Source of the DNA: Fulvivirga imtechensis AK7 | GTDB lineage: Bacteria; Bacteroidota; Bacteroidia; Cytophagales; Cyclobacteriaceae | Length of the DNA stretch: 47,914 bases | Assembly: GCF_000331535.1 (NCBI RefSeq) | Contig: NZ_AMZN01000071.1 | Span: 1 to 47,914 of the forward strand | Direction: 5' to 3' | Part shown: positions 1 through 47,914 of the stretch, piece after piece | How positions within the stretch are numbered: position 1 is the stretch's first letter | How the letters are laid out: each line of letters begins with the position of its first letter | Made by a program: the position numbers and the translations under genes | Notes under the pieces: generated by a model | What the model saw: the letters and a program-made list of their open reading frames with translations, nothing else | The model's database searches: none | What the model was told of the DNA's origin: nothing

Positions 1-45
1 GTTCAGGCTGCTGTTTTTTACTGTAGAAAATAGCCAAACTAAAGG

Positions 46-67
46 CCCGGGGTGAAGCCCCGGGTTT
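46..67. terminator. GC-rich hairpin, terminator-like
   Basis: Seven-base arms CCCGGGG and CCCCGGG around a five-base loop, followed by TTTAAA. It could end transcription of a gene lying left of the window, or be the end of a dispersed repeat. The T tract is short, so terminator function is uncertain. Confidence 0.4.
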
Positions 68-331
68 AAAGAGGAAGTAGAATGTGCCATAGGAAGACTT
101 AGCCATGAAACACAGGCTTTCTTGGCACACGCTGTTAGCAGTAGGATCGAAGCTTTTACTCAAGCAACCATAGATGCGCCAAGATAGCCTTCACCTCTTC
201 CAAAGCCTGAATATGGAGCATTAAAAATTTAATCCTTTCCCGGGGTTTCACACTGGACTACCAATATTGCAGCCCAGCAGGGATGCTTAAGTTAACGGCT
301 ATGGGGCTTGCCACGGGGAGGAATCGAAGCG

Positions 332-365
332 ATCCCCTCTTAATACACACCAAGGAAGAGGGGAT
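332..365. repeat. Perfect 10-bp inverted repeat
   Basis: Arms ATCCCCTCTT (332-341) and AAGAGGGGAT (356-365) flank a 14-base loop in non-coding DNA. There is no T tract, so it is more likely a repeat-element hairpin than a terminator. Confidence 0.5.
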
Positions 366-568
366 TGCCGCACTTCGTTACAATGATGATAAATTGTGAG
401 TTTTCTTAGCGGCAGTAATCAATAACATGGCGAAGAAAAAATCCGGGCTCTTTGGAGTTTCATAGCTCAATATGCAGACCATTTCTTCTAACACCTTTTT
501 CTCAAGGGCCGGAATCCGGATGCATCGATCGGGATCGGAGAGACCGGCAGGTGATTTTTATAGCGATT

Positions 569-624
569 CTTCCATCTTCGGACTTCCATCTTCCGACTTC
601 CGACTTCCGACTTCTACCTTCCCT
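569..624. repeat. Heptamer array, unit CTTCCGA
   Basis: Eight consecutive 7-base units beginning at 569, mostly CTTCCGA or one base away (CTTCCAT, CTTCGGA, CTTCTAC, CTTCCCT). It is one of three different heptamer families in the window; the others are RTGAGAY and CAAACNN. Confidence 0.75.
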
Positions 625-697
625 CACCCCTGTACTAAAAAATCGAAATTTCTATAACAAGGTATTCAAAAATTCGTTATTATAGGTGACAGAAAAT

Positions 698-1084
698 ATG
701 AACAGGGGAATTATGAGAAGGCTAAAAAATTTAATTTTCAAATTTACAATTTTCGCCTTTGCCGTAGTTTTTGCTAATCTGAGTGTTGATCCTCGCCACC
801 AGGGCTATGAGCCTGGTTTTAATGATTCCAACGAGATAGAGAGTTTGATAGAGCTTGTGTTGGAGATGGGATTGGATATTGATCAGGCGATTCCTGAAAG
901 CGGTACCCCTGAAGGAGATAATTCTATCACTAAAGTGAATTTTTTTGATTGGTTTTATGGGCATGATTATTACGGAAAGCAATTGGCCCGACCTGTTTTA
1001 CGCACCTCCATTTTTTCTATTCAAAAAGATGATGATATTACCGAATTTATCCGGGATATCATTCCTCCTCCTCCAAAGGCCTAA
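698..1084 (+). CDS. Small exported protein of unknown function
   Basis: About 128 residues from the ATG at 698. An in-frame GTG lies at 686 and another ATG at 713, and the start is not decided by the sequence. The N-terminus has basic residues (MRRLKN) and then a hydrophobic stretch ending near VVFANLS, which resembles a signal peptide or anchor. The middle is acidic (IESLIELVLEMGLDIDQAIPE) and the protein ends with the proline run IIPPPPKA. Small proteins with an acidic 'ES-ELVLE-AIPE' core are, from memory, widespread and uncharacterised in Bacteroidota. No neighbour suggests a role. Confidence 0.6.
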   Translation: MNRGIMRRLKNLIFKFTIFAFAVVFANLSVDPRHQGYEPGFNDSNEIESLIELVLEMGLDIDQAIPESGTPEGDNSITKVNFFDWFYGHDYYGKQLARPVLRTSIFSIQKDDDITEFIRDIIPPPPKA

Positions 1085-1207
1085 CTCCATTTTTTGAAAA
1101 ATCATCTACAGAACGTTAGTGTGGATGTCTTATCAGTTTCATCAGCTATTTAGCGACTGTTTTTCGAATTGATATGAGCTATTTTTTTAAAATTAAAAAT
1201 TACAGCT

Positions 1208-1375
1208 ATGAAAACTTCAATGTTAGAGTACTATAAGTTAATTCTGAGTAAAGTCAGCTTTCACCCTAAACTGTTTTGGAAGGAATACAAAAAGGCACTG
1301 ATTCATTTAAGTGAGCGCGAATCACAAGAACTAAAAGGCTGGGTACGACTAAATTTTTCACTAGTTATGAGTTAA
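1208..1375 (+). CDS. Conserved-looking 55-residue protein, function unknown
   Basis: ATG at 1208, stop TAA at 1373-1375. The product begins MKTSMLEYYKLILSKVSF and continues with a basic-aromatic segment (KLFWKEYKKALIHLSERE). The pattern MLEYYK-IL-KVSF-LF-KEY-KAL-L resembles a short protein I recall from many Cytophagales genomes, without known function. It is predicted helical, cytoplasmic, and has no signal peptide. The next small gene starts 12 bases after the stop, so the two are probably co-transcribed. Confidence 0.6.
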   Translation: MKTSMLEYYKLILSKVSFHPKLFWKEYKKALIHLSERESQELKGWVRLNFSLVMS

Positions 1376-1387
1376 ATATCTAAATAT

Positions 1388-1603
1388 ATGGAATCGCATT
1401 TATTGAAATCAGAACTGCCGGTTGATCTTCAGATCGAAGCCAAACTGTGTCAGTTGGAGTTTCTGAACCGTGTTTTTCAAAAGCGAGGCCAAAACCTTGA
1501 TGATGTTTCAAAAGGTTCCTATCTGAGAAAGATCGAGCAGTTGGAACAACATATTTATCAATTGAGGATCAGAAAAACATTGGATTTGATCTCCAGAATG
1601 TAA
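1388..1603 (+). CDS. Small helical protein of unknown function
   Basis: The product has 71 residues, is charged and rich in leucine, glutamate and lysine/arginine, and has a likely coiled coil at about residues 45-68 (LRKIEQLEQHIYQLRIRKTL). There is no signal peptide or membrane segment. It follows the 55-residue gene by 12 bases on the same strand, suggesting a two-gene transcript. No family was recognised. Codon use looks ordinary for the window. Confidence 0.55.
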   Translation: MESHLLKSELPVDLQIEAKLCQLEFLNRVFQKRGQNLDDVSKGSYLRKIEQLEQHIYQLRIRKTLDLISRM

Positions 1604-1931
1604 TCAAATGGTTTTAATCACAGAGGAAAGTGAGTAATAAAAGGGCAGAGTTTTTCTCTGCGGTACTTGCCCTCCTCTCAGCTTCCTCTGTGGTTAAATA
1701 ATTTCGAATTTGTTCTTTATATGCTCTGCCTTCTGCTATTATGGATCGTCTGCTTTTTCTATCTTTCTTTCCTCTCTGCGGGTTAATTATTATTCCTACA
1801 CCTACGTTTTAACCCTTTATTTAACGTGAGTTCGATATAGTAGAACCGATTAGATTCTTTTTCTACAGAAAAGCAGCTACAAAAATTTAATAAACCAATT
1901 TAGCAATCATCATACTAGTGAAAAACTATAT
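1604..1931. other. Gene-free segment with inverted repeats
   Basis: Contains an imperfect inverted repeat of about 16 bases (near 1619-1635 and 1677-1692, arms starting CACAGAGGAA and ending TTCCTCTGTG) enclosing a smaller GCAGAG/CTCTGC hairpin near 1645-1662. The 16-base motif TGAGTTCGATATA with its flank at 1825-1839 recurs just after the GH3 gene near 33264-33277. Nothing coding was seen. Confidence 0.4.
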
Positions 1932-2189
1932 CTGTCCATTACTGTTAAAAATACAGGCAAGGGGCAGGAAAAGTAGCCGCTGAGCTTTTATTCCAGGGGA
2001 TCTTTATGTCTCGATTACGCTCAAATAGAAAAAGAGAAGAAGTTTGACAAAATAGAGTTGGACGCCGGGGAAGAAAAGCAGGTGTCTTTTGTAATTGCCC
2101 CTGAAGACCTGGCCTCTATTAATGCCCCGGGGGAAAAGATAGTTGAGGCGGAAGAATTCGAGTTCATAATAAATGAGCAGGGTGGTAAG
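1932..2189 (+). pseudogene. Decayed C-terminus of a GH3 glycosidase (Fn3-like domain)
   Basis: One reading frame, interrupted by a TAG at 1974-1976, reads LSITVKNTGKGQE at the left. Later it reads KKFDKIELDAGEEKQVSF and EDLASINAPGEKIVEAEEFE. These match the start and end of the fibronectin-III-like domain that closes GH3 beta-glucosidases: VKNTG, K-FDKI-L-AGE-K-V-F, PEDL, and VE-GEFE. The intact GH3 at 31037-33262 has the corresponding VKNTGEYEGQE and KGFEKISLKPGESK. The strand connecting the two halves is scrambled and the catalytic domains are absent. The frame runs without a stop into the downstream lactonase lipoprotein gene, so an automatic start call at the TTG at 2058 would wrongly attach this debris to that gene. 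Confidence 0.65.
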
Positions 2190-2219
2190 TGTTCAATACG
2201 GAGAGGGGCAGGAAAACTG

Positions 2220-3188
2220 ATGATGCGCATTTTATTCACCATAGCTCTACTCGCGCTCTTATGCTGCCAGACAAAGCAAAAAGAAGCAATGAAGGAAAGG
2301 GAGGTTGTGCAGGAAACTGCATTTTTATACATAGACACTATAGCCAGGCTTGGCGAAGGTGCAATATGGAATCAAGAAACACGTGAATTCTATTGGGTTG
2401 ATATAGAAGATGGGAAGGTATTCACCTTTAACCCATTGCTGGAGGAGATGAGGATGATACCTGTAGGGCAGCGCGTAGGTACAGTTGTTCCCTCTTCAAA
2501 AGAGGGGCACGTAGTAATAGCGCTTCAGGATGGGATCTATTCTCTGAACCTGGAAACAAAAGAGGTGAAACTGCTGGCAGCAGCGCCTTACGATCCTTCA
2601 ACCACACGTTTTAATGACGGTAAATGCGATCCGGCCGGCCGCCTCTGGGTAGGGTCCATGGCATTGGACAGTAAACCGCATAAGGCAGCGCTCTATTGCT
2701 TTAGGGGTATTCAAAAGGTAACGCAGGTACTTGATAGTATAAGTATTTCCAACGGCCTTTGCTGGTCGGCAGACAGGTCTACCATGTATTATGTAGATAC
2801 ACCCACGCAGACAGTCCAGGCCTTTGATTATGATGATGCGTCAGGGGGTATTTCAAATGGCAGAGTAGTAGTAAAGATAAAAGACGAAGGAGCCTTTCCC
2901 GATGGTATGACTATCGACAGTGAAGGAAAGCTGTGGATAGCCCTTTGGGGCGGGTCCGGTGTGGTACGCTATGATCCCGATACAGGCAAGTTGCTTTCCA
3001 GGATCTCCGTGCCAGCTAAAAATGTCACTTCATGTGCTTTTGGAGGTGTTAATCTTGACACTTTGTTCATTACCACCGCCAGCATAGGTATGAATGAGGA
3101 AGAGCTGGCAAAATATGCGATGGCCGGTGCGGTATTCGCAGCTATTCCCGGAGTGAGAGGTGTTAAAACTAATTTTTTTAAAGAATAG
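2220..3188 (+). CDS. SMP-30/gluconolactonase-family lipoprotein
   Basis: A six-bladed beta-propeller of the SMP-30/gluconolaconase/LRE-like family, expected to hydrolyse sugar lactones with a divalent metal. The chosen ATG at 2220 gives 322 residues with a lipoprotein signal (LALLCC, Cys15/16). The frame is open further upstream only through a GH3 remnant. Family metal-site residues are recognisable: Glu46 in GEGAIW, Asn132 in RFNDG, Asn178 in SNGL and Asp228 in PDGMTID. Their spacing resembles that of the mammalian protein's Glu18, Asn103, Asn154 and Asp204. Probable location is the periplasmic face of a membrane. It converges with the phosphatase gene, with only 19 bases between their stops. 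The true substrate cannot be read from sequence. Confidence 0.88.
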   Translation: MMRILFTIALLALLCCQTKQKEAMKEREVVQETAFLYIDTIARLGEGAIWNQETREFYWVDIEDGKVFTFNPLLEEMRMIPVGQRVGTVVPSSKEGHVVIALQDGIYSLNLETKEVKLLAAAPYDPSTTRFNDGKCDPAGRLWVGSMALDSKPHKAALYCFRGIQKVTQVLDSISISNGLCWSADRSTMYYVDTPTQTVQAFDYDDASGGISNGRVVVKIKDEGAFPDGMTIDSEGKLWIALWGGSGVVRYDPDTGKLLSRISVPAKNVTSCAFGGVNLDTLFITTASIGMNEEELAKYAMAGAVFAAIPGVRGVKTNFFKE

Positions 3189-3207
3189 GAGACAGTTCAC
3201 AACGCAG

Positions 3208-3894
3208 CTATTTTACCCTCCCGCTGCCCTTGGGATACATATCCATCACAATATCGCTGATGAATACTTCTTTGGTATTAATATCCATCATAGACAACAC
3301 ACCTTCCCAGCCAGCCCCTGTATCCATTAGCCATATTTCACAACACTTCATAGGTGTCATTTGATAGTGGTGAATAGGCGTATGGCCGATGTACACCTCA
3401 TTGTAGCCGGTAATGCAGCACTCCCTTTTTTCATGCATGTTAGCAATTGCCCTTCTGAACAGGGAGCGGTCCCACAAGAAAATATCCGCAGATTGTATCT
3501 CTATGGGCACCTCCGGGTCTATGCCAGCGTGTACAAAGAGCCTTTTACGGTCGTCAAAATAATAGTGGGCCTCTTTTAATAATCTTATATGGCTGTCGGG
3601 CATGCCATCAGGATAGCTCCTGATTGTAGCGTCTCCGCCCTGCGATAGCCAGATATTCTTTGCCTCACCACCGGTTGCCCATTCCAGCGCCCACAGGTCA
3701 TGATTGCCAAGTATGAATACCAGGTTTTGGATCTTTAACAACTCCTCGATAGCCTGATTGGTCTCCGGCCATCCGTCACACACATCTCCGAGGCAGATCA
3801 GTTGGTCGTGCTCATAATCAAAACCTGATCGCTCCAGGCATTGGATCAGCGCTTTACAGGCACCATGGATGTCTCCAATAACAAATTGCCTCAT
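3208..3894 (-). CDS. Calcineurin-like metallophosphoesterase (PPP-type)
   Basis: A 228-residue protein with the motif order of the PPP/ApaH-like branch: GDIHG (7-11), GDVCDG (36-41), GNHD (63-66), then VHAG and GHTP further along. These residues bind a two-metal centre. The family includes Ser/Thr protein phosphatases and diadenosine-tetraphosphate hydrolases. The usual GDxVDRG motif is altered here to GDVCDGW, so Arg is missing, which may change substrate choice. No signal peptide, so cytoplasmic. Its promoter should lie in the repeat-containing gap 3895-4371. Physiological substrate unknown. Confidence 0.88.
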   Translation of the reverse strand: MRQFVIGDIHGACKALIQCLERSGFDYEHDQLICLGDVCDGWPETNQAIEELLKIQNLVFILGNHDLWALEWATGGEAKNIWLSQGGDATIRSYPDGMPDSHIRLLKEAHYYFDDRKRLFVHAGIDPEVPIEIQSADIFLWDRSLFRRAIANMHEKRECCITGYNEVYIGHTPIHHYQMTPMKCCEIWLMDTGAGWEGVLSMMDINTKEVFISDIVMDMYPKGSGRVK

Positions 3895-3902
3895 GAAAAT
3901 AC

Positions 3903-4087
3903 TTATTAGTGTTTGTAAGAAACTCTAAGTGACTTTAAGAAAACGTCAAGGTCAAGCTCGCCTTGGCGAAAACCGCTTTGGCCGAGCACAGGCTTTGCAA
4001 AGTTCTAAAAAGCGGAATCCCTTGGGGGATGAGCATTTTTGAGACAAGCATAGCCCTGACATGGGTGTTTTCTTAGAGACACTAATT
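3903..4087 (+). repeat. MITE-like element, copy 1
   Basis: The ends are mutually inverted. The left end reads TTAGTGTTTGTAAGAAA, and the complement of the right end reads TTAGTGTCTCTAAGAAAAC followed by a GTCA a few bases inside. The interior carries CCGCTTT and AAAAAGCGG, which can also pair. Related sequence occurs at 11520-11634 and, reversed, at 16409-16619. No transposase is encoded. Confidence 0.55.
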
Positions 4088-4371
4088 AGATATATGTGCT
4101 ACTACATCGATCAGAGCCCCTTTATACTTAAGGTACGACATTAATACCAATTTAACAGTACAAGGTAATTAGATGTTAGATATCTGCCGATTATTGAGTA
4201 AGCGTAACCCTTTATAAAATTTTTCAGTTGAATTATATATTATTGCTATAGTTTTGTAGTTGATACTTACAGAATTGGGGCCCGCAAGACAATAATTATT
4301 AAGCAGAAATGCTTTGGAGACGGGTCATTTTGAAGAAATAAACTGAACGAAGAATATAACCAATCTCAGGA
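4088..4371. other. Gene-free leader region before the MoxR gene
   Basis: No coding signal was found. It holds the candidate promoter at 4228-4256 and about 115 bases of untranslated leader. Confidence 0.35.
4228..4256 (+). promoter_or_regulatory. Candidate Bacteroidota promoter for the MoxR gene
   Basis: TTG at 4228-4230 and TAGTTTTG at 4249-4256, spaced by 18 bases, fit the phylum's -33 TTTG and -7 TAnnTTTG pattern. The start codon is about 115 bases downstream, so this is only moderately supported. Confidence 0.4.
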
Positions 4372-5364
4372 ATGGAAGAATCAGCAACGACAATTGACAA
4401 AAAAAGAGAACATCAGGAAAAGATAAAACAAGTATTTACTGAAGTAGGCAAGGTAGTCGTAGGCCAGGAGGCAATGGTAAACCGGCTGCTGATTGGTTTA
4501 TTTACACAAAGCCATATACTATTGGAAGGTGTGCCGGGTATTGCAAAAACCCTTACCGTAAGCACCCTGGCGCAGGTGCTACACCTGGACTTCCAAAGGA
4601 TACAGTTTACCCCCGATCTTTTACCTGCTGACCTGATAGGTACCATGATCTACAACCAAAAGCAGGCCAAGTTTGAGGTGAAAAAGGGTCCTATTTTTGC
4701 CAACATCGTGCTGGCCGATGAGATCAACCGATCACCGGCCAAGGTACAGTCAGCGCTGCTGGAAGCAATGCAGGAAAAACAGGTGACTATCGGTGAAACC
4801 ACCTTTTTGTTAGACAGGCCGTTTCTTGTACTGGCCACTCAAAACCCGGTAGACCAGGAGGGAACTTATCCACTTCCTGAAGCACAGGTAGACAGGTTTA
4901 TGATGAAGGTGCATGTAGATTACCCCACCAAAGACCAGGAACTTGAGGTAATGCGCAGGATCTCCAACATGAATTTTGATTACAAAGTGAATCCTGTGCT
5001 GACCAAGGAAGACATCTTTGCTATTCGCGATGAGATCAATCAAACCTCCATTTCCGAGTCTTTGGAGAGATATATTATTGAGCTGGTGTATGCCACCAGA
5101 GATCCTCGGGCTTACGGTTTAAATGAAGAGGCAGAATACATCCAGTTCGGTGTTTCGCCAAGAGCATCCATTAACCTCAACCTGGCGGCTAAGGCTATGG
5201 CCTACTTCGAAGGCAGAGACTATGTGTTGCCGGAGGATATCAAAGAAATAGCGGACGATGTTCTTAATCACCGTATCATTCTCAATTATGAAGCCGAAGC
5301 CGACAACGTAAGCACCCACAAGATCGTACAGTCAATCTTGAATAAAGTGGCTATTAACAAATAG
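4372..5364 (+). CDS. MoxR-family AAA+ ATPase
   Basis: A 330-residue MoxR (AAA_3 plus lid) ATPase, thought to act as a chaperone-like remodeller, often for von Willebrand-domain proteins. Walker A is GVPGIAKT (53-60) and Walker B ends LADEIN (about 114-119). ATQNP and an arginine-rich lid follow (SPRASINL). It is cytoplasmic. Members usually sit at the head of an operon with DUF58 and VWA/Bat genes. Here the gene is followed directly by a strong hairpin terminator and then an unrelated lipoprotein, so it is transcribed alone and its partners must be elsewhere. Confidence 0.93.
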   Translation: MEESATTIDKKREHQEKIKQVFTEVGKVVVGQEAMVNRLLIGLFTQSHILLEGVPGIAKTLTVSTLAQVLHLDFQRIQFTPDLLPADLIGTMIYNQKQAKFEVKKGPIFANIVLADEINRSPAKVQSALLEAMQEKQVTIGETTFLLDRPFLVLATQNPVDQEGTYPLPEAQVDRFMMKVHVDYPTKDQELEVMRRISNMNFDYKVNPVLTKEDIFAIRDEINQTSISESLERYIIELVYATRDPRAYGLNEEAEYIQFGVSPRASINLNLAAKAMAYFEGRDYVLPEDIKEIADDVLNHRIILNYEAEADNVSTHKIVQSILNKVAINK

Positions 5365-5407
5365 TTAAAGCGGAAATAAACGGCTTTCTTTTTATTAGGG
5401 AATATTC

Positions 5408-5443
5408 AAAGCCCGTCATCTTTCAGGTGGCGGGCTTTCTTAA
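5408..5443 (+). terminator. Rho-independent-type terminator after the MoxR gene
   Basis: Arms AAAGCCCGTCATC and GGTGGCGGGCTTT (one G-T pair among 13) around a TTTCA loop, lying about 43 bases after the MoxR stop and followed by CTTAATATT. Confidence 0.8.
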
Positions 5444-5576
5444 TATTGGCTTAAAGTACACCCCTGATTCTTTAACAGAGAGTTAATGCACACATCTGCG
5501 TGCGTTAATACTAAAACCCCACCTTTGAGGCAAATTTTAACTGAGGAATCTAATTAAAACTCAAATCTTATTTACA

Positions 5577-7076
5577 ATGAAAAAAATTTTATCACTATTA
5601 GCCGCATTTGGAGTGATGTTTTACCTCTCTTCTTGTGGTGACGATGATGATCCTGCTGTAGACAATGGTGTTACTATTTCTGGAGTACCAGCAACGGCAG
5701 AAATTGACAATTTAGGAACGTATACGGCTACCGTTACCTTAAAAGCAGAAGATGGACTTGCTGCTTTGGCCGTTACAAAAGGCGGGGCTGCTTTTGATGC
5801 AGAAACTTACAGTGGTGAAAAAACTGCCACATACGAATTTAGCTATACTGCTGAGGAAGCAGATGCAGACAAAAACGTGGCGTTCAACTTTACAGCAACC
5901 GATACTGATGGAGACACCGGTTCATTTAACTTTGTTTTGAGTGTTGGTGAAGCACCCTCTGAAATTATGATCACCGAGAATATCACAAGTGATGTAACCT
6001 GGACGAGCAATATCGTTTATATTTTAGCAGGAAGGATAGCTGTAGAAGATGGCGCTACACTTACTATTGAGGCCGGTACAATTATTAAAGGGCAGGCTGG
6101 CTCAGGATCAAACGCTACGGCCCTGGTTATAGCAAGAGGCGGAAAGCTTATGGCAGAAGGAACGGCAGAAGCACCGATTATCTTTACGTCCGTGGCAGAC
6201 GAGATTGAACCTGGTATGATAGCGAGCCCTAACCTTGACCCTGATGTTGACGGTCTATGGGGAGGCTTAATAGTTCTTGGAAAGGCTCCCATTTCTGTTT
6301 CTACTAATGAGGAAACCTTCCAGATAGAAGGTATTCCAGCCAGTGATATCAATGGCCTTTATGGTGGCAATGATCCTGAAGATAATTCCGGGGTGATCCG
6401 TTATGTGTCTATCAGACATGGTGGATCAAATATCGGAGAAGGTAACGAGATCAACGGGTTGACGTTGGGCGGAGTTGGTTCAGGTACCGTAGTTGAATAT
6501 ATAGAGGTAGTTGCTAATCAGGATGACGGGATCGAGTGGTTCGGAGGAACAGTGAACGTAACTAATGCGCTGGTATGGAATTCCGGAGACGATGCGCTGG
6601 ACACAGATCAGGCATGGTCAGGTACAATGGATAACTTTGTGATTATCGCTGGTGCAGATACTGATCACGCACTCGAAATTGACGGACCAGAAGGAACATT
6701 CCTGGGTGCGCATACTCTTAAAAATGGATCTGTTAAGGGAAGTTCAGTTGCCGAATTAGGAGATTTCAGAGATGGAGCAAGGGGTACTTTTCAAAGCATC
6801 TACTTCTTCAATTTCCCTGATCCTGCAGGTGATGGTAGAGGTGACCTGTCACTCAGTGGAACCAAAACCACTGATAATTTCGCAAATGATGACCTGGTAT
6901 TTAGCAATCTTGAGGTCACTTTACTTGGTGGGGTTACATTAACAGATGTATTCAAAAATGGTACGGATGCTCATGCTTCCAGCGTAGCTTCAGGAGCCAA
7001 TACAGTAGGTGCCGATGTATCTAAGTTTAGTGGCTGGAGTTGGGCACATGCAGCAGGCGAATTGGCTGATTTTTAG
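5577..7076 (+). CDS. Surface lipoprotein, beta-helix-like, partner of the TonB receptor
   Basis: A 499-residue protein with a lipoprotein signal ending LSSC (Cys20). The following GDDDD matches the acidic lipoprotein export signal that sends Bacteroidota lipoproteins to the cell surface. Residues about 30-125 look like an Ig-like beta domain. From about residue 130 the pattern (VEDGATLTIEAGTIIKGQ, LVIARGGKLMAEGTAEAPI) is that of a right-handed beta-helix or related repeat fold. The gene precedes a TonB-dependent receptor by about 230 bases, separated by a terminator-like hairpin. I infer a capture protein for that receptor, but the ligand is unknown. It is not a SusD homologue. Confidence 0.8.
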   Translation: MKKILSLLAAFGVMFYLSSCGDDDDPAVDNGVTISGVPATAEIDNLGTYTATVTLKAEDGLAALAVTKGGAAFDAETYSGEKTATYEFSYTAEEADADKNVAFNFTATDTDGDTGSFNFVLSVGEAPSEIMITENITSDVTWTSNIVYILAGRIAVEDGATLTIEAGTIIKGQAGSGSNATALVIARGGKLMAEGTAEAPIIFTSVADEIEPGMIASPNLDPDVDGLWGGLIVLGKAPISVSTNEETFQIEGIPASDINGLYGGNDPEDNSGVIRYVSIRHGGSNIGEGNEINGLTLGGVGSGTVVEYIEVVANQDDGIEWFGGTVNVTNALVWNSGDDALDTDQAWSGTMDNFVIIAGADTDHALEIDGPEGTFLGAHTLKNGSVKGSSVAELGDFRDGARGTFQSIYFFNFPDPAGDGRGDLSLSGTKTTDNFANDDLVFSNLEVTLLGGVTLTDVFKNGTDAHASSVASGANTVGADVSKFSGWSWAHAAGELADF

Positions 7077-7096
7077 GAAAACACAGCTCTAATTCG

Positions 7097-7194
7097 AAAA
7101 AAAAGCCGTCTCAAAAGTCTGGTCGTTATTACAAAACTTGATTTAATCAAGTTCAGAGTGACGCAAGCAGAAGACTTTTAGGACGGCTTTTTTT
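7097..7194 (+). terminator. Long-armed hairpin, terminator/repeat
   Basis: Outer arms run from an A-tract plus GCCGTC, with AAAAGTCT further in, to AGACTTTT, then GACGGC plus a T-tract. An inner perfect palindrome AACTTGATT-T-AATCAAGTT occupies 7135-7153. The flanking A and T tracts fit a bidirectional terminator. A related but longer hairpin occurs at 10207-10312. Confidence 0.7.
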
Positions 7195-7218
7195 ATTATC
7201 GTTTGATTACGATAATAA
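7193..7218. repeat. Perfect 10-bp inverted repeat upstream of the TonB receptor
   Basis: TTATTATCGT (7193-7202) and ACGATAATAA (7209-7218) with a six-base loop, about 90 bases before the receptor start. It could be an operator-like site or part of the preceding terminator. Confidence 0.4.
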
Positions 7219-7306
7219 CAATCATTTAACATTCATATAAACTTGTAGTAACTGATTTTGACGAGATTAAGCTGAATTTTGCAGAAATTTATTTAACAGA
7301 TTTACT

Positions 7307-10183
7307 ATGCGTAAAGCAAAACTACTAACATTAGGATTTCTGCTCAGCCTGTCTTTAGCAAGTCATGCTCAAAAGGGAATCATACGAGGATCCGTTATTG
7401 ACAATACTTCCGGTGAGCCGTTAATTGGTGTAACAGTAATACTGAATGGTACTACCACCGGAGCAGCTACTGATTTTGACGGTAAGTTTGAAATAGCTAC
7501 TGAGCCGGGTACCTACACCTTACAGGTTTCTTTTATCTCCTACCAAAAATTATCCATTGAAGGAGTAAAAGTCATTGATGGCGAGGTTTCCGTTATTAAC
7601 AACATCCGCCTCAAGGAAGATGTAGAGGAGCTGGCAGAGGTCGTGATCACAGCAGAAGCCATAAAAACTACAGAAGAGGCGCTACTGACCGTGAAGAGGA
7701 AATCAGCCAATCTTTTGGATGGCATATCGTCTGCTAATTTCAGGAAAATTGGAGATTCTGATGCTGGTGAAGCGGTGAAGCGTGTACCTGGCGTTTCCAT
7801 TGAAGGCGGTAAATATGTATATGTACGGGGTTTAGGTGACAGGTACACAAAATCAACGCTGAACGGAGTAGATATTCCGGGCCTCGACCCTGACCGGAAC
7901 ACCATTCAGATGGATCTGTTTCCCACCAACCTGATCGATGATATTATTGTACTTAAGTCTTTTACAGCAGATCTGCCTGCCGATTTTACCGGTGGTATAG
8001 TGAATATAGACACTAAAGATTTCCCGGAAGAAAAAACCTTTAGTGTCTCTGCCAGCCTCGGATATAATCCGAATATGCATTTCAACAGCAACTATCTAAC
8101 CTATAAAGGCGGGTCTACGGATTTCCTTGGCTTTGACGATGGCACTCGTGATATACCGACCGGTAGAAGTCAGGATATCCCCTTGTATACGGATGTTGTC
8201 GGCAGACCTAACAGTGAAGCTGGTCAGCGTTATATGAATATTTTGCAGGGCTTTAACCCTACCCTGGCCGCTATGAGAGATAGGAGTTTAATGAATTTTG
8301 GATTAGGGGTGAACCTGGGAAATCAGATCACCAAATCCAAAAATACTTATGGATACAACTTTGCTCTGGTCTACCGAAACGATACTGAGTATTACGAAGG
8401 AGCAGAATATGGCCGATTTGGAAAAAATGATCCTGAGATCCTTGAGTTGGATTCCAGAGAATATCAGAAAGGTGATTTTGGCGTTAACAGTGTTTCGTTG
8501 AGTGGTATTGCCGGGCTTGCACTTAAAAGAGAGAGGGCCAAGTATAAGCTGAACGTGCTGCACTCCCAAAACGGAGAATCGAAGGCAGGAATATTCGACT
8601 ATAGAAATACCGACCTTGGCGCGGTGTTTGACGCCATCCAGCACAACCTCGAATATAGTGAGCGCTCACTTACCAATGTATTGGTCAATGGTGTTCACTA
8701 CAACCGTGATGCAAGCTGGGAGGTAGAATGGAAAATATCTCCTACCAGATCACGTATTGAGGACCCTGATATCAGGTACACCCGATTCAGAGTGGATGGC
8801 AGTAATGTTTCCATCGGCACTGAATCTGGTTACCCGGAGCGTATCTGGAGATTTTTGGAGGAAGACAATCTGGCCGGGAAATTAGATATTTCAAAGAAAT
8901 ATAAATTTAAAGGTGAATCAGCCAAGGTGATATTTGGTGGAGGATATACCTACAAACAAAGAAATTATGAGATCCAGAATTTCCAGATCATACCACAGGG
9001 AATAGCGTTAAGTGGAGACCCCAATGAAATATTTGTTGAAGAAAACCTGTGGCCAAGTAATGATAGTGGTACACGAGGAACAAGATATGAGCCTCTGTTC
9101 ATGCCCAACAATACCAATAAATATGATGCTGATATGATCAACTCATCGGTATACGTATCCAACGAGTTTAGTCCACTGAAAAGATTTAAAGCAATTTTAG
9201 GCATAAGAGCCGAAAGCTATACGCAGCACTATACAGGTCAAAACCAACAAGGGCTGGCGGTTGATCGTGAAGAGGTGTTGGATGATCTTGATCTTTTCCC
9301 CTCGCTGAATTTGATCTACGCTCTTAGTGAAAAGCAAAATCTGCGTTTCTCTTATTCAAGAACTATTGCCAGACCATCATTTAAAGAAGCTTCATACGCA
9401 GAGATCCTTGATCCTTTAACGGGAAGGACTTTTATAGGAGGCTTTTTCCAGGATGTGAATTCCTCCGGAGAAGTTATATGGGACGGAAACCTAACCGCCA
9501 CAAGGATCGATAACTTCGACCTCAGGTGGGAGGTGTTTCAGAAAAGAGGCCAAATGATTTCGTTAAGTGCATTTTATAAAGCATTTGACCGCCCTATAGA
9601 GATCGTACAATATGTTCAGGCCCCTAATAACTTCCAGGCAAGGAATGTGGGCGATGGTCAGGTAATGGGTATAGAGGTAGAAGTGAGACAAAGTCTGGCT
9701 TTGCTGACTCCCAAACTCGAAAACCTGTCTGTAACGGGTAATGTTACCTTTACCGAATCAAAGATTGACATGACGGCTACCGAGTATAATTCCAGGGTAA
9801 GAAATGCTCGCGAAGGAGAGACCATCAATAATGTCAGGAGCATGGCAGGGCAGGCCCCTTATATAATTAATGCCGGACTGTCATATGCAGGTATTTCGAA
9901 TGGCATTGAAGCAGGCCTCTACTACAATGTGCAGGGTGAAACCCTACAGTTTGTAGGGATAGCTGATAAGCCGGATGTTTACAGCGTTCCTTTCCATAGC
10001 TTGAATTTTAACGCCAATAAGATAGTCGGGGCTGAAGAGAAAATGAGGATAGGTGTAAAAGTGAGTAATATTTTAGGGGACAAGAAAGAGTCGGTATTTC
10101 AGTCATTCGGTGCCAAAGACCAATTGTTTGACAGAATTGCCCCGGGGACAAGCTTTAGTGTAAGCCTGGGATACAACTTTTAA
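7307..10183 (+). CDS. TonB-dependent receptor with carboxypeptidase-regulatory-like N-domain
   Basis: A 958-residue outer-membrane transporter. It has a signal peptide ending SHAQ (about residue 21), then a carboxypeptidase D regulatory-like domain (GIIRGSVIDNTSGEPLIGV, about 24-110). A plug domain follows (GEAVKRVPGVSIEGGKYVYV, RGLGDRYTKSTLNGV), and then a beta-barrel ending in the typical aromatic terminus SVSLGYNF. It imports a ligand using TonB energy. The sequence belongs to the non-SusC type (no SusD follows). The lipoprotein just upstream is its probable surface partner. Substrate cannot be told from sequence. Confidence 0.93.
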   Translation: MRKAKLLTLGFLLSLSLASHAQKGIIRGSVIDNTSGEPLIGVTVILNGTTTGAATDFDGKFEIATEPGTYTLQVSFISYQKLSIEGVKVIDGEVSVINNIRLKEDVEELAEVVITAEAIKTTEEALLTVKRKSANLLDGISSANFRKIGDSDAGEAVKRVPGVSIEGGKYVYVRGLGDRYTKSTLNGVDIPGLDPDRNTIQMDLFPTNLIDDIIVLKSFTADLPADFTGGIVNIDTKDFPEEKTFSVSASLGYNPNMHFNSNYLTYKGGSTDFLGFDDGTRDIPTGRSQDIPLYTDVVGRPNSEAGQRYMNILQGFNPTLAAMRDRSLMNFGLGVNLGNQITKSKNTYGYNFALVYRNDTEYYEGAEYGRFGKNDPEILELDSREYQKGDFGVNSVSLSGIAGLALKRERAKYKLNVLHSQNGESKAGIFDYRNTDLGAVFDAIQHNLEYSERSLTNVLVNGVHYNRDASWEVEWKISPTRSRIEDPDIRYTRFRVDGSNVSIGTESGYPERIWRFLEEDNLAGKLDISKKYKFKGESAKVIFGGGYTYKQRNYEIQNFQIIPQGIALSGDPNEIFVEENLWPSNDSGTRGTRYEPLFMPNNTNKYDADMINSSVYVSNEFSPLKRFKAILGIRAESYTQHYTGQNQQGLAVDREEVLDDLDLFPSLNLIYALSEKQNLRFSYSRTIARPSFKEASYAEILDPLTGRTFIGGFFQDVNSSGEVIWDGNLTATRIDNFDLRWEVFQKRGQMISLSAFYKAFDRPIEIVQYVQAPNNFQARNVGDGQVMGIEVEVRQSLALLTPKLENLSVTGNVTFTESKIDMTATEYNSRVRNAREGETINNVRSMAGQAPYIINAGLSYAGISNGIEAGLYYNVQGETLQFVGIADKPDVYSVPFHSLNFNANKIVGAEEKMRIGVKVSNILGDKKESVFQSFGAKDQLFDRIAPGTSFSVSLGYNF

Positions 10184-10206
10184 AAAGAACGGGTAGAAAT
10201 ACATCA

Positions 10207-10312
10207 GGCTGTCTAAAAAGCCCTTTGTCATTCAAAAAGTGGATTTGGAATTCCAAGTGGGATTTCTTAAACAAACTCAGAATGATGTCAGAGGAGGACT
10301 TTTTAGACAGCC
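10207..10312. terminator. Long hairpin between convergent genes
   Basis: Arms GGCTGTCTAAAAAG (10207-10220) and CTTTTTAGACAGCC (10299-10312) are fully complementary over 14 bases. Inner parts are also partly complementary (GTCATTC with GAATGAT-like sequence). It sits between a plus-strand and a minus-strand gene that converge, so it can serve both as terminator. It resembles the hairpin at 7097-7194. Confidence 0.65.
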
Positions 10313-10373
10313 CCTTAAAAGGGAGATATCTGCCATGGCTATTGTTAACCGTTGGTCTTACTTTGGTGTGAAT

Positions 10374-11276
10374 TCAATAACCAGAAACCAAAGCTGGTTG
10401 CAACTTCAGAATATTATTTACCCTTGCCAGTTGCTCTTTTTTATCTTCAATATTCATGGCATCGGCCAATAAGGCCCGGGCTATCACAGCTCCAAATTCA
10501 ATTACCCTTTCCGAATTATAAAAGAGAATAGTTTTTTCCAGGTTGTCTACCGCTTCTTTTAATAGCTGTTCATTATAGGCTGCTACAGCCGCATTGTAAT
10601 AATGCAACCCGACAATATGGCTCAGGCCTACTTCGTTGTTGATCTTGGACACATACTCATAGGTGTTTTTATTGCTGGCAGTCAACCTGTAGTTACCGGC
10701 ATCATATTCACTCAGCCGTTTTTCAATTTCTTTAGAGTCGTTGATAAACCCATTGAGCGGATCGGTAGATTCGAATAACACCACCCTGTCTTCGATGTCG
10801 ATCTGCAGATAGATGTGGTAGTTAGTTTCTACTACCAGATAGCCTATGTCCAGGGCGTCCAGCATCAAGGCATATAATGCAGATGCGGAAAGACAGTCGT
10901 ACTCTCCATTAGTAAAGACGGAACGGAGTGTTGAAAAGGAATTATATTTTTTTAGGAACTTCTGATGTGTTTTGTAAAACAGATGTGATAGAAAGCGCTG
11001 ATCATTGTCATATTTCCCCTTTTTCTTAGCGAGTACAGCAATGAACTCGTTAAAAACCTCTCTGTATTTGTCTATTTCTTCTTTAACAACGGCCTTATCA
11101 GTGATTAGTTGCAACGTAAGCATATCTACTGATTGATCCTCCAGGTAGCTTTGAATTACCTCTTGTTCGAAAGCAGAATGATATTGCAATTTGGCAACAG
11201 TGATGTTTTGGGCATGAAGTACTACCGAATTAAAAAGTGTTGAAATAATCAAAAAAATAATACCCCGCTTCTTCAT
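10374..11276 (-). CDS. Secreted transglutaminase-like (Cys-His-Asp) protein
   Basis: A 300-residue protein with a signal peptide ending HAQ (residue 23), hence periplasmic or secreted. The segment GEYDCLSASALYALMLDALDIG places Cys128 at the head of a helix. His154 (NYHIYLQI) and Asp172 (FESTDP) follow at the spacing of the transglutaminase/papain-like fold, nearest to the SirB1/transglut-core type. The C-terminal 100 residues are helical, with a TPR-like feel (HYYNAAVAAYNEQLLKEAVDNL). The role could be a peptidase, an amidase, or a non-catalytic version. No partner gene is adjacent. Its end lies about 60 bases from the bidirectional hairpin. Confidence 0.65.
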   Translation of the reverse strand: MKKRGIIFLIISTLFNSVVLHAQNITVAKLQYHSAFEQEVIQSYLEDQSVDMLTLQLITDKAVVKEEIDKYREVFNEFIAVLAKKKGKYDNDQRFLSHLFYKTHQKFLKKYNSFSTLRSVFTNGEYDCLSASALYALMLDALDIGYLVVETNYHIYLQIDIEDRVVLFESTDPLNGFINDSKEIEKRLSEYDAGNYRLTASNKNTYEYVSKINNEVGLSHIVGLHYYNAAVAAYNEQLLKEAVDNLEKTILFYNSERVIEFGAVIARALLADAMNIEDKKEQLARVNNILKLQPALVSGY

Positions 11277-11731
11277 GATCTTCCTTTCTTAACAATCTCT
11301 TAACATTAAGATAATATAAACGCTCCATATTAACAAGATTGCTAACGTTAAGTTAATGTTAGTTGGATGTAAAACGCTCGGTCCTGTTCCGAAAGCTTTA
11401 ATAGTCGGCAAAAGCAGTTGACAAAAAAGTCATGAGTACTGAGTCGTGAGCATTGAGTAGAGGAACGCTAATATGAACTACGAAATGAGATATTTTTAGT
11501 GTGTATATTGTTAAGTTAAATTAGTGGCTTTAGGAAAACGTCAATGTCAAGCTCGCCTTTGTGCAGCCGCTTCGGCAGAGCAAGGGCTTGCGAAGTCCCA
11601 AAAAGCGGCGTACCTTGGGAATGAGCAAATTTTGGTTAATTGTTAGCTCCCGGCAACAAAAGGTAACTATTTTTTTTTCTGTACGTTTTGATAATGTTAC
11701 TGAGCTCATTTTCTCATCACAAATTCCTGAA
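11277..11731. other. Gene-free segment with repeat copy
   Basis: Holds the second copy of the MITE-like element (11520-11634) and unremarkable AT-rich DNA. The reading frame of the downstream epimerase is open back to 11561, but that part is repeat sequence and not coding. Confidence 0.45.
11520..11634 (+). repeat. MITE-like element, copy 2 (right end missing)
   Basis: Begins TTAGTGGCTTTAGGAAAACG with GTCAAGCTCGCC just inside. It continues with GCCGCTTCGG and AAAAAGCGG in the same order as the copy at 3903-4087, and matches it until GAATGAGCA at about 11626. The right terminal segment is not recognisable. Confidence 0.5.
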
Positions 11732-12643
11732 ATGCCACCAAAACGAGTATTAATTACCGGAGGCACAGGCCTCATAGGTTCCCGGCTCACCGAGCTTCTT
11801 CTGGAAAAAAATTATGAAGTCAGGTATTTAAGCCGCTCACCGGGTAAGGTGAATAATGTGGAAGCGTTTGAGTGGGATGTAAAAAAGCAAACAATGGATA
11901 CCAGCGCCATTGCGGGTGTAACGGGCATAATCAATTTGGCCGGTGCAGGTGTGGCTGATAAACGGTGGAACCAGGACCGAAAGAAATTGATTATGGCCAG
12001 CAGAACGCGTTCTACGGCCTTACTAAAGGACACATTGCGGGATATCCCCAACCAGGTGAAAGTGGTGGTTTCCGCTTCGGGGATCAACTACTATGGCTAT
12101 GATACCGGAGGCGTGGTTAAGAAAGAGGCCAGCCGCTTTGGCGATGATTTTCTGGCAACAGTTACCAAAGCATGGGAAGCAGAGGCGGATCTTATTGCTG
12201 ATCTGGACATAAGAGTGGTCAAAATGCGAATAGGGATGGTATTAAGTAGGGATGGAGGTGCCTTGGATAAAATGAAAATGCCCATAAAGTACGGTTTGGG
12301 AGCACCCCTTGGATCCGGTGATCAGTATGTGAGCTGGGTGCATATTGATGACCTTTGCAGAATGTTTATATATGCGATTGAGAATGAAAATATTTCAGGA
12401 GCTTACAACGCTGTTACTCCTTATCCTGTTACTAATAAACAGCTTACCAAAGAGATAGGGAAAGCACTGGGTAAACCGGTTTTTTTACCCAAAGTACCTG
12501 CTTTTGCACTTAAGCTGGCACTCGGAGAAATGGCTTCCATGGTACTTGGTGGTGTGAGGGCCTCACCGGAAAAGATCATGACCGAGGGTTTTGAATTCAA
12601 ATACCCCGGATTAAAAGAGGCCCTTAGCGATCTTTTTGCATAA
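11732..12643 (+). CDS. TIGR01777-type NAD(P)-dependent epimerase (SDR)
   Basis: Extended short-chain dehydrogenase/reductase of 303 residues. The nucleotide-binding motif GGTGLIG is at 10-16, placed as in family members. This supports the ATG at 11732 over upstream frame extension through the repeat. Further family features are IINLAGAGVADKRW, SASGINYYG (the Ser and Tyr region) and the C-terminal GGVRASPEKIMTEGFEFKYP, typical of the YfcH/SDR39U1 group. Cytoplasmic; the substrate of this group is not established. A weak hairpin at 12707-12729 follows. Confidence 0.9.
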   Translation: MPPKRVLITGGTGLIGSRLTELLLEKNYEVRYLSRSPGKVNNVEAFEWDVKKQTMDTSAIAGVTGIINLAGAGVADKRWNQDRKKLIMASRTRSTALLKDTLRDIPNQVKVVVSASGINYYGYDTGGVVKKEASRFGDDFLATVTKAWEAEADLIADLDIRVVKMRIGMVLSRDGGALDKMKMPIKYGLGAPLGSGDQYVSWVHIDDLCRMFIYAIENENISGAYNAVTPYPVTNKQLTKEIGKALGKPVFLPKVPAFALKLALGEMASMVLGGVRASPEKIMTEGFEFKYPGLKEALSDLFA

Positions 12644-12706
12644 ATAATGATGCGAAACTATTTTTTACTCAACTGATATTTTTTAAGTTTATCGGCTGCT
12701 TGAAAA

Positions 12707-12729
12707 AAACCACGGAATAACTGTGGTTT
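12707..12729 (+). terminator. Weak terminator-like hairpin
   Basis: AAACCAC and GTGGTTT arms with a nine-base loop, preceded by an A run and followed by CGTTGTTT, about 65 bases after the epimerase stop. Confidence 0.45.
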
Positions 12730-12771
12730 CGTTGTTTCTAATATACCCGGCAGAAAGGATAAGGGCAGTAA

Positions 12772-13560
12772 ATGGGTAAAGCAAATAAAGAAAATAAAAG
12801 TATGGAAGAGAAAAAGACAAAGCTTGATAATATAAAGAATATGAATGATCTGACGGAAGAGGAGAAGAAGATAGTACAGGCTTTTGAGGAAAAAGATTGG
12901 AATGAGATCAAAAGCTACGACTCGTGGGTGATATTTAAAGTAATGTCGGAGTTTGTAGAAGGATTTGAAAAACTTGCCAAAATAGGTCCATGTGTTACCA
13001 TATTCGGATCAGCTCGGACCCCCCCTGAGCATAAGTATTATAAAATGGCAGAAGAAATTGCTGCTAAGCTTGTGCGACATGGCTATGGGGTAATCTCTGG
13101 CGGTGGACCGGGTATAATGGAGGCAGCCAACAAGGGAGCTAAGTCGGAGGGAGGAAAATCCGTAGGATTAAATATCATACTTCCTTTTGAGCAAAAGGGC
13201 AATGATTTTATAGATGCTGATAAGCTTATCACGTTTGATTATTTCTTCGTGCGCAAGGTGATGTTTGTGAAATATTCTCAAGGGTTTATTGTGATGCCCG
13301 GTGGTTTTGGTACCCTTGACGAACTTTTTGAAGCGCTTACACTTATTCAAACCAAGAAAATTGGGAAATTCCCCATCGTTCTGGTGGGCAAAGAATACTG
13401 GGGTGGTCTTATTGATTGGATCAAAACTACAATGCTGCAGGCGTGCAACAATGTGCATGAAGAAGACCTGAAACTTTTCAAAGTGGTGGAAACTGAGGCG
13501 GAAGCTGTGGAAGCAATAGATGACTTCTACTCTAAATACCTGTTGTCTCCGAACTTCTAA
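12772..13560 (+). CDS. LOG-family nucleotide 5'-monophosphate phosphoribohydrolase
   Basis: A 262-residue protein of the LOG/TIGR00730 family, often mis-annotated as lysine decarboxylase. SGGGPGIMEAANKG (109-122) and PGGFGTLDE (176-184) are the family's diagnostic motifs. The family cleaves ribose-5-phosphate from cytokinin-type or other nucleoside monophosphates. The N-terminal 40 residues are highly charged and extend the usual length; the ATG at 12802 (MEEKK) is an alternative start. Cytoplasmic. In bacteria the natural substrate is usually unclear. A heptamer array begins nine bases after the stop. Confidence 0.9.
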   Translation: MGKANKENKSMEEKKTKLDNIKNMNDLTEEEKKIVQAFEEKDWNEIKSYDSWVIFKVMSEFVEGFEKLAKIGPCVTIFGSARTPPEHKYYKMAEEIAAKLVRHGYGVISGGGPGIMEAANKGAKSEGGKSVGLNIILPFEQKGNDFIDADKLITFDYFFVRKVMFVKYSQGFIVMPGGFGTLDELFEALTLIQTKKIGKFPIVLVGKEYWGGLIDWIKTTMLQACNNVHEEDLKLFKVVETEAEAVEAIDDFYSKYLLSPNF

Positions 13561-13889
13561 TGTTAGATATGAGATATGAGATATGAGACGTGAGATATGA
13601 GACGTGAGATATGAGACGTGAGATGTGAGAGGAAGTCGGGTAGCTGGTGAAAGAGCCATACATGCCGCTCTCCTCTCATGCTGTTGAGTTGAGACGGGGC
13701 GGATGTATATATCTCATGCATTGTCAGGCACTTTGCTTCAAACACCAAAAGCTCCCACTATTGCTTTCGTTTCCATTTTTGGGAAATTAGAACTTATGAA
13801 ATATTTTGTTTCCGCTAACCGGAGCATATGGAACTATTTTTGTGAGAGATTGATTACTGGATCTGAACCTCTTTAAATTTTTTCGACCT
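13561..13889. other. Gene-free segment beginning with a heptamer array
   Basis: Apart from the array at 13569-13631 nothing coding or clearly regulatory was recognised. Confidence 0.4.
13569..13631. repeat. Heptamer array, unit RTGAGAY
   Basis: Nine consecutive 7-base units, alternating mainly between ATGAGAT/ATGAGAC and GTGAGAT, end to end without spacers. It starts almost directly after the LOG gene stop codon. Confidence 0.85.
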
Positions 13890-14858
13890 ATGAAGTATTT
13901 TCCCCACGCCCTGTCACTACTATCTTTTGTTGTAATTTGTGCCTATATAAAATTTGATAATGACCGTTCGCAAAAAGCTCAACGGGAGATACATCAGCCT
14001 GCTCAAGAAGAGCAATATGCTTTTTACAAAGTGGATAATCCACCTGCTGGTGAATACGCGGGATATCTGAATGCAGTCTCCCTGGAGCTGCCAAACGAAC
14101 TTTATTTTGCAGGAGAGCGTGTACCTCTGGAAATTCCTGATGTTAGGGAAAGGCTGGACCGTGAGTTGCACATCAATACCTACTGGCACAGTAGTACTAT
14201 CTTTTTGATCAAAAGGGCGCATCAATGGCTACCGCAAATTGAGGAAATACTGTCAAAACATGGGGTGCCCGATGATTTTAAGTACTTGACCGCTATTGAA
14301 GGGGGATTTGTAAATGCTGTTTCTCCGGCTAATGCCGTGGGTTTTTGGCAAATATTGGAATCGGCCGGTGAGGAAAATGGATTGGAGATCACCAAAGAGG
14401 TGGATGAAAGGTATGATCCGTTGAAAGCGACCGAAGCAGCTTGTAAGTACCTGAAGAAAGCTCACGCTAAATTTGGTAACTGGACCAACGCTGCGGCTTC
14501 GTACAACCGGGGCATGGGTGGCTTGCAAAGAGCTCTCGACAACCAAAAGGTGGATTCCTACTATGACCTGATGCTTAATGAAGAGACCTCAAGATATGTA
14601 TTCAGAATTCTGGCTATCAAAGAAATTATTGAGCACCCGAAAAGATACGGTTTTAATATAGATAAAAGACACCTTTATGAGCCTGAAGAGTTGAGATATG
14701 TTGAGGTGGATAGGGATATCAAAGATCTGGTGTCATTTGCTAAGGCGCAGGGGATCAATTATAAACTATTGAAGAGACACAACCCCTGGCTGAGAGATGA
14801 CCACCTGGATGTGAAGAGAAACAAGACCTACAAGATCGCCATTCCAATGGCACCGTAA
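13890..14858 (+). CDS. Lytic transglycosylase (SLT/MltD-like)
   Basis: Murein lytic transglycosylase of 322 residues with an N-terminal hydrophobic segment (SLLSFVVICAYI), either signal peptide or anchor, so it acts on peptidoglycan in the periplasm. The catalytic Glu is Glu137 in YLTAIEGGF. It is followed by SPANAVGFWQILESAGEENGL and the YNRG element (AAASYNRGMGGL) of the goose-lysozyme-like fold. The last 60 residues (YVEVDRDIKDLVSFAKAQG to KTYKIAIP) resemble a degenerate LysM repeat. The gene is alone and converges with the holin-like gene. Confidence 0.88.
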   Translation: MKYFPHALSLLSFVVICAYIKFDNDRSQKAQREIHQPAQEEQYAFYKVDNPPAGEYAGYLNAVSLELPNELYFAGERVPLEIPDVRERLDRELHINTYWHSSTIFLIKRAHQWLPQIEEILSKHGVPDDFKYLTAIEGGFVNAVSPANAVGFWQILESAGEENGLEITKEVDERYDPLKATEAACKYLKKAHAKFGNWTNAAASYNRGMGGLQRALDNQKVDSYYDLMLNEETSRYVFRILAIKEIIEHPKRYGFNIDKRHLYEPEELRYVEVDRDIKDLVSFAKAQGINYKLLKRHNPWLRDDHLDVKRNKTYKIAIPMAP

Positions 14859-15121
14859 AATTGAAAAAATAAGTTCTCATTGAGGAAATGGTTGAAGTGA
14901 CCCGCCAATAGGCGGTCATCCTATCCCGAATGCTTTAAAGCTTTCGGGAGAAGGATTTTCCTAAGTTGTGAATAGTACTCTTGAACTTATTAAGATTCTT
15001 CACTCTTCCTTAAAGAGGTTTTTTCGATGTTTTCTGATATGCATAGGAGAAGGGATCAAAATCCCAAAATACAGGTTGACCCGCAGAATGTTAAGTCTAT
15101 CTCCGGGCTCTGCTCCGGCTT
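14859..15121. other. Convergent intergenic region with hairpins and a dispersed repeat
   Basis: Two hairpins, near 14899-14917 (GACCCGCC with GGCGGTC) and 14925-14948 (CCCGAA with TTCGGG), could terminate the lytic transglycosylase transcript. A 37-base repeat at 14960-14996 recurs at 33325-33361. Confidence 0.45.
14960..14996 (+). repeat. 37-bp dispersed repeat, copy A
   Basis: Begins CCTAAGTTGTGAATAGTAC and ends TAAGAT. The copy at 33325-33361 differs at two positions only. Both lie in non-coding DNA. Confidence 0.7.
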
Positions 15122-15466
15122 CTACGCCCTGTAGATACCTTTTACAAAATAATCGGCATACTGGCGAGCTTTTCGGGCCAGGTAGTCCTTTTTTCTGATC
15201 AGAAAGAGAATGCCAAACAATAGCAGATAAATGCCTCCTACAATGAAATAACCCCATACCGCTGTTTCCAGCCATACGTTGAATAGCACGGCCAGACCAA
15301 TGCTGACAAATAGTGTAAAGAAGAACATCAGGATACCCAACGCGGCATAGACGATCACCTGAGATACCTTCTCGGCAATCTCTTCGCGGATATGCTCCTT
15401 GGCATCGGCTATCCTATGTTCTACGTAGTTGATAGGTTTACGAATTAAACTTGTCAGAATTGACAT
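15122..15466 (-). CDS. Two-TM holin-superfamily-like membrane protein
   Basis: A 114-residue protein with an amphipathic, charged N-terminus (residues 1-35) and two hydrophobic segments (about 38-62 and 70-92, ending LFGILFLI). A basic tail follows. This is the layout of the Holin-X (PF07332)/YqjE group. It is the last gene of a three-gene minus-strand cluster, separated from the YtxH gene by seven bases. The group is often linked to envelope stress; no direct evidence on function. Confidence 0.7.
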   Translation of the reverse strand: MSILTSLIRKPINYVEHRIADAKEHIREEIAEKVSQVIVYAALGILMFFFTLFVSIGLAVLFNVWLETAVWGYFIVGGIYLLLFGILFLIRKKDYLARKARQYADYFVKGIYRA

Positions 15467-15473
15467 ATTTTCT

Positions 15474-15683
15474 TCAATTGTTTTTAACTGCCTGAGATTC
15501 GTTTTTGGCAGATTTCAATGCCTCATTGCTAAACTCCATCAGGTCGTTGGCGGCATCTTTCACCGCCCCTTCTATTTTTTTATAAGTTACACTCCCCTTA
15601 TCCGGAGCTATTAGCAATCCTAAAATAGTACCCACCCCTAATCCGGTGGCTAGTCCTGCGAGAAATTTTGCATTATCGTTCAT
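15474..15683 (-). CDS. YtxH-domain small membrane protein
   Basis: A 69-residue protein with one glycine-rich hydrophobic segment (FLAGLATGLGVGTILGLLIAP) followed by a charged amphipathic helix, the signature of the YtxH (PF12732) family found in general-stress genes. It lies between the YkvA-like gene (28 bases upstream) and the holin-like gene. Confidence 0.82.
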   Translation of the reverse strand: MNDNAKFLAGLATGLGVGTILGLLIAPDKGSVTYKKIEGAVKDAANDLMEFSNEALKSAKNESQAVKNN

Positions 15684-15711
15684 AATTGAAATTATTTTTA
15701 GTTAGTATTTA

Positions 15712-16191
15712 TCAATCAATAGTAATGGCCGTTGCCGATTCCCAGTTTTCATAATCTTCAAGCTCATCGTTAATTCCATTATACACCCATACAATTACAG
15801 CCAGGTCGTCAGCCAGACCCAGCAGGGGTATGAAGTCAGGTATAAAATCGAGCACCCAAACGAAATAGAGCAGTCCCCCTGCTATACGTATGATGGCCGT
15901 TGTGGGTATTTTTCGATACTCACCATTGTAATACGCTCTAAGCAGCCGCATAAGGATTTGAGTCTTCTCCTGGAAGTCTTGTCGCAGCCGCTTTCTATTG
16001 CTTTCTTCTTTGAGCTTTTCAAAAGCATGCTCCAGGAGCCTGAAAATTTTACTTTTGCTGTAGGCCAGTTTCTCAGCTACTTTCATAGCTATAGCAAATG
16101 CTTTGGATTCCAGCACAGCACCAACAGCCGATCCTGTCGACCTGCCATTCGTGGCTCCATTGGAATTATCAGTAGTAGTGTTAGTTGCCAT
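15712..16191 (-). CDS. YkvA-family (DUF1232) membrane protein
   Basis: A 159-residue protein. The N-terminal 25 residues are a Thr/Asn/Gly-rich linker. The DUF1232 core (IPTTAIIRIAGGLLYFVWVLDFIPDFIPLLG is the hydrophobic heart, about 90-125) ends with ADDLAVIVW, and acidic residues follow. The family is small and membrane-associated with unknown function. First gene of a three-gene minus-strand operon with YtxH and a holin-like protein, an arrangement that suggests an envelope or stress role. Confidence 0.85.
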   Translation of the reverse strand: MATNTTTDNSNGATNGRSTGSAVGAVLESKAFAIAMKVAEKLAYSKSKIFRLLEHAFEKLKEESNRKRLRQDFQEKTQILMRLLRAYYNGEYRKIPTTAIIRIAGGLLYFVWVLDFIPDFIPLLGLADDLAVIVWVYNGINDELEDYENWESATAITID

Positions 16192-16681
16192 ATTTCTTGT
16201 TATTGAAAATATCGTACCGCTTTTAATTGGCTCCTGATTTTTTGCTGCAGGAGCTGGCTTATCTGCCTTCTGCTAATCATAACAGTTATGTGCCGTAGAT
16301 GTTTCGAGCGAAAATAGTAGAAATTACACCACATACAGTTAGGTGGTTCTCAGCCTGGCGTTCTCATTTTTTCCTGCCTAATGTGATAAAGGCAGGCTGT
16401 TACACATCAATTAGTGTCTCTAATAAAACGCCATGTCCGCCTTACGCTCGTCCTAAAAATACCAACCCAGACAACGGGACTCCGCTTTTTTAGGACTTCA
16501 CACCTGTTTTCCAAAGCACTTCGGTGCGTAGACACAAGCCCTTGTTCAGTCAAAGCGGCTACCGAAGGGAAGCTTGAGTTTGCTTAAAGTCAATTGTAGT
16601 TTTCTTACCAGCACTTATTAAACTTCAAATTCTTAGCCCTACACGATATCCATTTTCAAGCTAAACAAGTAAATTAGTGGA
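16192..16681. other. Gene-free segment with repeat copy 3
   Basis: Divergent region between the YkvA cluster and the exonuclease gene. Most of it is the reversed MITE-like element at 16409-16619. Promoters for both directions must lie at its two flanks, but no clear match was found. Confidence 0.4.
16409..16619 (-). repeat. MITE-like element, copy 3 (reverse)
   Basis: Read on the minus strand it matches the copy at 3903-4087. The left end runs through GTAAGAAAAC and TTGACTTTAAG to CTCAAGCT. The inner GCCGCTTTGAC and AAAAAAGCGG follow, and the right end is GACATGG then GTTTTATTAGAGACACTAATT. An extra internal stretch of about 25 bases is present. Confidence 0.5.
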
Positions 16682-18049
16682 GTGTATGCGATCGTAGATA
16701 TAGAGACCACGGGAGGGTTTGCCGGGAAGAACAGGATCACGGAAATAGCCATTTTTCTGCACGATGGAGAGGCTATAGTAGACTCATATGAAACATTGGT
16801 TAATCCGGGACAGTATATTCCGTCCTACATCACCGGGCTTACCGGTATTAATCAACATATGGTAGAATCGGCACCCACCTTTGAAGAGGTGGCCGGGGAG
16901 GTCTTTGAGCTGCTTCGTGACAGGGTGTTCATCGCTCACAATGTGCATTTTGATTACTCTTTCCTAAAAAGGGAGTTTGAAAAGCTGAAGTTGCCTTTTA
17001 GTCCCAGGCGGTTATGTACTGTGCGGCTCAGCAGGGCGCTATATCCCGGACTACGGTCGTATGGCCTGGGCAACCTGTGTGAACAATTAGGGATAGAAAT
17101 CAAAAACCGGCACAGGGCGGGTGGCGATGCTCATGCTACGGCCATTCTCTTTGATCAACTGATTAAAAAGGATTATGAATACATCAAACTGGCGCTAAAA
17201 AGGAACTCCAGGGAGACTACCCTGCCTCCCAATCTCCCCAAAGAGGAGTATGAGGCTTTGCCAGAACAGCCCGGAGTTTATTATTTTCATGATAAACATG
17301 GGGAGGTGATTTATGTGGGAAAGGCCATCGATATCAAGAAAAGGATTACAGGCCACTTTTCCGGCACCAGCAAGAACAAAAGAAATCAATACATTCGCAA
17401 TGAAATACATCATATCAGCTATGAGCTTACCGGCAATGAGTTGATTGCCCTGCTACTGGAATCTCACGAGATCAAACGGTTATGGCCTAAGTATAACAGG
17501 GCTCAGAAATACATACCCAACCAATGGGGGATCTATAGCTATGAAGACAGGGAAGGCTATACGAGGCTGAACATAAGCAAGAAAGTGAAAGGTGTGCAAC
17601 CGTTGGTGAGCTTCTATTCGCACTCTGATGCATGGCAGTTTTTGCTGGGAAAAGTTCGTGATTTTGAATTGTGTCCCAAGCTGGCAGGTATCCAGAAATC
17701 TGATGGCGCCTGCTACGACCTGCCTCTTGGCAAGTGTCGTGGTGCATGCGATCATCAGGAAAACCATCAAACATACAATGAGCGAGTACGACAGGCAGCA
17801 GAAAGCTTCTATGAACAGGACCGGTCTTTTGCTATTTTGGGAGCCGGCCGTACAGAGGAGGAACTCTCCATTGTGTTAGTGGAAAGGGGAAATTATCATG
17901 GCTTCGGCTTCTGTGACAGAGATTTACAAATGAGCAGCCTGGAAGAGGTGAAAATGGTGATCGACAGCTACAAGTCTACTATCGAAATTGATACCTACAT
18001 CCAAAGCTATTTGAATAGCGCCGGGGCAGAGGTGATTGATTTTGAGTAA
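16682..18049 (+). CDS. DEDDh exonuclease fused to a GIY-YIG nuclease
   Basis: A 455-residue protein from a GTG start at 16682; the product MYAIVDIETTGG begins exactly as family members do. Residues 1-165 are a DnaQ/epsilon-type DEDDh 3'-5' exonuclease: Asp6/Glu8, Asp91 in HNVHFDYSF, and His144 and Asp149 in HRAGGDAHAT. About 190-275 is a GIY-YIG domain (GVYYF, IYVGKA, Arg in KKRI) as in UvrC and Cho. The C-terminal third holds four closely placed cysteines (LCP, ACYDLPLGKCRGAC), a known accompaniment in this Bacteroidota fusion type. It probably takes part in DNA repair. Cytoplasmic, single gene. Confidence 0.9.
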   Translation: MYAIVDIETTGGFAGKNRITEIAIFLHDGEAIVDSYETLVNPGQYIPSYITGLTGINQHMVESAPTFEEVAGEVFELLRDRVFIAHNVHFDYSFLKREFEKLKLPFSPRRLCTVRLSRALYPGLRSYGLGNLCEQLGIEIKNRHRAGGDAHATAILFDQLIKKDYEYIKLALKRNSRETTLPPNLPKEEYEALPEQPGVYYFHDKHGEVIYVGKAIDIKKRITGHFSGTSKNKRNQYIRNEIHHISYELTGNELIALLLESHEIKRLWPKYNRAQKYIPNQWGIYSYEDREGYTRLNISKKVKGVQPLVSFYSHSDAWQFLLGKVRDFELCPKLAGIQKSDGACYDLPLGKCRGACDHQENHQTYNERVRQAAESFYEQDRSFAILGAGRTEEELSIVLVERGNYHGFGFCDRDLQMSSLEEVKMVIDSYKSTIEIDTYIQSYLNSAGAEVIDFE

Positions 18050-18189
18050 AGCTGGTCAGCTATACCAGTACCTACGACCACACCTGGTACGACTAACCTT
18101 ACTTTTAGCTTTTGCCAATTTTGTGTACCTTCATTAAACTATTTTTTTTCTCAGGTTTCAGATCTCAGATCTCTAATATTTTAACAAGG

Positions 18190-20043
18190 ATGTTCACGGC
18201 CAGGGTTTTAGGTATCTTTATAATTTTCTTTAGCCTCAGCATGCCATCGGTAGCACAGGTAATACATCTGCACAGTAAAGTGGCGGAGAAGATCATTCCG
18301 ATCAACGAATTGTTGGTTTTCGAAGACTCTCTCGACAGGGCGACTTTTGCAGAGGTAAGACGCTCGCCCAGGCTGTTTTCTTTGATGCCAGGTTTTAAAC
18401 CCAATGATTATAATCCGGAATCAGCTTATTGGGTGAAATTGACACTCCACATTCCTCAACCGGACGACCACCAGTGGCTGCTGGAGTTTTATGACCAAAC
18501 TATAGATCATATAGAAGCCTATGTGCCGCAGGATGATGGCACATATAAACGCATGGTAATGGGCGACATGTATAATTTCAACCAAAAGCCCTTCAAACAC
18601 AAAAACTTTGAGATACTACTAAGTTCAGAGTTTTCCGGGGTGAGAACATTCTATTTTAAAATAAAGTCCCATTCCTATGCTGATATCAGGATCGCTGTCA
18701 GAACTATTGATCGGTTTGTACACTATGCTCTTAAGGAGTACTTTTTGTACGGCATCTTCTATGGCATGATCGTAATTATCAGTTTGTACAATCTGCTGAT
18801 ATTCTCTGCTATACGTGAGGTTAAATACTTGTACTATACCTTTTATATCCTGAGTGTAGGTGTATACGCGATGTGTGTGGATGGTATTGCCTACCAGTTT
18901 TTATGGCCCGGGTGGCCAAAATGGAATCAGATCGCCCATGGCACCGCTCTTTTTTCATTGATATTCTGGGCAATGATCTTTGGGCAGCGGTTTCTTAACA
19001 CCAGAGTACGAGCACCCAGGCTCCATAAGATCATTGTTGGTGTTTTGATCCTCAGGTCAGCATGGTATGTTCATGTACTGCTGTTTGATAATCGACTTTT
19101 TGAGTGGAGAAATATAGAGATCATACCATTGTCGCTGATATTTTACGCTGGTATAGACGTATGGATAAGGGGGTATAAACCAGCGAGGTTTTTCGTAATG
19201 GCCTACGGAGTATTGTTCCTTGGATTTCTCATCAAGGCCTTACTTAACTTGTCAGTTATCCCATTTTTGATATTATCCTACTATAGCCTTCACATTTGCT
19301 TCTTATTGGAAATGCTGTTTCTGACATTTGCGTTGAGCGACCGGGTGCGGATATTAAAGGATAACCGTGACCGGGCGTTGAAGAGGATAATCATCCAGCA
19401 CCAGGAAAATGCTACGCTGAAAGATAAGGTCAACAAAGAGCTGGAAGATCTGGTAACGAGGCGTACAAAACAGTTGCAGGAGAAGAATTTGCTTCTGGAA
19501 GAAACTAACCAGAAGATGTTGGAGCAGGCCAAAGAGATCAACAAGATCAATTCTATGCTTGATCTCGACAATTGGAAGCTGAAGAACAACATCAAAGAAA
19601 TTTTGCAGGATCGTTTGGTCAATAAAAACCTGACCCTGGAGCAGTTCGAAAAGATTTTCCCCGATCCGATCAGTTGTTATCGATTTTTGGAGCGATTGAA
19701 ATGGGCAGGGGGGTATGAGTGTAGCAAGTGCGGTAATAATAAACACTCCACAGGGCATACAAAATTTTCCAGGCGCTGCTCCAAGTGTGGCTATGACGAG
19801 TCTGTCACCAGTAATACCGTGTTTCACCGCATAAAATTTCCAATAGAAAAGGCGTTTTACATCCTCTATCTCACCAACAACCGCCACAACCACTTCACTT
19901 TAGATGAGCTATCCGAAATGCTCGATCTCAGGAGAAACACCATCTGGACCTTTAAAAAGAAAATCGAAAGCCTCTATGACGGTCCGGAAAACAACCACAA
20001 GAGTATATTGATTAATGATCTTTTCTCTGCGCATCTAGCATAG
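18190..20043 (+). CDS. Seven-TM sensor (7TMR-DISM) fused to an IS1595-type transposase zinc ribbon
   Basis: A 617-residue product from the ATG at 18190, which gives a clean signal peptide ending PSVAQ. The frame is open to a TTG at 18112 but without a signal. Residues about 25-180 look like a 7TMR-DISMED2 periplasmic domain (SAYWVKLTL, FKIKS). About 183-387 hold seven hydrophobic segments. About 393-475 is a coiled coil. Then comes the N-terminal part of an IS1595-family transposase: FLERLKWAGGYECSKCG, cysteines 511/514 and 530/533, NTVFHRIKFPIEKAF, and a helix-turn-helix near 570-595. The DDE catalytic domain is absent. I infer a membrane-anchored DNA-binding regulator that senses a periplasmic ligand. 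The nearest target is the glycan locus beginning 418 bases downstream on the same strand. Alternatively the zinc ribbon mediates protein contact only. Confidence 0.82.
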   Translation: MFTARVLGIFIIFFSLSMPSVAQVIHLHSKVAEKIIPINELLVFEDSLDRATFAEVRRSPRLFSLMPGFKPNDYNPESAYWVKLTLHIPQPDDHQWLLEFYDQTIDHIEAYVPQDDGTYKRMVMGDMYNFNQKPFKHKNFEILLSSEFSGVRTFYFKIKSHSYADIRIAVRTIDRFVHYALKEYFLYGIFYGMIVIISLYNLLIFSAIREVKYLYYTFYILSVGVYAMCVDGIAYQFLWPGWPKWNQIAHGTALFSLIFWAMIFGQRFLNTRVRAPRLHKIIVGVLILRSAWYVHVLLFDNRLFEWRNIEIIPLSLIFYAGIDVWIRGYKPARFFVMAYGVLFLGFLIKALLNLSVIPFLILSYYSLHICFLLEMLFLTFALSDRVRILKDNRDRALKRIIIQHQENATLKDKVNKELEDLVTRRTKQLQEKNLLLEETNQKMLEQAKEINKINSMLDLDNWKLKNNIKEILQDRLVNKNLTLEQFEKIFPDPISCYRFLERLKWAGGYECSKCGNNKHSTGHTKFSRRCSKCGYDESVTSNTVFHRIKFPIEKAFYILYLTNNRHNHFTLDELSEMLDLRRNTIWTFKKKIESLYDGPENNHKSILINDLFSAHLA

Positions 20044-20461
20044 TGCGAGTTGCAAGCTGTTGGCATTAAGCTACAAGCATTCACAAGACCGAAGTCGGAA
20101 GCACGGATACTGCAAGCTTCAAGCAAAATATCAATCGTCAACCAGTAAACCCCAAACCCCAAACCCCAAACATCAAACATCAAACACCAAACAGATTAAC
20201 AAATAACGATTAACCATCAACGATTTCACAGATTCTGCTATTGATGTGCAAAATGAGATCGTTCCCACAACCAAAAACGTTCAAATCTTCATCTATCCTT
20301 GTTTTTAAAGCGCAATAACGAGCTCCTTTTCATACTATAAAAACCCCCTGATTTTCAAGACTATTGCTCTCATTGTTTGTTTTAATGTAAATGGAATCCT
20401 ACAATTATTTCACGTTTGATTAACCCAGCGTAAAAAACATTGAAACCCTTAAAAAAATCTT
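20044..20461. other. Leader region of the glycan locus
   Basis: No gene was found. The left part holds the CAAACNN heptamer array at 20146-20194 after GC-richer repeat-like text. The right 250 bases are AT-rich and should hold the SusC promoter and any regulator site; no operator could be identified with confidence. Confidence 0.4.
20146..20194. repeat. Heptamer array, unit CAAACNN
   Basis: Seven units in a row: TAAACCC, CAAACCC twice, CAAACAT twice, CAAACAC and CAAACAG. The same unit recurs at 36069-36096 and 44225-44259. Confidence 0.85.
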
Positions 20462-23400
20462 ATGAAAAAGTATTTACTGTTTATGTGTCTTTTCTTCGCC
20501 TCCGCAATGGCATTTGACGCAGCAGCTCAAATTGTGGTGCAGGGGCGGGTGACATCTTCGGATGATGGGGAGCCATTGCCCGGTGTGAATGTGTTAGTGG
20601 AAAACACTACCAAAGGAACAGTTACCGATGTAGATGGGAATTATTCCATTACACTTGATGGTGACGAAAATGTTCTTGTCTTTTCATTTATTGGTTTCGC
20701 CACGGAGCGCATTTCGGTGAGTGGGCGTAGTGTTATCGATGTATCATTGGCTAGTGATATTACTTCTTTGGATGAAGTGGTAGTCATTGGCTACGGTACG
20801 CTACAAGAAAGAGAACTGACCACTGCAATTACCACCCTGAAGACCGAGGAGATAACCAAAACACCCACCGGACAAGCCATGCAGGCATTGCAGGGAAAGG
20901 TGGCCGGTGTTCAGATTGTAAGCAACGGTGCGCCCGGAGCAGCGCCAACTGTTCGGGTCAGAGGGATCGGATCTTTCGAAGGTAATGCGGCTCCTCTTTA
21001 TGTAGTAGATGGTATGTTTTTCGACAATATCGATTTTCTGAATACCAACGACATCGCTACTATCTCCATATTAAAAGATGCATCAGCTTCTGCCATTTAT
21101 GGTATGAGAGCAGCCAATGGGGTAGTATTGATTGAGACTAAATCTGGCGCCTATGGGCAAGAGCCGGAAATTGTTTATGATGGATATGTAGGGATACAGG
21201 TTCCCCAGAATGTGATAAAAATGGCGAACTCCGAGCAATTTGTCAGGTACATCAATGAGGTAGGTGATCCTGCAGACCTGGCATTTGTGGATAATGCCTT
21301 TCAACGCTATGGAAGAAGCAGAGTAAACCCCAACGTGCCTGATGTCAACACCGACTGGTACGATGAGGTGATGGACCCTTCCACCATTCAAAACCATTCC
21401 CTTTCTTTCAATGGGGGCTCCGAGAGCACCAGGTACTCTATTGGCGGTAGCTATTTTGATCAGCAAGGGTTACTAAATGAAACCCGCAATGAGTTTAAAC
21501 GCCTTACATTCCGGGCTAAATTGGATACGGATGTTAAGAAATGGCTCACCGTGGGAGGTAATCTAAATGTTAGTATGGCTCGTCAGTATGTTGGTGAAAA
21601 TGCGGCCTGGTTTGATGCTTACTTTGCCGTACCCATCATGCCTGTGTATGATGAGCAGAATAGCAACGCTTCGCCTTTCCGGCTGGCTAATGCGCGACAA
21701 CTGGGCTATAGAAATCGTCAAAACCCCTTTTTTCCATTATTGTACAATGACAACCGTAATAACATAGGTAAAGTGCTCGGCAATTTCCATCTGGATGTAC
21801 ACCTTTTGGAGGATAAGCTATCTTTTAAAACAGTGTACAACTATAGCATGGAAGCCATATCGGCACGCAATGTAGATTTTAACTATTCTGACGGAATGGA
21901 GAATGTACAGTCTGCATTGGTAAGGGAAACGGTGACGTCATTTGATCAGGTATGGGATAATTATGCGACATACAGGGACAACTGGGGCGCACATAACCTG
22001 ACCTTGGTTGCAGGGTATTCTTTTAGAAGTGAATACAGAGAATTATTGTATGCAAGGGGTACAGAGATACAAGGGCTTGATAGAGACCAGGAGGAATTCT
22101 GGTACCTCTCGAGGGCAGCCAACATAAACATCAATGACATCAGAGATACTGATGGCAACACGTTGAATAGTCGTCTTTTTTACCAGTCAGTGTTCGGCAG
22201 GTTAGCGTACAATTACGATGGTCGATACTTGCTTTACAGCACATTTAGGAGAGATGGGAATAATAAATTCCAAACAAAATACGGCAACTTCGCCACTTTT
22301 GGTGCGGGTTGGGTGCTGTCTGAAGAGGCTTTCTTTGATGTCGGCTTTATAGATTTCCTGAAGTTCAGAGGAGGCTGGGGACAGTTGGGGAATGATGGTA
22401 TCAGACCTGCTGAAGGTAGTCCAACTTTTGATGAAGGCAGACTTACTGTTATCAACGGGGCACCTGTAACCGGCAGATTTCTGAATCCTGCTTTTGATCG
22501 TATAACGGCCTTTGAAAAAACAGAAGAAATAAACGTAGGTATTACAGCTAATTTACTGGCAAGCAGACTTTCTTTCGAGGCCGATTATTTCATCAGAGAT
22601 ACCAAAGATCTGGCTGTAAATATAATACTTCCCGGTTTTAGAGAGCCAGTGCGAAGAAGTGTAGGCGAAATAAGAAATACCGGCTTTGAGTTCTCCATCG
22701 ACTGGTCCGACCGGATATCAGATAAATGGGCATATTCAGTTGGAGGTAATTTAGCAACTCTGGAAAATGAGGTTAGAGGTTTAGGGGGAGCCAAAAGTCT
22801 TAATGCCGGTTCGGCAGAGTTCAGACAGATTTCGATTGTTGGAGAGCCTTTCGAAGCTTTTTATGGTTATGAACTGGTGGGTGTTTTCCAAAATGAGCAA
22901 CAGATAAGCAATAGTGGCTATACACAGGAATTTTTAGCTGAAAATAATCTGCAACCAGGGGATTTTTACTTCAAAGATCAAAACGGAGATGGTGTGATCG
23001 ATGATGAAGACAGGGTTATTTTAGGATCATACCTGCCCGATCTTACCTATGGATTTAATATAGCAGTTTCTTATGGCAATTTCGATCTCACTGCACACTT
23101 TCAGGGACAGGCTGGTAATAGCATTTTAAACAGAAAAAGAGGAGAGATCATTTTTACTAACGATACCAACCTGGATGCAGAACTGGCAGATAACCTGTGG
23201 CGTGGAGATGGCACCTCTAACAAATACCCATCCGCCGCAGGATTGAGAAAAGGATGGAACCAGAATATGAGCGAATATTTTGTCGAAAACGGCTCATATT
23301 TCAGGGTTCAGAACGTGCGTCTCTCCTACCTTTTTAAAGGCCAGATCTTAGGTTCTCAAATGCCTGAAACAAGAATAACTCTAACTGCTGAGCGACTGCT

Positions 23401-23509
23401 CACAGTGTTTGACTACAACGGGTTTAATCCTGAAGTAGCGGATGGTATCGACAGACAAGTGTACCCGATACCCGCGATCTACACAGTTGGGTTGAACATA
23501 AAACTTTAA
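20462..23509 (+). CDS. SusC/RagA-family TonB-linked outer-membrane transporter
   Basis: A 1015-residue protein. The signal peptide ends DAAAQ (about residue 23). It is followed by a carboxypeptidase-regulatory-like domain (VQGRVTSSDDGEPLPGVNV, about 25-110), the SusC signature DEVVVIGYGT, a plug (QALQGKVAGVQIVS, VRVRGIGS, LYVVDG) and a beta-barrel. With the SusD gene ten bases downstream it forms the outer-membrane import complex for oligosaccharides. The enzymes further along predict beta-1,2-glucan fragments as the cargo. First gene of the locus. Confidence 0.96.
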   Translation: MKKYLLFMCLFFASAMAFDAAAQIVVQGRVTSSDDGEPLPGVNVLVENTTKGTVTDVDGNYSITLDGDENVLVFSFIGFATERISVSGRSVIDVSLASDITSLDEVVVIGYGTLQERELTTAITTLKTEEITKTPTGQAMQALQGKVAGVQIVSNGAPGAAPTVRVRGIGSFEGNAAPLYVVDGMFFDNIDFLNTNDIATISILKDASASAIYGMRAANGVVLIETKSGAYGQEPEIVYDGYVGIQVPQNVIKMANSEQFVRYINEVGDPADLAFVDNAFQRYGRSRVNPNVPDVNTDWYDEVMDPSTIQNHSLSFNGGSESTRYSIGGSYFDQQGLLNETRNEFKRLTFRAKLDTDVKKWLTVGGNLNVSMARQYVGENAAWFDAYFAVPIMPVYDEQNSNASPFRLANARQLGYRNRQNPFFPLLYNDNRNNIGKVLGNFHLDVHLLEDKLSFKTVYNYSMEAISARNVDFNYSDGMENVQSALVRETVTSFDQVWDNYATYRDNWGAHNLTLVAGYSFRSEYRELLYARGTEIQGLDRDQEEFWYLSRAANININDIRDTDGNTLNSRLFYQSVFGRLAYNYDGRYLLYSTFRRDGNNKFQTKYGNFATFGAGWVLSEEAFFDVGFIDFLKFRGGWGQLGNDGIRPAEGSPTFDEGRLTVINGAPVTGRFLNPAFDRITAFEKTEEINVGITANLLASRLSFEADYFIRDTKDLAVNIILPGFREPVRRSVGEIRNTGFEFSIDWSDRISDKWAYSVGGNLATLENEVRGLGGAKSLNAGSAEFRQISIVGEPFEAFYGYELVGVFQNEQQISNSGYTQEFLAENNLQPGDFYFKDQNGDGVIDDEDRVILGSYLPDLTYGFNIAVSYGNFDLTAHFQGQAGNSILNRKRGEIIFTNDTNLDAELADNLWRGDGTSNKYPSAAGLRKGWNQNMSEYFVENGSYFRVQNVRLSYLFKGQILGSQMPETRITLTAERLLTVFDYNGFNPEVADGIDRQVYPIPAIYTVGLNIKL

Positions 23510-23519
23510 GAATACAACT

Positions 23520-25049
23520 ATGATACGAATAAAATACTGGAAATACACATTTGCATGGGTGCTGTCACTGCTGGTGATAATGTCATGCGATGTACTCGAT
23601 GAGCCTCTTCAGAATGTAGAGCTTGAAGAAGAAACCGATTACACTAAATCGGAGGACATGGTCTTGCTTCTATATGGGGCCTACGGTGAATTCAACGATT
23701 TGCAATGGGAGACTTTCCCAACCATATCAGTAAGGGGTGATGATGTAAATGCAGCCGGAGATCAGGAGCCTTTGACGCAAACCGATGAATTTAAATACGA
23801 CCGGAATTTCTGGATGTACAATTCTACCTGGCTGAACCTCTACAACGATATTTTCCTTTTTAACGGACTGATGGAAAGTATCAACTTCTATAAAGAATCA
23901 GGGGCAAATGCGGCAGAAGCAGATCAGTATATTGCTGAAATCAAGGTAATGCGTGCTTTTGAGCTGCTTCAAATAGCACGGTTGTGGGGAGATATCCTGG
24001 TGCCGGCCACTTCCGTACCTGCGGAGCTCGAAGACACTCCTTTGTCTACCTTTGAAGAAGCTATGCAGCACATTTCTGACCAGATGGATGAAGCTATATC
24101 TGATCTTCCCCCTGTAAGGCCCAACCAGCGTACTGATATACAAGGAGGTGTTACCAGATACACAGCATATGCAGTAAAAGCTATGGCCAATCTGGAGCTT
24201 AAAAACTATCAGAAAGTAGCTGATGCAACGGGTGAGATCATCGGTGCAGGGTTGTTTCATTTGGAGCCTGATTTCTATCAACTATTCAAAATACCCGGAA
24301 AACTAAGCGATGAAAGCCTGATGGAACTTCAATATTCTGATTTTGGTACCAGTTCAGGTACTTCAACTAGTTATCTCTGGGAGTTTTTTGGCCCGGGAGC
24401 TTACACACCAGCAGTAGCAGGTTCTGGCGGAGGTTGGGGTTTTTGGGAACCGACAGTAAAGTACATAAAATTCATGCTGGATCGTGGTGAGGAAGAGCGG
24501 CTGGTCACCAGTGTGATATTTACCCCAGATGGTATCGCTGAGATACAATCGGATCCGGAGTATGCTCCTTTGCCAGCTTTTATTTCAACTACATCTCCTG
24601 ATGGTGATCAGTTTGAAAACCATACGCGCTATGATTTCCTAAGTGGGAAGCACTATCTACCGACAGTTCAACTAACGCCAGGAAGAACAAAATGGGGAGA
24701 GAATAATAACTTCAGGGTGATTCGATACGCTGAAGTTTTACTGATGCATGCAGAAGCGCTGGTAAATGGAGCCTCCAGCGCTGTGATGAGTGCCGATGAT
24801 GCCGTGAACGAAGTGAGAGGGCGTGCGGGACTTGGCGCTATATCAGGAGTTACGCTTGATAATGTGCTCGATGAGAAATTTGCTGAATTTGCGATGGAAT
24901 GGGGTATCCGCTTCTATGATTTGGTGCGCCATGGCAGAACCGCTGAATTGAATCATGATGGTATAATCTACGAGGAAGGAAAGGATCGCTTTCTTCCTTA
25001 TCCTTTAGAACAGGTAGATGCTCTACCACAACTTCAAGATGGAAATTAA
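23520..25049 (+). CDS. SusD/RagB-family glycan-binding lipoprotein
   Basis: A 509-residue surface lipoprotein with the lipobox at VIMSC (Cys23). The SusD fold is supported by the N-terminal GAYGEFNDLQWETFP region, TPR-like helices (AEIKVMRAFELLQIARLWGD, YTAYAVKAMANLEL) and the C-terminal FRVIRYAEVLLMHAEALV and FAMEWGIRFYDLVRHGR motifs. It caps the SusC barrel and binds the sugar. The stop codon is followed after one base by the start of the next gene, so translation is tightly coupled. Confidence 0.96.
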   Translation: MIRIKYWKYTFAWVLSLLVIMSCDVLDEPLQNVELEEETDYTKSEDMVLLLYGAYGEFNDLQWETFPTISVRGDDVNAAGDQEPLTQTDEFKYDRNFWMYNSTWLNLYNDIFLFNGLMESINFYKESGANAAEADQYIAEIKVMRAFELLQIARLWGDILVPATSVPAELEDTPLSTFEEAMQHISDQMDEAISDLPPVRPNQRTDIQGGVTRYTAYAVKAMANLELKNYQKVADATGEIIGAGLFHLEPDFYQLFKIPGKLSDESLMELQYSDFGTSSGTSTSYLWEFFGPGAYTPAVAGSGGGWGFWEPTVKYIKFMLDRGEEERLVTSVIFTPDGIAEIQSDPEYAPLPAFISTTSPDGDQFENHTRYDFLSGKHYLPTVQLTPGRTKWGENNNFRVIRYAEVLLMHAEALVNGASSAVMSADDAVNEVRGRAGLGAISGVTLDNVLDEKFAEFAMEWGIRFYDLVRHGRTAELNHDGIIYEEGKDRFLPYPLEQVDALPQLQDGN

Positions 25050-25050
25050 A

Positions 25051-26832
25051 ATGACGATGATGAAAAAATTAACGCTATTAATAATAACTGTCCTGTCATT
25101 CTCTCTTGGATGTGACGATGGATACATAGATGATATTTCTGCTGTAGATCCGGGGGCGGATAAATCGGCTCCCGGAGTAACAATCAACTACCCGAATGAA
25201 GGTACTGCAATAAAGGTATATGACGAAGTTACCTCAATAAATATCAAATTCGAAGTGACGGATGATATTGAAATTAAAACAATTAAGCTCGCATTGAACG
25301 GTACAGAACTCACAACCTATAGTGAGTTTAAGGATTTCCGTAAAGTAATAGACGAATACCAGTATGAGAACCTGACCAACGGGAACCATACCCTTACAGT
25401 CACAGCTACAGACATTGAAGGTAAAAGCACTTCCAAATCAGTAAACTTTTCAAAAGAACCACCTTATGTTGCTAAATATGATGGAGAGATCTTTTACATG
25501 CCTTTTGATGGTGAAAATGTTGAGTTGGTAAGCGTGACTTTTCCAACAGTTGTGGGCACTCCGGGGTTTGCTGATGAAGGCAAAATGGGTGGTGATGCCT
25601 ATGCAGGAGCTGTGAATTCCTATCTTACCTTTCCTATGGAAGGATTAACAGGTACTGAGTTTAGTGCGGTATTCTGGATGAAAGTTAATTCAGCTCCGGA
25701 TCGTGCGGGTATTTTAGTGGCGGGGCCTGAAGATGAGGCAAATCCTACAGCACAAAATGACCGAACGGCAGGTTTTCGTTTTTTTAGGGAAAATGCCGCT
25801 GGAGCGCAACGCTTTAAACTTAACGTAGGAACAGGAGATAGCGACTCGTGGTTTGACGGTGGTAGCGCTGCCGATGTGGATCCGGATACTGATGAGTGGG
25901 TACACTTTGCATTTACAATATCAGGAGGCCATTCGGCCGTATACATTAATGGAGAAGTAGTGAGCCAGGGTAGCTTTCCAGGTGTGGACTGGTCCGGGGT
26001 AGATGTATTATCCATAATGTCCGGGGCACCACATTTTACCGAATGGGGACACTTGTCGGACGAAAGCTATCTTGATGAATTGCGCTTGTTCAATAAAGAA
26101 TTATCACAAACAGAGATCCAAAATATCATTGCTGATGAAGGTGGAAGTGTGGGTGGAGGGCCTGAATTCGGAGAGATATTCTATATGCCATTTGATGGTA
26201 ACTATACCGAGTCTGTCTCGGGCACAAGTGCAACAGAAGTAGGAACGCCAGGATTTGCAGGGGAAAGTTTACGGGGAAGTAATGCCTATGCAGGAGCTAC
26301 AGATTCATATCTGACCTTTCCTTCAGGTGGTCTTGAAAATAGTGAATTTAGCGCCTCTTTCTGGTATAAATTAAATAATGATCCAAATCGTGCGGGTATT
26401 TTGGTCATTGGGCCCCCTGATCCTGACAATCCTGACGCTCAGAATGTGAGAACAAGCGGGTTTAGGTTTTTCAGGGAAGATGCTGGAGGAGACCAGAGAT
26501 TTAAGTTAAATGTAGGAACAGGAGCCGGTGATGCATGGTTTGATGGTGGGGATGCGGCTGATCTTGACCCTGCAGTAGCTACTGATTGGGTGCATATGGC
26601 TTTTACTATCTCAGGTACCGAAGCGGTAATCTACATCAACGGTGAAATCGTATCGCAGGGAACATTTGATGGAGTCGACTGGACAGATTGCGACATCCTT
26701 TCCATAGGATCAGGCGCTCCCCGGTTCACAGGATGGGACCATCGGTCAGACCTCAGTTATATAGACGAACTAAGGATCTTTGATAAAGTGCTTACTCAGG
26801 CAGAGGTTCAGGATATAATTGATGCAAAATAG
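25051..26832 (+). CDS. Two-LamG surface glycan-binding lipoprotein
   Basis: The ATG at 25051 gives 593 residues with a lipobox ending SLGC (Cys21) followed by acidic DDGYIDD. Residues about 40-140 form an Ig-like domain (GVTINYPNEGTAIKVYD, NGNHTLTVTATD). Two concanavalin A/LamG-like domains follow from DNA positions 25483 and 26170. They are clear duplicates: GEIFYMPFDG, DAYAGAVNSYLTFP/NAYAGATDSYLTFP and FKLNVGTG occur in both. Its place directly after SusD is where the surface glycan-binding protein (SusE/F-like) lies in such loci, though this protein is not SusE-like. Upstream in-frame ATGs at 25018 and 25039 would overlap SusD. Confidence 0.85.
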   Translation: MTMMKKLTLLIITVLSFSLGCDDGYIDDISAVDPGADKSAPGVTINYPNEGTAIKVYDEVTSINIKFEVTDDIEIKTIKLALNGTELTTYSEFKDFRKVIDEYQYENLTNGNHTLTVTATDIEGKSTSKSVNFSKEPPYVAKYDGEIFYMPFDGENVELVSVTFPTVVGTPGFADEGKMGGDAYAGAVNSYLTFPMEGLTGTEFSAVFWMKVNSAPDRAGILVAGPEDEANPTAQNDRTAGFRFFRENAAGAQRFKLNVGTGDSDSWFDGGSAADVDPDTDEWVHFAFTISGGHSAVYINGEVVSQGSFPGVDWSGVDVLSIMSGAPHFTEWGHLSDESYLDELRLFNKELSQTEIQNIIADEGGSVGGGPEFGEIFYMPFDGNYTESVSGTSATEVGTPGFAGESLRGSNAYAGATDSYLTFPSGGLENSEFSASFWYKLNNDPNRAGILVIGPPDPDNPDAQNVRTSGFRFFREDAGGDQRFKLNVGTGAGDAWFDGGDAADLDPAVATDWVHMAFTISGTEAVIYINGEIVSQGTFDGVDWTDCDILSIGSGAPRFTGWDHRSDLSYIDELRIFDKVLTQAEVQDIIDAK

Positions 26833-26883
26833 TAGCCATTGTTAAACAATTAAATTTTTCATAGTGAGTAGTTGATTAATGCA

Positions 26884-26918
26884 AATGAGGGCTTCGTGTA
26901 AAACCGGAGCCCCTCATT
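26884..26918 (+). terminator. Intra-operon hairpin before the first GH144 gene
   Basis: AATGAGGG and a related CTTCG on the left pair with CCGGAGCCCCTCATT on the right (one bulge) around an A-rich loop, 13 bases before the start of the next gene. It could be a partial terminator or an RNA-stabilising stem; no strong T tract follows. Confidence 0.5.
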
Positions 26919-26931
26919 ATCACTTAAAGGA

Positions 26932-28893
26932 ATGTCTTTGAAAACTTTTTTCACATTTATACTTCTGATTATAGGGCTCAACGCTTGTAGCGATGATGAA
27001 GATCAGCACACTTCTTTTGAGCTACAGCGTGCTTCTATAGGCGGCATCGAACTCAGTCTGTCTGGAGCTATAGCCGAAAAAGCTCCTTTAGACAGGTCGA
27101 TAGCGCTAACTTTTTCAGGCGTGGTTCAGGAGGCTTCTATGGCCAATGGCATTTCTGTAAAAGCCAATGATCAAAACATATCGATAGAGCTAACCCTCTC
27201 TTCTGGCAATACAGTGGTCATTCGGCCATCAACAATACTAGCAAGCAATACCGTTTATACCATTGAGGTATCTGATCAGTTGAGGAGCGAGGGAGGAGCC
27301 GCAGCAACTCCGACATCTGTCAGCTTCAAAACCAGGCCTGATGACCTTGAATTGCTCTCAGTTTTCATTGAGGGTGAAGAAGTTGTTCAGACACTGAGGC
27401 TTAGCAATGTGCCTGTTGATCTATCTATGACCTTCAACTTTTCATCGGCCATTGATAAAGCTTCTTTTGAGGAAGCATTGACCATCACCGGATTTTCCGC
27501 TCTTAATTTCACCCCGTCCAACGGAGATAAGACCATGATCATCAGCAGTACAACTGCTTTGCAGCATCTGAAAAAATACTATTTACAGTTGTCAGATGCG
27601 CTTTTAGGGCAGGACGGGGAGCCGTTTACCGGCTATGAATTGAATTTTTACACAGCCGTGGATTCTACTCCGAAATTTCCTGAGATTCCTGATGAAGAGC
27701 TTCTAACGAAGGTTCAGGAACAAACCTTCAAATATTTCTGGGACTTCGCACATCCGGTAAGTGGCATGACACGAGAGAGAAACACTTCAGGAGACGTGGT
27801 GACTACTGGGGGCTCTGGCTTTGGAGTTATGGCTATTGTTGTGGGCATAGAAAGGGGATTCATCACCAGGCAGCAAGGGGTAGACAGGCTTGAAACCATT
27901 GTCAATTTTCTGACCTCTGCTGATCGCTTTCATGGTGCATGGCCGCACTGGATGGATGGGAATACAGGTGATGTTATCCCGTTTAGTCAAAAAGACAATG
28001 GAGGTGATCTGGTGGAGACTGCATTGATGATACAAGGACTGCTGACCGTTAGGGAGTACCTGGATGATGCCGACCAACAGGAAGCGGCTATTCAGGAGAA
28101 GATCACGCAGCTTTGGGAAGAAGTGGATTGGGATTGGTACACCCGTGGCGGCGAGGATGTATTGTACTGGCACTGGTCGCCAGACTATGGCTGGGAGATG
28201 AATCACCAGGTAAGAGGATGGAATGAGGCCCTAATAGTTTACGTGTTGGCAGCTTCGTCACCTACTCATGCCATAAATGCTGATGTTTATCACAATGGCT
28301 GGGCTGAAGATGGTGATATAAAAAATGGTAACGAGTACTACGGCATTACCTTGCCGCTTGGAAACGGAAAGGGTGGTCCCTTATTCTTTGCACATTATTC
28401 ATTTCTTGGACTTGACCCACGCAATCTGGAAGATCAGTATTCCAATTACTGGACTCAAAATGTTAACCATACTTTGATCAATAGGGCCTACACTGCAGCC
28501 AACCCTTTAAATTATGTCGGCTATGGCATTTATAGCTGGGGCCTGACTGCCAGTGACAACCATCAGGGCTATGCTGCACATTCACCGGATAATGACCTGG
28601 GTGTGATCACGCCAACAGCGGCTCTATCATCGATGCCATATACACCCGAATATTCAATGGATGCCTTGCATCACTTCTATTATTTGCTAGGAGATAAGTT
28701 ATGGGGACAATACGGGTTTTATGATGCCTTCAATTTTACAGAACAGTGGGTGGCTGACTCTTATCTGGCTATAGATCAGGGGCCTGTTATAATCATGATA
28801 GAAAACTACCGTACAGGGCTTCTTTGGGACCTTTTTATGAGCAATACGGAAATTGCAACCGGATTGAACAAACTAAATTTTACATCATACTAA
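26932..28893 (+). CDS. GH144-type beta-1,2-glucanase, surface lipoprotein
   Basis: A 653-residue enzyme. The lipobox LNAC (Cys19) is followed by SDDED, an acidic export signal pointing to the cell surface. Two Big_5-like Ig domains occupy about 35-240. The catalytic (alpha/alpha)6 domain (PF10091 'glucoamylase', CAZy GH144) begins about 255 with QTFKYFWDFAHPVSG. It shows GGSGFGVMAIVVGIERGFITR in two parts, DRFHGAWPHWMDG, GGDLVETALMIQGLL, YWHWSPDYGW and NDLGVITPTAALSS. Characterised GH144 enzymes are endo-beta-1,2-glucanases or sophorose-releasing exo enzymes. I infer the surface endo step here. It is paralogous to the next gene. Confidence 0.9.
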   Translation: MSLKTFFTFILLIIGLNACSDDEDQHTSFELQRASIGGIELSLSGAIAEKAPLDRSIALTFSGVVQEASMANGISVKANDQNISIELTLSSGNTVVIRPSTILASNTVYTIEVSDQLRSEGGAAATPTSVSFKTRPDDLELLSVFIEGEEVVQTLRLSNVPVDLSMTFNFSSAIDKASFEEALTITGFSALNFTPSNGDKTMIISSTTALQHLKKYYLQLSDALLGQDGEPFTGYELNFYTAVDSTPKFPEIPDEELLTKVQEQTFKYFWDFAHPVSGMTRERNTSGDVVTTGGSGFGVMAIVVGIERGFITRQQGVDRLETIVNFLTSADRFHGAWPHWMDGNTGDVIPFSQKDNGGDLVETALMIQGLLTVREYLDDADQQEAAIQEKITQLWEEVDWDWYTRGGEDVLYWHWSPDYGWEMNHQVRGWNEALIVYVLAASSPTHAINADVYHNGWAEDGDIKNGNEYYGITLPLGNGKGGPLFFAHYSFLGLDPRNLEDQYSNYWTQNVNHTLINRAYTAANPLNYVGYGIYSWGLTASDNHQGYAAHSPDNDLGVITPTAALSSMPYTPEYSMDALHHFYYLLGDKLWGQYGFYDAFNFTEQWVADSYLAIDQGPVIIMIENYRTGLLWDLFMSNTEIATGLNKLNFTSY

Positions 28894-28906
28894 TTTGAAA
28901 ACACTA

Positions 28907-30256
28907 ATGACTAGACACTTTTACATATTTATAGTTTTAATCCTGATCATCGCCTCCTGTGGGCAAAAGCCGCAGACTTCTGAAGAATTGCATAACGGAG
29001 CAAAAAATACCATTTCAGATGACTCTCTGATGACTCTTGTTCAGTACCAAACCTTCCAGTATTTCTGGGACAATGCCGAGCCGGTATCCGGACTTGGCAG
29101 GGAAAGGACACATATGGATGGTATTTACCCTCAGGATGACAAAAACGTGGTGACTACCGGAGGTTCTGGTTTTGGCTTAATGGCTATTTTGGTCGGAATC
29201 GAACGAGGTTTCATCACCAGAGAGGAAGGACTGGAGCGGTTTCAGAAAATAGTAAGCTATCTGCATACCGCTGACCGGTTTCATGGCGCCTGGCCTCATT
29301 GGTTGGAAGGCGAAACAGGCAAGGTAAAGCCTTTTAGCCCTAAAGATGATGGAGGAGACCTCGTGGAAACAGCCTTTCTTGTTCAGGGCTTACTGACGGT
29401 GAGGGAGTATTTTAAAAACGGCAGCGAACAGGAAAAAGCGCTGGCGGCAAAAATTGATGAGCTATGGCGCGGGGTTGAGTGGGATTGGTATACAAAAGGA
29501 GGTGAAAACGTGCTGTACTGGCATTGGTCTCCGAATAACGGCTGGGATATGAACTTCCCGGTAGGTGGCTACAACGAATGCCTGATCATGTATGTGCTGG
29601 CAGCAGCTTCTCCTACTTATCCCATCGAGCCGGAGGTATATCATCAGGGTTGGGCCCGTAACGATTCCATAGCCATGGATACCACATACCTGGGCTATGA
29701 AACAGTGCTCGACCACTATGAACACAACAATGATCCTGTTGGACCGCTGTTCTGGGCGCACTATTCGTATTTAGGGCTGGATCCACGAAACCTTAAAGAC
29801 AAATATGCAGACTATTGGAAACTGAATCAGAACCATGCACTGATCCACTATGAGTACTGTGTGCGCAACCCAAAAAATTATGAAGGGTATGGTAAGAGTT
29901 GTTGGGGGCTCACCTCAAGCTATTCACCCACCGGTTATGCCGGGCACCAACCCAGCAACGACCTTGGTGTCATATCACCAACGGCAGCCTTGTCATCATT
30001 TCCCTATACACCTGATCAAAGCATGGATTTTCTGCGATTTCTATACACAGATGCTGATTCTCTGGTAGGAGAATACGGACCCTATGATGCTTTCAGCCTC
30101 GAAAAGGACTGGTATCTGCCCCGCTACCTGGCCATAGACCAGGGGCCTATTCCGGTGATGATCGAAAACCATCGCAGCGGACTATTGTGGGAGCTGTTCA
30201 TGCAGGCCCCGGAGGTAAAAGAAGGATTAACGAAACTGGGATTTTCTTATGAGTAA
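28907..30256 (+). CDS. GH144-type beta-1,2-glucanase, probably periplasmic
   Basis: A 449-residue paralogue of the preceding enzyme without the Ig domains. The lipobox ASC (Cys18) is followed by GQKPQ, not an acidic signal, so it is probably retained facing the periplasm. The GH144 pattern is intact: QTFQYFWDNAEPVSG, GGSGFGLMAILVGIERGF, DRFHGAWPHWLEG, GGDLVETAFLVQGLL, YWHWSPNNGW, NDLGVISPTAALSS. A TTG at 28895 could also start it. The stop overlaps the start of the next gene by eight bases, so translation is coupled. By analogy with other loci it should shorten imported oligosaccharides. Confidence 0.9.
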   Translation: MTRHFYIFIVLILIIASCGQKPQTSEELHNGAKNTISDDSLMTLVQYQTFQYFWDNAEPVSGLGRERTHMDGIYPQDDKNVVTTGGSGFGLMAILVGIERGFITREEGLERFQKIVSYLHTADRFHGAWPHWLEGETGKVKPFSPKDDGGDLVETAFLVQGLLTVREYFKNGSEQEKALAAKIDELWRGVEWDWYTKGGENVLYWHWSPNNGWDMNFPVGGYNECLIMYVLAAASPTYPIEPEVYHQGWARNDSIAMDTTYLGYETVLDHYEHNNDPVGPLFWAHYSYLGLDPRNLKDKYADYWKLNQNHALIHYEYCVRNPKNYEGYGKSCWGLTSSYSPTGYAGHQPSNDLGVISPTAALSSFPYTPDQSMDFLRFLYTDADSLVGEYGPYDAFSLEKDWYLPRYLAIDQGPIPVMIENHRSGLLWELFMQAPEVKEGLTKLGFSYE

Positions 30257-31028
30257 GATGCTAGCTATATCGACAGTAATGTTTTTCATGTTAAGCACAG
30301 GCGGTATGACACAAGATAGAAGTGCATTTGAGAGCAAACACTTTATTAATGATGGAGATACTTTGCTTTACCGCATCCTCTGGCCTGAAAATTTTGACAA
30401 GTCAAAGAAATACCCGCTGGTAATATTTCTTCATGGCGCAGGAGAGCGTGGCAATGACAACAAAAAACAACTCGTACACGGAAGTTCGCTATTCATGGAA
30501 AAGCGTTCCAACCACCCTGCAATAGTGATCTTTCCGCAATGCCCAAAAGAAGACTACTGGTCAAGTATAAAATCGAGGTACAACAATGGAGAAAGAGAAT
30601 TCTATTTTGAAGAGGATAGCGAGCCGACTAATGCATTAAAGAATGTCTCAGATCTGCTGGATGCTCTGCTGCATGAGACTTTTGTAAACACTCGTCAGGT
30701 ATACATTGCAGGCCTTTCTATGGGCGGAATGGGTACCTACGAATTGGTTGGACTCAGACCGGAGACTTTTGCGGCTGCTTTTGCTATCTGTGGAGCCGGA
30801 AATCCTAAAATGGCAAAAAAATACGCTGAAAAGGTTCCCTTTTGGATATTCCATGGTGCCAAGGATGATGTTGTACCCCCAAGGGGCTCCGAGGTAATGG
30901 TCGAGGCTTTGAAGAAAGAAGGTGGAGATGTGAAATATACACTTTATCCAAATGCTAATCATAATAGCTGGGACAGCGCTTTTGCAGAGCCTGAGCTGCT
31001 ACCCTGGCTTTTTTCAAACAAGAAGTAA
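30249..31028 (+). CDS. Secreted alpha/beta hydrolase, esterase-like
   Basis: A 259-residue protein with a signal peptide ending GGMTQ (about residue 20). The alpha/beta-hydrolase core has HGAGERG for the oxyanion region, Ser157 in GLSMGG, Asp206/207 in GAKDDVVPP and His238 in PNANHNSW. The closest groups are PHB-depolymerase/feruloyl-esterase-like and phospholipase-like enzymes. It overlaps the previous gene and is followed after eight bases by the GH3 gene, so it belongs to the operon. I infer an ester-removing role, for example on succinylated glucan, but no substrate is shown by sequence. It could also be a peptidase. Confidence 0.82.
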   Translation: MSKMLAISTVMFFMLSTGGMTQDRSAFESKHFINDGDTLLYRILWPENFDKSKKYPLVIFLHGAGERGNDNKKQLVHGSSLFMEKRSNHPAIVIFPQCPKEDYWSSIKSRYNNGEREFYFEEDSEPTNALKNVSDLLDALLHETFVNTRQVYIAGLSMGGMGTYELVGLRPETFAAAFAICGAGNPKMAKKYAEKVPFWIFHGAKDDVVPPRGSEVMVEALKKEGGDVKYTLYPNANHNSWDSAFAEPELLPWLFSNKK

Positions 31029-31036
31029 TATAAAAA

Positions 31037-33262
31037 ATGATAAAAAGATTTTTACCGATACTGATTTTAGGATACAGCACACTCACTTGTGCGCAGGAAA
31101 GGAATGGAAAAACAGTCGATTCCCACATAGATTCACTGTTGAGTGTGATGACACTTGAAGAAAAGATTGGGCAGATGACTCTTTATACCAGCGGCTGGGA
31201 TGTGACAGGGCCTACACTTAATGAAAATTATAAAGAGGACCTGAAGGCCGGTAAAGTAGGAGCGCTGTTCAATGCGCATACAGTAAAATACAACAGCGAC
31301 CTTCAGCGCATGGCAGTGGAAGAGACTCGTCTGGGCATCCCCTTACTCTTTGGGTATGATGTAATCCACGGGCACAGGACCATCTTTCCATTACCGTTGG
31401 CGGAAGCCTCCTCCTGGAACCTCGATCTGATCAAAGAAACGGCCCGTCTGTCGGCTAAAGAAGCGGCTGCCTCGGGCCTGAACTGGACATTTAATCCTAT
31501 GGTCGACATAGCACGTGATCCGCGCTGGGGCCGGATTGCGGAAGGCTCAGGGGAAGACACTTACCTGGGTAGCCTTATCGCCAAAGCAAAAGTAGAAGGC
31601 TACCAGGGGGATGACCTAAGCGACCCGTTTACCGTATTGGCTTGTGTAAAGCACTTTGCTGCCTACGGAGCTTCTCAGGCAGGCCGTGATTACCATACGG
31701 TGGATATGTCAGACCGTGTGCTCAGGGAGACATACCTGCCACCCTACAAAGCGGCTATAGATGCAGGAGCTGCCACCGTAATGACTTCATTCAACGAATT
31801 GCATGGGGTTCCTGCTTCGGGAAGCAGGTACCTGATGACTGAAATTTTAAGAGAAGAATGGAGGTTTAAGGGGTTTGTGGTAACAGATTATACCTCAATC
31901 AACGAAATGGTGCCCCATGGAGTAGTGGCCAATGAAAAAGAGGCCGCAGACCTTGCGCTGAATGCCGGTGTCGATATGGATATGCAAGGGGGTGTTTATA
32001 ATGACCACCTGGCTACGTTGGTGAACGAGGGTAAGGTTTCTGAAAAGCAGGTCGATGAGGCAGTAAGGAGAATACTGGAAATGAAGTGGAGGCTTGGATT
32101 GTTCAAAGACCCATACCGTTACCTCGATGAAAAAAGAGAGCTGCAGGTGCTGTTTTCGAAGGAGCTGATGGATCATGCGCTGGTTTCGGCACGTGAATCT
32201 ATTGTACTATTGAAAAACGAACCTTACAACAACAAAAAGCTGCTCCCAATAGCCAATGATGTCAAATCTATAGCTCTTATTGGTCCTCTGGGCGATAATC
32301 AGATAGACATGCTGGGCACATGGCATGCCTCCGGTGATGCCAATAAGGTAGTTACTGTACTTCAGGGACTGAAAGAAGCGTTCCCAAAGGCAAAGATCAC
32401 TTATACTAAAGGAGCGGATTTCATGGGAAGCGACAAAAGTGGTTTCGAAGAAGCAACAAAAAACGCCAGGGCAGCAGACCTGGTAATTATGGCTGTTGGT
32501 GAAAACCATCAGCAAAGTGGAGAGGCAGCCAGCAGGTCAGGGCTGGATCTCCCGGGAGTGCAGCAGGAGTTGGTTGAGGCAATATATCAGACGGGAAAGC
32601 CGATTGTCGCCCTGGTAATGGCCGGTCGTCCGCTGACCATTGGGTGGATGGATGAAAATATTCCTGCTATTGTGAATACATGGCACTTGGGTACCATGGC
32701 CGGGAAGGCCATCGCTGAGGTGTTGGCAGGGAAGTATAATCCTTCAGGAAAGCTGACCATCACCTTCCCTCGCAATGTAGGTCAGATACCGATCTACTAC
32801 AGTATGAAAAACACCGGACGCCCTTTCGATGCTGATTCAAAATACACCAGTAAGTATTTGGATGTATCTAACGAACCATTATATCCTTTCGGCTACGGTC
32901 TTAGCTACACTACTTTTGAATACGGGGAGCCGAAGCTCAGTAAAATCGAAATAAAGGAGCATGAAAATCTGACCATAGAGGTGATGGTGAAGAATACTGG
33001 GGAGTACGAAGGGCAGGAAGTGGTACAGCTTTACGTTAGGGACCTGGTGGGAAGCGTTACAAGGCCTGTGAAAGAGCTAAAAGGTTTTGAGAAAATAAGT
33101 TTGAAGCCCGGAGAAAGCAAGGTGGTGACGTTTACGATAAATTCGGATAATCTGAAATTTTACACTAGAGATATGTCATATAGAGTTGAACCCGGTGAAT
33201 TTTTGATCACAATAGGGCCAAACTCGGCAGAAGGAAAGACAGCTCAGTTTACATTAAAATAA
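31037..33262 (+). CDS. bglX: GH3 beta-glucosidase (BglX type), lipoprotein
   Basis: A 741-residue family-3 glycosidase in the BglX group. Signal sequence ends TLTC (Cys18), a possible lipobox. Domain order is an N-terminal TIM-barrel with nucleophile Asp284 (VVTDYTSINEM), then the alpha/beta sandwich (LGTWHASGDANKVVTVLQGL). The Fn3-like C-terminal domain contains VKNTGEYEGQEVVQLYVRD and PGEF. Expected reaction is removal of glucose from the non-reducing end of beta-glucosides. Homologous GH3 enzymes next to GH144 enzymes in Bacteroides act on beta-1,2-gluco-oligosaccharides. Last gene of the close-spaced operon, eight bases after the hydrolase. Confidence 0.92.
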   Translation: MIKRFLPILILGYSTLTCAQERNGKTVDSHIDSLLSVMTLEEKIGQMTLYTSGWDVTGPTLNENYKEDLKAGKVGALFNAHTVKYNSDLQRMAVEETRLGIPLLFGYDVIHGHRTIFPLPLAEASSWNLDLIKETARLSAKEAAASGLNWTFNPMVDIARDPRWGRIAEGSGEDTYLGSLIAKAKVEGYQGDDLSDPFTVLACVKHFAAYGASQAGRDYHTVDMSDRVLRETYLPPYKAAIDAGAATVMTSFNELHGVPASGSRYLMTEILREEWRFKGFVVTDYTSINEMVPHGVVANEKEAADLALNAGVDMDMQGGVYNDHLATLVNEGKVSEKQVDEAVRRILEMKWRLGLFKDPYRYLDEKRELQVLFSKELMDHALVSARESIVLLKNEPYNNKKLLPIANDVKSIALIGPLGDNQIDMLGTWHASGDANKVVTVLQGLKEAFPKAKITYTKGADFMGSDKSGFEEATKNARAADLVIMAVGENHQQSGEAASRSGLDLPGVQQELVEAIYQTGKPIVALVMAGRPLTIGWMDENIPAIVNTWHLGTMAGKAIAEVLAGKYNPSGKLTITFPRNVGQIPIYYSMKNTGRPFDADSKYTSKYLDVSNEPLYPFGYGLSYTTFEYGEPKLSKIEIKEHENLTIEVMVKNTGEYEGQEVVQLYVRDLVGSVTRPVKELKGFEKISLKPGESKVVTFTINSDNLKFYTRDMSYRVEPGEFLITIGPNSAEGKTAQFTLK

Positions 33263-33324
33263 CATGAGTTCGATATAAAATACTTAAAAGAATACGTGGT
33301 CATGCTGAGGGCAGGAAGTATCTT

Positions 33325-33361
33325 CCTAAGTTGTGAATAGTACCCTTGAACTTAGTAAGAT
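33325..33361 (+). repeat. 37-bp dispersed repeat, copy B
   Basis: Two differences from the copy at 14960-14996, in non-coding DNA just after the GH3 gene. Confidence 0.7.
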
Positions 33362-33391
33362 CAGTCATTCTGAATGACCTTAAAAAGAGGA

Positions 33392-33485
33392 TCTTTTCAC
33401 AAAGGGGTATAAACCGAAGAACAGTTTTCAGTCTCATAGGGGATTAGGTTGAATATAAAAGGCTTCGGCCCCTTTTGTGAAAAGA
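33392..33485. repeat. Long inverted repeat, possible terminator
   Basis: Arms of 16 and 17 bases differ by one extra T and enclose a loop of about 61 bases. The inner loop contains GGGGTATAAACCGAAG near one arm and GGCTTCGGCC near the other, which may pair further. Confidence 0.5.
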
Positions 33486-33502
33486 CCATTAACAGAAACA
33501 CT

Positions 33503-35017
33503 ATGACTTTATCCGGCAGATACTTTATACTCCTATTGATAAGTGGCTTTTTTTATTCTTGCGATAACCCGCATCATACACAAAGTGATTCAGACGGGTT
33601 GGTACTTGAAAAAACTTCAGATACTCCTCCAATGAATGTGATCTTCATATTGAGTGACGACCACAGGTACGATTTTATGGGGTTTACCGGGAAAGTGCCT
33701 TTTTTACAAACACCTAACATGGATAAAATGGCAAAAGAAGGGACGCACATTCACAATGCATTCGTTACTACTTCACTCTGCTCACCCAGCCGTGCTTCAA
33801 TCCTAACAGGCCAGTTTTCTCACCGCCACCAGGTAGTCGATAACCAGTCTCCGGTACCCGACAGGGCAATATTTTTTCCACAATACTTGCAAAAATACGG
33901 ATACGAAACTTCCTTTTTTGGTAAATGGCACATGGGGGAACACCATGCCAATCCCAGAAAGGGATTTGACTACTGGGTAAGCTTTAAAGGACAGGGAGTT
34001 TACTATAATCCTACACTAAACATTGATGGGGAGGAAGTAGAATACACTGACAGCACCTATATCACCGATTTGCTGACAGAGAAGGCTATAGAATGGCTTG
34101 GGAAAAGAAAGAAAGACAAGCCGTTCTTCATGTACCTGTCACACAAGGGCGTACATTCGGAATTTTCGCCGGCAAAAAGGCATCAAGATGTATATGAAGG
34201 TACAAAACCGCAATACCCGCCAACCATGTTTCCGGCAAGTGCCGATACCACGAAGTACAACTATAAAGACGTACCTGATTGGGTGAAAAAACAACGCCAT
34301 AGCTGGCATGGCGTAGACTACATGTACCACGGGCAGATCAATTTTGATGAATTTTATGAAAACTATAATGAAACCCTGCTCTCCATAGATGAAAGTATTG
34401 GGGACGTGCTAAGTTATCTGGAAGAAAATGATCTCCTTGAATCAACTTTGGTTTTCTATATGGGAGACAACGGCTTCTCATTTGGCGAACACGGACTCAT
34501 AGATAAACGACATGCTTATGAAGAATCAATACGCGTACCCTTGCTGGCTTACGGAGGTGGACAGCTATTGCAAAAAGATAGCGTTGGCCAGTTGATTCAG
34601 AATATCGACATAGCTCCTACGATCCTGGCCCTGGCAGGACTTGAAAAGCCAGCCAACATGGACGGACAATCTTTTGTGCCGCTGCTGAAGGGAGAGACTC
34701 CTGAATGGAGAGATCGCATCTACTATGAATATTTTTGGGAGCGACCCTTTCCGCAAACCCCCACGGTGCATGCTGTAAGAACGGATAAGTACAAATACAT
34801 CAGGTACTACGGCATATGGGATATCAACGAACTCTACGACATCGAAAATGATCCGATGGAAATGAACAACCTGATCAGAAGTGAAGAGCACCAACCCATC
34901 GCCAAAGAATTAAGAGCAGATCTCTTCAATTGGCTAGAGCGAACAGGAGGCATGCAGATCCCGCTCAAAGAAGACCGCGGAGCAAGATTTGATCATGGTT
35001 ATAAAAACACGTACTAG
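33503..35017 (+). CDS. Formylglycine-dependent sulfatase, lipoprotein
   Basis: A 504-residue sulfatase/alkaline-phosphatase-superfamily enzyme. The ATG at 33503 gives a lipobox FYSC (Cys20); the frame opens earlier at 33449 but only into repeat DNA. Metal site FILSDDHRYD and the activation motif CSPSR (Cys93-Arg97) are intact, so Cys93 should be changed to formylglycine. GKWHMGEHH and MGDNGFSFGEHG also fit. It hydrolyses sulfate esters, or in related members phosphodiesters. The next gene encodes a formylglycine-generating enzyme with both cysteines. Not acidic after the lipobox, so probably periplasmic. Substrate unknown. Confidence 0.9.
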   Translation: MTLSGRYFILLLISGFFYSCDNPHHTQSDSDGLVLEKTSDTPPMNVIFILSDDHRYDFMGFTGKVPFLQTPNMDKMAKEGTHIHNAFVTTSLCSPSRASILTGQFSHRHQVVDNQSPVPDRAIFFPQYLQKYGYETSFFGKWHMGEHHANPRKGFDYWVSFKGQGVYYNPTLNIDGEEVEYTDSTYITDLLTEKAIEWLGKRKKDKPFFMYLSHKGVHSEFSPAKRHQDVYEGTKPQYPPTMFPASADTTKYNYKDVPDWVKKQRHSWHGVDYMYHGQINFDEFYENYNETLLSIDESIGDVLSYLEENDLLESTLVFYMGDNGFSFGEHGLIDKRHAYEESIRVPLLAYGGGQLLQKDSVGQLIQNIDIAPTILALAGLEKPANMDGQSFVPLLKGETPEWRDRIYYEYFWERPFPQTPTVHAVRTDKYKYIRYYGIWDINELYDIENDPMEMNNLIRSEEHQPIAKELRADLFNWLERTGGMQIPLKEDRGARFDHGYKNTY

Positions 35018-35116
35018 TAGGAAAAGATCTTTTAAAACCCAGTTTATTTGACCAAAAGAGATTAGTAGCTGGCGCAAGTGTTAAGCTATAGCGTCACTTG
35101 TACCTTAACCGAAATT

Positions 35117-35132
35117 CCAGTCTTCAGACTGG
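35117..35132. repeat. Small perfect hairpin
   Basis: CCAGTCT and AGACTGG with a two-base TC centre in the gap between sulfatase and FGE genes. Too short and lacking a T tract for a confident terminator call. Confidence 0.45.
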
Positions 35133-35200
35133 TAGATTTATGCTAAAAAGCTGTAATATCACCAAATTAATTATCAAAAAACTAAATCCAAATCACCGGT

Positions 35201-36154
35201 TTGCTAATAAGACAAGTTTTGCTTTTGCTTATAGCAGGAGTGCTACTAACCTGCAATCCCAATCCCACAGCCCCTGAAGGGATGGTATATTTTGCCGGAG
35301 GTGATATAACCATCGGCTCAGAGCATGGTTTAACAAACGAAGCACCAACCTTTGAAGCAGAAATAGCCCCCTTTTTTATTGATAAACACCCTGTCACGGT
35401 AGCGCAGTTCAGAGCGTTTGTACAGACGACCGGATACAAAACCGATGCTGAAAAATTTGGAAACTCTGCCCTTTTCAACTATAAAAAGCTTATATACGAG
35501 TTAGTGGATAGTGTCACCTGGCAGCAGCCACTTGGCCCCAATGGTGCTCCGGCTAAAGATAACCATCCCATAACCCATGTTAGCTGGAATGATGCCATGG
35601 CCTATGCTTCATGGGCTGGCAAGAGGCTGCCACACGAATATGAATGGGAATTTGCCGCCCGAAATGGTAAAAACACCAATGACAAATACAGTTGGGGAAA
35701 CAGCCTCACCGATAACAATGGTGTATTTAAAGCTAATGTATGGCAAGGACATTTTCCCGATACCAACACAGTAGCTGACGACTTTGCCCATACCTCACCC
35801 GTTGGTGCCTTCGGAATAACATCATGCGGTATGTCTGACATGGGTGGAAATGTATGGGAATGGTGTAGTAATATCTTCGAGTTGTATCCGGGGAATCATT
35901 ATCCTTACCAAAAAGATCCAAATGTAAAAGTGATCAGAGGCGGCTCCTTTATGTGTGATTCACTGGTCTGTCATGGCTACCGCGTTTCAGCCCGCCAGTT
36001 TACCTCCCGCGAAACCTCCAACTTCCATATGGGCTTCCGCTGTGCCATGGATGTTGACAGGCGAACATCAAACCCCAAACATCAAACACCAAACCAAAAC
36101 ACAACAATAAAAACCACATATAAATCGTACCTTAGTAATGACAAAAGATTTTAA
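35201..36154 (+). CDS. Formylglycine-generating enzyme (SUMF1), lipoprotein
   Basis: A 317-residue FGE-sulfatase-fold protein. The TTG at 35201 is the only start giving a lipoprotein signal (VLLTC, Cys18); the first ATG at 35282 falls inside the domain. Catalytic cysteines Cys252 and Cys257 in GGSFMCDSLVCHGYR match the oxygen-dependent FGE pair (Cys336/Cys341 in the human enzyme). GKRLPHEYEWEFAAR and GGNVWEWCSN are typical. It should activate the neighbouring sulfatase. The C-terminus after GFRCAMDVD runs through a CAAACNN heptamer array into an extra tail of about 35 residues. A lipoprotein FGE implies action outside the cytoplasm. Confidence 0.9.
   Translation: MLIRQVLLLLIAGVLLTCNPNPTAPEGMVYFAGGDITIGSEHGLTNEAPTFEAEIAPFFIDKHPVTVAQFRAFVQTTGYKTDAEKFGNSALFNYKKLIYELVDSVTWQQPLGPNGAPAKDNHPITHVSWNDAMAYASWAGKRLPHEYEWEFAARNGKNTNDKYSWGNSLTDNNGVFKANVWQGHFPDTNTVADDFAHTSPVGAFGITSCGMSDMGGNVWEWCSNIFELYPGNHYPYQKDPNVKVIRGGSFMCDSLVCHGYRVSARQFTSRETSNFHMGFRCAMDVDRRTSNPKHQTPNQNTTIKTTYKSYLSNDKRF
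36069..36096. repeat. Heptamer array (CAAACNN) inside the FGE 3' end
   Basis: Four units, CAAACCC, CAAACAT, CAAACAC, CAAACCA, lie within the reading frame and are translated as the tail near SNPKHQTPNQ. Same unit as at 20146-20194 and 44225-44259. Confidence 0.8.
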
Positions 36155-36157
36155 TCT

Positions 36158-37201
36158 ATGACCAACGAACCCTCACCCTTGCAGTGGTACGTGTCCCCAC
36201 GTACCGTCATCATTACAATCATCACCACCCCAATGGTACGTGTCCCCACCCCAATGGTACGTGTCCCCACGTACCATCACTACCATCACCATCACTTTAC
36301 CATCGCAATCATCACAATCATCGCAATACTCTTCATGACACCACTATTCTCAAACGCCCAAAAGCTAGACATCCAGGGCCATCGCGGTGCCCGGGGTATG
36401 ATGCCGGAAAACACAATCCCCGCCTTTAAGTATGCACTGGACCAGGGAGTAACCACATTAGAGTTGGACGTGGTGATCACAAAAGATAAACGCGTAGTAG
36501 TATCACACGAACCCTGGATGTCATCTGATATATGCCTGATGCCCGACAACTCAAAAATAAAGAACGAAAAGAAATACAATATTTATGAGATGACCTATGC
36601 AGAAGTAGAAGCATTTGATTGCGGAGGGTTAAACAACACCAGGTTTCCGGAGCAGCAAAGTATAAGCGTAAGCAAACCCCTGCTCAGCGATGTGATTAAA
36701 GAAGTAGAAAAACACATAAAAAGTTATACCCGGTATGAGGTTGATTACAATATCGAGATTAAAAGCACTGAAGAAGGGGACGATAAATTTCACCCTTCAG
36801 TTGAAGAGTTTTCCGATCTGGTTTACGCTCTTATTAACCAGTATCTACCGATGGAGCGTATAGTGATCCAGTCTTTTGATTTCCGGGTCTTAAAGTACTG
36901 GCATAAGAAGTATCCAAAAGTCAGACTGGCTGCGCTGGTAGAGAATACCAAGTCTATAGAGACTAATCTTGCCAACATTGGCTTTATTCCGCAGATCTAT
37001 AGCCCTTACTATAAATTGCTTTCAAAAAAAACAGTCAAAGAACTGCATGATAAAAAGATAAAAGTTATTCCCTGGACTGTAAATGAGGAGAAGGAAATGC
37101 AGGAACTGGTAAACTGGGGAGTTGATGGGATAATAACCGATTACCCCAACATGGCTAAACAATTGGGCCTAACTTTACCTTTACCAGATAATAAAAAGTG
37201 A
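36158..37201 (+). CDS. Secreted glycerophosphodiester phosphodiesterase
   Basis: GDPD TIM-barrel enzyme, cleaving glycerophosphodiesters to glycerol phosphate and an alcohol. HRGARGMMPENT (catalytic His/Arg and Glu), ELDVVITKD and VVSHEP give the family pattern, and VDGIITDYP closes it. The start is unsure: ATG at 36158, 36233 or 36254. The sequence before the signal peptide (AIITIIAILFMTPLFSNAQ) is derived from palindromic repeats and encodes PMVRVPT twice, so the true start may be 36254. It begins four bases after the FGE stop and shares the neighbourhood with the sulfatase. Exported, probably periplasmic. It could act on phosphoglycerol substituents of glucans or on phospholipid breakdown products. 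Confidence 0.88.
   Translation: MTNEPSPLQWYVSPRTVIITIITTPMVRVPTPMVRVPTYHHYHHHHFTIAIITIIAILFMTPLFSNAQKLDIQGHRGARGMMPENTIPAFKYALDQGVTTLELDVVITKDKRVVVSHEPWMSSDICLMPDNSKIKNEKKYNIYEMTYAEVEAFDCGGLNNTRFPEQQSISVSKPLLSDVIKEVEKHIKSYTRYEVDYNIEIKSTEEGDDKFHPSVEEFSDLVYALINQYLPMERIVIQSFDFRVLKYWHKKYPKVRLAALVENTKSIETNLANIGFIPQIYSPYYKLLSKKTVKELHDKKIKVIPWTVNEEKEMQELVNWGVDGIITDYPNMAKQLGLTLPLPDNKK
36186..36275. repeat. REP-like palindromes in the GDPD start region
   Basis: GGTACGTG and CACGTACC arms with a TCCC centre occur at 36186-36205 and 36256-36275; a half copy lies at 36235-36249. They are separated by near-identical CCCCAAT spacers. The region is nominally coding, but its sequence is that of an intergenic repeat. 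Confidence 0.75.
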
Positions 37202-37303
37202 TCCTTAAGTTAGACTTTTACAGCGAGGCCGGGTCAATTAAATTTTAAAACCTCGCCTAAGAAACCTATTTTAGCGGCACTAATAAGTTTTAAATAGTAT
37301 TAA

Positions 37304-38308
37304 ATGGAAAGAAAATATGATGTTTATGGCATAGGTCATGCCCTGGTAGATATTGTAACAGAGGTCGGAGACGATTTTCTTGAAAAATATAAAATTGAAA
37401 AAGGCCTGATGACCCTCGTAGATGAAGAGCGACAGCACGAATTGGTAGAGGCCATTCATTTGCCAAGCAGTAATCTCGCCTGTGGTGGGTCAGCAGCAAA
37501 TACAGTCATTGCAGCAAGCCAGTTTGGCAGCAACTGCTTTTACTCCTGTAAAGTTGCCAACGATGAAATGGGCAGGTTTTACCTTAAAGACCTTCGAGAA
37601 AATGGAGTTGACACCAATTTTACAGCAGATACAGTGCCAATAGGTATTACCGGAAAATGTCTGGTAATGACCACCCCTGATGCAAACCGTACAATGAATA
37701 CCTTTCTGGGTGTTGCCTCAAATCTCACGGTTGATGAAGTAGAAGAAAATCACCTAAAGGATTCAAGTTATTTGTACCTGGAAGGCTATATGATCACTTC
37801 TGAGAACGGACTTGAGGCAATGAAACACGCCAAGCGAATAGCAGAAAAGCACAATGTTAAAACAGCGCTTACATTTTCCGATCCAAGCATGGTGAAATAC
37901 TTCAAAGAGCCACTCGAGCAGGTTGTAGGAGCCAGTGTTGATCTCCTCTTTTGCAATGAGGAGGAAGCACAACTATTTACCGGAAAAAGTAGCCTTTCCG
38001 AGGCCAGGGAAGAATTGAAGAAGGTGGCTAAAAGATTTGCCATCACACAAGGAGCGAATGGGGCAATGATCTTCGATGGCGATACATTTATTGATATAGA
38101 GCCCTATGCAGTGAAGGCTGTTGACACCAATGGAGCCGGAGATATGTTTGCAGGAGCCTTCCTCTACGGGATCACTCATGGTCACAGCTACGCTGAAGCC
38201 GGAAAAATAGCCAGCCTGGCATCTTCTAAAATAGTAGCCAAATGGGGTCCCAGGTTGGAGTGGCACGAAGCCAAGGAGATACTGAATCACCTGTTTGAAA
38301 GAAATTGA
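37304..38308 (+). CDS. PfkB-family sugar/nucleoside kinase, adenosine-kinase-like
   Basis: A 334-residue ribokinase-superfamily kinase. CGGSAANTVIAASQFG (about 60-75) and the C-terminal DTNGAGDMFAGAFLYG with catalytic Asp280 are the two PfkB signatures. Bacteroidota members with this length are usually called adenosine kinase, though inosine, ribose or fructose kinases are alternatives. Cytoplasmic, no partner gene. It ends about 38 bases before the first M16 peptidase. Confidence 0.85.
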   Translation: MERKYDVYGIGHALVDIVTEVGDDFLEKYKIEKGLMTLVDEERQHELVEAIHLPSSNLACGGSAANTVIAASQFGSNCFYSCKVANDEMGRFYLKDLRENGVDTNFTADTVPIGITGKCLVMTTPDANRTMNTFLGVASNLTVDEVEENHLKDSSYLYLEGYMITSENGLEAMKHAKRIAEKHNVKTALTFSDPSMVKYFKEPLEQVVGASVDLLFCNEEEAQLFTGKSSLSEAREELKKVAKRFAITQGANGAMIFDGDTFIDIEPYAVKAVDTNGAGDMFAGAFLYGITHGHSYAEAGKIASLASSKIVAKWGPRLEWHEAKEILNHLFERN

Positions 38309-38345
38309 ATTTAAGTAAACCATTTTTTTAATCAACCTTTATAAT

Positions 38346-39707
38346 ATGAAAAAAGCAGCAATAATGTTTATTCTGTTTTTTGCTTTTACACTGTCATTAA
38401 ATGCACAGAAAAGCAACAAAATAGAGTTTACAGAGTATGACCTGGATAATGGTCTTCATGTTATTCTACACAAGGATAACAGCACACCAATTGTAGCCGT
38501 GACCATTATGTACCACGTAGGATCCAAAAATGAAGATCCTGAAAGAACAGGATTTGCACATTTCTTTGAGCACCTACTGTTTGAAGGATCAGAAAACATT
38601 AAAAGGGGTGAGTTTGACAAATACATCACCAATGCCGGTGGCGTCAACAATGCAAACACTTCTTTTGACCGTACCTTTTACTACGAACTTCTTCCTTCCA
38701 ATCAACTCGAACTGGGCCTGTGGCTCGAGTCGGAGCGGCTGATGCATGCTAATATCGAAACTATTGGCGTTGAAACGCAACGGGAAGTGGTAAAAGAAGA
38801 AAAGAGACAGCGCTACGATAACAGACCTTATGGAAGCCTGATGATCGAGGTTTTCAAAAGAGCCTATACAAAGCACCCATACCAATGGATGCCCATCGGA
38901 TCGCTTGACCACCTCACTGCAGCCAGTCTGGAAGAGTTCATCGACTTTTATAAGACCTACTATGTACCCGAAAATGCAACCCTTTCAATTGCCGGAGACA
39001 TTGATGTAGAAGAAACCAAAAAACTGGTAGCTAAATACTTTGCAGATATACCCTCAGGAGGTAAAGATATACCTAGACCTGATATAGTTGAACCGGAGCA
39101 AAAAAAGGAAGTAAGAGACATAGTATATGATCAGATCCAGCTACCAGCAGTGGTTGAAGCATATCATATACCAGCGCAGGGCACTGAAGATGCATATGCA
39201 TTGAGTATGTTAAGTACCCTTCTTAGCGATGGGCAAAGCTCAAGAATGTACAAGAGCCTGGTGGATGAGCAGCAAAAGGCCATTTCTGCCGGAGCGTTTC
39301 CATTTGCACTTGAAGACCCGGGATTATATCTGATATATGCTATCGCTAATATGGGCGTGAATGTGGAGGAGCTTGAAAGCAGTGTAGATGAGCAAATCGA
39401 GCGTGTTAAAAACGAATTGATCTCCGAAACGGAGTTTCAAAAGATCCGCAATCAGGTGGAGAATGATTTCATTTCGCAGAACAGCACGATGGCAGGAGTT
39501 GCGGAAAACCTGGCCAACTACCATGTTTATTTTGGAGATGCTAACCTTGTAAATACCGAAATAGAACGCTTTATGAGCGTAACCAGGGAAGACATCCAAA
39601 CCGTTGCTAACAAGTACCTGAAAAAGGAAAACAGAGTAGTTCTTTACTATCTGCCGGAATCGGCCAGGGACCAGCCAGCAGAGTCAGAAGTAAAAGCAGA
39701 CAATTAA
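38346..39707 (+). CDS. M16 zinc peptidase, active subunit
   Basis: A 453-residue pitrilysin-family peptidase with a signal peptide ending LNAQ (about residue 21). The inverted zinc motif HFFEH is at 72-76, and downstream Glu-rich EVVKEEKRQRYDNRPYG fits the third ligand region. It degrades peptides in the periplasm. The next gene, 13 bases on, is an M16 homologue without the zinc motif, so the pair should form the usual heterodimer of active and inactive subunits. Confidence 0.93.
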   Translation: MKKAAIMFILFFAFTLSLNAQKSNKIEFTEYDLDNGLHVILHKDNSTPIVAVTIMYHVGSKNEDPERTGFAHFFEHLLFEGSENIKRGEFDKYITNAGGVNNANTSFDRTFYYELLPSNQLELGLWLESERLMHANIETIGVETQREVVKEEKRQRYDNRPYGSLMIEVFKRAYTKHPYQWMPIGSLDHLTAASLEEFIDFYKTYYVPENATLSIAGDIDVEETKKLVAKYFADIPSGGKDIPRPDIVEPEQKKEVRDIVYDQIQLPAVVEAYHIPAQGTEDAYALSMLSTLLSDGQSSRMYKSLVDEQQKAISAGAFPFALEDPGLYLIYAIANMGVNVEELESSVDEQIERVKNELISETEFQKIRNQVENDFISQNSTMAGVAENLANYHVYFGDANLVNTEIERFMSVTREDIQTVANKYLKKENRVVLYYLPESARDQPAESEVKADN

Positions 39708-39720
39708 ACATGTAGATGAA

Positions 39721-41799
39721 ATGAACCATAACATGAACAAAATATATATAATCATAACGTTATTTCTTATCTCACTTGGCACTTCGGCCCAGGTGGATAG
39801 AAGCAAAGCTCCCGAACCAGGACCCGCACCAAAGATCCAGATAGGTGAATACCAGTCATTTCAACTAAAAAATGGCCTCAAAGTATTTGTAGTTGAGAAT
39901 CATAAAATGCCCAGAGTGGCTTTTTCGTTGATACTTGATAACGAACCCATCATTGAAGGAGATAAAGCAGGATACGTAAGTTTTGCCGGACAGCTTTTAA
40001 GGAATGGGACCACTAACAGAACAAAAGCGCAGCTTGATGAAGAGATAGACTTCATTGGAGCGTCACTTTCCACCTCTTCTGGTAGCATCTATGCCTCGTC
40101 ATTGACCAAGCATAAGGAAAAGCTCCTGGAACTGATGACAGATGTACTGTTTAATCCTGCTTTTCCTGAAGATGAACTCGAGAAGATCAGAAAGCAAACA
40201 GTATCGGGGCTGGCGGCCAGTAAAGACGATCCTAATGCTATTGCCAGAAACGTGAGAAATGTGCTGGTATATGGAAAAGAACATCCATATGGTGAACTTA
40301 CGACTGAAGAAACTGTAGAAAATGTTAAACTGGAGGATGTAAGGGCATACTACAATAAATATTTCAAACCCAATGTAGCATACCTGGCAGTTGTAGGAGA
40401 CATTAACCTTAAAGAAGCCAGAAAGCTGGTAGAGAAGCATTTCAGTAAATGGAAAAAAGGAGAGATCAAGCAACCCGTTTATGAGGTGCCCCAGGCCCCC
40501 GAAAGCACTTTCGTAGCTCTTGTTGATCGACCTGCAAGCGTTCAGTCTGTGATCGAGGTCGCCTACCCGCTGGAGCTAAGACCAGGAAATCCTGATGTAA
40601 TCAAGACCAGAGTGCTCAATCAGATCCTGGGTGGAGGCTTTTCTTCCAGGCTGATGCAAAACCTGAGGGAAGATAAGGCCTTTACCTATGGAGCGAGGTC
40701 GTCACTATCTAGTGATGATTTAGTGGGCAATTTTGTTGCTTCAGCAAGTGTAAGAAATGAAGTTACAGACAGCGCTGTTTATGAATTTATTCAGGAGCTC
40801 GAAAAAATTCGTAACAGCGTGGTAGAAGAGCGTGAATTAACAGCCGCAAAGGCTTCTATTATCGGTAGCTTCGCCAGGTCGTTGGAGCAGCCCTCTACAA
40901 TAGCCAATTTTGCAATCAACACCGCCAGATATAACCTTCCGGAAGATTATTATGCTAACTATCTGAAAAACGTATCAGCAACAACACTTGAAGACGTTAA
41001 AGCTATGGCTGATAAATATATCCTTCCCGACCACGCCAATATTATTGTGGTGGGCAAGGGTTCTGAGGTAGCTGATGGCCTGAAAAAATTTGGAGCGGTA
41101 AAATACTATGATATCTATGGCAATGAGTATGAGCCATCCGCAGCTAAGGAACTACCGGCAGGTCTAACGGCAGAAAAAGTGATTGACAATTATATCAGTG
41201 CGCTTGGTGGTGAAGAAAAGCTTTCCTCGGTTAAGGCCATCAAAATGGATATGAGTGCCGAGATGATGGGCAACGCCATTGATATGAAAGTAATTAAAAA
41301 AGTGCCTGAGAAGCTTTTGATTGAAGTCAGCATGGGTGGAAACGTTATGAGCAAGCAACTGTTGAATGATGATGAAGCTGTCGTTATGCAAATGGGCAAC
41401 AAAGTGCCTGTAAATGAAGAAGCTAAAGAACAATTGCTGTTAGCCAGCTACCCTTTCCCTGCATTGCAATATGAAAAATTGGGTGTCAAGATAGAGCTCA
41501 CAGGAGTGGAAAAAATTGACGGTAAAGATGCTTATGCCATTGAGGTAACCTATCCCTCAGGCAGCAAATTGATCGAGTATTATGATGCCGGATCAGGGCT
41601 GAAAGTTCAAGAAACCAAAACCCAAAAGACCCCGCAGGGAGAAATGTCTCTATCAACCACCTATAGCGACTATAAAGAGGTTGATGGTATAAAGTTCCCT
41701 TACCTTGTGGTACAGCCTATGGGTGGAGGTATGAAGCTAAATGTAAAAACCCAAAATATTGAGATCAACCCGGAGGTTGGCGAAGATACTTTTAAATAA
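39721..41799 (+). CDS. M16 peptidase, inactive subunit with C-terminal LolA-like domain
   Basis: A 692-residue protein with a signal peptide ending GTSAQ; the ATG at 39733 is an equally likely start. The M16 fold is clear (GGGFSSRLMQNLREDKAFTYG in two parts carries the Arg/Tyr pair that partners an active subunit), but the HxxEH site is absent. The final 220 residues (from about VIDNYISALGGEEKLSS) form an extra beta-rich domain resembling outer-membrane lipoprotein-sorting/LolA-like proteins (GKDAYAIEVTYPSG, DYKEVDGIKFPY). Function of that extension is unknown. Co-transcribed with the active M16 gene. Confidence 0.9.
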   Translation: MNHNMNKIYIIITLFLISLGTSAQVDRSKAPEPGPAPKIQIGEYQSFQLKNGLKVFVVENHKMPRVAFSLILDNEPIIEGDKAGYVSFAGQLLRNGTTNRTKAQLDEEIDFIGASLSTSSGSIYASSLTKHKEKLLELMTDVLFNPAFPEDELEKIRKQTVSGLAASKDDPNAIARNVRNVLVYGKEHPYGELTTEETVENVKLEDVRAYYNKYFKPNVAYLAVVGDINLKEARKLVEKHFSKWKKGEIKQPVYEVPQAPESTFVALVDRPASVQSVIEVAYPLELRPGNPDVIKTRVLNQILGGGFSSRLMQNLREDKAFTYGARSSLSSDDLVGNFVASASVRNEVTDSAVYEFIQELEKIRNSVVEERELTAAKASIIGSFARSLEQPSTIANFAINTARYNLPEDYYANYLKNVSATTLEDVKAMADKYILPDHANIIVVGKGSEVADGLKKFGAVKYYDIYGNEYEPSAAKELPAGLTAEKVIDNYISALGGEEKLSSVKAIKMDMSAEMMGNAIDMKVIKKVPEKLLIEVSMGGNVMSKQLLNDDEAVVMQMGNKVPVNEEAKEQLLLASYPFPALQYEKLGVKIELTGVEKIDGKDAYAIEVTYPSGSKLIEYYDAGSGLKVQETKTQKTPQGEMSLSTTYSDYKEVDGIKFPYLVVQPMGGGMKLNVKTQNIEINPEVGEDTFK

Positions 41800-41829
41800 A
41801 ATAAGAGCTATCACGCTATTCAATAAGTT

Positions 41830-41862
41830 AAGGAGGTCGCGCAAGCGGCCTTCTTGCTTTTT
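41830..41862 (+). terminator. Terminator after the M16 pair
   Basis: Eleven-base arms AAGGAGGTCGC and GCGGCCTTCTT (two G-T pairs) with a GCAA tetraloop, followed by GCTTTTT, 30 bases after the stop. Confidence 0.75.
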
Positions 41863-41898
41863 ACAACGAACTATGCAGATCACATAAACCTTGAAATA

Positions 41899-41942
41899 AT
41901 TCATCGGATGATTGGCCGCAAAGCAAGTCTCATCCGATGAAT
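41899..41942. repeat. Perfect 13-bp inverted repeat
   Basis: ATTCATCGGATGA (41899-41911) and TCATCCGATGAAT (41930-41942) with an 18-base loop containing TTGGCCGCAAAGC. It lies in non-coding DNA between convergent genes and may be a second terminator stem or a mobile-element footprint. Confidence 0.6.
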
Positions 41943-42033
41943 GTTATAGGTCGCAACATCAAACATCAGAACCAATCGGCAGTAGGCAGAAGCAGTAGGC
42001 AAGTAGGGTCCTGAGTCTTGAATTGCGAATACT

Positions 42034-42299
42034 GCTTTACTAAGCCTAATAAGGACTTGTAAAGCTTAACCCAAAAGAAGCCAGAAGCCGGAAGACCGAA
42101 GCACGGATAGCAGCAAGCTTTGAGCTTCAATCTGTAAGCAATATCAATTGTCAAACAAGTCAAAGCACCAATTAATGATTGACCAAAGCCCTAGCCTTAA
42201 ACTGCAAGCTATCCCCAAGCGTATGGCACAGATCTGTTAAACATGTCCTGTATTGAGTTACGAATGCTGCTTTACTAAGCCTATAAGGACTAGTAAAGC
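42034..42299. repeat. Pair of similar palindromes in direct repeats
   Basis: The sequence at 42034-42065 and 42269-42299 starts GCTTTACTAAGCCT and ends with its near reverse complement, TTGTAAAGC or TAGTAAAGC. Flanks before both (GAATACTGC and GAATGCTGC) also match, making direct repeats of about 50 bases 235 bases apart. Confidence 0.6.
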
Positions 42300-42416
42300 T
42301 TGCCTTGTCAATTTGTCCGTCCCTGATATAGGTTGACACAATTTAAAGTGAAAACCATGTCAAATTGGTGACCAATAACCATTAACCATTAACCAATACA
42401 CAATCCCCGACTAACA

Positions 42417-44138
42417 TCAAACATCAACTATTAAATCACACCCCAACCATTGCCTAAATGCTTCCTGTTGACGTTCAGATGGTTGAGCGATGGGTTCAAT
42501 TTTGTAAATCGGGAAATATCTATCTGTTCCGGGTGTAATATTTATTTCAAGGTCTTTATAATTTCTCCTTATCATAAATACATAAGAACTTGAGTCATAA
42601 GAATTGATCTTTTCCATTGATGCTTCTTCATTATTGATCGTAAGAATTTCATCATTAAGGGAAAAATGCCTTTCGCCAATGGAACCAGGAGCGATCTGAC
42701 TTACTCTCAGCCCACCATTATTATCAGATAGTCTCAATCCAAAATATTTTTCCAGGCTACTTTCTGCCTCGCTTTTCATCAACTGACAGCCCACAGAATT
42801 CAATAGTTCACTAATAAGATCTTCCTTAGAGGCTAAACCAGTGACATGTTCTTTAAAAAATTCCGCCAGACTGTTTCCATAATATTTTTCACAAAGCGCT
42901 TGAATATCGTCAAAGGTATAGCCAATATTTTGTTTGCCGTAGTGCAGCCATAATTCGCGCATAACATCATCTAGCGAATACTTATTGGTTGTACTCTCCC
43001 TGATCATGAGATCCAGACATAACGCAACCATAGCCCCCTCAACATAAATGGAGCTTTTCCGTTCCGGTGCACTGACGCTATATCCATCAATCCAAAGGTC
43101 TACCGAGGAATCTACCACAGAATAATTGAGTCTCCCAAAGTTTGAAAAATGCCGTTTAAATAGCACGTTCAATTCATTAAAGTACCAATCCCGGTCAAAA
43201 ACCCCACTTCGAACCAGGAAAAGATCACCATAATAAGTGGTGAAGCCTTCAGCCACAAACCCTGTGGGGAATGTAACCGGTTTATGAAATTCGTACGGCA
43301 TAATTTCTTTTGGCCGTATCCTGATAATATTCCAGGCATGGAATAGCTCATGAGAACTAACCCCTAAAAACTGGCTGTAAAGGTCTTCATCATTTAAAGC
43401 TTCGGCCGGACCAAGACAAATGACAGTCGAATCGTGATGCTCCACTCCATGATATAACTTATAAGGAAGCAGATGAAATAGAAAGTGATACTCCTCTTCG
43501 GGAAATTCACCCATCATTTCCACTTGCTTGTCACTAAACTTTCGAAATGCTTTCGTGATTTGATCACGGTCAAGCGGATGCCGCCCATTGAGCCAGATAT
43601 GGAACTGCACATTTCCCGCACTATATTCAATATGTTCAACCTCGGCACTGGCAAGTAGCGGACTATCTACCAGTTCGTAATAATTATCCGCAACAAAAGT
43701 TTTCCTCTGCCGCTTTAAACCACATGCGATGGAATAGTTGTCGGGAATGTCAATAAATACCTGACATGCCTCATTCAACTGTTGTATATCATATAACATA
43801 CAGTTAATGAAGTTGATGTAGATAAGTTCCTCATCATACCAACTATTACCCGCATCCATTTTAAACGCAAAATAATCGTAGGATACCATCACCTTATCTG
43901 TAGCTCGTGTATCTAACTCCCACATGCTGTGTGAGATCTTTCTATAAGGCAAGAGTGAATTACCTGAAGATATAGCCTTAAATCCGCGGATATTTTTGGC
44001 ATAATTGGCAGCTTCATACCTTCCCGGACGCCATATGGGCAAAGCCAGAGATATGATATCTACCTGAGACGTATCTAGCTCTAATTCAACATGAATAAAA
44101 TGAGTTAAAGGATTTCTGAACGAAATAGAGTACTTCAT
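42417..44138 (-). CDS. M61-family zinc peptidase with PDZ domain
   Basis: A 573-residue aminopeptidase from the ATG at 44138; an upstream GTG at 44144 adds two residues. HELFH (263-267) in SSHELFHAWN is the zinc site of the M61 glycyl-aminopeptidase family. The N-terminal beta domain (WRPGRYEAANYAKNI) and a C-terminal PDZ-like domain (about 470-540, LRVSQIAPGS) complete the usual layout. No signal peptide was seen, unlike secreted members, so it may act in the cytoplasm. Convergent with the M16 pair and divergent from rpmH. Confidence 0.9.
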   Translation of the reverse strand: MKYSISFRNPLTHFIHVELELDTSQVDIISLALPIWRPGRYEAANYAKNIRGFKAISSGNSLLPYRKISHSMWELDTRATDKVMVSYDYFAFKMDAGNSWYDEELIYINFINCMLYDIQQLNEACQVFIDIPDNYSIACGLKRQRKTFVADNYYELVDSPLLASAEVEHIEYSAGNVQFHIWLNGRHPLDRDQITKAFRKFSDKQVEMMGEFPEEEYHFLFHLLPYKLYHGVEHHDSTVICLGPAEALNDEDLYSQFLGVSSHELFHAWNIIRIRPKEIMPYEFHKPVTFPTGFVAEGFTTYYGDLFLVRSGVFDRDWYFNELNVLFKRHFSNFGRLNYSVVDSSVDLWIDGYSVSAPERKSSIYVEGAMVALCLDLMIRESTTNKYSLDDVMRELWLHYGKQNIGYTFDDIQALCEKYYGNSLAEFFKEHVTGLASKEDLISELLNSVGCQLMKSEAESSLEKYFGLRLSDNNGGLRVSQIAPGSIGERHFSLNDEILTINNEEASMEKINSYDSSSYVFMIRRNYKDLEINITPGTDRYFPIYKIEPIAQPSERQQEAFRQWLGCDLIVDV

Positions 44139-44224
44139 AAACACTAGTTTTGCATAAAATTAACAACATCCTGCCGAATCATGGGAAGAATCGGGCCTTA
44201 TCTTTTATCAATGCTCTAATCGTA

Positions 44225-44259
44225 TAAACACCAAACACCAAACACCAAACATCAAACAG
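44225..44259. repeat. Heptamer array (CAAACNN) upstream of rpmH
   Basis: Five units: TAAACAC, CAAACAC twice, CAAACAT, CAAACAG. It lies between the M61 start and the rpmH promoter, with the promoter's -33 box 16 bases downstream. Confidence 0.8.
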
Positions 44260-44274
44260 AAAGAGAAACAAAAA

Positions 44275-44305
44275 TTTGCAAATACAAAAAAGCTATTTAT
44301 CTTTG
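44275..44305 (+). promoter_or_regulatory. rpmH promoter, TTTG-N19-TATCTTTG
   Basis: TTTG at 44275-44278 and TATCTTTG at 44298-44305, spaced by 19 bases, are a near-perfect match to the Bacteroidota sigma-ABfr consensus. The leader before rpmH is about 60 bases and contains the palindrome GTGACTAGTCAC at 44326-44337. Confidence 0.72.
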
Positions 44306-44369
44306 CAGCCCGATTGAAATTTAAAGTGACTAGTCACCTTCCTAAACAGGGGGATAAAATATATTACAC

Positions 44370-44525
44370 ATGAAGAGGACATTTCAACCATCGCAAAGAA
44401 AGAGAAAGAACAAGCACGGTTTCAGAGCAAGAATGGAATCTGCAAACGGCAGAGCGGTTTTAGCAAGAAGAAGAGCTAAAGGAAGAAAGAAGCTTACAGT
44501 TTCTGACGAGAAAACTCATAAATAA
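44370..44525 (+). CDS. rpmH: Ribosomal protein bL34
   Basis: A 51-residue large-subunit ribosomal protein. It opens [20 protein letters not shown], then [22 protein letters not shown], as in all bL34 proteins; the tail TVSDEKTHK is lineage-specific. It lies just before rnpA, the standard neighbour, from which it is separated by 77 bases. The promoter at 44275-44305 should drive both. Confidence 0.97.
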
Positions 44526-44602
44526 GCTTTGCCGATGAATCGGCAGAAATACTGCCGATAGGAATCGTTTTTTTTCATGCTACATTGAAAAAAACTACGG
44601 CC

Positions 44603-44974
44603 ATGACATCAATGACTTTCAAAAAGTCAGAACGGCTCTGCAGTAAGAAGGCTATACAGGAACTCTTTTCAAAGGGTTCCTCTTTTTATATATACCCATT
44701 CAAGATCATCTCGAGGGCAGACCCGAAAGGCTCCTTCCATCAGATTCTTATTTCCGTTCCTAAACGCAACTTTAAAAAAGCGGTGCTTCGTAACAAGTTC
44801 AAGCGCAGAATCCGGGAGGCCTATCGCTTAAATAAGCACCTTCTAAAGAGCACGTCTAAACTTCAAATTGCGTATATTTATACTGCCAAAGAACTTTTGG
44901 AGTATAAAGAGATCGAAAGGAAACTGATTTTGGCTCTTGAACGTTTAAATCAGCAGCTAGCTAAAGGTGAATAA
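44603..44974 (+). CDS. rnpA: Ribonuclease P protein component
   Basis: About 123 residues from ATG 44603; ATG 44612 (MTFKKSERLC) fits the family's usual start equally well and a TTG at 44585 is less likely. The KKSERLCSKKAI beginning, the SVPKR strand and the RNR-type motif AVLRNKFKRRIREAYR are diagnostic. It binds the RNase P RNA to help mature tRNA 5' ends. The next gene starts two bases after the stop. Confidence 0.95.
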   Translation: MTSMTFKKSERLCSKKAIQELFSKGSSFYIYPFKIISRADPKGSFHQILISVPKRNFKKAVLRNKFKRRIREAYRLNKHLLKSTSKLQIAYIYTAKELLEYKEIERKLILALERLNQQLAKGE

Positions 44975-44976
44975 AA

Positions 44977-46632
44977 ATGCTAAAGAAAAGAACCAATAAA
45001 TTAGTCGCCCTATTTTTTATTATAGGGATAACGCTGGTGTCCTTTACTGCACCCACAGAGCGATACTTTGAAATTGCAAAGAACCTCGACATTTTCGCTA
45101 CACTGTTTAAGGAAGTGAACGCCTACTATGTGGATGAGGTCGACCCGGATAAAGTTATACGTACAGGCATTGACGCCATGTTGCTATCTCTCGATCCGTA
45201 TACCAATTATATTCCCGAAGATGAAATAGAATCTTTCCGCACCATGACCACCGGCCAATACGCCGGAATAGGAGCGCTAATCAGTGTGGTGAATGGCAAG
45301 ACCGTGATCACGATGCCTTACCAGGGCTTCGCTGCTTATAATGCGGGCTTAAAAATAGGTGATGAACTAATAGCCATAGATGGTAAAAAGGTCGTGGGCA
45401 TGGAAGTTTCAGATATAAGTACTTTACTCAAAGGACAGGCAAAAACTCCTGTTGAAGTTACGATTAAAAGATACGGCCATGAAGAACCACTGAGCTTTTC
45501 TTTTAAACGGGAGCGAATTACAGTGACCAATGTACCCTACTTTGGTAAGGTAAACGATAACATTGGTTATATTAAACTCGAAGATTTTACCATGGATGCA
45601 GGTAAAGAGGTAGCCCGGGCAGTGGAAGAATTGAAGAAGCAAGGAGCTGATAAAATCATCCTGGACCTGCGAAACAACCCCGGAGGATTATTAAGCGAGG
45701 CAGTAAATGTTTCTAATGTTTTTGTGCCAAAAGGAGTGGATGTGGTGTCCACAAGAGGAAAAGTGACTGAGTGGAACAAAACGTATAAAACACTAAATAA
45801 TCCGGTCGATAATAAGATACCTTTGGTTGTGTTAACTAATGGGGGCAGTGCTTCTGCCGCGGAAATTGTATCAGGAGTTATGCAGGATTATGACAGAGGG
45901 CTGCTTGTGGGCTCGAGAACATTCGGCAAAGGGTTGGTGCAAACCACCAGGCCGCTTACCTACAATGCACAACTAAAAGTTACAACAGCAAAATACTATA
46001 TTCCCAGCGGCAGGTGCATTCAGTCTCTGGATTATACCCATCGCAATGAAGATGGCACCGTGAGCAAAGTGGCCGATTCATTAATTAGCGAGTTCAAAAC
46101 AAAAAATGGACGCACTGTATATGATGGAGGAGGGCTCGACCCCGATGTTGACATCGAACAGGAGTATTATACTCCGATTACCCAGAGCCTCTTAACAAAA
46201 GGACTGATCTTTGAATATGCCACGCAATATTCTTCCAAAAGAAAAAGTATCCCATCCGCAGCCGAATTTGAACTGACGGATGAGGAATATAAGCAATTTA
46301 AGTCCTGGCTATCTGATAAGGATTATGATTATACCACCCAGGTAGAAGAAGAGTTGGTGGAACTCGAAGAATCAGCTAAAAAGGAAAAATATTATAAGGA
46401 CATAGCGAACCAACTGATGGACCTGAAGAACAAAGTAAAACATAACAAAGAACAGGACCTCGAAAAATTTAAATCAGAAATAAAGCAGGTACTCAAGGAA
46501 GAAATTGCCTCCAGGTATTATCTGCAAAAGGGAAGCCTCGAAGCATCCTTTAACGATGATCGGGATATTCAAAAAGCTATCGAATTACTAAAAGATACAG
46601 CAACATATAATCAGTTGCTTTCAGGAAAATAA
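44977..46632 (+). CDS. S41-family C-terminal processing peptidase
   Basis: A 551-residue tail-specific peptidase. An N-terminal hydrophobic segment (LVALFFIIGITLVSF) serves as anchor or signal. A PDZ domain follows at about 90-170 (GIGALISVVNGKTVI, AGLKIGDELIAIDG). The S41 core has GGSASAAEI (Ser291/Ser293) and Lys318 in RTFGKGLVQ. The C-terminal 120 residues are charged and helical. It trims exported proteins in the periplasm. The stop codon shares one base with the tsaB start, so the two are translationally coupled. Confidence 0.93.
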   Translation: MLKKRTNKLVALFFIIGITLVSFTAPTERYFEIAKNLDIFATLFKEVNAYYVDEVDPDKVIRTGIDAMLLSLDPYTNYIPEDEIESFRTMTTGQYAGIGALISVVNGKTVITMPYQGFAAYNAGLKIGDELIAIDGKKVVGMEVSDISTLLKGQAKTPVEVTIKRYGHEEPLSFSFKRERITVTNVPYFGKVNDNIGYIKLEDFTMDAGKEVARAVEELKKQGADKIILDLRNNPGGLLSEAVNVSNVFVPKGVDVVSTRGKVTEWNKTYKTLNNPVDNKIPLVVLTNGGSASAAEIVSGVMQDYDRGLLVGSRTFGKGLVQTTRPLTYNAQLKVTTAKYYIPSGRCIQSLDYTHRNEDGTVSKVADSLISEFKTKNGRTVYDGGGLDPDVDIEQEYYTPITQSLLTKGLIFEYATQYSSKRKSIPSAAEFELTDEEYKQFKSWLSDKDYDYTTQVEEELVELEESAKKEKYYKDIANQLMDLKNKVKHNKEQDLEKFKSEIKQVLKEEIASRYYLQKGSLEASFNDDRDIQKAIELLKDTATYNQLLSGK

Positions 46633-47312
46633 TGCCTTTAATCTTAAGCATCGAAACGGCTACCACAGTATGTTCCGTTGCCCTTCATGATAATAATGAA
46701 TTATTGGGCAGCCAATCACTATTTATCGATAAGTCACACTCCGGCTTATTGGCCCCATCAATAAAGTCTCTGGTCGAATACTGTGGTTATACTATCAATG
46801 ATTTGTCAGCAGTGGCGGTATCTGAAGGTCCCGGCTCATACACAGGTTTACGTATTGGAGTTTCGGCTGCTAAAGGTTTGTGCTTCTCTCTTGATATACC
46901 ATTGATTGCCGTAAGCACATTGGAAGCAATGGCGCGGGGTGTAAACAAGTATAACCACGGGCAAGCCATGTTATGTCCAATGATAGATGCAAGACGAATG
47001 GAGGTCTACTGCTTGCTCGTCAATGCTCAGAAAGATATTGTATCGGAAACGCGGCCTGTGGTTATCGATGAGTCTTCATTTCAGGAGCAACTTTCGGTGC
47101 ATAAGATATTATTCTTTGGCAATGGAGCCACAAAATGTAAGGGGGTCATTAAAAGTGATAATGCTGTATTCATTGATCATGTATTTCCCGATGCAATTCA
47201 TATTGGAGCCATTGCTGCAGAAAAATTTCAAAAGTCACAGTTTGAGAATGTGGCATATTTTGAACCATTTTATCTGAAAGATTTTAGAATTAGTCAACCG
47301 AAATCCAGATAG
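46632..47312 (+). CDS. tsaB: tRNA threonylcarbamoyladenosine biosynthesis protein TsaB
   Basis: A 226-residue YeaZ/TsaB protein, the partner of TsaD in forming t6A at position 37 of ANN-decoding tRNAs. ILSIETAT at the N-terminus and AVSEGPGSYTGLRIGVSAAKGL at about 62-84 are the family signatures. The ASKHA-type fold lacks the catalytic metal ligands of TsaD. Overlaps the S41 gene by one base. Cytoplasmic. Confidence 0.95.
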   Translation: MPLILSIETATTVCSVALHDNNELLGSQSLFIDKSHSGLLAPSIKSLVEYCGYTINDLSAVAVSEGPGSYTGLRIGVSAAKGLCFSLDIPLIAVSTLEAMARGVNKYNHGQAMLCPMIDARRMEVYCLLVNAQKDIVSETRPVVIDESSFQEQLSVHKILFFGNGATKCKGVIKSDNAVFIDHVFPDAIHIGAIAAEKFQKSQFENVAYFEPFYLKDFRISQPKSR

Positions 47313-47360
47313 AAACGTTACAGCAAAATAAATTCGGGCCAAAAAATTAAGAGCTTTATC

Positions 47361-47879
47361 ATGGCAGAAGAAAGAGAGATAATAAACAGAGTAGCGCAAA
47401 GCCCATTAGTTACATTTAACCTTGAAGATTATTACCAGCATGGAGAACGGGTCCTTTTTGATATTAAAGATTGGTTGTTCCAGGGTATCATCTTGAAGGA
47501 AAAGGATTTTAGACAAGCCGTCAAAGACCATGATTGGGAACAATATACTGATAAACATGTAGCCCTGACATGCACGGCTGACGCAATAGTACCTACCTGG
47601 GCCTATATGTTGTTGGCAACCAAACTTGAACCTCATGCCATTACTGTTATCCATGGGACACTTGGTGAATTAGAAAAGATTTTATTCAAAGTTGCCTTGG
47701 ATAAAATTGATATCAACGAATTTCTCGATAAAAAAGTAGTTGTAAAAGGATGTGGCCACTTGCCCATTCCCGAATTTGCTTATGTGGAGATTACCAGCAA
47801 GTTACGATCTGTAGCATCGAGCATAATGTATGGCGAACCATGCAGTACTGTGCCGTTATATAAGGCTCCCAAAAAATAA
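47361..47879 (+). CDS. DUF2480 family protein
   Basis: A 172-residue protein matching the Bacteroidota-specific DUF2480 family (VTFNLEDYY, DIKDWLFQGIILKEKDFR, CTADAIVPTWAYMLLA, KGCGHLPIPEFAYVEI). No signal peptide or membrane segment; cytoplasmic. Function is unknown. It follows tsaB by 48 bases on the same strand and may belong to the same operon. The last 35 bases of the window after its stop are non-coding. Confidence 0.88.
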   Translation: MAEEREIINRVAQSPLVTFNLEDYYQHGERVLFDIKDWLFQGIILKEKDFRQAVKDHDWEQYTDKHVALTCTADAIVPTWAYMLLATKLEPHAITVIHGTLGELEKILFKVALDKIDINEFLDKKVVVKGCGHLPIPEFAYVEITSKLRSVASSIMYGEPCSTVPLYKAPKK

Positions 47880-47914
47880 TTTCAAAAATTTTCTTAGTCA
47901 GGTATTGTGATTAT

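Follow-up and report, generated by a model that had tools for sequence, protein, structure and literature searches.

Which protein controls a glycan-utilisation locus that has none of the usual regulators beside it? The window, that is, the whole stretch of 47,914 nucleotides from Fulvivirga imtechensis AK7 analysed here, raises this question. It holds a SusC/SusD operon, and a Pfam scan of 21 of its 32 open reading frames (ORFs) found no HTCS, sigma/anti-sigma, AraC or LacI regulator besides the gene of a membrane sensor directly upstream (Table 1). A first-pass annotation of the window had likewise seen no such regulator in view.

The enzymes encoded beside SusC and SusD point to a substrate. 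Two of them contain PF10091, which we take to correspond to GH144, and because they match the endo-beta-1,2-glucanase 5gzh in the PDB the locus is read as one for beta-1,2-glucan. GH144 is given as a beta-1,2-glucanase family in PMC12102758. This substrate leaves the sulfatase and FGE genes (33503-36154) to be explained in another way, for instance by a substituted glucan.

Table 1. Positions of the sensor gene, its encoded domains, the candidate operator and the genes downstream
Feature	Position in window	Strand	Basis
Gene for 617-aa membrane sensor / IS1595-type DNA-binding protein	18190..20043	+	ORF call, Pfam/NCBIfam, homologues
N-terminal signal peptide, residues 1-23	18190..18258	+	Read from sequence; model helix 2-16
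7TMR-DISMED2 periplasmic domain, residues 42-170	18313..18699	+	Pfam E 3.8e-25
7TMR-DISM_7TM, residues 183-385	18736..19344	+	Pfam E 4.1e-43
Long cytoplasmic helix, S-helix-like, residues 386-478	19345..19623	+	AlphaFold model, invariant R425-T426
IS1595 zinc ribbon CxxC-CxxC, residues 495-535	19672..19794	+	Pfam Zn_ribbon_IS1595, alignment
HTH of IS1595 type, residues 552-601	19843..19992	+	NCBIfam partial match, model
Conserved element M1, TGTTTTTAAAGCGCAATAAC, candidate operator, 162 nt upstream of SusC start	20300..20319	+	Motif search
SusC-type TonB-dependent receptor, start of presumed target operon	20462..23509	+	Pfam
SusD family protein	23520..25049	+	Pfam
Laminin_G_3 / Big_7 protein	25018..26832	+	Pfam
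Endo-beta-1,2-glucanase homologue PF10091	26932..28893	+	Pfam; 5gzh E 3.3e-164
Endo-beta-1,2-glucanase homologue PF10091	28907..30256	+	Pfam; 5gzh E 5.1e-188
Esterase / alpha-beta hydrolase	30249..31028	+	Pfam
GH3 protein, beta-glucosidase homologue	31037..33262	+	Pfam, homology
Sulfatase	33503..35017	+	Pfam
FGE-sulfatase domain protein (sulfatase-modifying factor type)	35282..36154	+	Pfam

Domain anatomy and probable origin of the fusion protein

The ORF of the sensor gene extends from a TTG at 18112 to position 20043, and the ATG within it at 18190 yields the 617-residue protein. Its DISMED periplasmic and 7TM domains both score above the Pfam cut-offs, which places it among the 7TMR-DISM receptors, and Foldseek returned the periplasmic domain of RetS (3jyb, TMt 0.65) at rank 2, behind human WLS at rank 1. 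Since the N-terminal domain is periplasmic and seven transmembrane helices follow it, the C-terminus is predicted to be cytoplasmic. Here a profile search recovered the transposase zinc ribbon (PF12760, Zn_ribbon_IS1595) at E 4.6e-7, with 30.1 bits against a cut-off of 25.4, while the NCBIfam model of the IS1595 transposase gave a weak match (E 0.001, 19 bits against a cut-off of 75) in which residues 549-601 align to profile positions 3-56 of 215. Because the alignment covers only this part of the transposase profile, the helix-turn-helix (HTH) can be recognised and the DDE catalytic domain is absent. Neither Pfam (PF12762) nor NCBIfam detected a DDE domain in the window protein, whose C-terminus lies 16 residues past position 601; homologous fusions end 9-29 or 14-42 residues past the same column in alignments A1 and A3, respectively. 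Histidine kinase, receiver, AraC, Sigma70-region and FecR domains were also absent from the Pfam results for this protein. The architecture proposed in the first-pass annotation, 7TMR-DISM domains joined to the zinc ribbon and HTH of an IS1595 transposase that lacks its catalytic domain, is thus upheld by concordant Pfam and NCBIfam matches.

Two alignments of fusions (A1, 27 proteins; A3, 79 proteins) and a DNA-binding-domain profile (A2, 27 rows) were used to assess conservation and distribution. Cysteines 511, 514, 530 and 533 are invariant in 27/27 and 79/79 aligned fusions, and HTH positions are conserved among them. Equally invariant in both alignments are R425 and T426, preceded by E in 54 of the 79 proteins and by R in that of the window; proteins with an S-helix are described as carrying an ERT signature in the coiled coil between sensor and output (PMC1592074). 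The AlphaFold model, made with 79 sequences, has a mean pLDDT of 84.5 and a pTM of 0.64, and shows helices at 366-478, 552-563, 571-578 and 582-596, residues 462-475 of the linker helix falling under a pLDDT of 50. A sequence search of the PDB gave no match below E 0.028 for the DNA-binding domain and none at E 0.01 for the whole protein, and the domain model had no Foldseek match in the PDB at E 0.001 or better. The weak Foldseek rows for the domain comprise HTH pieces (LiaR, DosR) and zinc ribbons (TFIIB, ribosomal).

In its own genome the full protein matches once, and the zinc ribbon has one further weak match (E 0.05) in a frame of 44 aa. The fusion is not peculiar to this genome and recurs in many genera: some match to the full protein is present in 45 of 58 genomes (its own and those of relatives), with full-length fusions whose identity ranges from 78% (within the genus) to about 30% (other families). 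At 1e-15 the A2 profile matches 145 of 390 genomes of the order, most of the matches listed lying in frames of 590-720 aa; in one genome (G532), eight of ten domain matches sit in frames of 615 aa or more. Across the class, 31 of 395 genomes match the DNA-binding-domain profile at 1e-20. Frames of 623-663 aa occur in seven genomes from outside the order (G876, G930, G956, G1069, G1103, G307 and G194), and the remaining class matches outside the order fall in frames of 136-337 aa, the size of a transposase or shorter. A sample of the phylum yielded matches at 1e-8 in 53 of 395 genomes, many in shorter, transposase-size frames.

These open homologues, together with the lack of a transposase remnant downstream (in the next 418 bases the best tblastn match to four transposase queries spans 22 aa at E 0.09), bear out the earlier reading of the gene as a domestication and not a fresh insertion. 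The competing idea, that a transposon fragment recently inserted by chance into a sensor gene and left a pseudogene or local oddity, could appeal to the IS1595 transposases that occur in related genomes, one of which, in G005, precedes the fusion by about 4 kb (locus L036). The homologues, however, remain open even where identity has dropped to about 30%, and they come from many genera of the order and from seven sampled genomes of the class beyond it; this rules out a fresh insertion or pseudogene, and we give the idea a negligible probability. At L036 a neighbouring 7TMR-DISM gene carries a kinase.

As to the source of the domain, the zinc ribbon and HTH share 45% identity over 114 aa with the transposase of locus L270, which itself possesses a DDE domain. 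A second type of sensor was also encountered: the proteins of L180 (997 aa) and L181 (1068 aa) consist of Reg_prop repeats and Y_Y_Y followed by the same IS1595 zinc ribbon domain, with no kinase or AraC domain at E 0.001, and the L181 gene lies directly upstream of SusC and SusD. A midpoint-rooted FastTree phylogeny was computed for 115 domains, from 93 fusions (thinned by similarity), the two propeller-type proteins and 20 proteins under 400 aa. The sensor-linked domains form one group, which includes a single stand-alone protein of 137 aa (L281) and within which L180 and L181 nest; the adjoining branch is made up of L270, with its DDE domain, and L262-L269. This grouping tentatively suggests that the sensor-linked domain had one origin from an IS1595 transposase, and we infer that the fusion was built from such an enzyme, with predicted DNA binding.

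Association with glycan-utilisation loci

Linkage was scored in the best 80 of 289 confirmed stretches, whose members are related and in part shared with other sets; ORFs were called anew and neighbours mapped with HMMs built from window proteins. Among these best 80 of 289, SusC immediately follows the fusion on the same strand at 67 loci and lies within two genes at 72, a frequent order being fusion, SusC, SusD, a gene X, glucanase, and then glucanase or GH3. The corresponding counts at 20 control 7TMR-DISM genes without the fusion were 0 and 1, with no SusC-SusD pair nearby at any of the 20, and at 20 fixed positions in four genomes they were 2 and 2. The eight exceptions among the best 80 of 289 are L090, L091, L092, L165 (Fulvivirga), L112, L126, L161 and L163; the glucanase is next to the fusion in L112, and L126 meets a contig end.

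Since gene order is kept within related lineages, many of the linked loci are not independent. In a first set of relatives (L033-L059), SusC was within two genes at 9 of 27 loci and in none of these places at 18. Forty further regions from the order, 12 in the window's family and 28 outside, include 38 with the 7TM fusion, and at these SusC is next downstream at 18, within two genes at 20 and neither at 18. Of the 26 fusion loci from outside the window's family, 10 have SusC next downstream, giving p 0.002 and 0.04 in the comparisons with the two controls, and 11 have it within two genes. Beyond the order (seven loci, L285-L291), SusC is next downstream in L286 and L290 and three genes downstream in L285; in L287-L289 the fusion adjoins a very large gene, with a GH81 domain in L287.

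For 33 fusion loci without SusC beside them, the 106 neighbours within two genes were grouped into families and counted raw, with the count restricted to complete genes of 130 to 1100 aa. Among the families listed (25 of 103) were GH3 (9), T9SS tails (8), GH10 (4), short-chain dehydrogenases (4), Chalcone_3 (4), GH9 (3), laccase-type proteins (3), Gfo/Idh/MocA (3), sulfatase (2), CBM6 (2) and CBM35 (2). The first-pass annotation had tied the sensor to the glycan locus beside it; the kind of regulator it proposed is supported, but the proposal was narrower than what was found. Divergent relatives adjoin other SusC/SusD loci, CAZyme genes or neither recognisably, so the class is wider than the window's locus.

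Presence of the fusion also follows that of the glucanase. Fourteen genomes of the genus besides the window's own were scored for a glucanase orthologue (E 1e-30) and a fusion orthologue (65% identity or more), and the two agree in 14/14 (Fisher 5e-4, kinship ignored): both are present in nine (G001, G003, G004, G005, G006, G009, G012, G013 and G014) and both absent in five (G002, G007, G008, G010 and G011). The glucanase operon lies apart from the fusion in seven of the nine (G001, G003, G005, G006, G009, G012 and G014). Over the 35 genomes of the family, with a fusion counted at 40% identity or above, 12 have both, one the fusion only (G030), four the glucanase only (G015, G018 (a fragment), G026 and G029) and 18 neither (p 4e-5); if the more distant fusions of G024, G032, G034 and G035 are included, the p value rises to 0.007. 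In G015, which has no fusion, an ECF sigma factor and a FecR protein are encoded directly upstream of the same operon. No clear regulator was seen among the scanned neighbours of the glucanase operon in G026 and G029.

Two alternatives can be weighed against these data. The gene might simply accompany the locus as a neighbour while controlling some other target. Conserved gene order among related lineages, which reduces the number of independent loci, is compatible with this, as is the absence of SusC within two genes at 18 of the 38 further loci; yet co-occurrence in the genus holds although seven genomes keep fusion and glucanase apart, and fusions from outside the family adjoin SusC (10/26) or CAZyme genes (the GH3, GH10 and GH9 members counted above). 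We regard a mere neighbour as very unlikely. Alternatively, the zinc ribbon and HTH may have lost DNA binding and now serve as a dimerisation or protein-interaction module, the receptor signalling by another route. Such a loss, with which the absence of PDB matches in sequence and in structure would accord, has against it the four cysteines invariant in 79/79 proteins, the conserved HTH positions and the ECF sigma/FecR pair that precedes the same operon in G015; it is unlikely, if a little less so than the first alternative.

Conserved elements upstream of SusC

A motif search by EM on 86 unique fusion-to-SusC intergenic regions retrieved an element of 20 nt, M1, in 78 of them (posterior over 0.5), 76 times on the plus strand and mostly 135-240 nt before the SusC start codon. 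When the sequences are anchored on the site (81 of 93), conservation drops to 0.5 bit or less beyond 18-20 nt of M1. With a matrix trained on 80 of the 86 regions, the held-out site of the window scored 21.9 bits and those of five other held-out regions 22.2, 13.5, 17.2, 17.1 and 4.3, so that five of six reached 13.5 or more. All seven unlinked loci scored on the plus strand (18.5, 24.1, 19.7, 19.4, 19.4, 9.8 and 11.8 bits). At the three glucanase loci without a fusion, the best plus-strand scores were 0.6, 0.6 and -0.5, and the minus strand gave 6.8, 13.2 (L259) and 8.0. Thirteen rows of other SusC upstream regions, two of which represent one locus, include 12 at 9.5 or below and, on the plus strand, below 7. 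The thirteenth (L207) scores 16.7 and has a fusion four genes away. Scores of 10 or more on either strand were obtained in 11 of 325 control upstream regions, 7% of shuffles and 82.5% of the training set.

Exact matches to the 18-mer TGTTTTTWAAGCGCAAWA in 22 genomes number six (G000, G001, G003, G004, G005 and G006), all of them upstream of the SusC of a glucanase operon; as the pattern was drawn from sites already seen, they speak for specificity and do not constitute an independent discovery. Allowing up to two mismatches gave 93 hits in the 22 genomes against 39 for the reversed pattern, and because such hits fall in genomes both with and without the fusion, no wider regulon is claimed. Two copies of M1, with one and two mismatches, stand 24 bp apart upstream of SusC in G014, and G001 has a second copy 24 bp away.

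The element was further examined with a matrix trained without the 40 further loci of the order, using a threshold of 10 bits within 350 nt. It was found in 9 of 10 fusion-linked loci with the glucanase (L164 on the other strand) and in 2 of 15 fusion-linked loci lacking the glucanase gene (L184 and L193), so that the tie of M1 to the glucanase locus is firm and that to the fusion itself weaker. L189 has a match of 14.5 further up than 350 nt; at L181, the propeller-type locus, the score is 5.9. M2 (GCAAWCGWTTGC), a palindrome, is also conserved: with up to two mismatches it is present in 52 of the 86 linked regions, and with at most one in 7/7 unlinked ones, against 13 of 325 controls. We take this palindrome to be of the kind associated with LacI regulators, and its enrichment means that another regulator may act here as well.

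On balance we narrowly favour M1 as the site bound by the fusion protein. The possibility that the protein regulates the locus by another site (for example M2), or by modulating another regulator, overlaps with this explanation; M1 would then belong to a promoter or a factor specific to the glucanase locus. It draws on the contrast between loci with and without the glucanase, on the conservation of M2 at the same loci and on the correlational nature of the M1 assignment. Against it stand the GH3 loci L184 and L193, which carry M1 on the plus strand without M2 and were absent from the training of the matrix; the plus-strand scores of 0.6 or less in 3/3 glucanase loci without a fusion; and those below 7 in 12 of 13 other SusC upstream regions, the exception having a fusion nearby. 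Divergent paralogues, moreover, may well use other sites. We rate this a real but distinctly lesser possibility.

Autoregulation is not supported, since only 7 of 76 fusion genes are themselves preceded by an M1 match that reaches 10 bits, and these matches occur in both orientations. A derivation of M1 from transposon terminal repeats is likewise not supported by the 20 loci compared, several of which were truncated at contig edges or yielded weak repeats only: the inverted repeats found near transposase-size genes are unlike it.

Proposed mechanism and known systems

As the first-pass annotation had suggested, the window protein is very probably a membrane-tethered one-component transcription regulator of glycan-utilisation loci, a reading supported by linkage to SusC, co-occurrence in the genus, the replacement in G015, M1 and the second sensor type. 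Its target here would be the SusC-SusD-beta-1,2-glucanase-GH3 operon directly downstream. In this scheme DISMED2, a predicted carbohydrate sensor (PMC8846402), would respond to a cue in the periplasm, for which an oligosaccharide set free from the polymer is the simplest candidate. Passing the change across the membrane would fall to the 7TM bundle and the S-helix-like helix, which are probably dimeric to judge from fold and signature. The IS1595-derived zinc ribbon and HTH would bind DNA upstream of SusC, most likely at M1, and the bound protein would then influence RNA polymerase, with activation more likely than repression.

We also think it probable that a further, widespread class of glycan regulators exists in the Bacteroidota. 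On this view, a single domestication event took the DNA-binding half from an IS1595 transposase and attached it to 7TMR-DISM receptors, after which it was transferred to Reg_prop/Y_Y_Y sensors and multiplied for different loci. If true, this would add a class to the regulators of Bacteroidota glycan foraging, beside the SusR-like, HTCS and ECF sigma systems, and would be an example from bacteria in which membrane receptors have taken over the DNA-binding domain of a transposase as their output. The mechanism is testable, as the receptor itself bears a DNA-binding domain and a site of 20 bp is predicted for it, and the fusion may help to name the substrates of neighbouring loci.

Three types of regulator have been proposed for the Bacteroidetes, SusR-like, HTCS and ECF sigma (PMC3878776), and PMC10766802 names HTCS, ECF sigma and catabolite repression. 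SusR is a membrane protein whose sensor lies in the periplasm and whose DNA-binding domain lies in the cytoplasm (PMC3878776). Akin to the SusR-like proteins of Bacteroides described there, the fusion is one-component, with a periplasmic sensor, a membrane part and a C-terminal DNA-binding domain; it answers to that description by architecture and SusC/SusD linkage only. Compared by description, the DNA-binding domain of SusR is said in PMC3878776 to resemble no known one, whereas that of the fusion is of IS1595 type, and the SusR motifs are direct repeats 67 or 77 bp apart, whereas M1 was modelled as a single site. Loci of the SusE/SusF type were found in 2 of 198 genomes, neither of which yields a certain SusR; that of G237 (L282/L283) has a Y_Y_Y and GerE protein, an uncertain SusR, with no IS1595-type domain below E 0.4.

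The first-pass annotation knew of no description of the class. The titles and abstract openings listed, which take in few subscription papers and no bioRxiv preprints, held no description of an IS1595-derived domain joined to a sensor, a weak negative to which that claim is now confined, for a figure legend in PMC8092284 (Fig. 5) already includes 7TMR-DISM among the domains found with the ChiS-family DNA-binding domain. ChiS, too, is a glycan sensor that binds DNA itself (PMC8092284), DNA binding by the fusion being predicted. By its description in PMC8092284, ChiS is a hybrid kinase, and its domain, found in proteobacteria, is a cryptic variant of the HTH without homology to those already known; the window fusion has no kinase and carries an IS1595 zinc ribbon and HTH.

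The HTCS share their Reg_prop/Y_Y_Y sensor with the sister architecture of L180 and L181, the latter beside SusC/SusD, but differ from the fusions in possessing kinase, receiver and AraC domains. With 7TMR-DISM receptors of the RetS type the fusion has DISMED2 and the 7TM domain in common, as the fold match to the RetS periplasmic domain also indicates, and it is set apart by an output derived from a transposase. The IS1595 (ISXO2-like) transposases, finally, share the N-terminal zinc ribbon and HTH; in the fusion this half stands without the DDE catalytic domain and is joined to a sensor.

The zinc ribbon-HTH domain outside full-length fusions

The DNA-binding domain that the fusion shares with IS1595 transposases also occurs in shorter proteins (Table). 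The gene for one of these, in which the domain is joined to about one transmembrane helix, adjoins a 7TMR-DISM-like gene, with a GH18/GH19 chitinase gene close by, and the two adjoining genes are perhaps a split version of the fusion.

Genome G217 carries, among the matches listed, at least nine IS1595-like genes. The usual VDE catalytic motif is absent from all eight of the encoded proteins that were fetched (L262-L269; 304-332 aa), and in L262, the sole G217 locus scanned, the DDE model gave a match under the cut-off (E 2e-4). These genes possibly represent another, independent domestication.

Features of the window and of loci from other genomes
Feature	Location	Genome	Remark
Stand-alone zinc ribbon-HTH protein, 137 aa	L281:1194-1607 (same as L293)		no sensor, no DDE domain
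Zinc ribbon-HTH protein, 236 aa	L292:9401-10111	G507	about one TM helix
IS1595 transposase gene	L036:4028-4939	G005	DDE domain (E 5e-27); ~4 kb 5' of fusion gene
ECF sigma + FecR pair	L259:2470-4509	G015	immediately 5' of SusC-SusD-glucanase operon
Sulfatase and sulfatase-modifying-factor-type genes	window 33503-36154		close the beta-1,2-glucan-type locus
GDPD-family protein	window 36158-37201		

Genes around the fusion and the glucanase operon

In unlinked Fulvivirga genomes (L035, L036, L037), the fusion gene lies back to back with a divergent 7TMR-DISM gene; the one scanned, that of L036, encodes a histidine kinase, a possible partner or competitor.

In the window, the sulfatase-type genes hint at a substrate that is sulfated or substituted in some other way. 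The GDPD-family protein has odd repeats in its N-terminus as called, two copies of PMVRVPT followed by a histidine-rich stretch, because of which its start may be miscalled.

Upstream of susC

The genome with the ECF sigma and FecR genes lacks the fusion.

A second palindrome, M2 (GCAAWCGWTTGC), is conserved 5' of susC at many loci (for example L252-L254). It was found with up to two mismatches at 52 of the 86 linked loci and with at most one mismatch at 7/7 unlinked loci, versus 13 of 325 random upstream regions. It resembles a LacI-type site.
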